From IMG/VR virus record IMGVR_UViG_3300009705_003007, positions 1 to 64,000 of that record: a stretch of DNA of 64,000 nt. One strand, given 5' to 3'. The first letter of the stretch is position 1; each line of letters opens with the position of its first letter. The position numbers were made by a program, and so were the translations under genes. This document shows positions 1 to 64,000 of the stretch, in pieces. The notes beneath the pieces are model-generated. The model made no database searches and was not told where the DNA came from. It saw only the letters and a program-made list of their open reading frames with translations. This stretch comes from a virus.

Positions 1-447
1 AAGGTTGGCATTAACGTAGCCGTTCCAACATATGAGCTTCAATTGAGTAGCAACTCTGCTGGCAAGCCTGTTAGTTCGGTATGGAGTGTTGTCTCTGACT
101 CTCGTGTTAAAACAGAAGTAACAGATGTTACTGGCGGTTTGGACAAGATAGCTAACTTAAGACCTGTTAAGTTTAAATATATAGGAGGTTTCTGCGATTG
201 TCATACTGGTGTTGACCCTGATACTTATTACTATAACTTCATTGCTCAAGAAGTCGCTATAGAATTCCCAGAAGCAGTCACTAATAGTGGCGTAGACCTA
301 AAAGACCACGAAACAGACGAAGTCTTGGTTACAGACGTAAAACACTTAGACTCTCACATGATTAATGTTTACTTAGTTTCCGCAATCAAAGAACTTAAAG
401 ATGAGCTGGAAACAGCTAAAGCAAGAATAACTGAATTAGAATCCTAA
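1..447 (+). CDS. Tail fibre/spike protein, C-terminal S74 chaperone domain (5' partial)
   Basis: The frame is open from base 1, so this is the end of a longer gene whose start lies left of the window; the internal TTG at 43 is not a credible start. The visible 148 residues match the intramolecular chaperone (peptidase S74) domain that trimerises phage tail spikes and fibres and then cuts itself off. Seen: S-D-S-R-V-K (bases 94-111), where the family carries its autoproteolytic serine, then R-P-V-K-F-K-Y, F-I-A-Q-E-V, F-P-E-A-V and a C-terminal coiled coil (KELKDELETAKARITELES). The start-stop gap to the next gene is 14 bp. The receptor-binding part is not visible. Confidence 0.85.
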   Translation, partial: KVGINVAVPTYELQLSSNSAGKPVSSVWSVVSDSRVKTEVTDVTGGLDKIANLRPVKFKYIGGFCDCHTGVDPDTYYYNFIAQEVAIEFPEAVTNSGVDLKDHETDEVLVTDVKHLDSHMINVYLVSAIKELKDELETAKARITELES

Positions 448-461
448 CAAGGAGATAAAAA

Positions 462-1031
462 ATGGCTGACGTAACTACAAACGTAAGACCAACCGTAGAT
501 GCTGCCTCAAGAAATGGCAGTGTTATTGTTGGCGCACCAAAGGGCGCTAAAACTGGCGCACTTGGAACTAACTATAGAATAAGGGCTGGTGGCGAGGCTG
601 CTACGGCAACTGTAACGTTTACTGGTGCTGCGACTGTTGATGAAACCATTGTAATCATTGATGCCGATGGCGTTTCTAAAACATACACAGCAAAATCAGG
701 AACGACAGCGGGAAGTCTTCAGTTTATTAATACTGACAAGAACGCCGCCGCCACAGCTTTAAAGCTTTGTATTGATAATGCCGCTGGTCACAATGGATCA
801 ATTGCTGTCGCTGACGACCTAGCTGGCGTTTTAACTTTAACCCAACTGAAACCCGGAGTTAAAGGTAACACCACTATTACTGAAGGTTTGACTAATTGTA
901 CTGTAGTAACCTTCGCTGGTGGAACATCAGAGTCTGGCGTGAATGACGCATCTAGTGTTACTGGACTAGAAACAAAATGGACAGCTAAATTTGATGACAC
1001 CCGTTACTATTCAGGCGACACATCTAGTTAA
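462..1031 (+). CDS. Putative virion protein with beta-rich D-G-x-x-K-x-Y-x-A domain
   Basis: A 189-residue protein starting at an ATG behind a strong ribosome site (AAGGAG, 449-454). Residues about 45-155 form a Thr/Ala/Gly-rich segment with the pattern IDADGVSKTYTAKSGTTAG, then AATALKLCIDNAAGHNGSIAV, then VLTLTQLKPGVKGNTTITEG. I recall this segment as a recurring module in structural proteins of marine phages; its fold and role are not established. The position between an S74 fibre and neck-like genes fits a virion surface or decoration protein. It has no signal peptide or membrane segment. The function is inferred from context only. Confidence 0.65.
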   Translation: MADVTTNVRPTVDAASRNGSVIVGAPKGAKTGALGTNYRIRAGGEAATATVTFTGAATVDETIVIIDADGVSKTYTAKSGTTAGSLQFINTDKNAAATALKLCIDNAAGHNGSIAVADDLAGVLTLTQLKPGVKGNTTITEGLTNCTVVTFAGGTSESGVNDASSVTGLETKWTAKFDDTRYYSGDTSS

Positions 1032-1041
1032 GGTTTAGAAC

Positions 1042-1533
1042 ATGGTTCTTAATTTACCCTCAAGCGCGTTCACTAAATTGAATGAAGCAATTCTTCTATT
1101 TAATAGAACATGTACCGTGGTATATCCAGAAAGAAGACAAACGTGTGAAAACTGTGTTACTAACACGTTTGGGGGAAGGTCTACAAACATTTATGTAACT
1201 GGTGGGCCTATTCCTTTTAACAGAGGTTCAAACTGTCCACTTTGTGGGGGTGAGGGCTTTAAGAATGTAGAAAGCACCGAGTCTGTTGAGTTAAGAATAT
1301 ATTATAAACGAAGAGATTTTATTGACATCGGTGTTACCGCTGATATACCTAACAACGTAATACAAACGGTTGGGTATATGGACGATTACCCAAAGCTAAC
1401 TAAAGCAAAAGAATTGTTAGTGGATGTAGGAAAGCACAATCAAGGTAGATATAAAAGAGTTTCTGAACCGTATAACCAAGGCTTTAAGCAAAACCCAACA
1501 CAGTATATTGTTATATTTTGGGAGAGAGTTTAA
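1042..1533 (+). CDS. Zinc-binding-like neck/tail-completion candidate
   Basis: A 163-residue protein with two cysteine pairs, C35-x2-C38 and C65-x2-C68 followed by GGEG, which probably bind one zinc ion; C24 is a further cysteine. The C-terminal half (from about residue 75) is predicted beta-rich. The gene ends TAATG with the next gene, so the two are probably translated together. Its place upstream of the tail tube suggests a head-tail joining or neck protein, but I recognise no named family. The start is the ATG 10 bp after the previous stop, with weak Shine-Dalgarno pairing (AAGG, 1031-1034). Confidence 0.6.
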   Translation: MVLNLPSSAFTKLNEAILLFNRTCTVVYPERRQTCENCVTNTFGGRSTNIYVTGGPIPFNRGSNCPLCGGEGFKNVESTESVELRIYYKRRDFIDIGVTADIPNNVIQTVGYMDDYPKLTKAKELLVDVGKHNQGRYKRVSEPYNQGFKQNPTQYIVIFWERV

Positions 1534-2201
1534 TGGCCAAAAGAGGAAAAATTTCAGTTGAGCTTCTTGATACGTCAGCTCAGCTTGAGAAGATTATTTT
1601 ATCTACCATTAAAAAATCATTTTTGGTAGCGCTTCAAAAATCCAGTAAGAAGATTGAAAGTGGGTTTTCTGGTTTAGTTTATAACGCAGTTTATAATTGC
1701 GTAGAAATGGAACAAGTTAGAGGTGGGTCATTACGTCATGAATTAGGTTTGCCGTCAAGTCAAGGTAGTGCCGTTTCAGAACAAATAGCACGAACTGTTA
1801 GTCAGTCTGTTTTTGTGGAAGTTCAAAAACCACGAGGAAAGAATTCTGGTGGTCTTATTGTAAATATCCAACCAACAAATTTTGCAAATGTACTATCCGT
1901 TTCTGGTTCTACCGTTGATTATTTCTCCAAGAGAAACAAAGAAAACGTTACTCTTGAATGGTTAGATTGGCTACTAACAAGAGGCGACGCAATCATTGTG
2001 GGAAAATTTCACTTTGAGCCTACAGCAGGTCGAGGAAGAACTGGTGGAGGACGTATGGAAAAGGGTGGGTCTTGGAAAATAAATTCTCAGTTTTCAGGCA
2101 CGGTAAGTGACAACTTTATTAGTAGGGCGTTAGAAGGCAAATCTATACGAGGAAAGATGACAAAGATCATCGAACAAACAATAAAGAAAAATTGGAACTA
2201 A
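1533..2201 (+). CDS. Putative tail-completion/virion structural protein
   Basis: A 222-residue basic protein. An earlier TTG at 1518 is in frame, but the ATG at 1533 overlaps the previous stop as TAATG and has GGGAGAG at 1521-1527, so I take 1533. The N-terminal half is helical (KIILSTIKKSFLVALQKSSKK); the middle has a conserved-looking HELGLP and SVFVEVQKP; a Gly/Arg-rich loop (GRGRTGGGR) lies near residue 170. Small proteins at this point in the gene order are often head-tail connector or tail-terminator proteins, but no family signature is visible, so the role is inferred from position only. Confidence 0.55.
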   Translation: MAKRGKISVELLDTSAQLEKIILSTIKKSFLVALQKSSKKIESGFSGLVYNAVYNCVEMEQVRGGSLRHELGLPSSQGSAVSEQIARTVSQSVFVEVQKPRGKNSGGLIVNIQPTNFANVLSVSGSTVDYFSKRNKENVTLEWLDWLLTRGDAIIVGKFHFEPTAGRGRTGGGRMEKGGSWKINSQFSGTVSDNFISRALEGKSIRGKMTKIIEQTIKKNWN

Positions 2202-2202
2202 G

Positions 2203-3237
2203 ATGACTAAATGGTTAAAAAAAATAAACAATGTTGGCGATAGTACCATTTCGTCAATCATGCAAGACAACCTAATTGAACTTTTTGATTGGGGTCTTTT
2301 AGACGCTGGTGGTTTCTTTAATGTTGAAATACCAACATCCGGTCAATACGGAGGAGACAAGCATAAGCTTAGATTAGTAGATGATCCCAGATATACAAAG
2401 GGTCAAATATGGGAAGGCTTTAGATCCAATTGGGTTTGGCAAAGCGGTGTCTCAGCAACTACTCAGCCTAAAACGTTAACAAAACTAAAACCAAACTCAA
2501 CGGATTATCCCAACTCGTTACACTCGCCGGGTATTTCGGGAGTGTTTATTGGTGGTGTATTTCAACCAACTTCTGGTGTTGGTGTTTATAAACATCATAT
2601 TGACTACCCAAACGGTAGGGTTGTTTTTGACAGTGCAGTTAGCACAACTAGCGCAGTGACTGCTGAGTTTAGCTACAAATGGACAAAAGTAACAAAATCA
2701 AACGAAAGCTTCTTTCGAGAAATTCAATATAGATCACAACGAGCAGATGGCGATTTTACCCTAGAAGGTTCTGGCGATTGGTCACAGTTAGCTGAAACCA
2801 GACTCCAATTACCTGCAATAGGAATCGAAGTTGCCAAAAGAAGAAATTCTGACCCCTATTCATTAGGATCGCTAGACCATTATGTTAATACTGATGTATT
2901 ATTTCATGTTTTAGCAGAAGACGATTATGATAGAGATAAACTGTTAGATATAGTGTCTTTTCAACAAGAAAATACCATAAGTATGTTTGATAGTGATATG
3001 ATTGGAAGGAAAAATGCTTTTCCTCTGGATTACAGAGGTATGACAAATAGCGACGCTAAGGTGTATCCCTTATTAATACAGCCTAGCGGAACGGGAGGAT
3101 TTAAGTACGGTGAAACACTTTCAGATAGTCATGGTAAAACAATGTTTATTGGCACGGCTGATATTCAACGTTCTGAAGAAATTTCACCAAATTTATATCA
3201 CGGAGTAGTAAGAATGAAGACCGAGGTAATTATCTAA
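2203..3237 (+). CDS. Putative virion/tail structural protein
   Basis: A 344-residue protein starting one base after the previous stop. It opens with a short amphipathic helix, then an acidic and aromatic region (LIELFDWGLLDAGGFFNVEIP), and is otherwise beta-rich. Landmarks are WEGFRSNWVWQSG near residue 67, a Y-P-N-G-R-V-V-F-D turn near 136, and Q-L-P-A-I-G-I-E-V near 202. No catalytic motif, signal peptide or membrane segment is present. It sits directly upstream of the separately promoted tail tube gene, which fits a tail-completion or terminator protein. I do not recognise a named family. Confidence 0.55.
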   Translation: MTKWLKKINNVGDSTISSIMQDNLIELFDWGLLDAGGFFNVEIPTSGQYGGDKHKLRLVDDPRYTKGQIWEGFRSNWVWQSGVSATTQPKTLTKLKPNSTDYPNSLHSPGISGVFIGGVFQPTSGVGVYKHHIDYPNGRVVFDSAVSTTSAVTAEFSYKWTKVTKSNESFFREIQYRSQRADGDFTLEGSGDWSQLAETRLQLPAIGIEVAKRRNSDPYSLGSLDHYVNTDVLFHVLAEDDYDRDKLLDIVSFQQENTISMFDSDMIGRKNAFPLDYRGMTNSDAKVYPLLIQPSGTGGFKYGETLSDSHGKTMFIGTADIQRSEEISPNLYHGVVRMKTEVII

Positions 3238-3251
3238 TTAATTACCTCAAT

Positions 3252-3271
3252 TGGTGTATAATATATTAGAA
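3252..3271 (+). promoter_or_regulatory. Promoter-like element TGGTGTATAAT upstream of the tail tube gene
   Basis: TGGTGTATAAT at 3252-3262 contains a perfect -10 (TATAAT, 3257-3262) 47 bp before the tail tube ATG. The same 11 bases recur at 39821-39831 before another virion gene, and 17 of 20 aligned bases agree. No -35 box is present, as in T4-type late promoters. It lies in the 66-bp gap after the preceding gene. A phage sigma factor is encoded at 56110-56673 and is a candidate reader. Confidence 0.6.
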
Positions 3272-3303
3272 AGATAAAACTTTTCCTCTTAGGAGAGACT
3301 TAA

Positions 3304-4341
3304 ATGGTTAACAAAAGAACATACTGGGCAGTTGAAGCCCTTGGTGTAGCAGCAGAAGGCTTGGGGGGCACAATCAGCAATGCTCAATATGTACCCGGAG
3401 TTCAAAGCGTTGGTATCACCACAAATTTTAACTTAGAACAAATTTTTCAACTTGGCCAACTAGAAATCTATCAAGATCTTGAAGAAGTTCCAGATGTAGA
3501 AGTTTCTGTTGAAAGAGTTATAGATCAATTTACTTGCATGTATGCTCGTACAATGAATGTTGGTGCGCCGGGCAACAAGATTACAATTTCGGGTGATCAA
3601 AACAATAAATGTGATGTTGTTTTTAGTGTCAATAATGAAACAACAGATGATGTTGCTGGTGATGATAATCCAGATTCCTATGTTTGGTGTTCTGGAATGT
3701 TTTGTTCCAGTGCTTCATTTACTTTTGGGGTCGATGGCAATTTCACTGAATCTACCACTTTGGTTGGTAATCATAAAAAATGGACTGCTGCTCCCGGTGC
3801 TAAAATCCAGAATTTACCTACTGATGCTGCGGTTCTTGCTGGAAATGCTCCAACAGCCGGTGATGTTAAAAAGAGACAACATTTCACTATGCTGAGCATA
3901 CCAGCACCAATCTCTGCTCTTGCTGCGTCAGAAAAAGCTATTCAAAGTATTAGCGTTAGTGTTGACTTTGGGCGTGAAGAAATTAACGCTCTTGGTACTA
4001 GACTTCCTTATCACAGGTTTGTTACTTTTCCAGTTGAAGTTTCTTGTGAAATTGAAGCTCTTGTTACTGATGTCACTGACATGACTATGAACGCTTTACC
4101 AAACGCGGCTAATACTACTGCTCAGGCTATTAAGTTCGTAGTCGGAGACATTGCCGTAACAGATGTTCAAACTATTGGCGCTTCTACTGCCGTTCACACC
4201 TTTGATTTAGGTGCTAAGAATAGAGTACAGTCTGTTACATGGAACGGTGTTGATACGGGTGGTGGAAATGCCAGCATAACGTATTCGTTCCGTAACTTTA
4301 ATAAGCTTGATTATACCTCAGCTGGTACTCTGAATACTTAA
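3304..4341 (+). CDS. Major tail tube protein (probable)
   Basis: A 345-residue protein with its own promoter-like element (3252-3262), a strong ribosome site (AGGAG, 3291-3295) and a downstream hairpin, as expected for the most abundant tail protein. The N-terminus (Y-W-A-V-E-A-L-G-V-A) and the section V-Q-S-V-G-I-T-T-N-F-N-L-E-Q-I-F-Q-L-G-Q precede the phrase EVPDVEVSVERVID, which is typical of tube proteins that build a beta-barrel ring. A further S-V-D-F-G-R-E-E-I-N-A-L-G turn lies near residue 221. The place before the chaperone-like genes and the tape measure supports the call. The assignment rests on order and expression signals more than on a strict motif. Confidence 0.65.
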   Translation: MVNKRTYWAVEALGVAAEGLGGTISNAQYVPGVQSVGITTNFNLEQIFQLGQLEIYQDLEEVPDVEVSVERVIDQFTCMYARTMNVGAPGNKITISGDQNNKCDVVFSVNNETTDDVAGDDNPDSYVWCSGMFCSSASFTFGVDGNFTESTTLVGNHKKWTAAPGAKIQNLPTDAAVLAGNAPTAGDVKKRQHFTMLSIPAPISALAASEKAIQSISVSVDFGREEINALGTRLPYHRFVTFPVEVSCEIEALVTDVTDMTMNALPNAANTTAQAIKFVVGDIAVTDVQTIGASTAVHTFDLGAKNRVQSVTWNGVDTGGGNASITYSFRNFNKLDYTSAGTLNT

Positions 4342-4365
4342 TACTTAAGAATTTTACTGATGATT

Positions 4366-4389
4366 AGGGGGTTGGGAAACCAGCCCCCT
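4366..4389 (+). terminator. GAAA-capped 10-bp hairpin after the tail tube gene
   Basis: AGGGGGTTGG at 4366-4375 pairs with CCAGCCCCCT at 4380-4389 (nine Watson-Crick pairs and one G-U) around a GAAA tetraloop. It lies 25 bp after the tail tube stop. No T-run follows, so it may act as an mRNA 3'-end stabiliser or a pause site more than as a classic terminator. Confidence 0.6.
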
Positions 4390-4390
4390 G

Positions 4391-4494
4391 ATGTCGGTTT
4401 ATACAACACCAGTCACTTTTCAGGATGGAGACGGGTGAATAAACTGATTTTATATAATGGATTTAAGGAACGGGAAACTACACTTCCCGTCTAA
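4391..4494 (+). other. Possible leader of two overlapping micro-ORFs
   Basis: Directly after the hairpin, an ATG at 4391 opens a 15-codon frame ending at 4438. Its TGA overlaps a GTG (4435) that opens a 19-codon frame ending TAA at 4494. GGATGGAG just before the GTG could serve as a ribosome site. Five bases later an ATG at 4499 is in frame with the 4457 gene. The chain may couple translation into the chaperone-like gene, or be chance. A TATAAT at 4453-4458 also lies here. Confidence 0.25.
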
Positions 4495-5533
4495 AGTTAT
4501 GGAACTTTATGAGCGGGAATTTTTTTTGTCACGATTATTACTTGATAAAAAGATTGTAGAAATTGGTGATTTGGTTTTATATATATACCCATTAACCATT
4601 GATCAAAACTACACCGCGCAAAAAGTTTTTAGGGACGCTTACGAAGAAGCTTTATTTTCTGGTGTTTTTGCTAGAAAAGAAATGCGAGCATTGATGGTTC
4701 GTGAAGGGATTTGGTCAAAAGAAAAAGACCTTCAGTTAACAAGAAACACTAAAGCAATAGAAGATTCAAAATTAGCCATTTATAATAATTTCTTAGTACC
4801 ATCAAGAAGAGAACAATCAAGACTAGAGCTTAGAGAGTTAGAAAAACAACAAGGATCATTATTCCAAACTAAGCACACAAACGACCATCTAGACTGCGAA
4901 GGGTTAGCAACATACGCTAGATGGAACTGGGTAATTGAAAATACAACAAAACATACAGACAACAGCCCATATCTATTTAATGAAGTAGATATAACAACAA
5001 TGTTAAAGTTAAACAATGATTGGGACTTAGACACAGAACAACTAAGAGAGATGTCTAGAACAGAACCTTGGTCTAGCATTTGGTTAAACTCAGGTAAAAA
5101 CCCAGAAAGAATTTTTAGAAAACATGTTTTTGAACTTACAAAGGATCAAGACGAAATAGTTAGTTGGTCTGGATTGTATGAAAATGTAGCAGGAGCTGGC
5201 GAAAGCCCAAAAAAAGAAATTATAGAAGATAACGACGCGCTTGATGGGTGGTTAATAGCACAAAATAGAGAAGCAGAAAAAGAAAAAGGCAAAAAACAGG
5301 TAGCAGGATTTGAACAAGCACACCAAAACGCAGACGAGGTTTTTATTGTAGCTAGAAGTAAAGAAGAGACCAACGCTATATACGATTTAAACGAAGGTGA
5401 AAGTAAGATGATAATTAAGGCTAGAAATCATCAAATGAAAGAGGCAGGTAAAGACGGAGTTAAGTACGAAAAATTTAATGACGTTAAACTAAGAGTAATT
5501 AACGAAGCCAGTGAAAAATTTGGAAATAGATAA
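4457..5533 (+). CDS. Tail assembly chaperone-like protein, paralogue A
   Basis: A 358-residue, highly charged, helical protein just upstream of the tape measure, where tail assembly chaperones lie. It is a diverged paralogue of the gene at 5924. Shared features are an A-L-x-S-G block (FRDAYEEALFSG here), then R/K-rich residues and G-I-W-S-K-E-K, and later an aromatic core (ARWNWVIENT) followed by an L-F-acidic segment. The start is uncertain: ATG 4457 has no ribosome site and overlaps a TATAAT, and ATG 4499 (344 residues) is a good alternative. A 7-bp hairpin (4470-4490) lies between the two. It has no enzymatic motif. Confidence 0.6.
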   Translation: MDLRNGKLHFPSKVMELYEREFFLSRLLLDKKIVEIGDLVLYIYPLTIDQNYTAQKVFRDAYEEALFSGVFARKEMRALMVREGIWSKEKDLQLTRNTKAIEDSKLAIYNNFLVPSRREQSRLELRELEKQQGSLFQTKHTNDHLDCEGLATYARWNWVIENTTKHTDNSPYLFNEVDITTMLKLNNDWDLDTEQLREMSRTEPWSSIWLNSGKNPERIFRKHVFELTKDQDEIVSWSGLYENVAGAGESPKKEIIEDNDALDGWLIAQNREAEKEKGKKQVAGFEQAHQNADEVFIVARSKEETNAIYDLNEGESKMIIKARNHQMKEAGKDGVKYEKFNDVKLRVINEASEKFGNR

Positions 5534-5544
5534 TAGGAGGAATA

Positions 5545-5943
5545 ATGGATGAACCATACGCTGAATTAGTAAGGCGGTCGGATCAATACAAGAGCGACAA
5601 GTCCAGCAAACACAAAGAAGTATCAAAAGAGAGACTTCTAAAAATATCAAAGAAAAAGATACAGACCACTATGATTGGTGCGTTAAGCACCATGGAAAAA
5701 TATCTTGGTTTTTTGTGGGGGTATGAAAGTTCAGAAGAATTAACTCCTGAACAAGAACACCTTAAGCAAATTTATGAAGAAGTAAGATCGGAAATACTTG
5801 ACAGGGGAAATAATCAAGCCAGAAACTTAGAGGCAGAGTTTGCCAACTATGATATTAACTGGCTACGATATCAGATTACTTTACCTGTTAAGCCTATAAC
5901 AACAATGGAAAAAGGAGAAGAAGATGGCGAAGAGCAAGAATAA
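5545..5943 (+). CDS. Small protein between the two chaperone-like paralogues
   Basis: A 132-residue lysine- and glutamate-rich protein with a strong ribosome site (AGGAGGA, 5535-5541). Residues 15-45 are basic and helical; the middle contains MIGALSTMEKYLGFLWGY; the tail is acidic (EKGEEDGEEQE). It overlaps the next gene by 20 bp, and its acidic tail encodes the AAGGAGAAG ribosome site of that gene. Its place within the chaperone-like cluster suggests a tail-assembly accessory protein. No family is recognised. Confidence 0.55.
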   Translation: MDEPYAELVRRSDQYKSDKSSKHKEVSKERLLKISKKKIQTTMIGALSTMEKYLGFLWGYESSEELTPEQEHLKQIYEEVRSEILDRGNNQARNLEAEFANYDINWLRYQITLPVKPITTMEKGEEDGEEQE

Positions 5944-6958
5944 CCGGATTAAAGTCGAGTCTAAAGATTTAGAAGGAAAGAAGAAAATTGTCTATGTAAA
6001 AATCCCAGACACTAGAATAAACAAAGAAGCTCAACTAGCTTACAACCAAGCTTTTAGAGACGCTTTGCAGTCTGGAGCGATTTTAAGACAAAAACTTACC
6101 AATGTTCTAGAAGAGCAGGGTGTTTGGGACGACGAAAAAGAAAAACAATACAAAGATGTTATGAGTTCAATTAGCGAAGGAGAGAAGTCACTAAAAAAAG
6201 GTGGCATTACTCTTTCTGAAGCTAGAGAAACAGCCCTTAACATGAAGAGAAAACGTGGAGAATTTCGCGGCCTAATAGCAGAACGTAGTTCAATGGACGG
6301 CAACACTGCGGAAGGTCAAGCGGACAATGAAAGGTTTTCTTTTTTAGTCTATCGTTGTTTACTCCAAGATAATGGATCACAACTATTTGCTTCCAAAGAA
6401 GATTATGAAGAAAACGCTAATGAGCCATACGTGGTTGATGCGGCTGGGCAACTTGCCGAAAAGCTTTATGGTTTAGACCCAGACTATGAAAGCAATCTTC
6501 CAGAAAGTAAATTCCTAACAAACTATAAGTTAGCAGACAAGAAACTGCGCCTTATTAATAAAGACGGTCACTTGATTGACATTGACGAAGATGGTGTGGA
6601 AAGACTACTTGATGAAGATAATAGATTCATTGCTTATGATGACGATGGTGAATCTTACTACATTAGTAGAACAGGTGAAAAAATTGATGCAGAAGGGGAT
6701 ATTGTTGGTGAAGCATTTTCTCCTTTTCTAGATGATGGTGGTAAACCGATTCCAGTACCGGGAAAGAAAAAATCCAAAATTGAAGCCTCGGACGAAACTG
6801 AAGATTCTGACGAAACAGAAGAAACAGAAGAAACAGAAGAAACAGTAGAAGCTGAAATGGTTGGTGATTTTGGTGAGGGTACACCAATTGGAGAGCCTGA
6901 AGAAGCACCAGTCAAAAAAAGAGGACGACCAAAGAAAAAACAGACAACAACCGAATAG
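5924..6958 (+). CDS. Tail assembly chaperone-like protein, paralogue B, with RGRP tail
   Basis: A 344-residue protein and paralogue of the 4457 gene: it shares the A-L-x-S-G block (FRDALQSG) followed by a G-V-W-D-D-E-K-E-K segment, and an FSFLVYRCLLQDNG core near residue 139. Residues about 205-270 form an aspartate-rich repetitive section (INKDGHLIDIDEDGVERLLDED). The end holds a D/E-T repeat (SDETEETEETEETVEAE) encoded by a 9-bp tandem repeat, then K-K-R-G-R-P-K-K-K, which has the core of an AT-hook. It is followed within 70 bp by an intrinsic terminator, so it ends the transcript that precedes the tape measure. The function is inferred from position and charge. Confidence 0.6.
   Translation: MAKSKNNRIKVESKDLEGKKKIVYVKIPDTRINKEAQLAYNQAFRDALQSGAILRQKLTNVLEEQGVWDDEKEKQYKDVMSSISEGEKSLKKGGITLSEARETALNMKRKRGEFRGLIAERSSMDGNTAEGQADNERFSFLVYRCLLQDNGSQLFASKEDYEENANEPYVVDAAGQLAEKLYGLDPDYESNLPESKFLTNYKLADKKLRLINKDGHLIDIDEDGVERLLDEDNRFIAYDDDGESYYISRTGEKIDAEGDIVGEAFSPFLDDGGKPIPVPGKKKSKIEASDETEDSDETEETEETEETVEAEMVGDFGEGTPIGEPEEAPVKKRGRPKKKQTTTE
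6812..6845 (+). repeat. 9-bp tandem repeat encoding an acidic E-T-E tract
   Basis: About three and a half copies of GAAACAGAA lie inside the 3' end of the 5924 gene and encode repeated E-T-E. Copy number can change by slippage without shifting the frame because the unit is 9 bp. Confidence 0.7.
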
Positions 6959-6973
6959 TAAACATTGGAAAGT

Positions 6974-7017
6974 GGGTGTGTCGTTAGCCGTAAGCTACCG
7001 GTACACCCCTTTTTTTT
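6974..7017 (+). terminator. Intrinsic terminator directly before the tape measure gene
   Basis: GGGTGTGTCGTTAGC (6974-6988) pairs with GCTACCGGTACACCC (6994-7008) around a CGTAA loop. This is a 15-position stem with one mismatch and two G-U pairs, followed by C and eight T (7010-7017). The tape measure ATG is at 7029, so only 11 bases separate the T-run from the start. The tape measure must therefore be transcribed by read-through. Confidence 0.85.
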
Positions 7018-7028
7018 AGGGTATCTCA

Positions 7029-10000
7029 ATGGCCGAAAAATTTGTTTTAACAGCTCAGCTTAATCTACAAGCTCCTACAAACGTCAAACAAGTCCTTAGT
7101 TCGATGAAGAACGACCTAAAGTCTGTTTCTGTCGATATTGATGTTAAGAAAGGAGCGCAGGCTGTTAAGAAGCTAAACCAAGTTGCAAAGGCTACTAAAG
7201 AAGTTGAGTCAAGCGCAAAGAAAGCCAGCACTGGTGCTGATCAGATGGGTCGAGCTTTCGGCGGTGCTTTGAAAAATGTTCTCAAATACGATCTTGCTCG
7301 TAGAGTTTTCTCCGCGTTTACTAATACTATTGAACAAGGACTTCAAGACGCGATCAAGTTTGAACGAGAGATGATTAAAATCGCTCAGGTTTCTGGAGCG
7401 ACCGCAAAAGAACTAAAAGGTCTTGAGCGAACAGTTACTAAACTCTCAACCTCTTTGGGTGTGTCTTCATCAAGTTTAGTTAGGGTTGGTTTAATTCTAA
7501 AGCAAACAGGCTTAGGTATTAGAGATACGGCGACTGCCATGGAAGCTCTTGCTAAGACAGAGCTTGCTCCTACGTTTGATAACATTACCAACACTGCGGA
7601 AACAGCCATTGCTGCCATGAGGCAGTTTAAAATAGAAGCTAGCGGTTTAGAAGCTTTATTAAGTAAGATTAATACAGTAGCCGCAAACTTTGCTGTCGAA
7701 GCTTCCGATATTGGCGTGGCTGTTAAACGTGCCGGTGGTGCATTTAATGCTGCTGGTGGTCAAGTAGAAGAACTTATTGCTTTGTTTACTTCTGTGCGTT
7801 CTACAACTCGTGAAACAGCAGAAACAATTGCTACTGGTTTTCGTACTATATTTACTCGTATGCAAAGACCTACCACAATTAAGTTTTTGCGTCAGTTTGG
7901 TGTTGAGTTAACAGATCTTCAAGGTAAATTCGTTGGGCCTTTTGAAGCTGTTAAAAGACTAAGTAGCGCTTTACAGGGTTTGGAATCAACAGACCTTAGA
8001 TTCTCTGCTATTGTTGAACAGCTTGGTGGCTTCCGTCAGGTTTCTAAAGTGATTCCTCTTATTAAAGAATTTAGCACCGCTCAGTCTGCAATGAACGCTC
8101 AGTTAGATGGTGCGGGTAGTCTCGCTAAAGACGCTGAGATGGCACAGGCCTCTCTTGCTATCCAGCTGATAAAATTGTCGGAAAACGTTAAAGAGTTATT
8201 CCGTGAGATTGCTGGTTCTACCGCCTTTAAGGAAATGGCCAAATTTGCCCTAATGGCTGCCAATGCTGCGGTTACGTTAGGCAAAGCCATCGCTCCTATT
8301 ATACCTCTGATTACTGCGATGATGGCGTTTAAGGCTGTTAAATGGGGTGGTGGAAAAATGTTTGGTGGCGGCGGAATTAAGAATGCTATGTTTGGTGGTG
8401 GTAGTGGCGGCGGTAGTGGCGGTGGTATGGGAATGGGTTTCAGTGGGGGTGGTCGAGTAAGACGCTTTAGCGGCGGTGGTTGGGTTCCCGGTAGTGGTAA
8501 TGGAGATACTGTTCCGGCTATGTTACAGCCGGGAGAATTTGTGCTGCGTAAATCTGCGGCTCAGGCTTATGGGTCACAACTCAATGGCATGAATGGGTAC
8601 GCTAAAGGTGGCAAAACTGTGTCAGTTAAGGGACAAACCCTACGAGGTTTCTCAAAAGTAGGAGCCATGGTTAACGAACCGGGAAAACGCAGATGGACAC
8701 ACCGAACTACAAAACCAGACGGATCTCAGAACCCATGGGGTAAATCAGCGCCTTCTGATCAATTTAATCCGGGCGATAGGTTTAGTGTTCAAAATGAACA
8801 TATGAAGATTCCCATGGGTCAAAATAATCTACAGAGTCATTTAAATGATACTGAACGGTCAGCCCTTATGACATTCAAGGGTATATCAGCCGGAAAAGCT
8901 TGGGAAAAAGTGTTAAAGAAGAGTAACACACTGAAGAAATCAGGGGGTTCAAGTCCAGCTTTAGACGGAACGATTGGTGGTACTCTAGGCGATGCTGCTA
9001 TTAGTTCTTCAGCACATAGCCCAGCAAGCATTGCTGGAAAATACTTTAGACATATGGCACTGGGTAAAAATAAGGCTGGGTTTTTAGGTGGTTTTGCAAC
9101 AACACACAAATCAGACAAGCTTGATATGCCCGGATCGGTAACAGAATTCCTTCCCCAAAAACAGCAGATTAAAGCCGCTTTAACGCAAATTAAATCGAAG
9201 AACAAAACCAACAAACTGGTATTAAAAAAATCTAAGGGCAAATTAGCTAATATTGGGAGGTCTGAAAAATTCGCTAGTGGTGGTGAAGTTCCATCTCTTC
9301 TTACTCCCGGTGAATTTGTTGTTAATAAACAATCAGCTCAATCATTTGGGTACGGCAACCTTCGCAAGATGAACAAGTATGCTGGCGGTGGAACAGTTCG
9401 TAGATACGCTAGCGGTACTGGAGGTACTGGCGTCACGAGTGGTGGCAGCATGGGTATGGGCGGTGGCATGATGATGCCCATGATGATGAGTAACATGATG
9501 GACAGTACTGGTAAAGCTACCAAGGGTATTTATGGAATGGGTGAAGGCGCTATGGGTGCGTACTTCAAAATGAACATGTTCTCTGCCGCTCTTGACATGG
9601 GAATGGATGCAATGGGTCAAGAAGAAGGGGCTACTAGAGAGTTCACAGACGTATTGATGAAAGCCGCTACAGTTTTAGGCACAATCAAAGGCGCAACAGG
9701 TGCGGGTGGCGGTGCTGGAATGCTTAGTAAGGCAGCTGACGTGGGAATGGCTGCGTCTATGTTTCAGGGTGGCGGTATAAAAGGTGCTGCCACTCGAATG
9801 GGAGGCAAGGCTCTTGCAGGAGGAGCGCAAGGGATAAAAGGAGTCGCGACAAAAGGTTTGTTCTGGAAGCAGGTAGCAAAGAGGGAAGATGTAGCCACAA
9901 AGGCAGCCAAGAGAGTTCTTGCGTTAGAAAAATCAAAGATTGCTGCGATTAAAACACAAGGCAAAGCGCAGAAGGAGTTGACTAAACTTACCCAAAAGAA

Positions 10001-13000
10001 AATAAAATGGGAGCTTAGACTGAAAGAGAAGACGGCGGTTGGAAAGACTGCTAGAGCAGCGGAGGGAGCAGCAAAGACGGAAGCGACCAAGTTTGCTCAA
10101 CATGGAACTGCGATGAGGACGGAGAAGGCTCGTCTAACGGAAGTCAGGGCAAAACAGATGAGGGGACAGAGCGGTCTCGGCTGGAACAATCCTCGAACCC
10201 CGGGAAGCTCACCGAGAATTGATCCGAGATTTGGCCAAGAGTCAACCCGCTCGATTAAATCTTCAAAAGTAGCAGGCAAAGAATCGATAATGCAAGGGAA
10301 GAAGGCACTAGAAGCTGAAAAGTCAGCAGCTAGCCTAGCTAAAAACCTCACAAAGGCCGACACAGCAATACTAGCTCAAGAAAAAGCTCTTCAAAAGAGC
10401 GCAAGAACAATATCAACGGCGGGTAAAAAAATGTCCGTTATGACAAAAATGGGGAAAGCCGCAAAGACTGCCGCCACCGCCCTAAAAGCCTTTACCGTAG
10501 TTGCTCTTGTAGCAGAAATTGCCGTTGACCAATGGGGAAAAGCAATAGCGGAAGGTGCGAAAAAGCAATTAACAAAAGATGCAAAATTTGAAGGTCTTGC
10601 AGACAAAGGTCTTACAGACGAAGAAGCGGCCAAAGCTAAATCAGGTATTAAGACAGGTCGAACTATAAGCGGGGCTGCTACAGGCGCTGGTATTGGAGCA
10701 GCAATCGGAAGCATAATCATGCCCGGAGTTGGTACTGCTGTTGGTGCTATTATTGGTGGAATGGCCGGAGCTTGGGTGTCGTGGATACGAGCGGAGGAAG
10801 AAGCAGAAAAAGCAATTCAAACAGCTAGATTTACACACGCTTCAGACAAAATGACCGAAGCGATGGAGCAGTATGCTAACAAACAAATCGGCGCGTCAGA
10901 AACAATGGATCATGTGATGGATGCGCATCGAAAAATGGTAGAAAACTCTGGTGGGGTTGGTCTAACAGAAGGTATCAATGAAGCAGCAAAAGCAGAAAAA
11001 AACATGCATGCCTTAGTTAAGAATCTGGCAAATGAATCAAATAGCGTTGAACAATTTGACGCTAAGGTAGCCAATACCACTGGGGTACAACAAGGTCTAA
11101 CAGATAAGGTTATAGATAAAGAATACCTAGAAACCGTTAGAGATGAAATTGAAGCAAGAATAGAATCACAGGAAAGACTGCAAGAGTATGTTGATGAGCA
11201 AAACAAGGCAATAAGAGAGCTAGCGAGCTTACGTCAGGTAGGAAAAATATTTGATGAAGTTGGAAATAGAGTTAAAAGATTTGGAGATATAGTTAGCGCT
11301 ATTGCTGATCCAACTGGAGGAATATCTATTGGTGGTGGAATGGAAGAGAAGTTAGCTTTAAGCGGAGCGAGAGATCCAGCGTCCATCAAAAGATTTGAAG
11401 ATGCCGTTGATAGAATGGGTAACGTAGCAGGAGAGGCCGGAGAAACTGGTTTAGGACAAGGAGGAATGAAAGGCAGGGTTAAGGATGCGGCGTTTATGGA
11501 AAGAAACATAGGTGACGCTTTACAGATAGCGTCAGGCTCAAATGCAATAGGGGATGACTTTAGGGGAGAAATTCAAGATCAATTAGAGGCTGCCGCAGAT
11601 CTTGAAGGGTATACCATAAGTGAAGACATGCAAAAGCATTTCGACTCCGTTCTTATGAATATGGACGTGATAGACCTTAAAGATGCAAGCAAGATGGACG
11701 AAAATATCGGTAAGTTTACGGAAGCTCATTCGGAATTTGTTGAAACATACCGCAAGGCCGCCAAAATTATGGACGACCACAACAAAAGGTTGCTTGGTAT
11801 GTATGCGGCCAAAAATAAAGTAGAGTCGCAACAACTTGCAAAAAGACAAGAAATTATAACTGCTCAATATAACGCGGAACAAAACTACCTAAAACAGACA
11901 CAGTCGCCGGGTGTTGATTTTATGACAGATCAGGGAGCAGTAGACGCTCAGTTTAACAGGCGTCAAATGGCTGATCTAGCAGGGGTTGGAGATCTTGGGG
12001 GTGGAAAAAAGGGAACCGATCTAGCTGGCGATGTCGGTGGTATTGGTAAAGCCTATAGACAAGTAAGCAAGCAGTTGATTCAAAGTAATAGGGAAATACA
12101 AGAGCAGGGTCTTAAAGGTGTTAAACCCGGCGGAGCGAATAGTTCTTTAGTTAAAGACGCAGACGCACAGATAAAAGCAAACGCAAAACTTAGAAAACAA
12201 TATGAATTACTTGGTGGTGTTTTAGATAAATATAAGAACACACAAGAAAGACTCATTGCTATTAATGAAAAAATGGCACAAGAGCAAAAACTTCAAGAGA
12301 CTCTTCAAGATCTAGCTTTCAATCTTACTTATGGAACCGCTGAAGAAAAAGAAGACTCTGCATATCTAGTGAATCAAATTGAAAAAGCTAGATCGGCTGG
12401 TAGAGTAAGAGGCGTTGTTGATCCTGAAATGGAAAGAACTGTTGCTAAGTTCCTTAAAACTTCTGGTATGGAAGGTGGTCAAGAAGCAATTAGTAATGAG
12501 ATTTCTGCCACTCTTCACGAAGCTGGCGCTGCTTTTACAAGCGCTGTCGGTAATGCTTTTGCTGGAATCACGGCACCTTCAGAAAAAATGTTAGAGCTAG
12601 CAAAACAAAAACTCGAAATTGAAAAACAAGCAATTCAGGCAATGTCGTCTCAAGAGGGAGAGATAGGAGATAGGGGAGATAGTATAAAAAGCGCAATCAT
12701 TGAAGCTAATGATAAGTTCATTGAAGACCTTAGAAGCTTGCTGATGGGTGAGAAAACTAGGGAAATGGACATTAAGAGTAAGGGGATGGAAGAAGACCTA
12801 AAATCAAACTCTGAGCTATTGTCCTACCTTGAAAAAATTGGCATTGATTCTGACGACCCGTTAGCGAAATCACAAATCGAGGCCTTAAAAAGCTACAACG
12901 CTAAGATGGACGAGGCGAATCGACTTAATGAGGCGGCTGGGGGAGGGGCGACTGAACTCGACGTGGGAAAATTCTCGGGGAAAACTGTAGACTTTTCCAA

Positions 13001-15188
13001 CGCACTCGATGAGATTCATAACGCTCAAGGTTCTATACTAGGTGCCGTGAATTATGAAGCAGAACACGGCACAGACGCACTTAACCAAATGTCGCCTTTG
13101 CAGTCGAGGGTGCAAGGGGCAATCGATCAAACCGCGTGGACTGCCAAAAACCTTAAACTAGCTAGTGCCGGAGGGCCGACAGCTTTTGGCAACCAAGATT
13201 TAAAAACCTCGATGGATCTTGTACCCTTAATTAAGGTAATAAATAATCTTGGAAAAGACGAAAAGATTACGCAGCAGCATCTAAATAAAGTAAGCCTTAT
13301 GCTTGGTGAGGGTTTATTAGGAGGGAATGCTAAGTTAAAAGATATGTCAATGGCACAAAATAGAGCATGGTATGGGGCGGACGGTGCCGATAGCATGCAA
13401 GCCGGAAGAGGTGGGGCTATACAAAACATTCAAAAGCAATATGGTGGCCTGTTTAAAAACAAAGACGGAGAAAGCACTTTCTACAAAGAAATGAATGCTA
13501 TTATTAAAGGATTAGGCGACGACGCTACAACAGATCAGTTATTTGCTGCGATCATGAAGGATGTAACAGAGAAGCAAGGCGAATGGCTAAAACTGAAGAA
13601 AGAAGCTGAGCAAACACTCGAAAAATCTGGTCTTACAAATGAACAAGCAGAGTTATACGCAAATTTTCCACCCCATATACAAAAACTATTAGAGAACAGT
13701 GATTTAAACGCATTGCAAGCTGAACAAATTCGGTTAATAACAGAAACAAATGATATCCTCCGAGAGAAAGCGAGCTTGGAAGGAAAAGAAGTAGACACAC
13801 AATTAACTGAAGCAAGCGTAAAAGAATCTGCCGAAAAAAGAATGGCAGGCACCGCAAAAGAACAAGTACTACAAGACAAAATTGATGAAAGCAAGGATGC
13901 GAATAAGGCGTCAAAAAGAAAGACTTCAGAAATCGCAAATGCTTATACTGGCAGTATACGCAAAGGAGAAAATTATCAAGCACGTCAAAGAGGGAAGGAG
14001 ATGTTTAGCACGGACGACCAAGAGGTCGCAACAGGCGAATTTCACACGGACATAAGCACCGAGGTTGATAAACAGAAGAAGCTGCTAGCGGAGTGGAGGT
14101 CTTTGCGAAAGGATATAACAGAATTGGGGCTGTTGGGCCTCTCAGATGATGCCCAACAGCAGTCACTGCCTCAGTCACTGCCTCGAATGAAGTTTGAGGA
14201 TAAATTTAAGGGAGCGACCGATAAATCGAAAGAAACACTCAAACAGGCTGGAGTGATTGATAACGAGGGGATGACGTGGGATACGGCAAAACTGACGAAA
14301 CAAATAGTCGCAATGAGGCAGTCTTTTGAGAAACAAGACACAGAGAATATAGGTAAACAAGAAAAAGATTTAGAAGATCTAAAAAACAGCAACAGGAAGA
14401 TGTACACTTTGTTTTCTACTAATTCTACGGCTTATGTACACGACACACACGTAGAAAAAATCCTTATTGCTATGCTAGCTGTTATGAGTGGTGGAGACAA
14501 AGAACAAGGAGTTATTGCTCCACTTCTTGAACGCGCTGGAGCATTTCAAGAAAAAATGAATGGAGGCGGCGGAGGCATTCTTCAACAAGGAATAGCCGCT
14601 GTTAAAGACTCTATGGGTTCTACGGGAGGGCTTATGGGTATGATGGGTGAGAAGATCGCAACCTCTGTAGCCGGATGGACTAAACCGACCGCAGCAGAAT
14701 TGGAGGGAGGCTCGCTCGGTGCGTCAGGTGATAGGTCGGGCGAAGAAACAGAAGTCGCAAAACAAACACCGTTACTATCATTGATAGCAGATGGCATTTC
14801 TACACTAACAGGAGGTTTAACTTCCACAGGAGAAAAAGCTGCTACTGGAGAAGAAGGTACAGAAGGCGGGTTATTTGGAGGGTTTGATTCTAAAGCTTTT
14901 GGCGAAAGCATAACTATGTTTTCTCTAAGTGCAAACTCACTTGCAGAAGCGCTAAATAGTCCACTTAAGATAGAAGTGGGCGGCAAGGTTAACATGACCG
15001 TTAAAATAGAAGGCGATGAAGCGTTTGCTAAACTTTCCGGTGAATTCGAAAAACTGGCTGTAGAAAAAATAAATATGGGTATCAAGAACTTCGTCAAGAA
15101 TATGCAACGAGGAGATCTTACAGATGCTAATTGGGCTGGTGGAGACAATCAACCCACAATGGGAGGCGGTGCGGGTAATACTGCTTAA
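7029..15188 (+). CDS. Tail tape measure protein
   Basis: A 2719-residue protein that sets tail length and is ejected with the DNA. Residues about 110-345 match the TP901-type tape-measure core (G-L-G-I-R-D-T-A-T-A-M-E-A-L-A-K, then F-A-V-E-A-S-D-I-G-V-A-V-K-R-A-G-G and T-R-E-T-A-E-T-I-A-T-G). Two glycine-flanked P-G-E-F-V motifs at about 500 and 758 are characteristic of such proteins. A methionine-rich patch lies at about 805-828, long Ala/Lys coiled-coil sections follow, and residues about 1211-1255 form a glycine-zipper hydrophobic segment that could cross a membrane. At about 0.15 nm per helical residue this predicts a tail of up to roughly 400 nm. Expression is probably limited by the terminator at 6974-7017. 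No lysozyme or peptidase motif was seen. Confidence 0.92.
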   Translation: MAEKFVLTAQLNLQAPTNVKQVLSSMKNDLKSVSVDIDVKKGAQAVKKLNQVAKATKEVESSAKKASTGADQMGRAFGGALKNVLKYDLARRVFSAFTNTIEQGLQDAIKFEREMIKIAQVSGATAKELKGLERTVTKLSTSLGVSSSSLVRVGLILKQTGLGIRDTATAMEALAKTELAPTFDNITNTAETAIAAMRQFKIEASGLEALLSKINTVAANFAVEASDIGVAVKRAGGAFNAAGGQVEELIALFTSVRSTTRETAETIATGFRTIFTRMQRPTTIKFLRQFGVELTDLQGKFVGPFEAVKRLSSALQGLESTDLRFSAIVEQLGGFRQVSKVIPLIKEFSTAQSAMNAQLDGAGSLAKDAEMAQASLAIQLIKLSENVKELFREIAGSTAFKEMAKFALMAANAAVTLGKAIAPIIPLITAMMAFKAVKWGGGKMFGGGGIKNAMFGGGSGGGSGGGMGMGFSGGGRVRRFSGGGWVPGSGNGDTVPAMLQPGEFVLRKSAAQAYGSQLNGMNGYAKGGKTVSVKGQTLRGFSKVGAMVNEPGKRRWTHRTTKPDGSQNPWGKSAPSDQFNPGDRFSVQNEHMKIPMGQNNLQSHLNDTERSALMTFKGISAGKAWEKVLKKSNTLKKSGGSSPALDGTIGGTLGDAAISSSAHSPASIAGKYFRHMALGKNKAGFLGGFATTHKSDKLDMPGSVTEFLPQKQQIKAALTQIKSKNKTNKLVLKKSKGKLANIGRSEKFASGGEVPSLLTPGEFVVNKQSAQSFGYGNLRKMNKYAGGGTVRRYASGTGGTGVTSGGSMGMGGGMMMPMMMSNMMDSTGKATKGIYGMGEGAMGAYFKMNMFSAALDMGMDAMGQEEGATREFTDVLMKAATVLGTIKGATGAGGGAGMLSKAADVGMAASMFQGGGIKGAATRMGGKALAGGAQGIKGVATKGLFWKQVAKREDVATKAAKRVLALEKSKIAAIKTQGKAQKELTKLTQKKIKWELRLKEKTAVGKTARAAEGAAKTEATKFAQHGTAMRTEKARLTEVRAKQMRGQSGLGWNNPRTPGSSPRIDPRFGQESTRSIKSSKVAGKESIMQGKKALEAEKSAASLAKNLTKADTAILAQEKALQKSARTISTAGKKMSVMTKMGKAAKTAATALKAFTVVALVAEIAVDQWGKAIAEGAKKQLTKDAKFEGLADKGLTDEEAAKAKSGIKTGRTISGAATGAGIGAAIGSIIMPGVGTAVGAIIGGMAGAWVSWIRAEEEAEKAIQTARFTHASDKMTEAMEQYANKQIGASETMDHVMDAHRKMVENSGGVGLTEGINEAAKAEKNMHALVKNLANESNSVEQFDAKVANTTGVQQGLTDKVIDKEYLETVRDEIEARIESQERLQEYVDEQNKAIRELASLRQVGKIFDEVGNRVKRFGDIVSAIADPTGGISIGGGMEEKLALSGARDPASIKRFEDAVDRMGNVAGEAGETGLGQGGMKGRVKDAAFMERNIGDALQIASGSNAIGDDFRGEIQDQLEAAADLEGYTISEDMQKHFDSVLMNMDVIDLKDASKMDENIGKFTEAHSEFVETYRKAAKIMDDHNKRLLGMYAAKNKVESQQLAKRQEIITAQYNAEQNYLKQTQSPGVDFMTDQGAVDAQFNRRQMADLAGVGDLGGGKKGTDLAGDVGGIGKAYRQVSKQLIQSNREIQEQGLKGVKPGGANSSLVKDADAQIKANAKLRKQYELLGGVLDKYKNTQERLIAINEKMAQEQKLQETLQDLAFNLTYGTAEEKEDSAYLVNQIEKARSAGRVRGVVDPEMERTVAKFLKTSGMEGGQEAISNEISATLHEAGAAFTSAVGNAFAGITAPSEKMLELAKQKLEIEKQAIQAMSSQEGEIGDRGDSIKSAIIEANDKFIEDLRSLLMGEKTREMDIKSKGMEEDLKSNSELLSYLEKIGIDSDDPLAKSQIEALKSYNAKMDEANRLNEAAGGGATELDVGKFSGKTVDFSNALDEIHNAQGSILGAVNYEAEHGTDALNQMSPLQSRVQGAIDQTAWTAKNLKLASAGGPTAFGNQDLKTSMDLVPLIKVINNLGKDEKITQQHLNKVSLMLGEGLLGGNAKLKDMSMAQNRAWYGADGADSMQAGRGGAIQNIQKQYGGLFKNKDGESTFYKEMNAIIKGLGDDATTDQLFAAIMKDVTEKQGEWLKLKKEAEQTLEKSGLTNEQAELYANFPPHIQKLLENSDLNALQAEQIRLITETNDILREKASLEGKEVDTQLTEASVKESAEKRMAGTAKEQVLQDKIDESKDANKASKRKTSEIANAYTGSIRKGENYQARQRGKEMFSTDDQEVATGEFHTDISTEVDKQKKLLAEWRSLRKDITELGLLGLSDDAQQQSLPQSLPRMKFEDKFKGATDKSKETLKQAGVIDNEGMTWDTAKLTKQIVAMRQSFEKQDTENIGKQEKDLEDLKNSNRKMYTLFSTNSTAYVHDTHVEKILIAMLAVMSGGDKEQGVIAPLLERAGAFQEKMNGGGGGILQQGIAAVKDSMGSTGGLMGMMGEKIATSVAGWTKPTAAELEGGSLGASGDRSGEETEVAKQTPLLSLIADGISTLTGGLTSTGEKAATGEEGTEGGLFGGFDSKAFGESITMFSLSANSLAEALNSPLKIEVGGKVNMTVKIEGDEAFAKLSGEFEKLAVEKINMGIKNFVKNMQRGDLTDANWAGGDNQPTMGGGAGNTA

Positions 15189-15197
15189 GGATTAAAA

Positions 15198-17837
15198 ATG
15201 GCAACACATCAGGGATACACAAGTTTAACAGCGACGGCCTCATGGCTTGGATCAGGCGCAATGGAAGTTTCGCCCCCTGCTGCTTTAGGTTCCTTAGCCC
15301 ACACGATAGGAACTCTACACAAACCGGGCGAAACCAATTCTATTGGTCTTGTCATGATGGGTGCTGTAGAATTCGTTGCGTCTAGAGATGTTATGCCGAG
15401 CGGCACCAATCGAGAATATGGGTACTGGCGAGGGCAATATAACAGAACCTTTATAGACAATTTTGACAAAGCTTGGATGCCGTTAGAAGGTAGCGGTATA
15501 AGCGGAGGTTATCCTTCAGTCACAGTAACCACAAACACTTCCGCTCAGGGTGTAGAAGACGGTGGCTATGCAGCCAACTGTAGCGATAATGATTGTGTCT
15601 GGCAATGGGACGGAGCTGCATGGGGCTTATATGCTGACATGTGTATTTCAGGATGTGGGTGTGACGATCCCCCTAGCGGAACTGGCACGATGGGAGAAAT
15701 TCAGTCTAAACCTTGCATAGGAGGAGGAGGAAGCGCATCATCTTCTAGTTCTCAAGGAGTGGGAGACAACGTAGGTTTTGCAAGGTGGGAAAAAGCCGGA
15801 TCGCTAATAAACCAAGTAGGAAGAGAAGCCATACAGCAAAGAAGCTTATTCCTGTCTGACCGATCCTTTGTCAATGCCGGAAGTGGTGTTGATTTATCTG
15901 ACAGTACAGGATATTCAATATACGCTAAGGTTCTACCTAGTGGTAACGTTACCGGAACAGTAATAATTGGTCAACATAAAGAAAATCCAGCACAATTTGT
16001 TCTTGGGTGTGATTACGACGGATCGTATTATATTAGATCAGACCATGATGTTTCTGGGGTAAACACTCCTGTATACGCAAAGACAACAAAAAGTTTTGAG
16101 GATTACCCATACCCAGCTCACGTAATTGGAGTGTACGCCTCTGGAGATGCAAAACTTAAAATATATGTTAATGGAAACCAAGAAGGAGAATCGGTTCCAT
16201 TTATTAGGAATAAACAAAGAGCCGCAAACACAAATGTAACTATAGGCAAAAGAGAATTTGCTATTGCAGAAAGAGGGTTTACCGGATGGATTGACGAAGC
16301 GGGAGTTTCTTCAAAAAGTCTAGACAAACCAGATATCAAAGCTTTCCACGACGGAACCTTTAATATAACAGACCTTATTTTTAATGCAAAAGTTACCCCA
16401 ACCGGCGACAGTGGCTTGTCTGGAACTTCTTTTGGTGACACCGGCATAGACGCTCTAAATAATAACTATGTGGAATTTGTTGTAGATTCCGGAGTGGTTG
16501 GAAGATTAAATCCTGATGGAACAAAGGGTGGAGCATTTGATACAGAACTGTGGGGTCAAGCTGACCATGCAATATCTTCTGTCTTAACTTTTGATTTAAC
16601 AGAAATGCCCACGAGATTTCACCAGTTAACAGGCATGTCTGTTGATTTATGGGTAGAGCATTCAACTAATCACCCAAGTGGTGCAGACCTTTCAGTAAGA
16701 GTCGCCCATAAAGATAAAACAATAACCGGCAAAAATCTCCATTGGTATCCTTCTGGTGTATCTGTTCCGTCTGGTTCTAAAAGACTTGTATCAATTACAC
16801 ATCCGTTAGAACATGAGGCTTATTACAGAGATGGAGAACCATCTTTTCGAAATGATTTTGATGATCATCAATTAGAACTTATTGTTAAATATCCAAAATC
16901 TACTTTGCCGTATGATGCCGAATTTAAGATTTATTCAAGTAAGCTAAGTTTTAGCGGCTTTGATACTTTGGCTAAATACAACACCATGACCGGGTTAACG
17001 GAAGCTTCAATAATAAAAGGTCATTCGATAACAGACATTGATGGAAACGTGGTTTCTCAAGTTACTGGCGACAGAAGCTTGACAATGTATTCTTTTGGTG
17101 ATTCACCAACCTTATCAAGCGGCATAATGAATATGTTTGTTGGTGTTGGAACTGTTGACCAAGCCCTTAATCTTACATTAAACCATGATCCTCAGACAGA
17201 CATGGGGGATACAGCTAGTGGATACTTGTTCGCTAATGGGGCTGTAGCAATGAGCGGTCAGCGAATGAATCTTTATACAACCGCTGGTGTGTTTAGTTCT
17301 ACAATGCCTTTATTTGTAAAACAAAGAAGCTTTAAGCGGTTCACTTCACCATCGCTTCGTTTAGAGATTGAGGGTACAGAATTATCATTCCCAAGGTCGC
17401 AGAAGAAGATACCATTATATTTATTGGGTAGTCCGGGTTTTGGTGTTCCTTCAGGGGATATGGTATTGGTTATGCCTAACACACACGCACCATTGCAATT
17501 TGCAAATAGGCTTTTGTATATTGGCGGTAAACAACCTCTTGGTGATATACCTTTATATTTGGAAGTTGCTGAACCTAAAATTAATACAACAAGATTATTT
17601 ACAAGAGGGCCGTTAGCTTATACCCCAAGTGGAATAATGGGTATGTTTGTGAAGCAAAAAGACTTTTATGGCGTATCATATATAAAGGCTCTACCAACTA
17701 TCGTTGGCACAGGCAATATGCCATTGTTTATGAAGGGGCTTGCTGCTCCAACTGGAGCAATGAACTTTGCGATGCCGAATGTTATAGGATCTGGAACTAA
17801 AACATTTAATTTATCAACGAGAGGCTTTGAAGTATAA
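15198..17837 (+). CDS. Tail-tip/fibre protein with LamG-like lectin domain and sGxMxLFxxG repeats
   Basis: An 879-residue protein next to the tape measure. Residues about 125-185 hold a cysteine-rich insert (CSDNDCVW..WDG, CISGCGCDDPP, KPC) ending in a Gly/Ser linker. Residues about 215-395 resemble a LamG/concanavalin-like fold (VIIGQHKENPAQFVLG, LKIYVNGNQEG, FTGWIDEAGV), which often binds carbohydrate. A beta-sandwich follows to about 595. From about 640 to the end there are some ten degenerate units of the form s-G-x-M-x-L-F-x-x-G (SGIMNMFVGV, KKIPLYLLG, GNMPLFMKG). It ends TAATG with the next gene. The role is probably host contact at the tail tip; the specificity is unknown. Confidence 0.7.
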   Translation: MATHQGYTSLTATASWLGSGAMEVSPPAALGSLAHTIGTLHKPGETNSIGLVMMGAVEFVASRDVMPSGTNREYGYWRGQYNRTFIDNFDKAWMPLEGSGISGGYPSVTVTTNTSAQGVEDGGYAANCSDNDCVWQWDGAAWGLYADMCISGCGCDDPPSGTGTMGEIQSKPCIGGGGSASSSSSQGVGDNVGFARWEKAGSLINQVGREAIQQRSLFLSDRSFVNAGSGVDLSDSTGYSIYAKVLPSGNVTGTVIIGQHKENPAQFVLGCDYDGSYYIRSDHDVSGVNTPVYAKTTKSFEDYPYPAHVIGVYASGDAKLKIYVNGNQEGESVPFIRNKQRAANTNVTIGKREFAIAERGFTGWIDEAGVSSKSLDKPDIKAFHDGTFNITDLIFNAKVTPTGDSGLSGTSFGDTGIDALNNNYVEFVVDSGVVGRLNPDGTKGGAFDTELWGQADHAISSVLTFDLTEMPTRFHQLTGMSVDLWVEHSTNHPSGADLSVRVAHKDKTITGKNLHWYPSGVSVPSGSKRLVSITHPLEHEAYYRDGEPSFRNDFDDHQLELIVKYPKSTLPYDAEFKIYSSKLSFSGFDTLAKYNTMTGLTEASIIKGHSITDIDGNVVSQVTGDRSLTMYSFGDSPTLSSGIMNMFVGVGTVDQALNLTLNHDPQTDMGDTASGYLFANGAVAMSGQRMNLYTTAGVFSSTMPLFVKQRSFKRFTSPSLRLEIEGTELSFPRSQKKIPLYLLGSPGFGVPSGDMVLVMPNTHAPLQFANRLLYIGGKQPLGDIPLYLEVAEPKINTTRLFTRGPLAYTPSGIMGMFVKQKDFYGVSYIKALPTIVGTGNMPLFMKGLAAPTGAMNFAMPNVIGSGTKTFNLSTRGFEV

Positions 17838-20206
17838 TGCCAGTATATCTAAGCGGAAAAGTAGCAGGCGAAAGAAACCATTTGATTCCAGCCCCATTCG
17901 TAAGTATTTCAAAAAATTACGATAAGGACGGAACTGGTGAAATACTTGGAGTTTCATATAGTATACAGCTTACCGGCACGTTGGTTGCCGATAGGGGTTC
18001 TCCTAAAGCTAACGGTGGGCTTATTCAGGGTGCTGGTGTTGATGTTTATTATGCCTTTACTGGGGATGATTTCCATCAGGCTTTATTAAACAAGGGCAAA
18101 GCCCTAATGAACATGTTTAGTAAACAATACGATGGTCAGGTTCTGACAATTGATTCTCCTATGTTTGGGAATCCTCAAGGTATATCTTGCTATATAACTG
18201 TAGAGAGTGTTGATTTGCCGGGACACAACCCCGGAGACCCGTACAAAATGCCGTATACAGTTAATCTTTCAACAAACGCCCTACTTGGCCCTAATAATGT
18301 TCCACTTGATGCTGACGACTATGAGCGGGTTGATAATTGGACGATCAAGTCTGCTACTGAGACATGGAATATAGAAGAGGTTGATAAACAAATCTATACT
18401 AGACATTCTATAGATGGTGGAGAAGCAGTAAATGATGCAGGAATTGTAAAAGGCCCGGGGAATAAAGGTGAATTAGTAAATAGCAGAAAACTATTTCAAA
18501 TAACAAGAAGCATGTCAGCTACCGGAAAAAACAAATTTCAAAGAACTGGAAAAAGTGAAGGAGTTAGCGCTAACGATAACTGGAGTACAGTCTATGCTCC
18601 AAATGGTAGAGCTTGGCAACAAGCCAGAGGGTATCTATATGACAAAATAGAATATGGTAACAAATACCTATTTGGAAAAGATGATAACGAATTTGTCGGC
18701 GCTGTGCCAGATGCTGGCTTGCCAGCACCGGGAGAGGTCGATGCTGATGATATTCATTTGTTCTCAATGAATATGCCCGTTCCAAATAATGAAGCAGACG
18801 CTAACAAGCAATACAAAGCTTTTAATTATAAAAGATTATCAAACGTAGATATAAATGCTGGTAGTTTTAATGTAACGGAAACTTGGTATTTAGCTCCATC
18901 TTCCGCCAAAGCTATGGAAACCATGGACTTTAGCATCAACGAAGAGTCAGAGGGGGATGGTAGTGTAACCATTAGTGTAAACGGCACCATAGAAGGATTG
19001 GGTGACAACGCTGATAATCTAGGTGTAGGCAACGCCAACAATGATGATAGGGATGTACGGAGAAATGCCGCTCGTGGAGATAGGGTATTTGATTACGAAG
19101 GAAACGGCCTTGGCGTGTTCGGCGTTAGTAATAGTAAGTGGCAAAATGCAGTTGAGCATTATGAAAAAGTAATGCCAACTTTGTTTAAGACCGTTACCGA
19201 AATGTTAAATGACCTTCCAGAATACACTACTTTTAAGGTCAATCCAGTTCCAGAGTCAAAAAGTGTCACTGAACAACCCGGAACTGGAACCATTACGTAT
19301 AACATATCCTTTACAACTAAGGATGGAGCTAATGGTAAGTATATACCTTATTGTCGAACTGAAGACTGGACTGTAAACGACACTTATCCCGGTATGGTTA
19401 TAGCTCAACACACTGTTCTAGGTAGAAGAGTTGGCCCCGTATTACAATCTATTAATACACAAACGCAATGGCAGAGAGATTTTTCTATCACCGCTAACTT
19501 TGATGTTAATAGAGCGCAGCTATGTGTAGATGCTTCTAATCAAATAAGAGATGTTGGGAATCAAGCAACATGTGAAGCAACGTTGGATAGTTTTGGACTG
19601 CTTATGAAATGGATACAAAATCCCAATTATGTAAACACCAGAACGTCTTTGACGATTGATGATTATTCAATAGATTTTATTAGCGCAAAACCGGGGGCTG
19701 CTAGAATAGGAACTAATTTGGGTGTTTGTACTCCTGAAACTGATCCAGTCACCGCTGCAACTATAACATCGCAAGCTGAATGTCAAGCATTGACTCCTGC
19801 GGGAAGTTGGAATCCAAATGGTAACCCAGTTGGAGCCGCCACGGGGACGGGACTTATACAAGCGCAAGCAATTAAGAAACTAATTGATTCGTTTGATCCA
19901 AAAACTTATCTCATAACTGGGGCAAACAACCCAAAAAGAGTACATAAAAGGTTTGTAAATCCACCGCAAGAAAGCTGGAATCCAAAAACTGGAGACTGGA
20001 GCTTTAGCGTAAGTTGGATTTACGAAATAAACGACCCTTACGCGTTTCCATCCGGCGATTATGTATTCGCTGATGTTGATGGAACTTATGGAACATGTAG
20101 TGATGCATCTATTGCAACCAAGGCGGAGTGTGTAGCAGCAGGTGGATCTTGGGAAAGCAAGCAAGATGACGGACAAGGCGAACCATATCCGGGGCAGGAA
20201 TTCTAA
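17837..20206 (+). CDS. Distal tail/baseplate-like protein with two cysteine repeats
   Basis: A 789-residue protein joined to its neighbours by TAATG junctions at both ends. The N-terminus (P-A-P-F-V-S-I-S-K-N-Y, then I-Q-L-T-G-T-L-V) is beta-rich and resembles distal-tail or baseplate ring proteins of long-tailed phages. The centre (T-W-Y-L-A-P, I-S-V-N-G-T-I-E-G) repeats a beta-sandwich pattern, and the C-terminus W-S-F-S-V-S-W-I-Y-E-I-N-D matches it. Two copies of the cysteine repeat that dominates the following proteins appear at residues about 630 (C..TSQAEC..G-S-W) and about 750 (C..TKAECVAAGGSW). It is probably a structural tip component; the exact ring assignment is inferred. Confidence 0.6.
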   Translation: MPVYLSGKVAGERNHLIPAPFVSISKNYDKDGTGEILGVSYSIQLTGTLVADRGSPKANGGLIQGAGVDVYYAFTGDDFHQALLNKGKALMNMFSKQYDGQVLTIDSPMFGNPQGISCYITVESVDLPGHNPGDPYKMPYTVNLSTNALLGPNNVPLDADDYERVDNWTIKSATETWNIEEVDKQIYTRHSIDGGEAVNDAGIVKGPGNKGELVNSRKLFQITRSMSATGKNKFQRTGKSEGVSANDNWSTVYAPNGRAWQQARGYLYDKIEYGNKYLFGKDDNEFVGAVPDAGLPAPGEVDADDIHLFSMNMPVPNNEADANKQYKAFNYKRLSNVDINAGSFNVTETWYLAPSSAKAMETMDFSINEESEGDGSVTISVNGTIEGLGDNADNLGVGNANNDDRDVRRNAARGDRVFDYEGNGLGVFGVSNSKWQNAVEHYEKVMPTLFKTVTEMLNDLPEYTTFKVNPVPESKSVTEQPGTGTITYNISFTTKDGANGKYIPYCRTEDWTVNDTYPGMVIAQHTVLGRRVGPVLQSINTQTQWQRDFSITANFDVNRAQLCVDASNQIRDVGNQATCEATLDSFGLLMKWIQNPNYVNTRTSLTIDDYSIDFISAKPGAARIGTNLGVCTPETDPVTAATITSQAECQALTPAGSWNPNGNPVGAATGTGLIQAQAIKKLIDSFDPKTYLITGANNPKRVHKRFVNPPQESWNPKTGDWSFSVSWIYEINDPYAFPSGDYVFADVDGTYGTCSDASIATKAECVAAGGSWESKQDDGQGEPYPGQEF

Positions 20207-23200
20207 TGAGCAGTCATGACACAGCATTTAAATGTAGTAAAGACCCAAAAACGAATGACACTAAATCAAAGTGTACAGACGCTGGAGGTAATTGGGATTC
20301 GTATAACTCAACATCAAGCGATTATACCACATTAGAATTGGGTATTTTTCAGCAAAGCTTTTTAGGCCTGTCCATTATGGACTGGAGTTCAAATCTAGGG
20401 TTTAACGGAAATGGATCAAGTTTAACCGTAAACTTAGTTAGAGATGAATTTAATACACGGTCGTTCTTAACACCCTCTGGAACTAGAGATGCTATAACGG
20501 AAGGTTATCATAGCTGGAACCCAGACGCTTTCCCAAAAGACATGTTAACTAAATACGGCATTGACACCTCGCCTGATGCTGAGCCGGGGAATTCCGAAGA
20601 CGGAATGGGGCTTATATATTCGCAGTTTGGAGATATAGCTCACATGCCAGATCCGGGAGAGCCTGTTTTCTTCCATTATTATAACGGCGCGGATTTGAAT
20701 TCAACTTGTGTTCTTGAGAGAAATTGTAACAAAGCGTTTTCATTTCCGGGAATATTAACCAAATACGAAAAGAGGTTTTCTACATCTGGATTAACCTATT
20801 CCGTAAACATAGCAGACCCCCGAACCATCTTGGAAAACACCATAGTTATCTTAAATGGGTATGCGTCTAGGGTTTCACCCAGTGATTACTATACGGTAGC
20901 AGATAGTCTACGAACATACGAAGATGGATGGAATGGATATTACAACATATTAAATGTCTATGGGTATTACGAACATCACGGCTTTAATAAATCCGATAGA
21001 ACAGAAGCTGGAATGATTTGGCTTAGTCCAGACAAAATATTTAATACAGATTGGGAATCCGAAAAATGTATGAAAAATGGCGCAGAACACGTAGTCACTG
21101 GAGCTGACTGCGCTGCGGATGGTGGCACCATTGAGAGCAATGGAGGTCAGCATATGTTTGGTATACTTCCGGCCTTGATGGAAATGACAGGCGGCACAAT
21201 TACAAGCTACCAAAATGATCAAGAGCCTTTTGGTGGCCCAATGACCTATTCTGTAGATAGTAGACACTTAGCTGAAAAAGCGCCTTTTGCAGAGATATAC
21301 GGAGAGGATGGATATGGTAGTAACCCTTACCGTTCTACACACAGGTATCTATTAGATCTAGGAGACTTCCTTAGTCTAAGTCCTTATGATCCAGAATGGG
21401 GAGTAGTAGAAGACTTAAATGGAACAGAAGGGTTTATACCAACGGATTATCGAGTTGCCGGAGACTCAATGTCTCTCCTTCAATTAATACAACAGGTTTG
21501 TGAAGTTGCGGCTTCTGATTTTTACGTAACTCTAGAACCAATAACGAAAAAACTAATTGAAAGAAATTATGTTTTACCGCAAGACTACGAAGCAATAAAA
21601 AATTATTCGGGCGTTATTAGAGTTGTTGTAGTTGCTAGAAACTCAACCATAACCAAAGATGCTTTGAGCGACGCTGTAGACCTGTCTCAAAAATTACCAC
21701 CAGAAGGCCCATTTGTAGACGTGGAAAATAATCCCACACTTGTTAGTTCAACTCTTGGGTATGAGTTTACTGATCCAGTAGAAGGTAAGATTTTATTGGG
21801 TGGGCCAAGAACAAGGGTTGTGGGCGTCACACCTATTGGAGATAGAAGACTTAGAAAAGAGCTATTCTATAACGACACATCACGCAAGTATTTAGATATG
21901 TCATCAAGAGCCTACAAATGTATGGATGATAATGACGTAGAAGTGCCGGGGATGGTAGATGATACGGCGTGTTTGAACGAAGATGCAACAAACACATGGG
22001 AAGAAGTTGACACAACAGAACAAAGTCCAGCACCAGTAGAGGGAACAGACTCTATATTAACAGAGTATTTACCGAATGTAGAATTGGATGGAGTTACCCT
22101 TACTCGTCAAGACATACCAGAAGACACTTTTTTAGATGGAACGACTTTTGGTTGGAACCCTTATGGAAAAGTTGGAGTAACTGACAAAGACCTTTTTCCA
22201 GATTTTGCACAAAACCTTCCTCCTGTTAGTAACGATAATTACATTCCTTGGTATTGGCCTCAAGACTATTCTGGCGACAAAAACGAAGAAGCAGACCCTT
22301 TCCAGTTTAATAGAGTTAATTCTTTGGAGCAATCAAATGCTGGGGATTGCGTTTTTTCTGGCAATACTCCAGAAAATTTTTATTGCAAAGCGGTGGATGA
22401 CGCTAACCAAGGCAGTCCAACAGAAGCGGAATGTGTAGCAGCTTCGTCAGATAACGTCTGGACAACAGCTCCCAGTAGCGAAGACGGTTGTGACGGAGCT
22501 GAAGGAGGCTGGACTGCTAAACAAGAATCGCTCAGTTCTGGTTATTTAGACATATTCCCATGCTGGGGATATATTGAATATGAACACACAGAAGGTGGCG
22601 CGTATAAGAATTTGCATGGAAGCTGTATAAAAACAGGAGAAGCTGGAGATGTTGGGGTTGAGGCAGCAGACAAGGAGGCTTGTGAAGCATTAGGTTTTGA
22701 TCATAAATGGGTTCCTGATCCTCCATCAGCCATTCAAGCAACCGATCCGCTTCTTGACATAGTAGATAATACTGTTCAGGGTAAACCAATTAAAGGTTTT
22801 ACTTGGGATGATGATCCCTACAGAGACTTTAATCCAGTAGAAGGTATTTTCAGTGGAATAGAATGGTGGAATCCGAGTATTGGAAACTGCGAAGACAAGT
22901 CTGGTGCTTTAGTGACAAAATGGGAGAATATGCCCAACATATGTGAATGTAATCCAGATAAGTCGGAGGCAGACTCAGACTGTGTGACAATAAGGGGTGG
23001 TGATAAAGGATTATATATATTCAGACCTCATTGCGTACCTTGGAGCGCCTGTCGTGGTAAAACAGGAGAGGATATATTAGACACCACCGGTGGTCTTGCT
23101 GGGTCAGGAAACAGTGTAGCTTCAACGTCTTATGGGTGTGAGTTTGGATGTTTTGATCTTAAAGTGGACAGCAACGGTGATCCATTGGATCCAGAAGAAC

Positions 23201-26200
23201 CAGCATCTTCTAATTCTAGATTAGTAGCCTATTATACAAAAGAGTTTACAGGAACAGGATCCACGCCTCGTACTTATAAAAAAGGAGAGAGCGCTAACAA
23301 AGATCATGATAAGTGGGCGTCAAACCTAAAAAACGGAACTGTTCAACTAGTGGCAAGCGCAGACGACTGTGTGAAAAGTGGAACATTCTTAGATCCTCCA
23401 GTAAACAGGGGTTCTTTTAGAACTTCTTCGAGTGGCGGAATCGCGGAGTCTGCTACGTGTGACATTAATGCTGCGGATAACCCCAGTCAAACGAAATGTG
23501 AACAATCACAATGTGAAGGAGATAGAGGTAAAACAAACGCTGAATGTACCGCAGCAGGCAAAACTTGGAAAAAGGGAAAATGGAAAGAAGGAGATGAAAA
23601 TGATTATGAGAGTGGTGGCGGTCTTTATTCACAGGAATGTACAGCTCTTAGTTTTAGAGAAGACTGGATGCATGGTTGTTATTCTACGACAGAGATTACG
23701 GGAGATATCCCGTATCCTGCTAACAGTCTAACTGATGCAGTATCACCCAAAGACTGTAGAATCAAATACCCTACAGCAAAATGGAGAAACATAAAAGAAA
23801 ACGAATACCCACCTCAAGGGCTTACAGACCCATTCACGGGTTTAGTATTAGAAAAAGAAGATATTCCAGTGCCGGGATATGTAAAGACAAGACAAAGACT
23901 AAAAGGTGAATGTCACATGTTCTCAGAAACCGAGAACGAGGAGACTGGCTCAATAGACTCGGAAGACGAAGGCTTACCAGAGAATCCAACCAATGACCCA
24001 AGAGAATGTATGGCACAAAGTACCGCAGCCACTGAGGATAACCTCGAAGCAAATGGCAAAATGGTCTATGGGCCTATAGACCTTAATACTGGAATAGGTC
24101 TACCTCTAAAATGTAGAACCTCAACCATTCCTATAGATTTAGGACAAGTTGATTATTATGGTGGCCCCAAGCCAGAACATAATGATCCCGGTGGTCAATT
24201 CCAAGATTTTCATTACGCGACAGTAACAGAATTGAGACATGCCGCAACTAGTAAAGAATCTTGGCTGATCTTTATGAAAGAACTTCAGCCATATTTACCC
24301 TGTCATATGTATCATCAAGACCCACAGCAGTCAAACGCTTGGGGTGATCATTGTCCAGCCAAAGATAATATTGTTATGAAAGGTGGTATGAGCGGATCTT
24401 ATGTAGACGCAGCAAATGCTTTAACTGGGTTTGAATCAAGAGGTGTTTCTGTACCTGAAACTAATCCTTCTCCCGCGAAAGCAAAAACGGTAACGGGTGA
24501 ACCATGTGGAGATGAAGCCCAAAGCGCCCTGATGACAAACTACGAAAAAACAAGCATGATGATAGATCTCGCTTTTAAAAAGGTTGCACATGTAGCCACG
24601 CAGTTCTACGGAAGGAAGTATTTGGTTCCGCTTCCTTATAATCCACCATCAACCATAACGTGTACAAACCCAAGCCATAAAGACAAAGAAGCGTGTGAAA
24701 ATCTAGGATTTGATTGGGGCGCACATGGCTTACAAAGCGAATGGTTCCACAAAATGGGCGTTGGGAGATGTGCAAACGGAACAAGTCCCGATAAATATCA
24801 TTGCCAAATAGTTTCAGGGGATATATGGATTGAACCCATTCAAGAAATTAACAGATGGGAAATTGCAACTTCCGCATGGCCCGGAGGAGATATAGAATTT
24901 AACTTTGGTAGCGCAGAAGGAAAAGCTATTAATACTGGCTATCCACAAAATATGAACTTTTGGACTGATGACGGGAATTTAAAATCCTTTGTTATATTCC
25001 CAGAAAAAGAATGGCAAAGATTCTCTGGAAATTCTGTGCCTGTAAGTTTTGCCTCTTTTGATGCAGAAACTTTTTACAAAACTCCATTTAACGCTGGCCC
25101 TCATGATAATTGGGGTGGCAAGGTGTATGTTCCTACGCAAGTAGACCCAAAAACACACTGGTTAACAGATAGACCTGACTGGGAGGTTCATCATGAACTT
25201 CAGTATAAAAAATATTTAGCTGGTAGCCCAATGGAGCTTCCTAAAGGTGGTGAAACCGCCGCCCAGCTGAAAAGTTTAGCAACGTTAGCCGTAGTTGGAT
25301 GCGAACCAACAGAGGAGATTTGTTCTAAGACTAAACCAGATGGTACTGCCTGTACAGACCAATCGTCATGCGAAGATGACACTAATGGGTGTGGTGGTAG
25401 TTGGCACCTTCCCACAGACACATCAAGAATATTAAAAGAAAGACCAGTTATAACAAAGGGAACAACTGGAGTATTTCCTCAAGAAAACATTACTGATTAC
25501 GCTGCATATAAACCATACGCAATGGTAACACTTCCGGCAACCGCTATTTATTCACACACGGATGAGTCTAAAAAATTACACGACTCTGTAGGTGGAGAGA
25601 AGAATCACATGTGTGTGCCTTTATTAAAAGCTAAAAATTCAAATAGCTTATTACAGGCATGGTTAATGGGTTGGGATCCTTTAAGTATAGCAAGACAAAA
25701 TGTTGTAGCTTGGGGTGCTAGAATAATGGCTAATAGTAGTGTTGGGCCTGACATGAAGAAGGGGTCTTTTGCGGGAGCCGCCTATAAACCTTGGCATGCA
25801 GCAGTTCCTCAACAAAGCAGACATTATAGATGGGGAGCTTGGGCCGCAGGTTGGGATTTTGGAAAACCCGACTTCCAAATAGATGAAGCATTACACCCAG
25901 CCGCTTTTGGAGGGGAAAAAGGAATGAATAAAGCTGCTATGGCGAGAATAAAATCTACAATTGGTAAAGCTCAAAATAGAACTCAAGAAACCGGTAGTAT
26001 TCAATTAACTGGAATACCAGCATACGCTTTTGGTACACAGTTAGTATACGACAACGCTGCTGGCGAAACAGTAAAAGGGCCATTTATTACAGATGTTAGT
26101 GTCCAGATAGGATCCGGAGGTTTAACAACAACCTACAACTTTACTACAAACAGAAAATTTGGAGATTTAACAAAAACATACGAAGATAGAATCAGAAAGA

Positions 26201-26286
26201 GTCAACGAGACCTTCTTGCTAATCTTGCGAGAACAGAAGAATCAATCAGAAGAACAAAACGAGGAATAGACCAATATCAAAAATAG
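20206..26286 (+). CDS. Giant tail hub/tip-like protein with many cysteine repeats
   Basis: A 2026-residue protein starting in a TAATG overlap. The first 480 residues look like a tail hub: L-G-I-F-Q-Q-S-F-L-G-L-S, S-V-N-I-A-D-P-R-T-I-L-E-N and V-I-L-N-G-Y. Cysteine repeats are inserted from residue 9 onward, for example C..DTKSKCTDAGGNW, C..DKEACEALG..W, C..TNAECTAAGKTW and C..DKEACENLGFDW. A composite C-x12-C-x4-C module lies at 23455-23583. The last 50 residues (LTKTYEDRIRKSQRDLLANLARTEESIRR) form a coiled coil following I-T-D-V-S-V-Q-I-G-S-G-G-L-T-T-T-Y. It has no signal peptide. It is probably a central tip protein enlarged by cysteine domains; disulfide or metal binding is inferred. Confidence 0.65.
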   Translation: MSSHDTAFKCSKDPKTNDTKSKCTDAGGNWDSYNSTSSDYTTLELGIFQQSFLGLSIMDWSSNLGFNGNGSSLTVNLVRDEFNTRSFLTPSGTRDAITEGYHSWNPDAFPKDMLTKYGIDTSPDAEPGNSEDGMGLIYSQFGDIAHMPDPGEPVFFHYYNGADLNSTCVLERNCNKAFSFPGILTKYEKRFSTSGLTYSVNIADPRTILENTIVILNGYASRVSPSDYYTVADSLRTYEDGWNGYYNILNVYGYYEHHGFNKSDRTEAGMIWLSPDKIFNTDWESEKCMKNGAEHVVTGADCAADGGTIESNGGQHMFGILPALMEMTGGTITSYQNDQEPFGGPMTYSVDSRHLAEKAPFAEIYGEDGYGSNPYRSTHRYLLDLGDFLSLSPYDPEWGVVEDLNGTEGFIPTDYRVAGDSMSLLQLIQQVCEVAASDFYVTLEPITKKLIERNYVLPQDYEAIKNYSGVIRVVVVARNSTITKDALSDAVDLSQKLPPEGPFVDVENNPTLVSSTLGYEFTDPVEGKILLGGPRTRVVGVTPIGDRRLRKELFYNDTSRKYLDMSSRAYKCMDDNDVEVPGMVDDTACLNEDATNTWEEVDTTEQSPAPVEGTDSILTEYLPNVELDGVTLTRQDIPEDTFLDGTTFGWNPYGKVGVTDKDLFPDFAQNLPPVSNDNYIPWYWPQDYSGDKNEEADPFQFNRVNSLEQSNAGDCVFSGNTPENFYCKAVDDANQGSPTEAECVAASSDNVWTTAPSSEDGCDGAEGGWTAKQESLSSGYLDIFPCWGYIEYEHTEGGAYKNLHGSCIKTGEAGDVGVEAADKEACEALGFDHKWVPDPPSAIQATDPLLDIVDNTVQGKPIKGFTWDDDPYRDFNPVEGIFSGIEWWNPSIGNCEDKSGALVTKWENMPNICECNPDKSEADSDCVTIRGGDKGLYIFRPHCVPWSACRGKTGEDILDTTGGLAGSGNSVASTSYGCEFGCFDLKVDSNGDPLDPEEPASSNSRLVAYYTKEFTGTGSTPRTYKKGESANKDHDKWASNLKNGTVQLVASADDCVKSGTFLDPPVNRGSFRTSSSGGIAESATCDINAADNPSQTKCEQSQCEGDRGKTNAECTAAGKTWKKGKWKEGDENDYESGGGLYSQECTALSFREDWMHGCYSTTEITGDIPYPANSLTDAVSPKDCRIKYPTAKWRNIKENEYPPQGLTDPFTGLVLEKEDIPVPGYVKTRQRLKGECHMFSETENEETGSIDSEDEGLPENPTNDPRECMAQSTAATEDNLEANGKMVYGPIDLNTGIGLPLKCRTSTIPIDLGQVDYYGGPKPEHNDPGGQFQDFHYATVTELRHAATSKESWLIFMKELQPYLPCHMYHQDPQQSNAWGDHCPAKDNIVMKGGMSGSYVDAANALTGFESRGVSVPETNPSPAKAKTVTGEPCGDEAQSALMTNYEKTSMMIDLAFKKVAHVATQFYGRKYLVPLPYNPPSTITCTNPSHKDKEACENLGFDWGAHGLQSEWFHKMGVGRCANGTSPDKYHCQIVSGDIWIEPIQEINRWEIATSAWPGGDIEFNFGSAEGKAINTGYPQNMNFWTDDGNLKSFVIFPEKEWQRFSGNSVPVSFASFDAETFYKTPFNAGPHDNWGGKVYVPTQVDPKTHWLTDRPDWEVHHELQYKKYLAGSPMELPKGGETAAQLKSLATLAVVGCEPTEEICSKTKPDGTACTDQSSCEDDTNGCGGSWHLPTDTSRILKERPVITKGTTGVFPQENITDYAAYKPYAMVTLPATAIYSHTDESKKLHDSVGGEKNHMCVPLLKAKNSNSLLQAWLMGWDPLSIARQNVVAWGARIMANSSVGPDMKKGSFAGAAYKPWHAAVPQQSRHYRWGAWAAGWDFGKPDFQIDEALHPAAFGGEKGMNKAAMARIKSTIGKAQNRTQETGSIQLTGIPAYAFGTQLVYDNAAGETVKGPFITDVSVQIGSGGLTTTYNFTTNRKFGDLTKTYEDRIRKSQRDLLANLARTEESIRRTKRGIDQYQK
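23455..23583 (+). repeat. Composite cysteine module, copy 1 (in the 2026-residue protein)
   Basis: Encodes C-x12-C-x4-C-x10-C-x(n)-W-K-K-G-K-W. Related copies lie in the next giant protein at 29896-30042 and 33313-33468, with the same C-x12-C-x4-C spacing and the W-K-K-G-x-W ending. Confidence 0.75.
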
Positions 26287-26296
26287 GTAAACAATA

Positions 26297-28111
26297 ATGG
26301 CTGGAAACGCAATACCATACGCAGGCCAAGGTGGCTCAGAAGATAGAGAAAAAACCGATCTGGCTGATTATAGCCACTTGATGTTATCGAGCGTGTATAA
26401 CATTACTGAAAATCTTGTTGCTAGAGATGGCTCAAATAAGGTTATGTTCTGGGATAATCACCCAGATTACGAAGGTGGGGAAATAAAAATAAGAGACTCA
26501 ACTGCAACAACCATGACAAGTCCAGCAGTTACTTACATGTCTCAATTTCCCGGAGATAGCTCTTGGGAGAAAGCTGCGGGTATGTCTTTGGATGGTTTGT
26601 TTGTGCCTTATGCAACAAACTTCAAAGTAAAAAATGATGGTGGTAAAGACGCAGATCTAAACAGACCATTAGATGACACCGGAATGCCAACTTTTGAAAG
26701 ACCTTATAGTTCAGCCCAATTAGACGTAGCCGAAGATAGAGTTCCTTTTAATGAAGTTGTAGGACATCCAGATTTAGGTATTAATGCCCCATCACCATCT
26801 TTTATTACGTCTGTGTCTTTAAACCCATTTGCTTCTGGTCATTACGTCGCTCGTCTTAATAAAAATGAAACTATCACTAACCCAAGTCAGGATGCTATTG
26901 GTGGTGGTTACGCAACAGATGTTCCAACATTAGCCGACGCACCAACAGATCAAACACATGTAGCAAGACCAGTAGGTCTTAGAGGGCCAATGGTAATGGC
27001 TGGTTGGGGTTATGACATATATGAATTGCCAGTCCCTAACCTTAGATTTGATGCTGAGTTTAGACATAATGATCCGGGATCTGCAAATTATGGAAGACAA
27101 CGATACGTGCCTACACCAATGCAGGCAAAAACAGCATCAGGTATGCAGAAAGACCACAAGCACTTTATACCAGTTCATATGAGAAGACCCGACCAGTGGA
27201 AGGTTGGCCCTATTGACTTAAGATGGGATCACCAAAGAAAAGTTTGGGCTGGTGGTAAACACAATGGAATATACTTATCAAAAGCTACTAAATGTATATT
27301 ACCACAAGCTGGTCTAGATGGGAATAATTCATTCAACTTTGGCGTTGGTGGAAACGTAAATGCACCGGGAAGGCTTTACAGAAACCCGTGTCCAACACAC
27401 GAATGCACACACACGTCCTATTTTCCAACAAGCATATACTATCCAGATATTGAAATATATGATCCAGAAGATCATAACTGGTGCGGTAGATGTAGAACTT
27501 TAGGACATCTAACAGCTTGTGCAGATTTTAAAGATGGCTGCTCTCCATTTTATGATGCACTTATACTAAGACCAATTGATGAAGTGGTTGGACAACCAAA
27601 CACTCTTACGGAATGTACTGATAAGTTTAGAAAAGTACAGGGTGGATCACCCGGACAAAGAAGGGCTGGAAACCCATGTCATGGATGGGGTTCTAGTTAT
27701 TTCGGAGAAAAAGAATTCATTAATAGGAAAATTGGTGAAGAGAAAACTTGGACACAACATGCAAAAGCTATGATGTACGAAAAGATATTTATAGAAAACC
27801 CTCTAGGCCAAGGTTTAATGGTAGGAGACGCGTTTTTCAGTTATGATACTGGTAAGAGAATAGTTTATGAATATGAGAGAATGGTTGATGCTAGCTGTGG
27901 GCAAACTGCCGGAACTACAGTAAAAGTAAAAGAAGCAATACCTGTTCATATTATATTACAAGGTGAGTTTTACGGAATGGAAATTATTTCGCACGCAGGT
28001 TGTGATAGAGGCGAAATGGCTGCTTGTTCTAAAAAATTCTTTGCTCAAGGCTTTGCCACAGCGGAAGACTGCGGGCCTGATGATGATTATCCACAAACAG
28101 CAGGACTATAA
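26297..28111 (+). CDS. Tail fibre/tip protein with G-W-G-Y-D motif
   Basis: A 604-residue protein starting 10 bp after the previous stop. Near residue 229 it has G-P-M-V-M-A-G-W-G-Y-D-I-Y-E-L-P-V-P-N, a phrase I recall from marine phage tail proteins. The region 365-425 is cysteine-rich (CPTHEC, WCGRC, CADFKDGC) and the C-terminus carries CSKKFFAQGFATAEDC, a relative of the neighbouring cysteine repeats. The N-terminal 60 residues are charged and helical. It ends TAATG with the 3690-residue gene, so the two are probably made in fixed ratio. It may be a fibre or tip subunit; the function is inferred from position. Confidence 0.6.
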   Translation: MAGNAIPYAGQGGSEDREKTDLADYSHLMLSSVYNITENLVARDGSNKVMFWDNHPDYEGGEIKIRDSTATTMTSPAVTYMSQFPGDSSWEKAAGMSLDGLFVPYATNFKVKNDGGKDADLNRPLDDTGMPTFERPYSSAQLDVAEDRVPFNEVVGHPDLGINAPSPSFITSVSLNPFASGHYVARLNKNETITNPSQDAIGGGYATDVPTLADAPTDQTHVARPVGLRGPMVMAGWGYDIYELPVPNLRFDAEFRHNDPGSANYGRQRYVPTPMQAKTASGMQKDHKHFIPVHMRRPDQWKVGPIDLRWDHQRKVWAGGKHNGIYLSKATKCILPQAGLDGNNSFNFGVGGNVNAPGRLYRNPCPTHECTHTSYFPTSIYYPDIEIYDPEDHNWCGRCRTLGHLTACADFKDGCSPFYDALILRPIDEVVGQPNTLTECTDKFRKVQGGSPGQRRAGNPCHGWGSSYFGEKEFINRKIGEEKTWTQHAKAMMYEKIFIENPLGQGLMVGDAFFSYDTGKRIVYEYERMVDASCGQTAGTTVKVKEAIPVHIILQGEFYGMEIISHAGCDRGEMAACSKKFFAQGFATAEDCGPDDDYPQTAGL

Positions 28112-31100
28112 TGGCAATAGGCGATCCTTGGGACACAAGTTATAACCCTCGTTATAACTACCCTCTTAAAAATCAACACACTGGTAAACCCGCATGGATG
28201 CCAGACGCTTCCGATGAAGTACCTCAAGATAACCCTCTTGCCCTAAAAGATAGAAGAAAGGGTAGATTCTGTACTGAGGGATGTGGCTGCATAGATACGT
28301 ATTGTAGTAATTTAGCAGGGGCTAGATGTACTCTTCCTCCTGAATTAGCTATTACCATAATGAGAACACCGGATGGTAGATACCAAGCTAGAAATGGTAT
28401 TGAAAATGGTGAAGGTGAAACCTATCATCTTAAATATTCTAACGGGTCTTGGAGAGGCAGTAGGTGCTGCTCTCATAACGCAGATGGATCTCTTAATTAT
28501 GCCTGCGACCCATGTAAAGTAAGCACACTTCCAAATGGAAAACCGTCCGAGTGTCACCACGCCAATAATAAATATAAAGAATTAGATAGCAATAAGCAGG
28601 TAGGAGATAATTTCACCCCAAGGGGTAAATATCACTATGACGCAGCTATGCATGGTGAGGCATGGCCAAGAAGGGGTGTAGACACTTGGTTAGTACCAGA
28701 TGGGTATAACGAAACCCTTCCTACCGATGGTACTGAAATGCTAAAGTCCTCGGAGAGAGTGGGAAGATATTCGGGTTGTTTTAATATAGACGGCTCATTA
28801 CAAGAGGTTGACGCAGCAGTTACCGATGATGCGTCATGTAAAGATTTACATGGGCCGAAGGCTTATTGGAATGAGTTTATACCTAGTTGGACAAACAATG
28901 ACGTAAAAGACAGGCAGTCTGTTGAAGATTTAATTGGTACTGAATTACAACAAACTCAATTTTCTAAGAATTCGACCTCTGCTCGCTTAAACATAAAAGC
29001 AGTAGAAAAAAGAATACGCATAGATAAAGAAAATTATCTTGTTGGTTATAGCATCCAAAATGGATCAGACGAAGATGTCGCTGAAAACATTGCAGATCCA
29101 CGTATTGCTTATTCAACTGTTGACTCTAGAGAAGGTGGATGTATAGAAGACGGGGCAGCACCAATAAAGAAGCGCCCTTGGTGTAGAAATGCAGGAACGG
29201 GAACAAGAATACGACAACAGTGTACCGACACACAGCATAAAAACAAAATAGACTGCGAAGATGCGGTTATTCCCGGTACTAGCGAAACGACTACATCAGA
29301 AATTTGGCTTTATGATGATAAGAGCGAGTGTCAAGGTTCTGGTTTTTGTTACCCACCTGAAGAAACAGGCGGTACTGGCGTAGCAGATTTATCCGTAGAA
29401 GCACTTAAGCCTCACTGTGTAACAAAAGCTTATTGTGAAGGAACGTCGGATAATTGTAGCCAATCAGTCGTTGATCCCGACACTGGGATAGGTAGAACCT
29501 GCGACACTAAAGACGATTGTGAAGCTCCGGTCTATGGAAATACTGGATGTGGTGGTTCGTGGCTTAACAATCCAGTACTTAATAAAGCAGATTGTATCGA
29601 CCTTGGGGAAAAATGGGTAGGAGAACAAGAATATACTCAGGGTTATTGTATTGATGAAATAGGACAAAGAGTTCCTTTAGATGTTCCGGCGGGAATGACA
29701 GAACAAGAATGTAGAGATTCCGATAAGGAAACATGGGTAGATCCCTCTAAAAGCAAAAAAGGTTGTGAGGAAGTTTTTCCAGAAGACGCTCCTAACGGAA
29801 CAGAATGGTCGCTTGGAAGTGAAAACAGTTGTGAGTCCCACAACAAAGGTAAAGATGCGCTTTGTAGAGACTCTGATGGTAATGTTATAGATGGTAGTTG
29901 TAGCTTAAGCTCCGACGAAAACAAAACACAGGAAGACTGCGTAGAATTATCTTGTTACGAAACTAGTAGCGGCGCAAAAGTTAGCAAATCAGAAGGCGAG
30001 TGTCTTGGCCCGATTTATTCTTGGAAAAAGGGGGTTTGGACTCCTTTTTCTAAAAAGAGTGTTTGTGAGGCAGCGGATGGAACGTGGTATAGTAATGTTT
30101 GGATGCCAAACGACTGGGTTGATTGGGAATATGAAAAAAGGTCTTGTTGCGGGGGAACCATTTTAGACGAAGCTCACCCATTTCACACTCCCCAGATTTC
30201 AGGAGGCGCTCGCAACACAAGAAAAAATACCGTGTGTTTCACTCCTTATTCAGAAGTGATTCTACATACGGATGCGATATCCGGCTTCATTGGAGATAGC
30301 CGAGGAGAAGGCTGTACCTCTATCGGAAATCAATTTGATAGGCAGTTATTCTTCCCAGATATTGAGAGCTATTGGACTGTCATAATTAGACCATGCAACT
30401 TCTGGGGTTCTTGCACAGAAGAAGGAAAAACAAGACCAGACCCTAGTGAATTAACAGGACAGCCTGATAATTACTTTGACACGACATGCGGAGAAGAAGT
30501 AGTTCTGTACCTTCCAGTAGATCAAATGTTAAATTGCTCTAACTTTAATCTAACACTGCAAAGTGAAGAACAATTGAGATCTGGATGGAAAGAGTCAGAA
30601 CCAATGTGGGATGAAAGAATGGGATCGTTTGAGTACGGAAACCCCGCAACCAACATTGCCGCAAAGGTTGGAATGAGTTCAGCTGTAACGGGAGCTGGAA
30701 ATATATCAGGAGGTTTCCCCGGAACGCCTTTTGGAACTCAGTACCCTGCGTGGTGTATGAATCCAGATGCAAATTTTGATGGAATAGCTGACGGACAAGC
30801 GTTTCAGGGATCAGCGAGTGGTCGGAATTTTTGTGATCAGTATGTTTATTATTCATCTGGTGCAGAAAAGAACCGACTTGCTAACGCTAAAGGGGCAGAA
30901 GTCCTTCACGGTTTTAATATACAACCACAACCCTTCAAAGCTACCGAAGAAAAGCAAAACAGAGCTAAGTCTTTCGAACAAGCCCTTAATGATAAAGCGT
31001 ATTGGCAAAAGTGCGTGGGTCATATAATGGGAGACTATGGCGGTGGTGGTCATTGGTTTTGGAATTATGGCGTAGATTATTTCATGTATTATGATTTTGT

Positions 31101-34100
31101 TGCATGGGGTGAAGTTTACCCAACCATGAAAGCGGGAGGTCATTGTGCGGATATAGCTCAAAAAGTATGGGATTATGTTGAGACTCATGATGGTTTCTTG
31201 AGACGTGGCGATTGTGGCTATGGAAACGGAGCCTTGTGGGTGGGGTGGGTTGAAGACGATGGCGTGGACAACGACTTTATGTGTCCAAAGTGTTTAACAA
31301 TCAACGATGAAGGACAATGCAATAGTGCAACTACATGCATGTTGCCAGATGGAACATCTGAACAGGGCGACTGCGCAAGTGGTCAAGGTCAATGTATGGA
31401 CATTGGAGGAGATGCCGTAGAGGGAATAACTGAAGAAGGAGATTGTAATGGAGAAGGACAAAATTGGAGAGACGGAGTAACTGAAGATTGTTGCGAATGG
31501 TTCAAATTTTGTTCGTTCGACATATGCACCAATTTCGATGACGTTCAAGAGAGTCAGGGCTTAGTCGATTGTGTATGGAGAAAAGCAGACACAAAAGAAG
31601 AGTGTGAGAGGAAGATGAGCAACACGGGCGCTGGCGGTATTTGGCAAGACGGATGTGTTCCAACTGAAGCAAGATTACTACTGGATGAATGCTCTCCTGT
31701 TCACGATATACCAGAAGAACTTATAAACATTGTTTTGGGAGAAAAGGTAGGTGAATGTACTTGTTTTAATGAAGCAGGTGACGACCTTAGCGCGAACCTA
31801 CCTGAAAATGAATGTCAAGAATTGGTAAATTCTGGGGTTTGTGATGGAAGTATTCCTCCTGCATTTAACCCAGATATGGTTGGAGGTCAAGGAAGCACTT
31901 ATCCAGTAAGAGAAAACAACGTAGTTAAACTAAGGGTTGATGGGCCTTTAACCACAGAATTGACCGACCTGAGCGAAATAGAAGACGGTTTTCTAAAGTC
32001 TAAATGTTGGCTTAATGACGAAGTGTTTACGGTTAGTTTTGGTGAAATAGACAAGGCGCTTTGTCTTGCTATGAATAATAATCCACTTACACCGGGAGTA
32101 TTTAGATGGGGGCCAGACTATTACACAACTGAGTTTGGGTTAAAACGTCGTAGTCCCTTATCTGGAGGAGAGGGAGTAGGCAATGCCATGACTTACTGGC
32201 ATCACACTGGGCTTTTCCCCAAAGGTGAGATGGCTAGTTATGTTAACGATCACTGCATGGGAACTATGCAGCATAGAAGAATCCAGTACGCCAGCAACGA
32301 AAGACCAATCAAAATAACTTCCAGAAACCACCTATTAAAAGACGGTGATCTTGTTTCTACTTGGGATGTCCAAGGCAATTTTGGTGCTAACGTCATGACT
32401 AATCGTGATTGGCAAGAAACCCAATGGGAAGACAAGATATATAGCCCATGTGTTGGAGAGACTTGCGACGAAGTAATGTGGCCAAATAGCGTTTGTGCCG
32501 AGTCCACAATATGCTTAGACGAACAGGGTAATGAAATAAAGGGAGCAGGTAGAGAATCTTGTACAGGAGGAGAATGTGAAGCAACAAGAAAGGATGGTTC
32601 CAAATGTAATAGTCAAAATGCTTGTGAAGCAGAAGCGGAAGAATGTATCCCTCTGCAATCAGATGGCACTTGTAAAGAAGGTTTTGTAAAAGATAAAGAT
32701 TATAAGTTTGATAACGCAACCCAAAGCCAACCCACATGTGATGAGAAGAAATTTTCATGCTGTTATAATAAAGAAGACGGTGCTGGGATGTGTTTAAACA
32801 CCCTGTGGGAAAACCCAGACAGCCTGATGGGATGTGGTTCAAAGTGGGACGGAAAACAAGGAAACACCTTTAAAACATATTGCGATACCGATAAGTATTA
32901 CGCTTGTAACGGAGCGCCTATATTGGGAGAAGATCCTCCTCCAATGGATTCTTTTGTAGCCAAGAACGTGACACTTGACACTTTTGATTTATTTACATGT
33001 GACAAACACCCGGTCGATGGAAGAATAAAAAACAAAACAAATTTAGATACTGAAGAATGTGAAGACGAAAGTAAGCAAGTATGTGTAACAAATGCTGGCA
33101 TGCCCTATGAGACGATTGTTGCGGAGCCTGAATGGTCTGTTAAACTTTCGCCCTTCGAAGATGAGAAATATTTTGGACTAGTGGGCCACGAAGCTTTCGA
33201 AAAGCAAGAATGGTGCGCTGCTGGAGATCAGCTAAGACCAGAACACACTAGTAATGCTGCGTGTACCCATGCAGGTTTTACTTGGACTAATAATTATTCG
33301 CTTGAAACAGGTTCTTGTGACATAGACTCAAATAACAACATAAAATACAACGACTGTATAGAATTAGCCTGCTACATAGAGGACAGGAGAACAAGAAAGT
33401 CAGAAACAGAATGTGTTGGGTCTGACGTTAACGGAGTGGCTTTACTCTGGAAAAAGGGAAACTGGTCAGGTGGGGTTGATGCAGACGTTAGATGTATTAC
33501 TTTTGGGAAATGCCTAATTGTAGACAATGCTATTGGCGTGTCTGAAGGCATGATGACAAGAGATGAATGCACCCTTCTTGGAAAAACCTTCAGAACTCTT
33601 CATACGAACAAACCTTACACAGATGGAACACAACAATATCTGCATCAATGCTATGATGGATCTGCTAATGCAGATAATCATGAAGACATTATACGAAAGG
33701 CTATGGACGTTGATGAATTAGAAAAAGTATGTCTAGCAAAACATAGTAAATGTATAGATTATGATGGCAATGACTTAGGCATAGGTAATGAAAGCAATTG
33801 CTTATCAATGGGTGGAACGTGGCAAACTGGTAAAGTCCAAACCCAATATAACGAGTGTGTTAAAACAATAGAGGGTGAGTTGGGGGTTTTAGACTACTCG
33901 TTCGGAGATCCTTTTAAAAACTGTTTTATTGAAAACGCATGGAAGTCCGAAATGATGCTGGACGACACGAGTTCCATGGTCTCAAGCTTTGGAGTACCCA
34001 GCGTGGGCGTTTGGAAGACATGTCCATTCACTGGTCAATGGGACTATTGGGGAAATGCCAACGATGATGTTGGTGTAGAAGCTGGTTATGTAAGCCATCT

Positions 34101-37100
34101 TAATGCTGATGAACTGGATTCCAAATTCAAACTTGGATGGGGAGGGCCGGGATATAAATGGGAAGAAAGAGCAAACGATTACTATGTACAAATTGAACAA
34201 AAAGGTATATGTCCAGTATGCTGTGATCACTTTATGCCTAGAAGTCTTATTGCAACAATTTCAGACCAACCAACTGAAATATTGAATCATATACAATGTA
34301 GAATGGATCCTTGTGATGCACCAACAGCGAATGATTCGTTTGGTATTAACGACGTGGGATCCGCTAATCATGATGGCTATTGTTGTGCAGACGCGCATCA
34401 TCCTTGTGTTTTAGGTGATGATGTTCCGAATTGTGAAAGTGAATTCATTCCTCTTCCTAACGGTAGCTTAAAGCCTGTAACTTTTGGTCAGTGTTATAAA
34501 GACGGCGAATTGCTTGTTTCTTTCAGACGAGATGATTGCGTTAGGAAGAGAGGTGGCACGTTTGTGCCGGTAACAGCGCCGGAGATGTGTGATCCATTCA
34601 TAAGAACACGTCTCAGTAATGCTGGAACTACGAATTGTAGGAAGTGTTCAGAGGTGTATAGCTCCAGACATAAAGTTAAAACTTATGCGGAAACCGGAAA
34701 TGTAAAATCGAGAGAAAGAGGGCTCTTGAGTTATTCAGGAAGTAATTGCTGCGAAGATGGAACGTTATGTGAAAGAACTACAAACGCACAAGACAAAAAC
34801 CTTCTGGACGAAGATTATCCTTATCCAACATGTGAACAAGTAAGATTTTTATGCCCGCCTTGTACGGTAGAGGGACAAACATGTAACAAGGGACAAGTAT
34901 CAGCATTATGCAAGGTGACGCTTGATCCTTATGGAAATGAAGTTGGGATTGATTGGCAGTTTGAGCCTTGTATTTGTTTCCCAAACAATGTTTCGTATGA
35001 GTATGAGCCTGAATTTGTAGTCACGGGTGACGCAGGAAACTCGGCAGCCGGAAGTTGTGATTTCAATGGGGTTAAGAATAGCGCTGGGGATATGGGGGTA
35101 GATAATGCTGGAGGATGTTATGACGTTAACGGAAACATAGTAGTAGGAAAAGAGAGAAAAAACGGCGCCTTAGAATCAGACTGTGCTAGTAACGAAAAAT
35201 GGAAAAGCGGATCTGGTGGTTGTATGCCAATGCATATAGAAGCATACGCTGATGAATCTTGCTACGATCTAGGAAATTCTATTGAGTCATACGATTCGAC
35301 ATGTCCCGGATTCGACGCGATTGACGTACCAATGGAATACGATGGGGTTGTATGGAGATCAGAATGGGAGTTGATGAATGAAGTTGGCTTAAAGACATGT
35401 GAATTTGGCATGCATAGATTCCACTGGCCTGTAAATTGTAGAGCAACTGGCCCATCAGGAAGTGATTATACTGCTCCATCAGAAATTGTTGCTGTCGGTG
35501 GTGACTGTGACGGATGCGACATGCCTCAAATGGGCTTGCATGGAATATTGGTTGACGGAAGAAAAAGCTGGCTAACACATAGAAATGCAAAACTACCAAA
35601 CGCAACTAATGACGGGCATTTTATTAGATTAGTAATGGGCTGTGGAAACTCTATACCATCAATAGACGCTTATAGAAGTGGTGATATAGTTGATGGCGGC
35701 TTTGGGCCAATATTAGGAGCCACTTATAGAGATAACGGTATTAAAATATGGTCAGAAATAACCAACTGTACCTTTACAGACGCTATGGGTTCTGATGGTC
35801 TAAGAATAGACAGGGTTGATACTGGTGTTTCTGGTAGTCCTCCTATCTTTCCCCTCAAACCATGCATATCAAAAAATCAACTAGTTAAGGCGATGCACGG
35901 AAAACTTCCTACACCGGGAGATCCAACTGAAACAGAAAGAGTCTATACGTTTGCTGGAAGATGTATAAGGAAAAAAGACTGTGGGCCAAAGGGGCCATGT
36001 CACGGTACAGACTGCTGTACTTACAAGGGAAGAGATAAAAGGTACTTCAGCGCCCCGCTTTGGAGTGGAGGTATTGCTTGTTCGACAGGCGGAGACCTTG
36101 CACATAGATGTCAGGCAACTGGTTTCGATCCCCTTCCTTCAAAACCGGCAGAACAATTTACTGTTCATTATATAAAAGATGTTAATCCTGTAACGGGTGA
36201 AGGAACGCTCGTTGTTCCAGCTTACGCCCCAACATTTGGTGGTAGAAGGTGTCATTATGAAAACGGAACTCCCGTTGGTATTGGTGTAGCCGAATTACAA
36301 GATGCTGAACTAGACACTTTTGGCGATTTTTCAAGAAATAACAAATCTAGAAATCCATATCTACCAGCCGGTGGCACAGTCATAACGGGGTCTAAAACGT
36401 CATCTACAAAATCTTCTGTTACTACTTATAAGCGACACGACGGTATTCCAAGCGGAGATGCCATACCTGACGAACATGGTGATAAAGGTCGTGGTAATGG
36501 TCAGTTTATGGAAATAAAGGTCGCAAATGTTGCACCGCTTATAACCAAAAACCCAAGGAAGAACAGACATTTAAGAATCTATGATAGGTCGAGAGGAAGC
36601 GCAGCATCTGGTTTTCATAACGCCACCACTCTTTCTGGCATGAATATGCTACAAAGGTATGACTTACCGCAGCCTTACGGTTTAAATCCTTGGCCTGTCG
36701 ATCACCAAACGCACTCAACCTCCTATAGTCCATGGCCTAAAGGTGGCCCACATTCACCTAATGCTTTATTGGGGGGTATACCTACGGAGAGTCTAAGAAA
36801 AGATCCTGCTCTTTCTCTTAATCAACCCGGAAGAGTTGGGCCTATGCCAACAATGGATAATCTAAATAGAATGTTTAGGTATAATGAAGTAAACATGGGA
36901 GATGGAGCGACCACGCCCATTCCAGAAATATTTCCTTTTGAGCCTGTTCAGATTGATGGGTTTGATAATGTCTATTCAGACTCATTAGGAGCTTGTACTA
37001 ATTCTTATTACAAAACCAAGGGTGCTTGTAAAACAGCAGACCATCTATGGATTCCTCAGTTCATATATACAAAAGTTACAACAAAATACGATCATGATTT

Positions 37101-39183
37101 AGCTGATGCTGAAAAGCTTGTAATTAGTGGAAGCGTAGCCTATCCAGCAACCTGTAAAGGTGTAAGATTGGGCTATTGTTCAGGAAAGAAAGGTGCGTCT
37201 ATAAATGATTGTATAAGGGGCGAATGTGTTGATACCCATATGATAAATTCTCCATATGTTCATATAGATGGAGACATAACTAAAGGTATTATAGATAATA
37301 AGACAGATTGTGATGCCGCCAGCGCACAAAAACAAAATGATGCTTTTTTGAATGGCTTTGATGCGCCGTCTTTGGCATTTAAGACTAACGGTCAATGGGT
37401 TCAAGTGTTTAAAGAGACGACGAGTTCAGACGGTCGTGAACCTGAAATAGGAGATGCGGATAAGCACATTTGTGAAGTAGTGTTTAATGGTGAATGGGTA
37501 GTTGGGACGACAAACAACGAGAAAGACAAAAAGGGCTTTTATAAGGACGAAAACAATGATTTTCCTATTAAGTTAACCCTTGGGCATGAAGGCTTTGTTG
37601 AAGGCTGTCCTGTTGGTTGTAGGTTAAACGGATTCTATTTATCAGATCCATGCACACCGCCAAGTGACAGCAGTCCAGAAGGACAATGTTTCGAATGCGT
37701 GGAAACTGTTGTTATTGTAGATGAACAAGAAATAAGAGAGATGAAATGTCCTCTTGGCCCAGTTGATGGAAATTACGTCGCTAGAAAACGAGGCTGTCAA
37801 CACGCTGAATATGAAAACGAAAAAGACTGTGAAGAAAAGGGTTGGGCTTGGTTCGGTAAAATTACAGCTAAAAACGAATTTGCTATTCATCAAGAAATGG
37901 AATTAACAATTCATGATGCAAGTCAATTAAGATCAAACCTAGATGCCTATAAACCACTACCAGTAAATATTGACTCCGGTCTTTATGGTACGGACTGGGA
38001 ATATGATTTATCGAATACTCCTAAAAGAATAAGCACAGACGCCGCTGTAGGCACGTCTGAACCATTGAGTAGTTTAAGTCACGATCAATGCAAAGCAACA
38101 AGAGGGGCAGAGTGGACGATAACCAACAACACCACAACACCTCCGGAAGGTCGATGTGTAGATCTTTCAAGACTGGACGCTGAATTCCCAGCCTTGTTTG
38201 GTGACGATCCCGAAAGTGCAGAAACAGAAGAACAACAAGCAATTTATGATCTTTGTAACAAAAGTGACAATTGTCAATTCATAAGGAAATATAAACAATG
38301 TTTAGGTAATCACTGGTCTGATATAGGGACGTGTTGGCAAGTTAAAACAGACGATAGCGAAGGACGAATCATTACAGATGAAGAAACCACGCATAGAGAG
38401 TGTGATGCTTTAAATGGTGTGTTTGTTGGAAAACCAATATCATCCATAGAAACTGTCGATGAATGTGCTGAGTATTCTTTACAAAGCTCAAGGTGTAGCA
38501 TAAGCGGTGATAATGAAATCTACTCAAGCGAAGGAAGTTGCCTATTCGCGGGTGGTGATTGGATAGAAGCAAGAGACGCAAGTGGAGAAGCAGTTTATGA
38601 ATTTGAATGTATAGACGCTTCTATTCCGGGATCATACTCCACGCCTAAAGAATGTACTGTAATTGGACTTGGAAAAGTTTCCTATAAAGGTACACCAAGC
38701 AGTATTTCTCTGGACGAACGCAAGATGAACGTCGTCACAATGATGAAAAAGTTATCAAATCTATCTTCTCCAGAAGCTATTGCTATGGGTCATGATGTTG
38801 GCATTGGTCTTTCTCCAAGAAACCATAAAGGTGTTATATACGCAGCACAGGTAGACGTTTCTGTAGCAGAGAATAAAGGTTATGACAAGTACGCAGATCC
38901 AAACTGGAGAGCAGTATGGAGTAGACACGGTGGGGCATTTGATATTCTAATAGGGTATCCCCCACCGGAAAATAATTGTAGACAAGGAAATAGTGACAAA
39001 CCTACAAACATGGACTTCTACCTACAATTTGATCAGATATGCTGTAACGACAAAGGGGCGTTAAACTTCCATAAATGTGAAGACAAGTGCTGGCATCATT
39101 ACTATGGGCCAGTCTTAAACGATATGGAATTCCAACATGGAATACCCGGAGATTCAATACTTCACGTAAATGTTCACGAATAA
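28111..39183 (+). CDS. 3690-residue cysteine-repeat giant virion protein
   Basis: The largest gene in the window, starting in a TAATG overlap. It begins with a CTEGCGC..TYC cluster (about residue 54) and contains at least twenty recognisable cysteine-repeat units from about residue 218 to 3530, such as C..TEQECRDSDKETW, C..TKEECERKMS..GGIW, C..NESNCLSMGGTW, C..EKDCEEKGWAW and C..SEGSCLFAGGDW. They are separated by non-repetitive beta-rich sections with conserved-looking Trp and Gly. Two copies of a composite C-x12-C-x4-C module lie at 29896-30042 and 33313-33468. It has no signal peptide, transmembrane segment or enzyme motif. It probably forms a long tip or side fibre held by disulfides or metals outside the cell. 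Size and cysteine content are unusual for a phage protein. Confidence 0.7.
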   Translation: MAIGDPWDTSYNPRYNYPLKNQHTGKPAWMPDASDEVPQDNPLALKDRRKGRFCTEGCGCIDTYCSNLAGARCTLPPELAITIMRTPDGRYQARNGIENGEGETYHLKYSNGSWRGSRCCSHNADGSLNYACDPCKVSTLPNGKPSECHHANNKYKELDSNKQVGDNFTPRGKYHYDAAMHGEAWPRRGVDTWLVPDGYNETLPTDGTEMLKSSERVGRYSGCFNIDGSLQEVDAAVTDDASCKDLHGPKAYWNEFIPSWTNNDVKDRQSVEDLIGTELQQTQFSKNSTSARLNIKAVEKRIRIDKENYLVGYSIQNGSDEDVAENIADPRIAYSTVDSREGGCIEDGAAPIKKRPWCRNAGTGTRIRQQCTDTQHKNKIDCEDAVIPGTSETTTSEIWLYDDKSECQGSGFCYPPEETGGTGVADLSVEALKPHCVTKAYCEGTSDNCSQSVVDPDTGIGRTCDTKDDCEAPVYGNTGCGGSWLNNPVLNKADCIDLGEKWVGEQEYTQGYCIDEIGQRVPLDVPAGMTEQECRDSDKETWVDPSKSKKGCEEVFPEDAPNGTEWSLGSENSCESHNKGKDALCRDSDGNVIDGSCSLSSDENKTQEDCVELSCYETSSGAKVSKSEGECLGPIYSWKKGVWTPFSKKSVCEAADGTWYSNVWMPNDWVDWEYEKRSCCGGTILDEAHPFHTPQISGGARNTRKNTVCFTPYSEVILHTDAISGFIGDSRGEGCTSIGNQFDRQLFFPDIESYWTVIIRPCNFWGSCTEEGKTRPDPSELTGQPDNYFDTTCGEEVVLYLPVDQMLNCSNFNLTLQSEEQLRSGWKESEPMWDERMGSFEYGNPATNIAAKVGMSSAVTGAGNISGGFPGTPFGTQYPAWCMNPDANFDGIADGQAFQGSASGRNFCDQYVYYSSGAEKNRLANAKGAEVLHGFNIQPQPFKATEEKQNRAKSFEQALNDKAYWQKCVGHIMGDYGGGGHWFWNYGVDYFMYYDFVAWGEVYPTMKAGGHCADIAQKVWDYVETHDGFLRRGDCGYGNGALWVGWVEDDGVDNDFMCPKCLTINDEGQCNSATTCMLPDGTSEQGDCASGQGQCMDIGGDAVEGITEEGDCNGEGQNWRDGVTEDCCEWFKFCSFDICTNFDDVQESQGLVDCVWRKADTKEECERKMSNTGAGGIWQDGCVPTEARLLLDECSPVHDIPEELINIVLGEKVGECTCFNEAGDDLSANLPENECQELVNSGVCDGSIPPAFNPDMVGGQGSTYPVRENNVVKLRVDGPLTTELTDLSEIEDGFLKSKCWLNDEVFTVSFGEIDKALCLAMNNNPLTPGVFRWGPDYYTTEFGLKRRSPLSGGEGVGNAMTYWHHTGLFPKGEMASYVNDHCMGTMQHRRIQYASNERPIKITSRNHLLKDGDLVSTWDVQGNFGANVMTNRDWQETQWEDKIYSPCVGETCDEVMWPNSVCAESTICLDEQGNEIKGAGRESCTGGECEATRKDGSKCNSQNACEAEAEECIPLQSDGTCKEGFVKDKDYKFDNATQSQPTCDEKKFSCCYNKEDGAGMCLNTLWENPDSLMGCGSKWDGKQGNTFKTYCDTDKYYACNGAPILGEDPPPMDSFVAKNVTLDTFDLFTCDKHPVDGRIKNKTNLDTEECEDESKQVCVTNAGMPYETIVAEPEWSVKLSPFEDEKYFGLVGHEAFEKQEWCAAGDQLRPEHTSNAACTHAGFTWTNNYSLETGSCDIDSNNNIKYNDCIELACYIEDRRTRKSETECVGSDVNGVALLWKKGNWSGGVDADVRCITFGKCLIVDNAIGVSEGMMTRDECTLLGKTFRTLHTNKPYTDGTQQYLHQCYDGSANADNHEDIIRKAMDVDELEKVCLAKHSKCIDYDGNDLGIGNESNCLSMGGTWQTGKVQTQYNECVKTIEGELGVLDYSFGDPFKNCFIENAWKSEMMLDDTSSMVSSFGVPSVGVWKTCPFTGQWDYWGNANDDVGVEAGYVSHLNADELDSKFKLGWGGPGYKWEERANDYYVQIEQKGICPVCCDHFMPRSLIATISDQPTEILNHIQCRMDPCDAPTANDSFGINDVGSANHDGYCCADAHHPCVLGDDVPNCESEFIPLPNGSLKPVTFGQCYKDGELLVSFRRDDCVRKRGGTFVPVTAPEMCDPFIRTRLSNAGTTNCRKCSEVYSSRHKVKTYAETGNVKSRERGLLSYSGSNCCEDGTLCERTTNAQDKNLLDEDYPYPTCEQVRFLCPPCTVEGQTCNKGQVSALCKVTLDPYGNEVGIDWQFEPCICFPNNVSYEYEPEFVVTGDAGNSAAGSCDFNGVKNSAGDMGVDNAGGCYDVNGNIVVGKERKNGALESDCASNEKWKSGSGGCMPMHIEAYADESCYDLGNSIESYDSTCPGFDAIDVPMEYDGVVWRSEWELMNEVGLKTCEFGMHRFHWPVNCRATGPSGSDYTAPSEIVAVGGDCDGCDMPQMGLHGILVDGRKSWLTHRNAKLPNATNDGHFIRLVMGCGNSIPSIDAYRSGDIVDGGFGPILGATYRDNGIKIWSEITNCTFTDAMGSDGLRIDRVDTGVSGSPPIFPLKPCISKNQLVKAMHGKLPTPGDPTETERVYTFAGRCIRKKDCGPKGPCHGTDCCTYKGRDKRYFSAPLWSGGIACSTGGDLAHRCQATGFDPLPSKPAEQFTVHYIKDVNPVTGEGTLVVPAYAPTFGGRRCHYENGTPVGIGVAELQDAELDTFGDFSRNNKSRNPYLPAGGTVITGSKTSSTKSSVTTYKRHDGIPSGDAIPDEHGDKGRGNGQFMEIKVANVAPLITKNPRKNRHLRIYDRSRGSAASGFHNATTLSGMNMLQRYDLPQPYGLNPWPVDHQTHSTSYSPWPKGGPHSPNALLGGIPTESLRKDPALSLNQPGRVGPMPTMDNLNRMFRYNEVNMGDGATTPIPEIFPFEPVQIDGFDNVYSDSLGACTNSYYKTKGACKTADHLWIPQFIYTKVTTKYDHDLADAEKLVISGSVAYPATCKGVRLGYCSGKKGASINDCIRGECVDTHMINSPYVHIDGDITKGIIDNKTDCDAASAQKQNDAFLNGFDAPSLAFKTNGQWVQVFKETTSSDGREPEIGDADKHICEVVFNGEWVVGTTNNEKDKKGFYKDENNDFPIKLTLGHEGFVEGCPVGCRLNGFYLSDPCTPPSDSSPEGQCFECVETVVIVDEQEIREMKCPLGPVDGNYVARKRGCQHAEYENEKDCEEKGWAWFGKITAKNEFAIHQEMELTIHDASQLRSNLDAYKPLPVNIDSGLYGTDWEYDLSNTPKRISTDAAVGTSEPLSSLSHDQCKATRGAEWTITNNTTTPPEGRCVDLSRLDAEFPALFGDDPESAETEEQQAIYDLCNKSDNCQFIRKYKQCLGNHWSDIGTCWQVKTDDSEGRIITDEETTHRECDALNGVFVGKPISSIETVDECAEYSLQSSRCSISGDNEIYSSEGSCLFAGGDWIEARDASGEAVYEFECIDASIPGSYSTPKECTVIGLGKVSYKGTPSSISLDERKMNVVTMMKKLSNLSSPEAIAMGHDVGIGLSPRNHKGVIYAAQVDVSVAENKGYDKYADPNWRAVWSRHGGAFDILIGYPPPENNCRQGNSDKPTNMDFYLQFDQICCNDKGALNFHKCEDKCWHHYYGPVLNDMEFQHGIPGDSILHVNVHE
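29896..30042 (+). repeat. Composite cysteine module, copy 2
   Basis: Encodes SC..C-x4-C (CVELSC) then C..YSWKKGVW, with the first two cysteines 12 residues apart. It shares N at position 8 after the first C, E-L-x-C-Y and W-K-K-G-x-W with copy 3. Confidence 0.75.
33313..33468 (+). repeat. Composite cysteine module, copy 3
   Basis: Encodes SCDIDSNNN..C-x4-C (CIELAC) then ECVG..LLWKKGNW. The spacing C-x12-C-x4-C is identical to copies 1 and 2; only the loop before the fourth cysteine differs in length. Confidence 0.75.
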
Positions 39184-39193
39184 GAGGAATATA

Positions 39194-39820
39194 ATGAAGG
39201 GTTTTTTTAATAACGAAGAAGAAGACGTTAATGCTTTAGAGAAGAAGCATATAAAGAGGAATAAGCCTCAAGTCTTCGATAATATAATAAGTGGTGGTAA
39301 AAAGGTTAAGGATTATATCGAACCAGAGAGACAAAGAGAAACGCCCTGTCAATGTCAAATGACAGAAGATACAGGAAGTATATTTTGCGATAGACATCAA
39401 TGCATAAAAAGCAAGTCCTTGCATCATCTATGTAAAAACAGAATGGCTTATTTTGAAATGTGGGAAGAAGGCAAAGGGCCAATGCAAGACCCGTTAAGTC
39501 AAACGATGGTGTCAAGAGGTCACAGAGGAACAGAAAATAAGGAAGAACAGAAAACTAAACAACAAATAGGATTTTTTAAAGTGGAAGAAGATAATGGATT
39601 CTTTATGGGCGATTTAGACATACCGTCTGAATCAAGAGGTTTAGGAGACACTTTAGCAAAAATAACCAAGGTTACAGGAATTAAGAAGGCTGTAGACACA
39701 GTGTTTAGCGCCATAAAGAAGGATTGCGGATGCAAGGAAAGACAAAGTAAGTTAAACAAAGTCTTTCCCTACAAAAGGGATGAAGCCAAGCAACATAAAA
39801 CAAAAGGCTTTTTCCAATAA
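39194..39820 (+). CDS. Small cysteine/histidine-rich protein, probable zinc binder
   Basis: A 208-residue protein. An in-frame ATG at 39170 lies inside the previous gene, but AGAGGAAT (39183-39190) sits before ATG 39194, which I take as the start. Residues about 50-90 hold C-Q-C, C-D-R-H-Q-C, H-H-L-C-K-N, then Y-F-E-M-W-E-E-G-K-G-P, a Cys/His array that looks like a zinc site. The C-terminus has C-G-C-K-E-R-Q-S-K-L-N-K-V-F-P. I recall both phrases from phage and planctomycete proteins, but cannot verify this here. Short G-F-F phrases occur at start, middle and end (KGFFNN, IGFFKVEE, KGFFQ). The function is unknown; it may help assemble or cap the giant cysteine-rich protein encoded just upstream. 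Confidence 0.6.
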   Translation: MKGFFNNEEEDVNALEKKHIKRNKPQVFDNIISGGKKVKDYIEPERQRETPCQCQMTEDTGSIFCDRHQCIKSKSLHHLCKNRMAYFEMWEEGKGPMQDPLSQTMVSRGHRGTENKEEQKTKQQIGFFKVEEDNGFFMGDLDIPSESRGLGDTLAKITKVTGIKKAVDTVFSAIKKDCGCKERQSKLNKVFPYKRDEAKQHKTKGFFQ

Positions 39821-39840
39821 TGGTGTATAATACTATAGAA
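39821..39840 (+). promoter_or_regulatory. Second copy of the TGGTGTATAAT promoter-like element
   Basis: TGGTGTATAAT at 39821-39831 is identical to 3252-3262. It starts at the base after the previous stop and lies 44 bp before the ATG at 39865, with the -10 hexamer at 39826-39831. No -35 box is visible. Confidence 0.6.
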
Positions 39841-39864
39841 TATAAGCTCTAAGGAGATTAAAAC

Positions 39865-40575
39865 ATGGCATCCATAAGTTTCTTTGCTGGAAGCACTTCC
39901 ATAAATAACCTTTCAGGCTCTGGTCTGGGGTTTTTTGGCGGTTCTTTTGGGCAATCAGTTCAATTAAATAACTGGCAAGACACAACGTTTATTACCGACG
40001 GTAACGGCACCAGCAATGGTGGCGCTGGTAATAATATGAAATATTCTACCGACACAAAGTCTTTTGCTGCGGGTGTTGTACCTGCCACTGGACTTCTGTT
40101 TATCCCTAACTCAAAAGCTACGTTAAATGTTAGATTTAGCAACGATAGTGCTGTAAGAACACAGAATACGAAGTTAAGAGTTTTTGACAGAAACAACAAG
40201 AATTTCCCCGCAAGTGGTGTTATCACTAGGGTTGTAGAAATGCTACATCCTTCAGTGTCATACTCTGTAGAAGGATCTGGCGATTCAACTTGGTGGGGAA
40301 GCGCGTCACATACTGGATCAGACGCACAGGGAACGTTTATCGGGTCTAAAAACCCAACTGCTAGATTGCCAGCCGGTACAAACACGGTTGGCGGTAGTGG
40401 AATTTACGTTCCTTTGGCTCAGTCTCCGGGGCCAAGCGGTTTTTACGCTGGCAACGGGTCTGCTAATACAGGCCAATACTATCAGCATGATTGGTATGTC
40501 GGAATATCGGCATCACCAGATAGCATTGGAAGCAAGACCCAGTATGGGTTATACGTAGAGTTAGAATATTTATAA
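39865..40575 (+). CDS. Probable abundant virion protein, separately promoted
   Basis: A 236-residue protein with its own promoter-like element, a strong ribosome site (AAGGAG, 39851-39856) and a terminator after it, which together suggest high monocistronic expression. The sequence is Gly/Ser/Asn-rich and beta-type: L-S-G-S-G-L-G-F-F-G-G-S-F-G near residue 17, then F-I-T-D-G-N-G-T and a central A-T-L-N-V-R-F-S-N-D. The C-terminus Y-Q-H-D-W-Y-V-G-I-S-A-S-P-D ends in an aromatic beta-strand. It is probably a capsid decoration, tail knob or fibre protein. I recall similar proteins from marine phages but not a proven function. Confidence 0.6.
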   Translation: MASISFFAGSTSINNLSGSGLGFFGGSFGQSVQLNNWQDTTFITDGNGTSNGGAGNNMKYSTDTKSFAAGVVPATGLLFIPNSKATLNVRFSNDSAVRTQNTKLRVFDRNNKNFPASGVITRVVEMLHPSVSYSVEGSGDSTWWGSASHTGSDAQGTFIGSKNPTARLPAGTNTVGGSGIYVPLAQSPGPSGFYAGNGSANTGQYYQHDWYVGISASPDSIGSKTQYGLYVELEYL

Positions 40576-40592
40576 TACTTTATATCTCTACC

Positions 40593-40630
40593 ACCCCGTC
40601 AGTTTGTCACCGAACTGTCGGGGTTTTTTT
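40593..40630 (+). terminator. Intrinsic terminator ending the virion module
   Basis: ACCCCGTCAGTT (40593-40604) pairs with AACTGTCGGGGT (40613-40624) with one mismatch around an 8-base loop, followed by a T-run to 40630. It is oriented for + strand transcripts. The stop codon of the convergent minus-strand gene lies in its loop. Confidence 0.9.
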
Positions 40631-41257
40631 GTTCCACATTAGAGCGCACCCGCAATAGACATCCCATTCCTTGGAGAAGTCGTAGACGTTATATTTTTCC
40701 TCAGCTACAATCTCTTCATAAATTTTTACGGAGTCGTGACCGCCACCATCGTCTTCCGTGTCATCAAAAAGAATGTATTGAGGTTCCGTTAAAAGATTTC
40801 TTGAGATAGCGAAGTCTTTCATAACAGACTCTCTTTGGTGGTCGCCGTCTAGAAAGCAAAAATCAAACTGGTTCTCGGAAAGATTTCTTATTGACTCCCT
40901 GATTAACTCAGTGTTTTTTACAACTGAGTCTACATTATGATCAAGCAGTTCTTCGTTGTTGACATAGTGCCAATCCGATGAATTGTTTACATGAGGGTGA
41001 ACAATTAGCTGTTTAACATTCTTTGATTCAACGTCTTTATACTTGTGTATATCAACAGTGACAACAATGCCATCAGGTTGGTATTCATCGAAATATTTTT
41101 GAAAAACTTCGGTTGATTGACCGATATGAGTTCCTATTTCCAAGCAGTACTTTGGCTTTAGATGCACCAAAGAGGAAAATAAGGCTTTTCTAAATTGACG
41201 ATTTTCATTTTTAAATAGACTAGCTTGTTCAGCTTGAATCTTAATTATGTCAACCAT
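40607..41257 (-). CDS. Class I SAM-dependent methyltransferase
   Basis: A 216-residue protein of the Methyltransf_24 type. Seen: the SAM-binding motif C-L-E-I-G-T-H-I-G-Q-S-T near residue 38, the acidic residue ending strand 2 in V-V-T-V-D-I-H, the F-D-F-C-F-L-D-G-D-H motif near 130, and I-L-F-D-D-T-E-D-D-G-G near 163. Such enzymes often methylate sugars or small molecules, which fits the glycan genes upstream in the operon, though the substrate is unknown. It is the last gene of the leftward operon, starts in a TAATG overlap with the zinc-ribbon gene, and its stop lies inside the convergent terminator. Confidence 0.8.
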   Translation of the reverse strand: MVDIIKIQAEQASLFKNENRQFRKALFSSLVHLKPKYCLEIGTHIGQSTEVFQKYFDEYQPDGIVVTVDIHKYKDVESKNVKQLIVHPHVNNSSDWHYVNNEELLDHNVDSVVKNTELIRESIRNLSENQFDFCFLDGDHQRESVMKDFAISRNLLTEPQYILFDDTEDDGGGHDSVKIYEEIVAEEKYNVYDFSKEWDVYCGCALMWNKKTPTVR

Positions 41258-41586
41258 TATTCTTCTTTTTGTGTATCAGGATTCCATTTAACCCAGCCGC
41301 CATCGGGAAGCCAGCCACCTTCTTTGTCCTTACGTTTGGGAAAGAGTCTTCCACCCTTTTTCATAACGCCAAAGGCAAGCTTGGAATTACATCCAGTACA
41401 CCTTGCCTCATGATATAGATTGTCATCTACGTTTCGCACTTGAAAGCGAACATCTTCGCTGCCGCATTTTCCGCATATGTTCTCTGCGAAAATTTCTTGA
41501 AAATTGGCCAACCGTTGAAAAACTTCAACCTGTGTGTCGCCTTCAATTTCTACGGTAGTTCTTCCAGAAGTATAAGTAACTTTCAT
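41257..41586 (-). CDS. Zinc-ribbon protein
   Basis: A 109-residue protein. C-G-K-C near residue 38 and C-T-G-C near 63 form a four-cysteine zinc ribbon, followed by L-A-F-G and R-L-F-P-K-R-K-D and ending with W-L-P-D-G-G-W-V-K-W. I recall this combination in small phage proteins encoded beside recombination genes. It is joined by TAATG overlaps both to the annealing-like gene upstream and to the methyltransferase downstream. It may bind nucleic acid as a partner of the annealing-like protein; this is inferred. Confidence 0.65.
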   Translation of the reverse strand: MKVTYTSGRTTVEIEGDTQVEVFQRLANFQEIFAENICGKCGSEDVRFQVRNVDDNLYHEARCTGCNSKLAFGVMKKGGRLFPKRKDKEGGWLPDGGWVKWNPDTQKEE

Positions 41587-42542
41587 TATGATCTCCAGTC
41601 TATTTTGTAGCCTTTAATTTTGTTGGGAATTTCGCCACCATTTTGATAATTATTTAGAACTTTAATCATCTTCTTGGCGCTGTCTTTATTAACATTATTG
41701 ATGTTTGGGTAATCGCCCTCGCCTATATTAATAAAAGCGATAACATCTATGTCTAATTGGTTGCATCTATTGTCTATAAAATGAACCTGTTGACTGCTAA
41801 TTTTTTTGCTTGATTCATATTCGCCAGACGTAGGCTCTTGTTTAACGGCCTTTTGAACAATACCAACGATATCTTTCTTAGCAAGCTCTTCTGCTGCAAG
41901 ACATCTAAGCTTTAAAGCCTTTCTTAAGGCTCTGCCTTCTGCCCTAGTTGACGCTGTAGCAACGGGATGTGCGCAAAACAGATCATCAGTATTGCCATGC
42001 CAAACATCCGCTACTTCTTTAAAGGTTCTGAAATTGCCTTCATTCATCCAATCAAAGACAACTTTAAATAATACAGTTGCTCTTCCGGGGCCGTTATTGT
42101 CTGTTGCTGGAAAAACCTGTTCTGGCCCAGACTCAATAATGTCACCAAGTAATAACTCAGCAACTCTACGTAACCCAGCACATATAGGATTTCCATCAAT
42201 CATTTCATTAGATTTGAAATGAGCCATCACATACCCAGTCCAGTCATCGCTAAACATAGATGGTCGTTCTTCTTCGTTAGCAAGGTTTTCTTCTTTAATA
42301 ACAACCTCTTTTTTAACGGCGACCTCTTCTTCTTCTTGTTGCTGTTGCTGTTCTGGTTGTTCAAACACCTCTTCAAATAAATCCATAACGCTGGTGTCCT
42401 GCATCGTCACAAAATCTTCATCCTTAGCCATAATAGCCTCCACTAAATCAACTAAATTTTTTTTCTTTGCACCATTTGGAATGGCGCAATTATGTTCTTC
42501 CAAAATTTGCTTAAGCTCTTTTATTGTTTTGTCGTTATACAC
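41586..42542 (-). CDS. SAP-domain, ssDNA-annealing-like recombination protein
   Basis: A 318-residue protein starting with GTG in a TAGTG overlap with the previous gene. Residues 1-40 (I-K-E-L-K-Q-I-L-E-E-H, G-A-K-K-K-N-L-V-D-L-V) look like a SAP DNA-binding domain. An acidic Q/E linker (QQQQQEEEE) follows to about 95. The core (about 100-235) has V-A-T-A-S-T-R-A-E-G-R-A-L-R-K-A-L, resembling Rad52/Erf-type phage annealing proteins. The C-terminus (ISSQQVHFIDNRCNQLD, then a Y-P-N-I-N-N-V-N-K-D-S-A-K-K-M-I pattern) resembles the tail of such proteins. It probably anneals single strands during replication-linked recombination. The exact family is uncertain. Confidence 0.6.
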   Translation of the reverse strand: MYNDKTIKELKQILEEHNCAIPNGAKKKNLVDLVEAIMAKDEDFVTMQDTSVMDLFEEVFEQPEQQQQQEEEEVAVKKEVVIKEENLANEEERPSMFSDDWTGYVMAHFKSNEMIDGNPICAGLRRVAELLLGDIIESGPEQVFPATDNNGPGRATVLFKVVFDWMNEGNFRTFKEVADVWHGNTDDLFCAHPVATASTRAEGRALRKALKLRCLAAEELAKKDIVGIVQKAVKQEPTSGEYESSKKISSQQVHFIDNRCNQLDIDVIAFINIGEGDYPNINNVNKDSAKKMIKVLNNYQNGGEIPNKIKGYKIDWRS

Positions 42543-43330
42543 TATGCTTCAATTTCAATAAGTCGTTTTGTGATAGGTGGAAAATCTTTGTCGATTTTCT
42601 CTAATTGTTCGATGATTGCGCTGAGCGTGTCTCTCATGTTTTTCTGAGAAAGGTTACGGACAATATTCTTAACACGAAGTATAACAAATCCGCGATTTAT
42701 AAGCAACCCTGCTTTTTGCGCATCTGAGCGAATATGTCTATCTAAGCTTTGTTGACCCCAAATTGGTAAAAAGTGAGCTGGCCCGTCGATTTCAATAGCT
42801 GTTTTTAAGGAAGGGATGAATAAATCAACTTCCAGTTTGTCGTTTGAAACCAAACCTCTCTTATGAAAGATAACCCCGTACCCAGCCTTTGTCAACCCTT
42901 CATTTATAAATTTCTCAATCTTAGATCCTTCTTTACTTGCTCTACGAACAGCTTCAGCCGCTAATTTGCGAAGATTGGCCTTCTCTTCCTCGGACATTTC
43001 TTCCCATTGTTTTCTTGATAACTCTGAACGCCTTTCTCGTTCGTCTTCTTCCATGTTGTCCCAATACGTAGCCATGCCATTGCTAATTGCAACCTTTTCG
43101 GCTTCCGTTCGTTTCTTCCCCTTTGTAGGATGTTCATGCCTACCGCTTTTAATAGCAACCGTTTGTGCCACGCTTTTGTCTCTAAGAGGAACCCCAAGAG
43201 TGTTTAAAGTTCTACGAATTTTATTAGGATAGGTTTTAAGCTCCTGAGCTATTTCATAGGTACTCTTCTGTTCTTCGGTGTATTGTTCTATAATGTATTC
43301 TTTATACTTGTTGATAAAAGCACTACTCAT
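42542..43330 (-). CDS. HTH plus PD-(D/E)XK homing-type endonuclease
   Basis: A 262-residue protein. Residues about 8-55 look like a helix-turn-helix (STYEIAQELKTYPNKIRRTLNTLGVPLR). Residues 65-130 hold helical NUMOD-like units (TEAEKVAISNGMATYW, RSELSRKQWEEMSEEEK). The C-terminal domain (about 135-250) is a nuclease of the Vsr/DUF559 type with L-E-V-D-L-F-I-P, A-I-E-I-D-G-P-A-H-F and V-I-L-R-V-K-N. HTH plus NUMOD plus nuclease is typical of phage-borne free-standing homing endonucleases, which cut DNA lacking them. It lies between the glycan and recombination genes and overlaps its neighbours by a few bases. Its target is unknown; a role in repair is possible. Confidence 0.75.
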   Translation of the reverse strand: MSSAFINKYKEYIIEQYTEEQKSTYEIAQELKTYPNKIRRTLNTLGVPLRDKSVAQTVAIKSGRHEHPTKGKKRTEAEKVAISNGMATYWDNMEEDERERRSELSRKQWEEMSEEEKANLRKLAAEAVRRASKEGSKIEKFINEGLTKAGYGVIFHKRGLVSNDKLEVDLFIPSLKTAIEIDGPAHFLPIWGQQSLDRHIRSDAQKAGLLINRGFVILRVKNIVRNLSQKNMRDTLSAIIEQLEKIDKDFPPITKRLIEIEA

Positions 43331-43805
43331 TGATAATCCTCACTAATTTTTCTATGTTAAAATCGTTTACTACATCGGTAACTTTTCTATTGCAATAGTT
43401 TTCTATTGCTTTAGAATGGTCTTCACTTCTTGCTATAAGTTTCATGTTTGGATCTGAAAAAGCCTGAATGGTCGTTTCATAAGGGGCGACAGATTTTACT
43501 CTTTCTCTAGTCCACTCAAGATCCCAAACGTAAAAAAACTTTTTCTTAGTCGCGAAGCATTTACTAAGTGATTTCGCCGTAGCAACACTTGTTGCAATTA
43601 ACGCACCACTAAAACTCCACACTTCATTAATAGACATTAAAGCAAAGTTGGGATTTAATACGCTCGCTGAAGAATTTTCAAAGAACACTGTAAAATCACA
43701 GCTTTCGTCTTCCAAGTAAGTGTTTATGTTTTTTATAAGGTTAAATGATAACTGACTAGAAGACGTTTCTTCTATCAAGAATCCTATTTGGTTATTTCTT
43801 TGCAT
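43323..43805 (-). CDS. Hypothetical protein of the glycan locus
   Basis: A 160-residue protein. An ATG at 43862 is in frame, but it lies well inside the upstream epimerase; ATG 43805 gives only a 14-bp overlap and is preferred. The sequence (IGFLIEETSSSQLSFNLIKNIN, DFTVFFENS, then WSFSGALIATSVATAKSLSKC and F-Y-V-W-D-L-E-W) has the alternating strand-helix pattern of a Rossmann-like fold, and I-A-R-S-E-D-H-S-K-A-I-E-N near the end resembles the donor-domain part of glycosyltransferases. No catalytic residues can be assigned. It is probably an accessory or degenerate transferase domain. Confidence 0.55.
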   Translation of the reverse strand: MQRNNQIGFLIEETSSSQLSFNLIKNINTYLEDESCDFTVFFENSSASVLNPNFALMSINEVWSFSGALIATSVATAKSLSKCFATKKKFFYVWDLEWTRERVKSVAPYETTIQAFSDPNMKLIARSEDHSKAIENYCNRKVTDVVNDFNIEKLVRIINE

Positions 43806-44745
43806 CGGCTTTTTCTTTATTTGTCTCGTACCATTGTACTGTATGTTTAATGCCTTCTTCAATATTTACTGGATTGATTGTCACAAAGTCTTTCATTCTA
43901 GTTGTATCTAAAAGCTTCTTCATTTGGCCGTCTGGTTTATCTGTATTCCAAAGCACCTCACCCTTATAGTCCACCGCTTTAGAAATATAGTTAACAAGTT
44001 GTTTTATACTGATCTCTCTTCCTGTTCCAATATTTAACGGTTGAGAACAATCATTATAACTTTGAAAAGCTTGAACGATTGCTTCGGCGGCATCGTCAAC
44101 ATACATGAATTCTCTCATGGGGTTTCCAGTTCCCCAGCATTCAACCTCGTCTGTTTCTTCTATGACTGCTTCTACAAATTTTCTAATAAGCGCACCAACG
44201 ACCTTAGTTCTTACTAAATCAAAAGTATCATTTGGCCCATACAGATTGGTTACACAGACAGTAGATGCGTTTAGTTCATATTGATCATTATACGCCTCTG
44301 ATGCTATTTGCAGTACTCTTTTTGCAATGCCGTGCGCTCTAATTGTTTTGTTAGGAAGACCATCCCAAAAGGTCTCTTCCTTTAACACATCCATTCCCGT
44401 GTCTGGATAAGCACATGATGTCATAATTGATAGGATCTTTTTAACACCAGTGTATTCACATGCGTGATGAAGATTTAGTCCCATAACAGTATTTGAGTAT
44501 AGAATATCTGCTGGGTACATTCGGTTAAATTCTATACCTCCATTATAGCCAGCCGCATGTATACAAAAGTCTGGCTTGTGGGAAGTTAAGAAGTGTATTG
44601 TTGTCTGAAGATCATTAAGGTTTACTTCTTTATGCTTCAAGACAAGCGGAGTCGCTCCCTTTTCTGCAATCTTCTGACATATTGCTGTACCAAGAAAGCC
44701 TTCGCCTCCTGTAACCAGAATTGTTGAACCTGTGATGTCTATCAT
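43792..44745 (-). CDS. GDP-L-fucose synthase-like SDR with altered active site
   Basis: A 317-residue extended short-chain dehydrogenase. Seen: the NAD(P) motif G-G-E-G-F-L-G near residue 12, H-A-A-G-Y-N-G-G near 63 and S-C-A-Y-P near 110. E-E-T-F-W-D-G-L-P-N-K-T then A-H-G-I-A-K-R-V-L follows, and N-L-Y-G-P-N-D. These fit the GDP-4-keto-6-deoxymannose epimerase/reductase (Fcl) family. In that family A-K is preceded by Y-G-[IL]; here the catalytic tyrosine is histidine (codon CAC, one base from TAC). It is ATGA-coupled to the SDR gene upstream. It makes or modifies a sugar nucleotide if active. The substrate is inferred from family resemblance. Confidence 0.8.
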   Translation of the reverse strand: MIDITGSTILVTGGEGFLGTAICQKIAEKGATPLVLKHKEVNLNDLQTTIHFLTSHKPDFCIHAAGYNGGIEFNRMYPADILYSNTVMGLNLHHACEYTGVKKILSIMTSCAYPDTGMDVLKEETFWDGLPNKTIRAHGIAKRVLQIASEAYNDQYELNASTVCVTNLYGPNDTFDLVRTKVVGALIRKFVEAVIEETDEVECWGTGNPMREFMYVDDAAEAIVQAFQSYNDCSQPLNIGTGREISIKQLVNYISKAVDYKGEVLWNTDKPDGQMKKLLDTTRMKDFVTINPVNIEEGIKHTVQWYETNKEKADAKK

Positions 44746-45677
44746 GAATACTGATGCCTTATTTGTAAAATTGGCGCTACTTTAATTAATTCTTGTATAC
44801 CAGTCATTATATCTACATCACAAGAGAAGCCCTCATTTTCTAGCTTGTTATAGCTAACTTCATAATCTCTTTGGTCAGCATCCGTCCCAATTTCTTCATA
44901 ATGAACAAAACAGCCAGTATGATCTTTGACATACTCTGCTAATTCTCTTTTTGTCCAATTAAGATGATTTGCTCCAGCATTATAAACTTTATGTTTCCAG
45001 CTACCCATATTCTCAAAACCCATAGTAAAGGCTTTAGACATGTCACGAACGTGAATAAAAGTTCGTCTAAAATCAGCTTGAAAAATAGTTAAGATACCAT
45101 TTGTTAAAGCTTGATAAACAAAGTCATTTACGAGCAAGTTCACCCGCATGCATGGGCTAACACCAAAACCCGTCGCAAAACGAAAAGAAACAGTGTTATC
45201 TTCTTCAGACATCATTTCTTCTGCAACTCGTTTATTTACGCCATATTGTGACACGGCGTTTAGTGGAGATTCTTCTGTGCATATACCCTGCACTTTACCA
45301 TAGACGCTACCCGTAGAGGCATAAACAAGCGGAATGCTTTTAGAATGAAGATTTCTAGCATTAATAACATTCATTGCTCCTTCAACATTAACAGCGCTCG
45401 CTAGAGAAGGTTGGGCTTTACAGGCTGGAAATCCTACAATAGCTGCTAAATGGATGATTGCATCACACCCCTTAACGGCTTCGTTTATTTGTGCAGGAAC
45501 AGTGACATCCCCATACACGAATTCAAAATTTGGATTTATTGCTAAAGGGATAATGGCATCACATTGCCCTTTATGAAAGTTATCTAAACATTTAACTTTA
45601 TATCCACTATCAAGAAGCTGTCGGCAAAGAACATTTCCAACATAACCTCCACCACCTGTAACTAATATTTTTGTCAT
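44742..45677 (-). CDS. NAD-dependent sugar epimerase/dehydratase (extended SDR)
   Basis: A 311-residue protein with G-G-G-G-Y-V-G-N near residue 8, the acidic residue of strand 2 in C-L-D-N-F, H-L-A-A-I-V-G near 77, Y-A-S-T-G-S-V-Y-G near 118 and the catalytic Y-G-V-N-K near 144, all intact. R-R-T-F-I-H-V-R-D-M near 209 is the usual substrate-side segment. It acts on a nucleotide-activated sugar; the precise sugar cannot be told. A 72-bp AT-rich gap precedes the start, one of only two sizeable gaps on this strand, so a promoter may lie there. It overlaps the next gene by ATGA. Confidence 0.85.
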   Translation of the reverse strand: MTKILVTGGGGYVGNVLCRQLLDSGYKVKCLDNFHKGQCDAIIPLAINPNFEFVYGDVTVPAQINEAVKGCDAIIHLAAIVGFPACKAQPSLASAVNVEGAMNVINARNLHSKSIPLVYASTGSVYGKVQGICTEESPLNAVSQYGVNKRVAEEMMSEEDNTVSFRFATGFGVSPCMRVNLLVNDFVYQALTNGILTIFQADFRRTFIHVRDMSKAFTMGFENMGSWKHKVYNAGANHLNWTKRELAEYVKDHTGCFVHYEEIGTDADQRDYEVSYNKLENEGFSCDVDIMTGIQELIKVAPILQIRHQYS

Positions 45678-45749
45678 GTATGCACCTGTTTGTCGTGATC
45701 CAACCTGCTTATATATATAATAACGATTTTTTCTTTATTGAACCCAATA
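45678..45749 (-). promoter_or_regulatory. AT-rich gap, possible internal promoter region
   Basis: This 72-bp space on the minus strand lies between the GT25 gene and the SDR gene. A TATAAT reads leftward at 45754-45749 across the stop codon of the GT25 gene, and a long TA run (TATATATATA) lies further down. No matching -35 is seen. AGGTG before ATG 45677 is the ribosome site. Confidence 0.3.
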
Positions 45750-46463
45750 TTATAGTTTTGATCTGGTTGTTGTGCTTTGTTCACACTCGCTGAAGATGCC
45801 TTTGTCGTGAATTATCTTAGGCGCAAGAAAGAATGATTCTATTTTATCATGAAAGAATCTAGATAGTTGCGAGTCTATGGGATTAATTGGTTCTAGCCTA
45901 GTTATGATGTCTAAAATCTTTCTAGAAATTATAACACCATGCAGTCCACCGATTCTATTTACTGTTCCCACCCCTATAGATTCTGATTCTTTCCATATCC
46001 TTTCTATGTCGTTATTAAATTCATCACCTTCGTCTCCAATCCACCATCCTAAATAAAGCATGTCATAGTTTATCTTTTCAATTTCAGATTCCGTTTCTTT
46101 AACTACTTTATCAAACCTCTCGGTAAAATAAGAATCGTCTTCTAAGAATAAGACCTTTTCATCACCATCCTCTAAAGCTTTTTTTGCCATGGCTTGATGT
46201 GACAAAAAAGCGTTACAGTGTTTTATTTTTTTTGTCCGTATCTCTTCTTCTGTGTTTGTTTCATGGCCACCGTATCCCCAGTTATCAATAGGTGCATCTT
46301 CTATGTCTACCCTATCGTATTCTTGCGAATCAAGTAGTTTACCATCACCAGCTAAAAAACGATTAAACTCCAAGCCTTTGGATTCGCATTGATTCTTTAG
46401 GTCAAGCCAGTGTTCTTTTCTTTTGTCTAAACATAGACAATAAGCTTTTTTTATTCCAAACAT
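45750..46463 (-). CDS. Glycosyltransferase family 25-like protein
   Basis: A 237-residue protein. It opens with A-Y-C-L-C-L-D-K-R-K-E-H-W, the start typical of GT25 lipooligosaccharide transferases. Near residue 85 it has C-N-A-F-L-S-H-Q-A-M-A-K-K-A-L, and at about 107-115 V-L-F-L-E-D-D-S-Y-F, where the E-D-D acidic triplet should bind the metal and nucleotide sugar. G-G-L-H-G-V-I-I-S-R near 168 matches the family's G-x-x-G-Y-x-I-S segment. It probably transfers galactose or a related sugar to a glycan. It starts in a TAATG overlap with the upstream gene. Confidence 0.8.
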   Translation of the reverse strand: MFGIKKAYCLCLDKRKEHWLDLKNQCESKGLEFNRFLAGDGKLLDSQEYDRVDIEDAPIDNWGYGGHETNTEEEIRTKKIKHCNAFLSHQAMAKKALEDGDEKVLFLEDDSYFTERFDKVVKETESEIEKINYDMLYLGWWIGDEGDEFNNDIERIWKESESIGVGTVNRIGGLHGVIISRKILDIITRLEPINPIDSQLSRFFHDKIESFFLAPKIIHDKGIFSECEQSTTTRSKL

Positions 46464-47473
46464 TATATATTTCCTAATACGCGTTGTGCTAAAGCTTCGG
46501 TTGTTGCTTCTCTATTCAACCAATCGTAGAACTCTTGTCTAAAATGTTTCCATAGCTCAGGTCTAAAGTCAACCAAATAGCCCGGATTTTCTTTATCTAT
46601 TGTTCCGCAATTAGGAAGAGACTTTCTTTGCCATTGGCCCTCTGTAAGATTTGGTACGCCACCCAGAAGATATTTAGCTTGAATTAATTTATCCTTGGGG
46701 AGATTCCAAAGAGTGTGTTTTGGACATTCCTCCATGTCAACAAAAAAGGGAATGGATCCATTAGCTATAATTTCATAATGACGAAGAGTGTCCCAGCCAC
46801 CCTTTTTTGATGTGTATGAAAAATGAGCTGTTTGATACATATCGTAATAACTCTCTTCTGTGTCGTATATATACGTAGACATGTATGAAGGATCAACAGA
46901 TTGGTTAACCGGTATTAACGGGGCAAAAGCAACGTTTCTTTTTGAGTCATCTAGTTTTCTTATTTTCTCTTTAGGTATAGCAAAAGAAATTGGAAGAGCG
47001 TACTCTTTGTGATGATCTTTCATCTCTCTTTTGTAATACGTGCAGGACTTAGCTATATCTTTATTTATGTATTCTTGATCCCAACCATCTATTACGATTA
47101 ATTGATTCTTTTCATATCCACGTTTTATAAAGAAACTCAGCAATGATTTTAGGGACTGGTCTTGCTTGTTCATGGTGTGATGTATTGGAATAACGACAGC
47201 GTCGTATTCGTCCACGTCGTTACTAAAGTGACGTGTGTATTCTTCTTCATCAAGAAGGCCATACATAGTAAACCCATTGCCCCAAATGTCACTAAAGAGT
47301 TCTGGATTTTTATCTTTTGTGTCTTTATCATGCCACCATAAATCAAAATGGGTATGAGTATTTTTCCCAAGACTTTTAACCAAGCCGTGAAACATCATGT
47401 CGGATTGATAATCTGATACAGCATTGGAAGCTTTGAGATCTATAGGCATGAGGGGATGAAAAAGTATTTTCAT
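46463..47473 (-). CDS. Exostosin-like glycan synthesis protein
   Basis: A 336-residue protein. The clearest segment is at about 220-265: S-K-K-G-G-W-D-T-L-R-H-Y-E-I-I-A-N-G-S-I followed by P-F-F-V-D-M-E-E-C-P, which resembles the donor-binding region of exostosin-like (GT47-type) transferases. The N-terminus (KILFHPLMPIDLKASNAVSDYQ) and V-V-I-P-I-H-H-T form the first Rossmann-like half. The assignment is tentative because no complete catalytic motif is visible. ATGA and TAATG overlaps tie it to its neighbours, so it is part of the same glycan pathway. Confidence 0.55.
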   Translation of the reverse strand: MKILFHPLMPIDLKASNAVSDYQSDMMFHGLVKSLGKNTHTHFDLWWHDKDTKDKNPELFSDIWGNGFTMYGLLDEEEYTRHFSNDVDEYDAVVIPIHHTMNKQDQSLKSLLSFFIKRGYEKNQLIVIDGWDQEYINKDIAKSCTYYKREMKDHHKEYALPISFAIPKEKIRKLDDSKRNVAFAPLIPVNQSVDPSYMSTYIYDTEESYYDMYQTAHFSYTSKKGGWDTLRHYEIIANGSIPFFVDMEECPKHTLWNLPKDKLIQAKYLLGGVPNLTEGQWQRKSLPNCGTIDKENPGYLVDFRPELWKHFRQEFYDWLNREATTEALAQRVLGNI

Positions 47474-48423
47474 TTTTTTATTCTTGAATCCTTAACGGCT
47501 TGCACAATTGCTTCCCTAGAACTGTATTCTGGAACCCATCCAGTACTTTTTATCTTGTCGTTATTAATTGAAATTAATTTATTGTCACCCTTCCAATTGG
47601 CAGCATCTCCAAGCCAGTCTATATCTTTATGAACATCTAAGCCTATCATTACTGACTTAGCAACTTCTTCGATGCTAATTTCGTCATCGGGAACTATGTT
47701 GTATTCTGAATCAACATCTTTCTTCATTGATAATATCATAAGAGCATTAACTAAATCGTTTATATAACAATACGGCTTGGTAGATCCCGGCTTGCTTCCC
47801 AAAGCTTCTAACGTAGGGTTATTTAGAATCTTCTCAATAAAATCATAAACAACACCATGTGTTAACCCGCGACCAACAGTCGCGCACATGCGAGCTGACA
47901 CTCCGCTTATTTTTCCCGTGTTGGTGTAATACCTGAGTATTCCTTCGGAGGCTTGTTTTGTCATTCCGTAAATAGAAGTTGGTTCTGTTTTATAGGATTC
48001 TTCATATCTAGGAGTTCCAGAGGGTGCAGGATTGAATAACCAATCACCATAAACGATTACGGAAGAAGCTAGAACAATCCTAGCGCCTTTAGGCGACCAT
48101 TGACATATCTTTTGTGTACTGAGGATATTATCCTGAATGATATCAAAGGGTTCGCTTCCTTCCATTTTGACGGTAGCTTTGCCAGCAAGATGAAATATAT
48201 ATTCTGGTTTATGCTTGTTCATTACGAATTTGAGACATTCAAACTGAGCATCAAAATCGTCAGTAAATCCTAAATCGCACATGTACGAATGGCTTACAAA
48301 AGGAGAAACAAAGTTCTTTCTACTTATGTTGATTATTTTTCCAAAGACAAGGTTATTTTTATATAGCTCCTTGATTAGATTTCTTCCAACAAACCCATTT
48401 CCACCTGTAACTAGAACTGTCAT
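47470..48423 (-). CDS. NAD-dependent sugar epimerase/dehydratase (extended SDR)
   Basis: A 317-residue protein. An ATG at 48435 is in frame, but ATG 48423 follows an AGGAT ribosome site and nearly abuts the previous stop (TAACATG), so I take 48423. Seen: G-G-N-G-F-V-G-R near residue 5, F-H-L-A-G-K-A-T near 80, A-S-S-V-I-V-Y-G near 120 and the intact catalytic Y-G-M-T-K-Q near 150. The general pattern matches GDP-mannose 4,6-dehydratase and UDP-sugar epimerase relatives. With the two SDRs downstream it gives three sugar-nucleotide enzymes in one operon. It overlaps the next gene by ATGA. Confidence 0.8.
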   Translation of the reverse strand: MTVLVTGGNGFVGRNLIKELYKNNLVFGKIINISRKNFVSPFVSHSYMCDLGFTDDFDAQFECLKFVMNKHKPEYIFHLAGKATVKMEGSEPFDIIQDNILSTQKICQWSPKGARIVLASSVIVYGDWLFNPAPSGTPRYEESYKTEPTSIYGMTKQASEGILRYYTNTGKISGVSARMCATVGRGLTHGVVYDFIEKILNNPTLEALGSKPGSTKPYCYINDLVNALMILSMKKDVDSEYNIVPDDEISIEEVAKSVMIGLDVHKDIDWLGDAANWKGDNKLISINNDKIKSTGWVPEYSSREAIVQAVKDSRIKK

Positions 48424-48424
48424 G

Positions 48425-49471
48425 TTAATCCTCAAAGTGTTTCATAAGTGTTTCTTCGCACAGGGCTGCATCCTGCTTTAAACCCAATTCTGAAAATATT
48501 TTAGCGACCCTATGAAAATAGGTGTGATTTTGTGCAACCAGCTCATAACCAGCTTTTATATGCTTCATTCTTTTTTCAGGATACTTAATATAGAAATCAA
48601 TCAATTGTTTAAACTCTTCAGGAGTTTTTGCAAAGACAATTTCGTCGTTAGTAAATACATCATTAACCATAGACTCAACATAATCAGATACACAAAAACC
48701 GCCACTCATTAATATTTTAAACGGTCGTTCAATTATATCGTATCCAAAATCTTGAGAGTGCGGTTCACTTATGTTTGGACAAACCGTAGCCGACGAAAAC
48801 AAAGCTCCGACATTGTTGTTATCAATTTTCCCAAGATGCTGACACACCGGCCAGCTAGAGCTGCCAAATATTTTTATATTGTATTTACCAACTGGAGTGC
48901 ATAGATTAACCAAGTACTTATCAAGGTTAATAGCTTTGTATGGCCAATACCCACCAATAAACCCTATGTCACACTTAAGGAGACTTACTGCTTGTTGAGG
49001 ATAGAAGTCAAATATGTCAGCGGCATGCATCAAGGAAACAGGTCTAATACCGATATCGTTCCATTTGCCATGCGTTTGGCTAATCCAATTGTCATGGTAA
49101 TGATTGTGAACAAAGTCTGGTTTTCCAGTTTGTTTCTTTAGTTTTTCAAGCAGTCTCTTCTCTTCTTCTTGCGCTACAAGTATTGGGTATTTATTAAGAT
49201 CTATATTGTCTTGCATATCTCCCCAGTCTGAGGCCCGCAAAACGACCTTCATATGAGGTCTTTCTTTAATACACTTAAAGACGGCATCGTTTAAGTTGTA
49301 TGTTTGACCCATAAAGATGTCTGGTTCAAACTCATCAAATGCATCAAAAGCCGACTCTTGACTTATCTCCCACATTCTTACTTGATGACCTAAATTTGCA
49401 AAGACTTTACCCCAAGACGTTCTTATATAAGAATGCGCGTGAGGGCCATCGCTACTTATTAGAATTTTCAT
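48425..49471 (-). CDS. CgeB/GT-B-type glycosyltransferase
   Basis: A 348-residue protein with two Rossmann-like halves. The N-terminal half has K-I-L-I-S-S-D-G-P-H-A-H-S and the mid section D-I-G-F-I-G-G-Y-W-P-Y-K. The C-terminal half carries F-G-S-S-S-W-P-V, then E-R-P-F-K-I-L-M-S-G-G-F-C-V-S-D, the glutamate and glycine pattern of CgeB-like transferases, and Y-P-E-K-R-M-K-H-I-K-A-G-Y near the end. It belongs to the glycan operon and overlaps the 49-residue gene upstream by 20 bp. Donor and acceptor are unknown. Confidence 0.75.
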   Translation of the reverse strand: MKILISSDGPHAHSYIRTSWGKVFANLGHQVRMWEISQESAFDAFDEFEPDIFMGQTYNLNDAVFKCIKERPHMKVVLRASDWGDMQDNIDLNKYPILVAQEEEKRLLEKLKKQTGKPDFVHNHYHDNWISQTHGKWNDIGIRPVSLMHAADIFDFYPQQAVSLLKCDIGFIGGYWPYKAINLDKYLVNLCTPVGKYNIKIFGSSSWPVCQHLGKIDNNNVGALFSSATVCPNISEPHSQDFGYDIIERPFKILMSGGFCVSDYVESMVNDVFTNDEIVFAKTPEEFKQLIDFYIKYPEKRMKHIKAGYELVAQNHTYFHRVAKIFSELGLKQDAALCEETLMKHFED

Positions 49472-49601
49472 ATTTTTTTACTGCCTCTTTGGCTTCTTCT
49501 TGTGTGTTAAACGACCCTAGTTTTACTTCAACTTTTTGGTCTAGATAATACCAAGCGTGCCATTTGTAATTATTGTTTATATACGCCCAATAAGCAGTCA
49601 T
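49452..49601 (-). CDS. 49-residue protein coupled to the nucleotidyltransferase
   Basis: A short frame read from the sequence: ATG at 49601-49599 overlaps the nucleotidyltransferase stop as ATGA, and TAG is at 49454-49452, 20 bp inside the next gene. The product begins MTAYWAYINNNYKWHAWYY and ends with G-S-F-N-T-Q-E-E-A-K-E-A-V-K-K-Y, which resembles small AP2-like or Arm-type DNA-binding modules where a strand pair precedes a helix. Coupling on both sides argues that it is a real gene. The function is unknown. Confidence 0.6.
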   Translation of the reverse strand: MTAYWAYINNNYKWHAWYYLDQKVEVKLGSFNTQEEAKEAVKKYENSNK

Positions 49602-50308
49602 TGTAAATCCTTTAAAGAGTCTATTTCTTTTATCAACATTCCTTTAGGTTCTTTTGCCTTCATTGGAATACCGCTATTGATCATCATGTTAAACAGTTCA
49701 AAGGGGTATAGTTTATTACGTCTCTTGTCTGCGCATAGATTTTTTAATTCGTCAAAAATGTAGTCTTCAAAATATGCTATTTGACACCATTTGTTTGTAA
49801 GACCGTAGGCAAAATTTGTAACATTGCCATCAACAACAGTAACTCCAATTTCTTCTTCTCTAAATCTAGACTTGGAATCTACCACCACACACGACCCATC
49901 AGATGTTATACCTCTTATTGAATAAACATTAAAAACTAAATCACCATATACTATCAATAGTTTTTTATTGGACGACGCGTTTATTCCAATCCTTATGCTT
50001 TCTACTATATTTGCTTCTTCGTATTTGGTATTTTCTATGACTCTTATGTTATGCGGAAGGGTTTTAATAACCTTATCAGACTCAAACCCAACTATTACAA
50101 TAATATCAGAATATGGATACTCTTTTTTTATATTAGATATTGTCTTCTCTAATATTGTTTCTTTTTGGTTAGCCTTTAGTAAACACTTTGGGCCATACGA
50201 CTTCATCCTGTGACCGATTCCAGCCACGGGTATTATCACTGTTAAGGGGTCGTTAGGATTTGTTCCAGCTCCCTGTTTTTTAATCGTTGACGTAAACCTA
50301 CTAGACAT
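49598..50308 (-). CDS. Sugar-phosphate nucleotidyltransferase
   Basis: A 236-residue protein. ATG 50371 is in frame but lies inside the previous gene; ATG 50308 has AGGAT upstream and overlaps that stop by only 8 bp. It carries the signature P-V-A-G-I-G-H-R-M then G-P-K-C-L-L near residue 25-40, L-L-I-V-Y-G-D-L-V-F near 118 with the metal-binding aspartate, and E-E-I-G-V-T-V-V-D-G-N near 150. It activates a sugar phosphate, or a small alcohol phosphate, with a nucleotide, supplying the transferases in the same operon. The actual substrate cannot be deduced. Confidence 0.8.
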   Translation of the reverse strand: MSSRFTSTIKKQGAGTNPNDPLTVIIPVAGIGHRMKSYGPKCLLKANQKETILEKTISNIKKEYPYSDIIVIVGFESDKVIKTLPHNIRVIENTKYEEANIVESIRIGINASSNKKLLIVYGDLVFNVYSIRGITSDGSCVVVDSKSRFREEEIGVTVVDGNVTNFAYGLTNKWCQIAYFEDYIFDELKNLCADKRRNKLYPFELFNMMINSGIPMKAKEPKGMLIKEIDSLKDLQ

Positions 50309-51086
50309 ATCTATCCTGCGCTTTTTGCATAACTCTTCTCCAGTTTTTTTGCCACACTTCTTGGTTAACAATAAAAGAGGAGTTATCTCCTGTAACCCTA
50401 ACCATTGTTAAAGATTTTGGAACATGAGCTATGATGAATTTTTCACTTATTCTCATCCAAAGGTCATAATCTTCGCATGTGCGCATTGTCTTGTCGTAAT
50501 ATCCCGTGTCTTCACAAACGACCTCTAAAGCTTCTTTAGATATCAAAGATCCGCTGTGAACAATACACTCACGAACCAGTCTTTTTTTATTGAACGGCTC
50601 TTTGTATTCTCTAATGCTTTTTTTAGTACTTGTGTGAAAGGTATCATAATCAGCATAAACCACACCAATCATCCCATCACCCTTTTCAAAAACCGGAATA
50701 CATTCCGATATTTTATTCTCATACATTTCGTCATCAGAATCTAAGATGGCATAAATATCAGTCTCATTTAATGTGTATTCTATACCAATATTTCTCGCTT
50801 GGCTTGGGCCGCTATTTTCATTCTTTATTGCTATTATCTTGGTGTTTCCAAACCTGCCACCAAGAACTCTGGAAAACGTTACATCTAAAAGTGAATGAGA
50901 GTCCTTAGCTGCGTGTTTTATGTAAGGGGTGATAATATCCCAAGATCCGTCGGTAGACCCGTCGTCAACGATGCAAATCTGTAATGGGCCAGAATAGTCT
51001 TGGTTTATAGCGCTTTCTATTGCTTTGTCCAAGTACTCTTCATCATTATAGTTTGCTATTAATATAGTAACCAAAGGAAGTGTCAT
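50301..51086 (-). CDS. Family 2 glycosyltransferase
   Basis: A 261-residue protein with the GT-A fold. Seen: V-T-I-L-I-A-N-Y-N-D near residue 6, the nucleotide-binding I-C-I-V-D-D-G-S-T-D near 38, S-G-P-S-Q-A-R-N-I-G near 92 and the D-x-D metal site in A-I-L-D-S-D-D-E-M near 110. E-D-Y-D-L-W-M-R near 200 is the usual general-base region (E-D-x-D/x-W). The protein should be active. It overlaps the upstream gene by ATGA. Confidence 0.9.
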   Translation of the reverse strand: MTLPLVTILIANYNDEEYLDKAIESAINQDYSGPLQICIVDDGSTDGSWDIITPYIKHAAKDSHSLLDVTFSRVLGGRFGNTKIIAIKNENSGPSQARNIGIEYTLNETDIYAILDSDDEMYENKISECIPVFEKGDGMIGVVYADYDTFHTSTKKSIREYKEPFNKKRLVRECIVHSGSLISKEALEVVCEDTGYYDKTMRTCEDYDLWMRISEKFIIAHVPKSLTMVRVTGDNSSFIVNQEVWQKNWRRVMQKAQDRYV

Positions 51087-51898
51087 CTTAATTCATCCCA
51101 TGTTCTTACAAGAGAATATTCTATTCCTGTTTTATCCATGTCTTCGCCGTCTAGAAGTTTTTCTTCTAGAGAGACTCCTCTGTTTCCGTATAAAAATTTA
51201 TGCAAAACACACTGAGCCGTCATTCCATTAATTCCATCGTGGGGTTTTACATAACCAACCTTTTCAACGTTGGTGTTTATGGCTGAATGCAATACGGAAA
51301 TTAAGTCTTTTGGTACTTCTTTACCACATTCAAAAATACTATAAAATCCATTATGAAAATTCGCAAAAACTTCATCTACAATAGCAAGGTTAGATACGTC
51401 GCCTCTTACTGCTTGAACCTTAAAGAGTACGTCAGAATCTTCCAAGAGAGATCTTGATTTCTGTATACATTCAATTAAAAGATCGTCATTAGAGGTGACT
51501 ATTATAATTTGCGCAGCCTTAAATCTTTCTTGATTCAAAATTGAATTAATCGTCATTTCAATTTCATTTAGATTATCCTTGACCAATACCACAAAATTAA
51601 TTTTCGGGTATATTTCATTATCTAAGGCCTCTTCTAAATCCTCTTCTTTGTGTGCTGTTTTCCAAATATCGTTTCTATAAGCAGAACACCAACCCTTTAA
51701 AACAGCAAATTCGTTATCTTCTTCGTCTTTTGCGTATATGATTTCAACATTTTGCTCTTCGAATTTCTCAAGCCTACCAAGCGAACAGCCGGTTTGGGTT
51801 TTTTTATGCTTTGTTGAAAAAACGCAGTCTCTACAGGAGGTTGTCAGTTCTCTTTGATCGGGTAATGATGACAATCCCGCTTCTTTAAAGTCGCTCAT
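51083..51898 (-). CDS. Cys-cluster domain fused to a degenerate GT2-like domain
   Basis: A 271-residue protein. Residues 22-70 hold C-R-D-C, then T-Q-T-G-C-S-L-G-R-L-E and G-W-C-S-A-Y-R-N: four cysteines that could bind zinc or an Fe-S cluster. From about 95 the sequence resembles a GT2 fold (INFVVLVKDNLNEIEMTINSIL, Q-I-I-I-V-T-S-N-D-D), but no D-x-D metal motif follows; instead there is Y-S-I-F-E-C-G-K-E-V. It may therefore be an inactive partner or regulatory subunit of the neighbouring transferase. It is ATGA-coupled to the active GT2 gene. I recall the Cys block from marine viruses. Confidence 0.6.
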   Translation of the reverse strand: MSDFKEAGLSSLPDQRELTTSCRDCVFSTKHKKTQTGCSLGRLEKFEEQNVEIIYAKDEEDNEFAVLKGWCSAYRNDIWKTAHKEEDLEEALDNEIYPKINFVVLVKDNLNEIEMTINSILNQERFKAAQIIIVTSNDDLLIECIQKSRSLLEDSDVLFKVQAVRGDVSNLAIVDEVFANFHNGFYSIFECGKEVPKDLISVLHSAINTNVEKVGYVKPHDGINGMTAQCVLHKFLYGNRGVSLEEKLLDGEDMDKTGIEYSLVRTWDELR

Positions 51899-52362
51899 TA
51901 GGATCTCTCAGCCTCTACTATTAGTTTAATTCCGTTAATTCGTTTTTTGGTAATTCTCAGTCCTTTACTTTCAAGCAATTGACACAATTCTTCTATGGTT
52001 GTGTGACTAAGACGAACATCCCACGGAAACAAAAAATTTCCATGCATAATTTTATTGAAAGTTTTTATGTCTATTTCTTTTCTGTAAAAAGACTTTGCAG
52101 CTCCGTAAGCATCTACTGATGTTACAATAATTTTGCCACCACGCCTTATCTTTTTAATCCACCCAAACAACGCTTGAATAGACTGTTCTTTTTCAAGGTA
52201 GTCTAGTACGTCTTCAGATATAAGTTCGACACATTCTGAATCTGAAACCACCTCGCTTATATCTCTAATGTCTACAGATATGTCATCAAACTTTGTAATT
52301 GGATCTATATTGACATAACCATTAAGCTTGTCTTTTTCTCCAACGGTAATTCTAATCTTCAT
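51898..52362 (-). CDS. Truncated methyltransferase-like protein
   Basis: A 154-residue protein. It has the C-terminal half of a class I methyltransferase (W-I-K-K-I-R-R-G-G-K-I-I-V-T near residue 68, then D-A-Y-G and a helix-strand ending) and an N-terminus L-N-G-Y-V-N-I-D-P with D-I-S-V-D-I-R-D, as in small sugar-locus methyltransferases of the DUF-type. The usual glycine-rich SAM motif near the N-terminus is missing. It may bind SAM differently or be a non-catalytic relative. It sits between GT4 and Cys-cluster genes and starts one base downstream of the GT4 stop. Confidence 0.6.
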   Translation of the reverse strand: MKIRITVGEKDKLNGYVNIDPITKFDDISVDIRDISEVVSDSECVELISEDVLDYLEKEQSIQALFGWIKKIRRGGKIIVTSVDAYGAAKSFYRKEIDIKTFNKIMHGNFLFPWDVRLSHTTIEELCQLLESKGLRITKKRINGIKLIVEAERS

Positions 52363-52363
52363 G

Positions 52364-53383
52364 CTAACCCTTAAAAACTATATTTGACGCCGTATAAAGT
52401 ATGTGTTGCCACTTATCCACAAATTTTTCCGCTGAGTATCTATTTACTATTGTCTTCCTTGCGTTATCCCCGATTTCTTTTGCCATGTCCTCATCGTTTA
52501 ATAGATCAACAAGATACTGCTTCATTTTATTTTCGTCGTTTGTTATGAATCCGTTAACGCCGTTCTCTATAACTTCTGGAATCATGCAAGTTTCTGTTGA
52601 AACCACAGCGCATCCACAAGACATAGCTTCCATTAGGGCTGTTGGAACAGGGGATATTGTTGATGTATTAAGAAATATCCTACTATTTTGGTAATCTGAC
52701 ACAAGCTTTTCCGTTGAGATTGCCGGTTTTGATAAACCCGGAGTATCTCCTACAACCTTATGTGGCAGCCCGTTAATCGTTCTTTGCCAAATGCTAAAAC
52801 CACAACACCAATCTCTGTTTATCCAGTCGTTCACAACGGATAAAATTTCGTCACTTCTTTCTTCTTCTTTGGGGCAAAATAAATCGGTGTCGATTCCGTG
52901 AGTGATTACCTTAGTGTCTTTTTCGTCTTTCCATCCCCAAGCATCAATACTGTATTGGGATATAAAAAGGTTTACGTGTCCTCTCATGTTTCTTAGTTGA
53001 TCAAGAGTATCTTCACCCCATTGAGGCATTGGTAAAGTGTGTTCTAAACTAACCAACGGCAAGTGTAAAACACTCGCTAACTCTGCGGCCTTCTGGAATT
53101 GACCAAATTTGTTTTGAGAAAGAACTAAATCAAAATCTATGTATTCCGGAATTTGATTGATGTCAAGTTCTGGGTCAAGAAGATGATAGTTGTCTGGAAG
53201 CCTAGCGTAGGTTTCATTCCAGTCTTTAATACCTTCGGCTCTATACGCATAGAAATTATGACCAGTCTTAGATAGCATACTTTCGTAACGTTCATGCGTT
53301 GGAAAAGTAAGGATGTTTAACTTTTCAGTTGGCTTCCTAGTGGCGGCTCTAATGATATAAGGTAAGGGACTAACTATTGGCAT
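52364..53383 (-). CDS. Family 4 glycosyltransferase
   Basis: A 339-residue GT-B fold protein. The C-terminal half has the usual donor-site pattern: S-T-I-S-P-V-P-T-A-L-M-E-A-M-S-C-G-C-A-V-V-S near residue 245, I-P-E-V-I-E-N-G-V-N-G-F near 268 and A-R-K-T-I-V-N-R-Y-S near 310. The upstream H-G-I-D-T-D-L-F motif near 165 marks the linker region. The N-terminal domain is short and contains L-V-L-S-Q-N-K-F. It overlaps the upstream GT4 gene by 14 bp. Confidence 0.88.
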   Translation of the reverse strand: MPIVSPLPYIIRAATRKPTEKLNILTFPTHERYESMLSKTGHNFYAYRAEGIKDWNETYARLPDNYHLLDPELDINQIPEYIDFDLVLSQNKFGQFQKAAELASVLHLPLVSLEHTLPMPQWGEDTLDQLRNMRGHVNLFISQYSIDAWGWKDEKDTKVITHGIDTDLFCPKEEERSDEILSVVNDWINRDWCCGFSIWQRTINGLPHKVVGDTPGLSKPAISTEKLVSDYQNSRIFLNTSTISPVPTALMEAMSCGCAVVSTETCMIPEVIENGVNGFITNDENKMKQYLVDLLNDEDMAKEIGDNARKTIVNRYSAEKFVDKWQHILYTASNIVFKG

Positions 53384-54488
53384 TTAACAGATCCTTTATT
53401 AAGTTACCAATGTTTTTGTGCGAATATTTCTGAGCCTGCTTGAGTCCCTCTTCTCGCATTTTATTTAATGCGTCTCGTTGTTCGTAAACGTGTCTCATGC
53501 AGCGCATCAATTCTTTTATACTGATGGAAGACCAAAACTCATTTCCGGTAAAGAGATTATTAAACGTTTCCAACATGCCGGTCACGGGTTCATCTACTCC
53601 TTCTATTAAGAATCCCCCGTGACCAATAAAATCTGACATTCCTCCAACATTGGTACAAATCGGAGTTTTGCCAAATCCCATAGCGTCAAAAGCCGGTATA
53701 CACCAAGCCTCTCCATAACTCGGCATAACAAAACAGTCACAGCTAGTATGGATCTTGTATATATCTTCTTCACTAATAAAGCTTGTTACGATAAGGTCTT
53801 CTTTGTAGTCATCTATACTGGGGAATCTCTTTAGCCCAATTTTAATTTCATTGCAGATATCCCTAACCTTTAATGCCGCCTCTTCTTCTGATAGTCCATA
53901 CTTAGATGATTTAATCAGTATAGATACTGGTTCAGATGGGTCAAACTCAGCATGAAATGCCGTTATAAAGGCTTCTAGGTTTTTTCTTTTGTTCAGGTCT
54001 GCAATGGTGTAGAAAATAAAATTGTCTGACGCGCTTGGAAAATTTGTTTTGCCATAGCTTTGTCCGAATTTTGAAAAGTTGGAAGCATGTGGAACAACCT
54101 TGATTGGAATTTCTACACCGCTTGCTTGTGATGATTTAAACATTTGGTTATTAATAACCCAAGCTTCATCCATCATGTTGATCTTTCTAGACCAACCAGA
54201 GTCGATAAAATTACTGGTTTCTGTGGCGTAAAGACCTATGTTCTTTTTAAATTTAGGCGTGTACTCCATCAAGTGTGGGAGAATATGCTGTATACAAACT
54301 TCGGCTCCAGAACTATCTTTTCTTTCTAGCTCGGTGATTCTGTTTGGAATTGGAATATTGTTTTTGTTTAGCTTGACGGGGCGAGGAACAACATCAATAC
54401 CAACCGAATCCATAGCTAGTATGTAATCCGTGGCAGCTTGTCCCCATCCTGTACCGTCTCTGTAACAACCGACGTAAAGGACTTTCAT
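53370..54488 (-). CDS. Family 4 glycosyltransferase
   Basis: A 372-residue GT-B protein. Seen: V-L-Y-V-G-C-Y-R-D-G-T-G-W-G near the start, V-V-P-H-A-S-N near residue 133, I-A-D-L-N-K-R-K-N near 163, and the donor-site segment M-P-S-Y-G-E-A-W-C-I-P-A-F-D-A-M-G-F-G near 255 followed by T-N-V-G-G-M-S-D. Aspartate replaces the second glutamate of the usual E-x7-E motif. It is ATGA-coupled to the 542-residue GT upstream. Confidence 0.88.
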   Translation of the reverse strand: MKVLYVGCYRDGTGWGQAATDYILAMDSVGIDVVPRPVKLNKNNIPIPNRITELERKDSSGAEVCIQHILPHLMEYTPKFKKNIGLYATETSNFIDSGWSRKINMMDEAWVINNQMFKSSQASGVEIPIKVVPHASNFSKFGQSYGKTNFPSASDNFIFYTIADLNKRKNLEAFITAFHAEFDPSEPVSILIKSSKYGLSEEEAALKVRDICNEIKIGLKRFPSIDDYKEDLIVTSFISEEDIYKIHTSCDCFVMPSYGEAWCIPAFDAMGFGKTPICTNVGGMSDFIGHGGFLIEGVDEPVTGMLETFNNLFTGNEFWSSISIKELMRCMRHVYEQRDALNKMREEGLKQAQKYSHKNIGNLIKDLLNANS

Positions 54489-56113
54489 GTTCTGTCCCTT
54501 CTAATTGATTCCCATGTGTTTCTTCTATTGCATAGATTCAACATCATATTATACGATTCATTTTCACCAAACGGCTCAAACGTAGGTTTAACGAACTTGT
54601 AAGAGTCTTCGTTTAGATACATTTCGCCAGTACCCTCCACGTACATTCCATAATTTAAGTCTCTAATAAGTCTTGACTCAAAATAAGTATTTAGTTTTTC
54701 TGGCTCTCCAAGAACTTCTGTTATTAACCATCTAGCATACTCTGAAGAAGATAAACCAGCAGAAGCTTTTTTCGCCGGTTGATGAATTCTTGGAGGAGAT
54801 TTCCAAGTTTCCTCAACTGGTTTTAATTTTATTGAATCAAAGTATTCTCCCCACTTCTTCGCCGTGTCATCCCACTGATAATGTTTCTCAAAATTTTTCC
54901 TAGTTTTCTCTCCAACGCTTCTTTGTTCTTCTTTTGTTAAATTAAAGAAGTCCTGCATTATTGCAGCTGTTGATTCATTGTCTGGGACGGCTCTATTACA
55001 CCCTGTTTCAACTTCGTTGTATAAGCCTTTTACTTTTATGGGATATCCTTCTAGCTTTCTGATAACGCTACTCATTGCGGAATAGTCCACACTGGCAACA
55101 GGAACCCCACAGGCGGCAGCTTCTACTTGCGGTAGACCAAAACCCTCACTGTTTGCGTACTGTACATACAAGTCAAACAGGTTCATTATTTTTGATAGGT
55201 ATTCATACGATGCGCCCTTTTGAACGCTCGCTAGCCCAGCGGAAAATCTGCCACATTCTGGGCATTTTCTTCTTGCGTCAGAAAAGAAAGAAGGAAAGGC
55301 GTTTTTACACTCGTTGCACACATACGTGAACACAACCTTGCTTGAAAGTTTGTAACGATTAAGGAGCTTGGGTATATCCCACCCTAAGTCAGGATAGCTA
55401 GTGTGGCAATATAATAAGACATCGTTTCTTTTGCTTTTATCCAAAAACATCCTGAAGGACTCAAACAAGTCTGGAAAGAGTTTTCTTCTTTGGTTTCTCA
55501 TCACAGTCCCAATAAATTTTACATCAGGATCAAAACCCATACTCTTCTTATGTTCTTCTTTATCTGCAACTGGTTGATAAGCAGCATCGGCTGATGGAGG
55601 TGCGCTACCTAAGCATTTTATAGCGTTGTTAGATTCGTTAATTAAAACCTCATGACCCCAATCTGAATAGTTAAATACTCCATCGGCGTTTGCAAACGTG
55701 CTTAACCATTGTTCGTTTTGCGGAGCTGCATCAACGGTTGGCATAATAACCCAATGGAAATATGGCCTAAAAGGAGATCGTTCCTGATATTCAAACATCC
55801 AAAAATCACGTATGTCACAAACTATGTCTGGTAGAAAATTTAGTAATACAGATTCAAATTTATATTCACCAAATTGGTTTGTCGGCAAAGATTCATACTT
55901 TGCTTTCTCTTCTTCTGTTGAGGGCATGTTTCCATAGAAAGTCCAAGGAACAGAGGACATTCTTTGGTCTTTGTCGTCTCCGTAACTAGCAAATTCTGCT
56001 AACTCGTATTTATTAGTAGCGTGTAAACGACTCATCACTTCACGCATGTACGTAGCGTAACCAGTGTTCAAATAGGTGGCTTCACCGCAGAAGAGTATTC
56101 TTTTTTTTCTCAT
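54485..56113 (-). CDS. Family 4 glycosyltransferase with inserted zinc ribbon
   Basis: A 542-residue GT-B protein, first of the glycan block. N-terminus I-L-F-C-G-E-A-T-Y-L-N-T-G-Y-A-T. Donor-site segment Y-A-N-S-E-G-F-G-L-P-Q-V-E-A-A-A-C-G-V-P near residue 320-340, with both glutamates of E-x7-E. Between the two conserved parts (about residues 262-290) lies C-N-E-C plus C-P-E-C-G, a complete zinc-ribbon insertion not usual for GT4 enzymes. A C-terminal extension of about 110 residues (from K-S-P-P-R-I-H-Q-P) is also present. It is ATGA-coupled to the sigma factor gene, so the glycan block is transcribed with replication and transcription genes. Confidence 0.85.
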   Translation of the reverse strand: MRKKRILFCGEATYLNTGYATYMREVMSRLHATNKYELAEFASYGDDKDQRMSSVPWTFYGNMPSTEEEKAKYESLPTNQFGEYKFESVLLNFLPDIVCDIRDFWMFEYQERSPFRPYFHWVIMPTVDAAPQNEQWLSTFANADGVFNYSDWGHEVLINESNNAIKCLGSAPPSADAAYQPVADKEEHKKSMGFDPDVKFIGTVMRNQRRKLFPDLFESFRMFLDKSKRNDVLLYCHTSYPDLGWDIPKLLNRYKLSSKVVFTYVCNECKNAFPSFFSDARRKCPECGRFSAGLASVQKGASYEYLSKIMNLFDLYVQYANSEGFGLPQVEAAACGVPVASVDYSAMSSVIRKLEGYPIKVKGLYNEVETGCNRAVPDNESTAAIMQDFFNLTKEEQRSVGEKTRKNFEKHYQWDDTAKKWGEYFDSIKLKPVEETWKSPPRIHQPAKKASAGLSSSEYARWLITEVLGEPEKLNTYFESRLIRDLNYGMYVEGTGEMYLNEDSYKFVKPTFEPFGENESYNMMLNLCNRRNTWESIRRDRT

Positions 56114-56673
56114 GTGTTATATTCTTGTAGCAATTTAATAATTAATTCTATTTTACATTTTATGTCTTCTTTTGAACACGAAGTAAAGCTTCCTATTTCA
56201 CTATTTGTATATCCCTGAATTCTAAGCTTTACTATAAACTTATTCTCTTCCGATAGCAAATCCGGAAGATAGTCTTCTATATCTTCTTTGTTGTCGGAGG
56301 TCTTGTCTTGTTCTAATACACATCTAAATTCTGAATTTCCAATCTTGTTTACTTTTTTGTTCATTGTAGAGATTGCGTTTTTTATACAAATGCTTGCAAA
56401 CGTGCTAAATATAGCTTTATTTTTATCATGAGTTCTAATAGCCTTAAGGAGGCCAATCAAACCAGCTTGAATATAATCTTCAAAATTATTGTCATTCAAA
56501 AAGCAAAGAGCTTGAGAAACAACCAATCCGTAGTTTTGATGGATCAGTTTTTCCTCAAGCTCTTTTTGTTCTTCTAGTATATTATCAGCTAGATTCTTGC
56601 TTTTGGTTTTCTTGGCTGTTAAAGAGTTTGAATTCTTTAACCCTGAATTTTGTTGAGAATCTTTTGTTACCAT
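56110..56673 (-). CDS. Sigma-70-family RNA polymerase sigma factor
   Basis: A 187-residue protein. Region 2 is clear at about 37-100: L-I-H-Q-N-Y-G-L-V-V-S-Q-A, then F-E-D-Y-I-Q-A-G-L-I-G-L-L-K-A-I and F-S-T-F-A-S-I-C-I-K-N-A-I. Region 4 is a short helix-turn-helix at about 140-180 (LRIQGYTNSEIGSFTSCS). Regions 1 and 3 are absent, as in small phage late sigma factors of the T4 gp55 kind. The ATG at 56673 is the only ATG, GTG or TTG upstream of region 2, so the gene overlaps ssb by 89 bp. It may direct host RNA polymerase to the -35-less TGGTGTATAAT promoters of the virion genes; that link is inferred. Confidence 0.88.
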   Translation of the reverse strand: MVTKDSQQNSGLKNSNSLTAKKTKSKNLADNILEEQKELEEKLIHQNYGLVVSQALCFLNDNNFEDYIQAGLIGLLKAIRTHDKNKAIFSTFASICIKNAISTMNKKVNKIGNSEFRCVLEQDKTSDNKEDIEDYLPDLLSEENKFIVKLRIQGYTNSEIGSFTSCSKEDIKCKIELIIKLLQEYNT

Positions 56674-56944
56674 TTTTATCAGTCCAAGAGTTGTTTCTTG
56701 CGGAGGCGACTAAATCAATAACGTCACCCTTGTCGCAATATCTTTCTATCGTGATTCCACCTGAGTCCCACGCTTCAAAATCGAAAAAATTGACACTCTT
56801 TTTCTTTTCTCCGTTTTTTTCTTTTCTATACTCACTAATCGCTAAAGTAAAAGTGCATAGACTTGTATGCTCGAACTCTACAATTTCTGGAGCGTTTGTT
56901 AACTTTCCAATAAACCGACAATAGTTTGAAATAGTGTTAGCCAT
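56585..56944 (-). CDS. ssb: Single-stranded DNA-binding protein
   Basis: A 119-residue OB-fold protein. ATG 56971 is in frame, but ATG 56944 is preceded by AAGGAAAG and gives the expected start M-A-N-T-I-S-N-Y-C-R-F-I-G-K-L. Seen: F-T-L-A-I-S-E-Y-R-K near residue 34, N-F-F-D-F-E-A-W near 54, E-R-Y-C-D-K-G-D-V-I-D-L-V near 66 and F-R-V-K-E-F-K near 100, as in bacterial and phage SSB. The C-tail (QENQKQESS) lacks the acidic D-D-x-I-P-F tip of bacterial SSB, so partner recruitment must differ. Its 3' part overlaps the sigma gene. A -35/-10 pair lies upstream at 56986-57013. Confidence 0.88.
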   Translation of the reverse strand: MANTISNYCRFIGKLTNAPEIVEFEHTSLCTFTLAISEYRKEKNGEKKKSVNFFDFEAWDSGGITIERYCDKGDVIDLVASARNNSWTDKNGNKRFSTKFRVKEFKLFNSQENQKQESS

Positions 56945-56985
56945 TTTCTTTCCTTTTTTCAATAAGACCAAAAACTAATAATGAA

Positions 56986-57013
56986 TGGTATGCAAGTCTG
57001 AGGTTTTTGTCAA
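56986..57013 (-). promoter_or_regulatory. Candidate sigma-70 promoter for ssb and downstream genes
   Basis: Reading leftward, a perfect TTGACA (57013-57008) is followed after 16 bases by TACCAT (56991-56986, four of six -10 positions), 41 bp before the ssb start. It overlaps the stop of the polymerase C-terminal gene. This 65-bp gap is the second sizeable one on the minus strand. It would drive ssb, sigma and the glycan block using the host sigma. Confidence 0.4.
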
Positions 57014-58602
57014 CTTAGTTCTATCACGTCGTCTACAATTAAGCCATCGTCTATTTGGTATCGTTTATTTTTAGAACTCTGACCTACTAGTATTACATTG
57101 TTTCCTTCGTATAAAACGTTTTTGTATTCCTTCCACTTGTCCGAAAAGATTGTGACTGTATCCAAAGCTCCTGTATGATCTTCGACACACAGAAATGCCA
57201 TTTCAACACCCTTCATCTTTCCCTTTTTAGTTACGTATCTTTTAACTTCTGATATAGTAACGGCCATCTTGACACCGTTTTTCTTGCCGTCCAAGAACTC
57301 TTTAATCGTTGTGTTGGCGAGCTTTGTATCGTAGGTTTCCACCCTTGAGTACGTCAACGCAACCCCAAGATAATTTTCTTCTGTCCTTATAATCCATTCT
57401 GGGTCATCTTTCATTGAGTGAGATGGTTTTTCACAATAAATTACTAAATCAGATATTATTCCTGATCTTCTACTATTAAAAGCAGCACCACCTTCTTTCT
57501 TGGTGGGTGACATCTTTTTTAGCAAGTTCATAAGGTCTTTATACTTATTATAATTGTTAATACCCCATTCTTGCTCTTTTTTTGTTAGGTTTCCCCAAGT
57601 ATCAGTTTCATCTAGCATTTGTTTTCTTGACTCTGGAAGATGAGCAAAAAAACCAATTGATATCAATGCCACAAGCATTCTTGAGTTAATCTTGGGTGAG
57701 ACCAACACAAGAAACTCAAACCAAGACCAATCAGGTAGTTTTTTGCCTATCTCTTCTTCTGCAATCCTAATTTCATCTTTAAATTTTTCTATCTGCTTCA
57801 TGCCTATAGATTTCACATCGAGAAGACCAAAATATATTTTGCGGTCAATAATGTCAGTTGAAACATTAACATCTTGTATTGAAGGAGGACTCATGTAGAT
57901 TTCACTATTCTTAGCATCGTTAACAAGCTCTTTTACTTCTTGTTGTGGATCAGGTTTTCCAGAAGAGTGAATAAGATAGTTGCAGTAAAACTCAAGAGGA
58001 TGGTGAGATTTAGCGTAAGCGCTCCAATAAGCACAGATGGCATAAGACACAGCGTGGGATTTGTTAAACGAATACCTACTTGAGGCTTCAATCCAGCTAA
58101 AGATTTCTTCAGCCTCTTCTTCGTTAACGATCTTCTCTACAATGGCTCCTTTTAAAAACTTCTTTTTAACCTCAGCCATAAGGTCTGCCTTCTTCTTACC
58201 AATAGCTTTACGAAGATCGTCTGCTTCCTGAAGGTTAAACCCCGCAAGCTGCTGCACTATTTTCATAGCCTGTTCTTGATAAACAAGAACTCCTTGAGTT
58301 CCTTTTAAGATTGGCTCAAGAGAAGGATGAAGGTATGTTATTTCTTCTTTAAGGTTTTTTCGATCAACAAACCTTTGGGTCATTGACTTGCCATCTTGGA
58401 TAGCCTTTAATGTTCCCGGTCTAATAATCGAAACTAAAGCAGCAAGCTCTTCTATGTTTCTAGGTCTAACACGTTTAGCCCAAGATTTTCCAAGATTGCT
58501 TTCTAATTGAAAAACCCCTTTTGTCTTCCCTGAGCATATTAAGTCCCAAGTTTTTTCATCGCAAAAATCAATACTGAGAACATCAAATGTGGAGGTTTCC
58601 AT
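57010..58602 (-). CDS. dnaE: DNA polymerase III alpha, C-terminal part (fingers to OB)
   Basis: A 530-residue protein. ATG 58638 is in frame but lies inside the exonuclease gene; ATG 58602 gives the start M-E-T-S-T-F-D-V-L-S-I-D-F, in the position of the family's linker after the palm. Seen: G-K-T-K-G-V-F-Q-L-E-S, I-R-P-G-T-L, G-V-L-V-Y-Q-E-Q-A-M, R-K-A-I-G-K-K-K and R-Y-S-F-N-K-S-H-A-V-S-Y. A helix-hairpin-helix region (LLDVKSIGMKQIEKF) and an OB domain at about 445-530 follow. It completes the 638-residue N-terminal part encoded at 59480; together 1168 residues, the length of normal bacterial DnaE. No intein is visible. It overlaps the exonuclease gene by 20 bp. Confidence 0.93.
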   Translation of the reverse strand: METSTFDVLSIDFCDEKTWDLICSGKTKGVFQLESNLGKSWAKRVRPRNIEELAALVSIIRPGTLKAIQDGKSMTQRFVDRKNLKEEITYLHPSLEPILKGTQGVLVYQEQAMKIVQQLAGFNLQEADDLRKAIGKKKADLMAEVKKKFLKGAIVEKIVNEEEAEEIFSWIEASSRYSFNKSHAVSYAICAYWSAYAKSHHPLEFYCNYLIHSSGKPDPQQEVKELVNDAKNSEIYMSPPSIQDVNVSTDIIDRKIYFGLLDVKSIGMKQIEKFKDEIRIAEEEIGKKLPDWSWFEFLVLVSPKINSRMLVALISIGFFAHLPESRKQMLDETDTWGNLTKKEQEWGINNYNKYKDLMNLLKKMSPTKKEGGAAFNSRRSGIISDLVIYCEKPSHSMKDDPEWIIRTEENYLGVALTYSRVETYDTKLANTTIKEFLDGKKNGVKMAVTISEVKRYVTKKGKMKGVEMAFLCVEDHTGALDTVTIFSDKWKEYKNVLYEGNNVILVGQSSKNKRYQIDDGLIVDDVIELS

Positions 58603-59266
58603 CTGCAAAAGCCTTTTCAAATTTAATTTTTGGAGCAATTCGTCTGTGGAGCTTCATAAAGCCTATCATCAAATTTGCCGTATCTTTAACATCTTGCAAT
58701 GCGTCGTGAGCATTTTCCTTACTTATACCAAACAGGTCACGCATTGAATCCATGCTTAACGATTTTACATCGGCATTATTTTCCATCCACATCCAAACAT
58801 TATCCATTACATCAATTCTATGGATTTTATTAAACAGTACTTGCTTTCCTGTTTTCTTGTCGGTTGGGCCGTATTGCTCACACATGCGCTGAACAATAGG
58901 CATGTCGAATCCTACTATGTTGTAACCGGCGGCTACTGGAGCGTAGTAGGGAGTGCCTTTGAAGTTGTACCTGTTAACAAAATTGGCGAACTTTTTCCAA
59001 ACCGTTCTAGCAGCAGGAGCTTTAGCTAGCTCTTCTCTTGTCTTGCCGTTCACGGCTAGGGCTTCGTCTTCTATTGGGTCTAGCCCTTTCTCGATAGCTT
59101 CCTCGTCGTCTAGAATAGGACGAATTAAACTTTCAAAGTACCCCTCTGGCTGAACGGTTAACTTTCTTCCGTGTATGGCGACTGCCGCAATTTGAACTGG
59201 TTGCGTCTTGTCTGGGTTACGAGAACCTGTCTCAAAATCGAATACAATAATATCTCTATAGTTCAT
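58583..59266 (-). CDS. DEDDh 3'-5' exonuclease (DnaQ-like proofreading subunit)
   Basis: A 227-residue protein. Motif ExoI is V-F-D-F-E-T-G (D10, E12), ExoII is G-Y-N-I-V-G-F-D-M-P near residue 127 and ExoIII is H-D-A-L-Q-D-V-K-D near 186: a complete DEDDh set. It is probably the proofreading subunit for the split polymerase because its gene lies between the two polymerase parts and overlaps both small neighbours (4 and 20 bp). An unusual insertion (P-T-D-K-K-T-G-K-Q) follows ExoII. It could also be a separate DNA-repair nuclease. Confidence 0.9.
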   Translation of the reverse strand: MNYRDIIVFDFETGSRNPDKTQPVQIAAVAIHGRKLTVQPEGYFESLIRPILDDEEAIEKGLDPIEDEALAVNGKTREELAKAPAARTVWKKFANFVNRYNFKGTPYYAPVAAGYNIVGFDMPIVQRMCEQYGPTDKKTGKQVLFNKIHRIDVMDNVWMWMENNADVKSLSMDSMRDLFGISKENAHDALQDVKDTANLMIGFMKLHRRIAPKIKFEKAFADGNLHI

Positions 59267-59487
59267 TTGATCTTCCTTCTTATTTCAAAAAATTTATCTA
59301 AAGCTTCGTCAACGTCTTCATATAGTTCGCTAAAAAAATATGAATGTACTTGGTATTTAGTCCGTTTAATAACTGATTGATAAAAATCGTTTATTTTACA
59401 AATAGACAGACTCTTGTACTCTGTGTATTTTCCATTTTGGATTCTGCTCTTTATGTTTTGTCGGTAGCTTTTGTTTTGTTTAGACAT
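59263..59487 (-). CDS. Small basic protein between polymerase and exonuclease genes
   Basis: A 74-residue protein. A TTG at 59499 is in frame, but ATG 59487 follows GAAAG and overlaps the polymerase stop by 8 bp. The N-terminal 30 residues are very basic (KQNKSYRQNIKSRIQNGKY), the C-terminal half is acidic and helical (FSELYEDVDEALDKFFEIRRKI). Its place within the split polymerase operon hints at a replication accessory role such as bridging the two polymerase parts; no family is recognised. Confidence 0.6.
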   Translation of the reverse strand: MSKQNKSYRQNIKSRIQNGKYTEYKSLSICKINDFYQSVIKRTKYQVHSYFFSELYEDVDEALDKFFEIRRKIK

Positions 59488-61396
59488 TTTCGCTTTCAAG
59501 TTGATCTCTTACGCCCATGATTTTATCTAATAATGAAATTCCAAGTATGTCAAATTTTACATGACCCATAGACTCAAGGTCATTCATTTCCATACCTGCT
59601 ATTTTTTCAGAACCTTTTTTATCTCTAACCATTGGACAAACCTTATCTAGCTTGTGCGAAGATATGACAACGCCCGCTGCGTGTTTACCTTGAGATTTAA
59701 AAGTTCCCTCTATTCTCATTGCTTGCTCAAAGAGTTTAGCATAATCGCCTTCCAGTTGCCCATCATCATTTAATCTACAATATTCTCTTAGCGTATCTGG
59801 TTGGTTCATTAGAGTCCATCTGATTACTGACGGGTTATCCATCTCTGCTAACTGATCAGACACTTCGTGTTCATGAGGTAGACTTTTTGTGATTGCGTTC
59901 ATTTCATCAAAACCGCAGGCCTCGTTCATGCGTAAAACTTCTTTGAGGGCGCTACGTCCTTGTAGTCTACCAAACGTGACCATTTGACCGACTCTTTCTG
60001 AGCCATATTTATTTCTTATGTAATCTATAGTATCGTCGCGTTTTGAAGCTGGTACGTCAATGTCAATATCTGGAAGAGAAACATGACCAGCGGTATTACG
60101 GCCAGCGTTATAAAATCTTTCAAAAATTAAACCATATTCAATTGGGTCTACTTGAGTGATTCCTACTAAGTACGAGATTAAACATCCAGCAGCAGAACCT
60201 CTTCCCGGCCCCGGAATATAACCCTTATTATGAACACTATTGACTATATCTCTAACAATAAGAAAATACCCAGACAGGTTGGCTTGGCTTATAACCTCAA
60301 GTTCTTTTTTCACTCTTTCTGTGTACAACGTCTTTGTTTCTATAGTATTAACTTTTCCAGTTGGGGCAAGTCTACTTACCCACCCTTCTCTACAGAGATT
60401 ACGAAGATGGTCTTCTTCTGACTTGTCTTCAGGGCAGGAAAATTCTGGAAGCATGGGCTGACCAAGAATATCGTAATCTTCACACATGTCAGCTATTTGC
60501 ATAGTGGCTGCTATTTCATGTGGTTGATTAACTGCTTGTATTTCTTCAGGCGAAGGGATATGAAAATTGTTTGATTTCATAAAACCGCCAAAGGCTACAT
60601 CTTTGTTTTCTTCTAGCTTTTTCTTAATTCCACGCAAAGTGGTTTTCATAGCAGAGCAAAGCAGTAACAGTTGGTCGCCAGAGTCTTGTTTTTCTGGGTA
60701 GTGAGAGTCTGCCGTAGCGACGCTTTGAAAATTGTATTTTTTTGCTATGTATCTTAACCCTTGAACAACCAAGCTAGCGGCAGGAGAGTTTTCTTGATCT
60801 ATTGCTTGTATTTCAATAAAGAAGTTTTCCTTACCAAAAATGTCCCGATATTGATTTGCCAGCAAAAGAACCTGATCCACCCATTCGGGATGGATATACC
60901 TTTTAGCTTCCTCTTCTGTTGAGGCAGAGTAGGCTAATTTTACATCAACAAAGATGGCGTTCGCTAGATCGCTTCCAAGATGACCGCTAAAGGCAACCAA
61001 GTCGCCACCTGCGAATTGACCAAGAGTTTTCAAATCAAAGCGAGGTCTGTAGTAAAAGTTTTCTTCATCATTACTTTTTGAAACAGCTTGGATTAAGTTG
61101 TTCCAACCATTTTTGTTTTTAGCTAACACACAAAGATGACTGAGCTTCCTATTTTCTTCGTTCTTGATTGTGCAATCGGAGGGGCTTAGGTAGAACTCAC
61201 AACCAAGTATTGGCTTAATGTTCTTAGAACGACAAGCTTGAGTAAAGGCCACAGCGCCTGATATGGTGCCGTGGTCAGTTAAGGCACAAGACTCAAAGCC
61301 TAGTTCTGAACAGCGTGAGGCAACCTGTGAAGGCTTTGAGAGGCCGTCTAGGAGACTATAGTGCGTATGCAGGTGTAAGGGCGTCCAGTTTGTCAT
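59480..61396 (-). CDS. dnaE: DNA polymerase III alpha, N-terminal part (PHP plus palm, all three catalytic Asp)
   Basis: A 638-residue protein. The PHP domain opens with P-L-H-L-H-T-H-Y-S-L-L-D-G (H8, H10, H12) and A-L-T-D-H-G-T. The palm carries G-P-G-R-G-S-A-A-G near residue 400, P-D-I-D-I-D (D443, D445), and K-F-D-I-L-G (D616), so all three catalytic aspartates are here. Between them are R-V-G-Q-M-V-T-F-G and G-K-H-A-A-G-V-V-I, both family signatures. It stops about 20 residues after D616 in L-E-S-E-N-V, exactly where an intact DnaE continues into the fingers. The rest is the separate gene at 57010. The start is at the ATG that overlaps the previous stop as ATGA. Confidence 0.95.
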   Translation of the reverse strand: MTNWTPLHLHTHYSLLDGLSKPSQVASRCSELGFESCALTDHGTISGAVAFTQACRSKNIKPILGCEFYLSPSDCTIKNEENRKLSHLCVLAKNKNGWNNLIQAVSKSNDEENFYYRPRFDLKTLGQFAGGDLVAFSGHLGSDLANAIFVDVKLAYSASTEEEAKRYIHPEWVDQVLLLANQYRDIFGKENFFIEIQAIDQENSPAASLVVQGLRYIAKKYNFQSVATADSHYPEKQDSGDQLLLLCSAMKTTLRGIKKKLEENKDVAFGGFMKSNNFHIPSPEEIQAVNQPHEIAATMQIADMCEDYDILGQPMLPEFSCPEDKSEEDHLRNLCREGWVSRLAPTGKVNTIETKTLYTERVKKELEVISQANLSGYFLIVRDIVNSVHNKGYIPGPGRGSAAGCLISYLVGITQVDPIEYGLIFERFYNAGRNTAGHVSLPDIDIDVPASKRDDTIDYIRNKYGSERVGQMVTFGRLQGRSALKEVLRMNEACGFDEMNAITKSLPHEHEVSDQLAEMDNPSVIRWTLMNQPDTLREYCRLNDDGQLEGDYAKLFEQAMRIEGTFKSQGKHAAGVVISSHKLDKVCPMVRDKKGSEKIAGMEMNDLESMGHVKFDILGISLLDKIMGVRDQLESENV

Positions 61397-62418
61397 TTTT
61401 CATCTTTCTTATCGTTGTCAACCAACCTACCACCACCGTCTCCGTAGGTAGTAATTTTATCAATAACTCCATACTCTTCAACAACTGCATTTACGCCTTT
61501 TAACACGAGTTCGTCTCGTATGTGCTGACAAAGGCTTTTTCCAGAGTCTTCGTATTCTTCGCTAAACTTACAAAGCCTTTGACACTTCCAATGTTTATGC
61601 TCATTAGAAAGAAGTCTGGGGTTTTGAATATCTCTGATTTGCTCAAATTTCTTACGTAGTATGTCTTCTGCTTTTTGGTAGTCGTCTTCGTCAAACACAA
61701 AAGAAAACAATCCACCTGCATTAATGTAATATATGCTTACTGAAAATTCACGTTCAGGATACATATTTTTAAGGGCGTAGTAATACAATAATAACTGAGT
61801 GTCGTTTTGTAGTTTACTGTATGTTTTTTCTTCGCCGGTTGCCCAGTCTAACCTCTTCCCTGTTTTGTAATCTAGTATTTCATAATACTCTTCGTTTTGT
61901 TTAAGTATTAAGTCAACCGTTCCCTTGATTGACAAATACCCTTCAATGGTTTTTCCACCAAGGTCGTATGAATATTTAGCCCACGGCTTCTTAATCTCAA
62001 AGTCAAAAAATAATTCCGTAGCAACCACCTCTTGGTTTCTAGGGTCTAACACTCCACCTTCATACGCTACCGCTTTTTCAGCCCACGATAGACATTTTCT
62101 TTTGTCTGCTTGGGTTATGTTAACTTCTGGAAAAGCAGAACTGTAATATTCAAAAGCAATATCGTTGAGCAATTCAAGATTATCACATTCTTCTAAGGTG
62201 AGAGTTTTTCCTGTCTCCTCGTCCTTCACCACATCAAGCCCATTAAGAATAGCGACCTTCTTGTCTCCAAGGGTTTGCATTACCTTGTGGGTTATTGTCC
62301 CCATTAAGGCTTTTTTGTTAGTCTTGTCTTTGAAAGATAAGTTGTACTGCAAAAAATACTTTTGCTGACAAAATTCTAACGTTCCTAAACTACTGCTTCT
62401 GTGGTAACAAACTATCAT
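61393..62418 (-). CDS. Cas4/AddB-type PD-(D/E)XK nuclease with Fe-S cysteines
   Basis: A 341-residue protein. Nuclease motifs are G-T-V-D-L-I near residue 165 and E-I-L-D-Y-K-T-G-K near 180. Cysteine C17 (L-E-F-C-Q-Q-K-Y) and the C-terminal C279-x3-C283-x13-C297 give the four-cysteine Fe-S clasp seen in Cas4 and AddB nucleases, where the first cysteine precedes the nuclease domain and three follow it. No helicase domain or cas gene is present, so a phage DNA end-processing role in replication or recombination is more likely than CRISPR adaptation. It overlaps the next upstream gene by 29 bp and the polymerase by ATGA. Confidence 0.85.
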   Translation of the reverse strand: MIVCYHRSSSLGTLEFCQQKYFLQYNLSFKDKTNKKALMGTITHKVMQTLGDKKVAILNGLDVVKDEETGKTLTLEECDNLELLNDIAFEYYSSAFPEVNITQADKRKCLSWAEKAVAYEGGVLDPRNQEVVATELFFDFEIKKPWAKYSYDLGGKTIEGYLSIKGTVDLILKQNEEYYEILDYKTGKRLDWATGEEKTYSKLQNDTQLLLYYYALKNMYPEREFSVSIYYINAGGLFSFVFDEDDYQKAEDILRKKFEQIRDIQNPRLLSNEHKHWKCQRLCKFSEEYEDSGKSLCQHIRDELVLKGVNAVVEEYGVIDKITTYGDGGGRLVDNDKKDEK

Positions 62419-62962
62419 CTAATGGCTCTATTTCCGATATGGGTAAATTGTACATATCTACATGGGTTTTAAATCCGTTGCTAACGTCAATGTCTCCAGC
62501 CTTCCAAATTTTTGCTTTCGTAAAATAATCTTCAGGCTCTGCCTGCCCGACTATCCAGATCTTTTTAATACCACGATAGACGCGCCTTGTTTTTTCATAC
62601 GTCATGTTTTTAAATTCAATACTTACAAAAATATACAAGTCCGGTGCCTGATGTCTACTTGTTTTAGCAACAGAAACATCAAAAAAATCTGCTGGAGCAG
62701 CCGTTCTTCTTTTTGTTTTGACCTCTATTTTTCGATCATTTTTCCAAATGTCGTAGTCGTATTTATTATTACCTTTATCGCAGCTAATAATCTCAGCTTC
62801 GATATAAGAAGCAACTGCTTCTTCTCCCAGATAACCTGCGGCGTTGCCACCACCTTTTAATATTGAATTATTTAGACTTCCTAACTTTTTAGCTTTTGTT
62901 TGTGCGCGTTCCACCATTAAAGCATCCCAAGGGATACTTATGATCCTTTTGTTTGTAGCCAT
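62390..62962 (-). CDS. PD-(D/E)XK endonuclease-like protein
   Basis: A 190-residue protein. Two ATGs (62968, 62962) fit; GAGAGG lies six bases before 62962, which I prefer. The core has G-E-E-A-V-A-S-Y-I near residue 47, then K-Y-D-Y-D-I and K-I-E-V-K-T-K at about 69-84, the D..E-x-K catalytic set of restriction-like and Holliday-junction resolvase-like folds. The end contains W-I-V-G-Q-A-E-P-E-D-Y. It may be a branched-DNA or nicking endonuclease for replication. It overlaps the dNMP kinase by 25 bp. Confidence 0.75.
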   Translation of the reverse strand: MATNKRIISIPWDALMVERAQTKAKKLGSLNNSILKGGGNAAGYLGEEAVASYIEAEIISCDKGNNKYDYDIWKNDRKIEVKTKRRTAAPADFFDVSVAKTSRHQAPDLYIFVSIEFKNMTYEKTRRVYRGIKKIWIVGQAEPEDYFTKAKIWKAGDIDVSNGFKTHVDMYNLPISEIEPLDDSLLPQKQ

Positions 62963-63696
62963 CCCCATCCTCTCAAAAGTTCCATTAATGCCCTGTTGGT
63001 TTCATCTACTGTTAGAGATTCATTATCCATTACGTGATCAAACCCCTCGTAGTCATTTAACGCTGTTTCACTCGCGTGTTGATCTTCGTGTGGAGATCTA
63101 GTTAGTCTTATAACTTTACCACCAGCCTTTTGTATTGCTTCTACTTCGTTTGGAAAACGAATGTCTGGTGCTATCGCTAGTTCTGTACGACTATCTAACA
63201 TTCTATTGATACAACTATCAACCCAGATAGTATCCTTGATTTTTCTACACACGTCAGTCCCAAAGTACTGGAGAAATTCCCTAGCTGTCATCGCCCCTTT
63301 ATTAGATGACAGTGGTAGATCTTCCCAGTTAATACCAATCGTTGTGTTTTTTTCTTTGTCAGTACCATAGCACTGAGATTCTGTTAGGCCAAACAGTTGC
63401 ATTGAAATAATCTTTAAAGGATCCGCAAAACTAAAAGCCCTCACGTAAGGCCAGATTGATCTAGATGCGTATTCCATAAAGTCTTCGTCTTTTCTATCAA
63501 TATCTAATACACCAAGTCCCTCAACTTCTTTTCCGTTTTCGTCAAGCTGAACCGCATTTACTATAAGATTGCTTTCTTCGTCCATCAGAAACTTTTCAAC
63601 CACATCATTTAACCTTAATTGGTATCCATGTAAAAATCTACAACAGGTAGTTTTTCCACTTTGTTTAACTCCAGAGAAGCCTAAGATATTTGTCAT
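62938..63696 (-). CDS. Deoxynucleoside monophosphate kinase
   Basis: A 252-residue P-loop kinase. The Walker A motif is G-F-S-G-V-K-Q-S-G-K-T-T at residues 5-16. It resembles the T4 gp1 type with F-A-D-P-L-K near 92, G-R-E/A-type T-A-R-E-F-L-Q-Y-F-G-T-D near 137-148 and A-I-A-P-D-I-R-F-P-N-E near 174, followed by an R-S-P-H lid region near 200. It makes dNDPs for phage DNA synthesis, sometimes including modified bases. It starts in a TAATG overlap with the primase gene. Confidence 0.85.
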   Translation of the reverse strand: MTNILGFSGVKQSGKTTCCRFLHGYQLRLNDVVEKFLMDEESNLIVNAVQLDENGKEVEGLGVLDIDRKDEDFMEYASRSIWPYVRAFSFADPLKIISMQLFGLTESQCYGTDKEKNTTIGINWEDLPLSSNKGAMTAREFLQYFGTDVCRKIKDTIWVDSCINRMLDSRTELAIAPDIRFPNEVEAIQKAGGKVIRLTRSPHEDQHASETALNDYEGFDHVMDNESLTVDETNRALMELLRGWGWLQTKGS

Positions 63697-64000
63697 TATA
63701 TGTATTCCTTTAATTGCGGTTTGATTTCTTGGTTTATTTGTTCAATAGACATTTCACCTACATCTTTTGCGGAGAGTTCTATTTCGACGATGTTAAATGT
63801 TCTTTCGCATTTTTTACGTATGGAGCCTCTAGCTTTTTCTCCCGCTTCGTCGCTGTCTGTTAAAAGTACCAACGTGAAAGCTCCAGAGGTTTCTAAAATT
63901 CTTATTTGTGTGTCTGTGAGACTAGACCCAAACATCCCAACTACATTCTTTACGCCAGCCTCCCAAAGCCTCCAGACATCACCCTGTCCTTCAACTAGAA
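63696..64000 (-). CDS. DNA primase Toprim domain fragment (5' partial, runs off the window)
   Basis: The frame stays open to base 64000, and the ATG at 63935 is internal. The visible 100 residues carry L-V-E-G-Q-G-D-V-W-R-L, the Toprim E-G-x-x-D, then G-M-F-G-S-S-L-T-D and L-V-L-L-T-D-S-D-E-A-G-E-K-A with the second D-x-D. This fits a DnaG-type primase or a primase-helicase whose N-terminal part lies outside. The C-terminus is short after the Toprim domain, so no helicase domain follows here. A topoisomerase-type or RecR-like Toprim is less likely given the motif set. Confidence 0.85.
   Translation of the reverse strand, partial: LVEGQGDVWRLWEAGVKNVVGMFGSSLTDTQIRILETSGAFTLVLLTDSDEAGEKARGSIRKKCERTFNIVEIELSAKDVGEMSIEQINQEIKPQLKEYI

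Follow-up and report, generated by a model that had tools for sequence, protein, structure and literature searches.

The viral DNA analysed here (the window) covers 64 kb of a viral record of 79,431 bp and contains two genes, N and C, which encode the two parts of a DnaE-type DNA polymerase III alpha subunit and are separated by two further genes, S and X. Sequence comparison and structural modelling indicate that the locus very probably specifies a replicative C-family polymerase working as two non-covalently assembled chains, with the exonuclease X as its proofreading component. All features named in a preliminary description of the region were present at the positions given there. The locus and its neighbours comprise:

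61393-62418, minus strand: PD-(D/E)XK nuclease, directly upstream of N (Pfam PDDEXK_1, 1e-23)
59480-61396, minus strand: DnaE N-part, 638 aa; PHP, palm and thumb, with all three catalytic aspartates
60056-60073, minus strand: PDIDID motif with catalytic D443 and D445 (N residues 442-447), invariant in 66/66 aligned N-parts
59540-59557, minus strand: KFDILG motif with the third catalytic aspartate, D616, invariant in 66/66 N-parts
59263-59487, minus strand: S, 74-aa protein; its first 8 nt overlap the end of N
58583-59266, minus strand: X, 227-aa 3'-5' exonuclease of the DEDDh type; its start and the S stop share an ATGA
59231-59239, minus strand: Exo I motif D10-F-E12 of X
57010-58602, minus strand: DnaE C-part, 530 aa; fingers, HhH and OB fold; its start overlaps the X end by 20 nt
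58054-58077, minus strand: RYSFNKSH motif (C residues 176-183), the site of the cyanobacterial DnaE split intein, uninterrupted
56585-56944, minus strand: SSB gene with an ATG start, directly downstream of C, part of the replication module (Pfam SSB, 2.6e-15)

The stop of the PD-(D/E)XK nuclease gene and the start of N overlap as ATGA, and profile searches identified DnaB, primase, SSB and a UvsX-like protein in the surrounding replication module.

The N-part matched the Pfam families PHP (2.7e-37) and DNA_pol3_alpha (2.3e-69); these matches, the PDIDID motif and the aspartate at position 616 confirmed the assignment of a PHP domain and three catalytic aspartates to this gene. The nearest bacterial sequences were about 33-36% identical to it, and its tail, from KFDILG to the stop codon, is 19 residues long. 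An AF2 model of the N-part (pLDDT 92.5) matched residues 3-577 of E. coli alpha (2hnh; Z 39.2, 569 residues, rmsd 2.9) and residues 5-640 of Taq alpha (2hpi; Z 41.3).

The C-part matched DNA_pol3_finger (3.2e-48) and HHH_6 (3.7e-06). An in-frame TTG lies upstream at 58638, but close relatives keep the ATG at 58602 as their start. The AF2 model of the C-part (pLDDT 90.5) matched residues 569-910 of E. coli alpha in 2hnh (Z 20.7, rmsd 3.1) and residues 569-1074, including the OB fold, in 5fku (Z 22.1, 457 residues; the rmsd of 9.0 includes domain movement). Folded separately, the two parts thus gave confident models matching consecutive stretches of solved alpha subunits. The order, with PHP N-terminal and the OB fold C-terminal, is that of DnaE and not that of PolC. 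The cut falls at residues ~570-583 of E. coli alpha; profile alignment to solved structures placed it between ~573 and 584 of that protein and between ~637 and 642 of the Taq protein, in agreement with the proposal that C begins at the palm/fingers boundary. The two parts add up, as had been noted, to a normal DnaE length: 1168 aa, compared with 1160 aa for E. coli alpha (chain length in 5fku), and ~1150-1170 aa for most full-PHP members of the clade described below.

The gene preceding C had been described as a DEDDh exonuclease, and X indeed matched RNase_T (5.1e-15) and PHROG 192, 'DNA polymerase exonuclease subunit' (6.1e-27). Its catalytic residues D10, E12, D121, H187 and D192, which make up the complete Exo I-III set, were invariant in 35 sequences. 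They are kept even in those relatives in which the PHP domain lacks its metal-binding residues or is ~100 residues shorter. For S, no convincing Pfam match and no PHROG match were obtained. The 74-residue protein reported inside the split is present in the window but is not a general part of the arrangement: of 114 split loci, 65 have an S-family ORF in this slot and 49 have none of that family, excluding S as a connector required clade-wide. Elsewhere the slot is occupied by other small ORFs, and in a few loci nothing separates N from X.

The comparison with related phages that had been proposed as a check showed that the split is kept: of 229 distinct dnaE loci, 120 are cut at the identical place and carry X between the halves. 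These 120 loci form one clade, mostly of marine phages, the relatives being metagenome contigs and not isolates. A continuous dnaE in close relatives, which would have spoken against the split, was looked for and was absent for the clade. Its recurrence in so many distinct viral loci marks the split as an old and stable design rather than a damaged gene or a misassembly. A second contig was 99.9% identical to the window (5 mismatches) over 5,500 bp spanning the locus; this near-identity and the 120 loci with the same cut rule out an assembly error. One basal member of the clade (L104) was the only one seen without X between N and C. Two human faecal 'phage' records, H1 and H4, among the top-ranked, have a fused dnaE. 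In H4 the gene is followed by a phosphofructokinase-like gene, for which reason the locus looks like bacterial DNA.

A single origin of the split clade was supported by SH-aLRT 100 in the 77-row tree and by 100/100 in the 26-row tree. In one lineage (L103), a single ORF of 854 aa again unites N with the fingers part. This lineage is nested within the split clade (UFBoot 97, SH-aLRT 93), and the AU test on 26 rows rejected its placement outside (p = 0.013). DnaE is cut at the same junction in Rossellomorea phage phiT1 (gp20/gp19/gp18; PV767480), which sits apart from the split clade in the 77-row tree, with long branches nearby. Because of this placement, the phiT1 split is apparently independent. 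Evolutionary distances of N and C were correlated (r = 0.88), which reflects shared descent and is no proof of contact.

The dN/dS ratios were ~0.05-0.09 for N, 0.07-0.15 for C, 0.01-0.03 for X and 0.09-0.33, mostly below 0.2, for S. A pseudogene was ruled out by the 120 loci and the low dN/dS. In 18 related records of 37-224 kb, models for PolA and PolB found no match, while DnaE-N was found in 18/18; these records may be incomplete and could thus lack a further polymerase. Beta-clamp models likewise found no match in these records, so that parts of the host replication machinery may be borrowed; a host DnaE is present in every bacterium. The hypothesis that the gene is broken or decaying and the phage is replicated by the host DnaE is nevertheless hardly credible, as all four genes have dN/dS ratios far below 1, the catalytic residues are invariant, and the split has a single ancient origin and has persisted in 120 loci.

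Could a split intein, or the splicing of an intron carrying S and X out of the RNA, link the halves covalently and give an ordinary one-chain DnaE? Inteins in dnaE are common in these phages: intein models matched six relatives (L041, L055, L335, L104, L050 and L060) at other sites, serving as positive controls. The same models found no match in the N or C of the window. After the last conserved motif the N tail comprises 12-40 residues in 104 N-parts, and C has 17-61 residues ahead of its first conserved motif; tails of this length could not accommodate an intein N half. Searches for group I and group II introns yielded no Rfam family at the gathering threshold, the sole sub-threshold match being RsmY inside N. 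In some relatives 10 nt or fewer lie between the genes. In L087 the N and X genes share 4 nt and C follows X directly; in L308 the two junctions overlap by 14 and 8 nt, and in L057 the spacings are +2 and -17, so that an intron has no room there. Joining of the halves by either route is accordingly highly improbable, and the preliminary observation that RY[CS]FNKSH is intact in the C-part and that intein ends are absent was upheld: neither a missed intein nor a missed intron was found at the split.

X and C overlap in 70 of 114 split loci. A programmed frameshift fusing X to C was ruled out because the X-C spacing is variable: -20, -17, -11, -8, -4, -1, 0 and positive values occur, and where a gene is inserted the spacing exceeds 700 nt.

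Assembly of the product from two chains is a strong inference, because the locus encodes the sole recognisable polymerase, is under purifying selection in both parts and was re-fused in L103, and because split gp43 provides a precedent (PMC2988022). In such an enzyme N (PHP, palm and thumb) would provide the active-site aspartates, and C (fingers, HhH and OB fold) the binding of nucleotide and template. The genes lie head to tail with overlapping starts in one replication operon, for which reason both chains would be made together. The two would then fold against each other at a seam corresponding to a short linker in one-chain DnaE, with X as a dedicated, epsilon-like proofreading subunit. 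Physical association of N and C, polymerase activity, and action of X on the N-C polymerase are what we infer.

In solved DnaE structures the fingers contribute to the nucleotide and template site. This role, the presence of N and fingers in one ORF in the nested lineage, and the lack of another recognisable polymerase in related records make it very unlikely that N (with X) and C are separate enzymes, for example a minimal polymerase or nuclease and a DNA-binding factor. Reduced modules do exist, such as the minimal split Pol III alpha found beside PolB (PMC7824862).

An extension of the two-chain reading, which we regard as doubtful, is that selection maintains the split and does not just tolerate it: N, C and X would make up an obligate heterotrimer, with X located close to or at the palm/fingers seam and helping to hold the chains together, in contrast to E. 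coli epsilon, which docks on PHP. In keeping with it are the position of X between the halves in 120 split loci and the survival of its active site where PHP has lost its metal residues or been shortened.

If the two-chain reading is correct, a large and apparently successful phage group relies on its only recognisable polymerase working as two chains. The split clade, the natural re-fusion and the second split at the same seam offer a direct test of the role of the palm-fingers linker. The system also allows one to ask how proofreading is coupled when the PHP site is no longer intact and whether co-translational assembly is driven by gene order. The conserved seam, moreover, marks a natural place at which to split C-family polymerases for engineering.

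Replicative DnaE in bacteria is a single chain, which in cyanobacteria is spliced back into one. Bacterial DnaE1 (E. coli, Thermus aquaticus) shares with the phage protein the PHP-palm-thumb-fingers-HhH-OB order, the aspartate triad and the overall length, but is encoded by one gene, whereas the phage has two, with a proofreading exonuclease gene between the halves, and its C-part stops after the OB fold. Cyanobacterial DnaE-n/DnaE-c likewise derives from two genes; it is cut at RY^CFNKSH and healed by a split intein. The phage cut lies earlier, between palm and fingers, and the motif is intact, with no intein.

Split phage polymerases, namely PolB gp43A/B and the minimal split Pol III alpha, are already known; no description of a full-length, PHP-bearing split Pol III alpha with an exonuclease gene inside was found in the literature. 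In the T4-like Aeromonas phages 25 and 44RR, PolB is split into gp43A and gp43B with no intein, and for phage 25 the two proteins were shown to purify together and to have activity (PMC2988022). This too is a phage replicative polymerase in two chains, but it belongs to family B, has an unrelated fold, is linked to a seg endonuclease or an untranslated spacer, and has no exonuclease gene between its parts. The group 2.2 jumbo phages carry the C-family catalytic core in two proteins as well, a minimal split Pol III alpha predicted to reconstitute the enzyme (Iyer et al. 2021, PMC7824862). There the other domains are missing, the loci are distant and a PolB is present alongside, whereas the present phage has a full DnaE (PHP, HhH and OB) in one operon as its only recognisable polymerase. 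PhiT1 resembles the present phage in the junction cut and in having a small ORF between the parts, but has no exonuclease between them. Methanothermobacter PolB also consists of two polypeptides (PMC7776575); it is a two-chain cellular polymerase and differs in being archaeal and of family B.

The DnaE of the window is encoded in two parts, lying within four genes in operon order (57010-61396, minus strand):

59480-61396, minus strand: N, N-terminal part of DnaE (PHP, palm and thumb), 638 aa
59263-59487, minus strand: S, small gene, 74 aa
58583-59266, minus strand: X, DEDDh exonuclease, candidate epsilon-like proofreader, 227 aa
57010-58602, minus strand: C, C-terminal part of DnaE (fingers, HhH and OB), 530 aa

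N begins within the stop codon of the nuclease gene that precedes it (ATGA), the end of N is overlapped by 8 nt by S, the S stop contains the X start (ATGA) and the end of X is overlapped by 20 nt by C; a purine-rich, SD-like sequence is found ahead of several of these starts. In 70 of 114 relatives X and C overlap, and in 81 they are no more than 20 nt apart. Such an arrangement is typical of translational coupling, in which the products would be made together.

Pfam searches identified PHP and DNA_pol3_alpha in N, the fingers domain and HHH_6 in C and RNase_T in X, with no convincing match for S. N matches the first half, and C the second, of one-chain models: positions 1-573 and 579-1020 of NCBIfam polc, and 42-615 and 625-1073 of PHROG 405. 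By profile alignment to solved alpha subunits, N ends at approximately E. coli residue 573 (Taq 637) and C starts at 584 (Taq 642). All residues named in the preliminary description are present, including an unbroken RYSFNKSH in C.

AlphaFold2 models of the separate chains were confident (pLDDT 92.5 for N and 90.5 for C), confidence falling where the chains were cut, to means of 74 over the final residues of N and 61 over the initial ten residues of C. In structure comparison the N model spans E. coli residues 3-577 (2hnh, Z 39.2, rmsd 2.9, 569 residues) and the C model 569-1074 (5fku, Z 22.1, rmsd 9.0, 457 residues; against 2hnh, Z 20.7, rmsd 3.1, 323 residues).

Searching viral and genome contigs together with phage records yielded 229 distinct dnaE loci (L-numbers). 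Comparison with relatives, proposed earlier as a check on the split, showed that it recurs: in 120/229 loci the cut falls at this junction and X lies between N and C, and three further split loci (L104, phiT1 and KKP_3916) lack X in that position. N and C form a single ORF in 88 loci, which are bacterial or other phage dnaE with the exception of one lineage (L103); 18 loci stop short of C. No cultured relatives of the clade were found, the best phage-collection matches being about 34% identical in N. Split loci L197 and L198, from bacterial and archaeal MAGs, are probably phage contigs binned there. One 206-kb viral contig (G006, that of L307) has two N-X-C loci, at 52-57 kb and approximately 198-204 kb, about 80% identical in DNA, with C unbroken in one and broken near residue 180 in the other: either a true duplication or an assembly that combined two phages.

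The reported absence of an intein held: intein models gave no match in the window's N or C. The same models work on this family, since they detected inteins in relatives, near C residue 58-65 (RPG motif) in three loci:

L041, 11645-13972: C with intein, HNH motif detected
L055, 10500-12863: C with intein, HNH motif detected
L335, 8830-11217: C with intein

In L104 and L105 (C ORF 7848-10403), a distant split relative, an unsplit intein of ~279 aa occupies exactly the cyanobacterial site, RY^SFNKSH, where L050 appears to have a split form. N is broken in the palm (query residues ~400-445) by a 0.8-1.2 kb insert in L060, L062, L065 and L066; a weak Hint match at the L060 break suggests a further split intein. 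In the clade, N continues for only 12-40 residues after its last motif, and C has only 17-61 ahead of its first.

Rfam found no intron, and in L057, L055, L056, L087 and L308 the N-X gap is at most 10 nt with no X-C gap, leaving no room for one; an intron between the halves is very unlikely. Neither element that might have undone the preliminary description was found at the ends.

The slots between the genes tolerate cargo. The small proteins encoded in the N-X slot (59263-59487 in the window) vary by subclade, belonging to the S family, to a ~59-aa family marked by a VSCCKSxN motif or to an 82-93-aa family. Slots of other relatives hold, by eye, HNH endonuclease-, methyltransferase-, uracil-DNA-glycosylase- and sugar-epimerase-like ORFs. 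A ~257-aa ORF, methyltransferase-like by eye, is inserted between X and C in L006, L039, L120 and L121; its first residues (MET-S/C-T-Y) are those of relatives' C, as though it had captured the site of translational coupling. That a mobile HNH gene opened the gap originally is speculation.

In a tree built from a 77-row alignment of joined N and C, L103 and the split members of the clade formed one branch (SH-aLRT 100), distinct from the DnaE of bacteria and other phages. Rossellomorea phage phiT1 is cut at the same position (gp20, 49-aa gp19, gp18) but was placed elsewhere, with long branches nearby; apparently, then, the palm/fingers seam was cut on two separate occasions. In Rhodococcus ChewyVIII, Microbacterium Dauntless and Mycobacterium Nilo the cut instead follows PHP.

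In the six contigs of the L103 lineage (L096-L100 and L103), a single 854-aa ORF combines N with C residues 1-351; an S-family gene and X lie downstream of it, and the OB part is encoded on its own. In L103:

6474-9038: N and fingers part, apparently re-fused
9028-9282: S
10008-10727: X
11704-12231: OB part

The break is in effect shifted to fingers/OB. The lineage is nested in the split clade (UFBoot 97, SH-aLRT 93), and an AU test under a simpler substitution model rejected its placement outside (p = 0.013). The simplest reading of these sequences is that N was re-fused to the fingers part.

D443, D445 and D616 are invariant in 66/66 N-parts, and the five DEDDh residues of X in 35/35. When six close relatives were compared in pairs, dN/dS (where dS was defined) came to 0.05-0.09 (N), 0.01-0.03 (X), 0.07-0.15 (C) and 0.09-0.33 (S), rough values with many pairs near dS saturation. 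At least one of the PHP metal-site histidines H8 and H10 is missing from 18/66 N-parts, and in one subclade N is only ~500-540 aa. Retention of X despite these losses indicates that proofreading in the clade most likely rests on X. Most likely N and C would assemble non-covalently at the palm/fingers seam, X working with them as the proofreading subunit.

DnaE-N and X were matched in 18/18 records (37-224 kb, possibly incomplete), in which no PolA, PolB or beta-clamp domain was matched; the lack of a clamp match suggests use of the host's clamp or an unrecognised one. The window's record also encodes a DnaB-like helicase, primase, UvsX-like recombinase, SSB and dNMP kinase. A tRNA-Ser (GGA) was predicted at 8470-8562, inside the 2719-aa ORF on the plus strand, and is possibly a false positive.

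Searches of open-licence papers turned up no description of a full-length DnaE that is cut at palm/fingers and has an exonuclease gene between the parts; earlier notice outside them is possible. A published survey of Pol III alpha in bacteria (PMC3919608) mentions intein-split cyanobacterial genes, and fragments usually caused by frameshifts. The minimal split Pol III alpha of jumbo phages (Iyer et al., PMC7824862) differs in that its parts are at distant loci, beside PolB. Biochemical precedents are the split NrdA of Aeh1 and the split PolB of phage 25, whose parts 43A and 43B co-purify and are active (PMC2988022).
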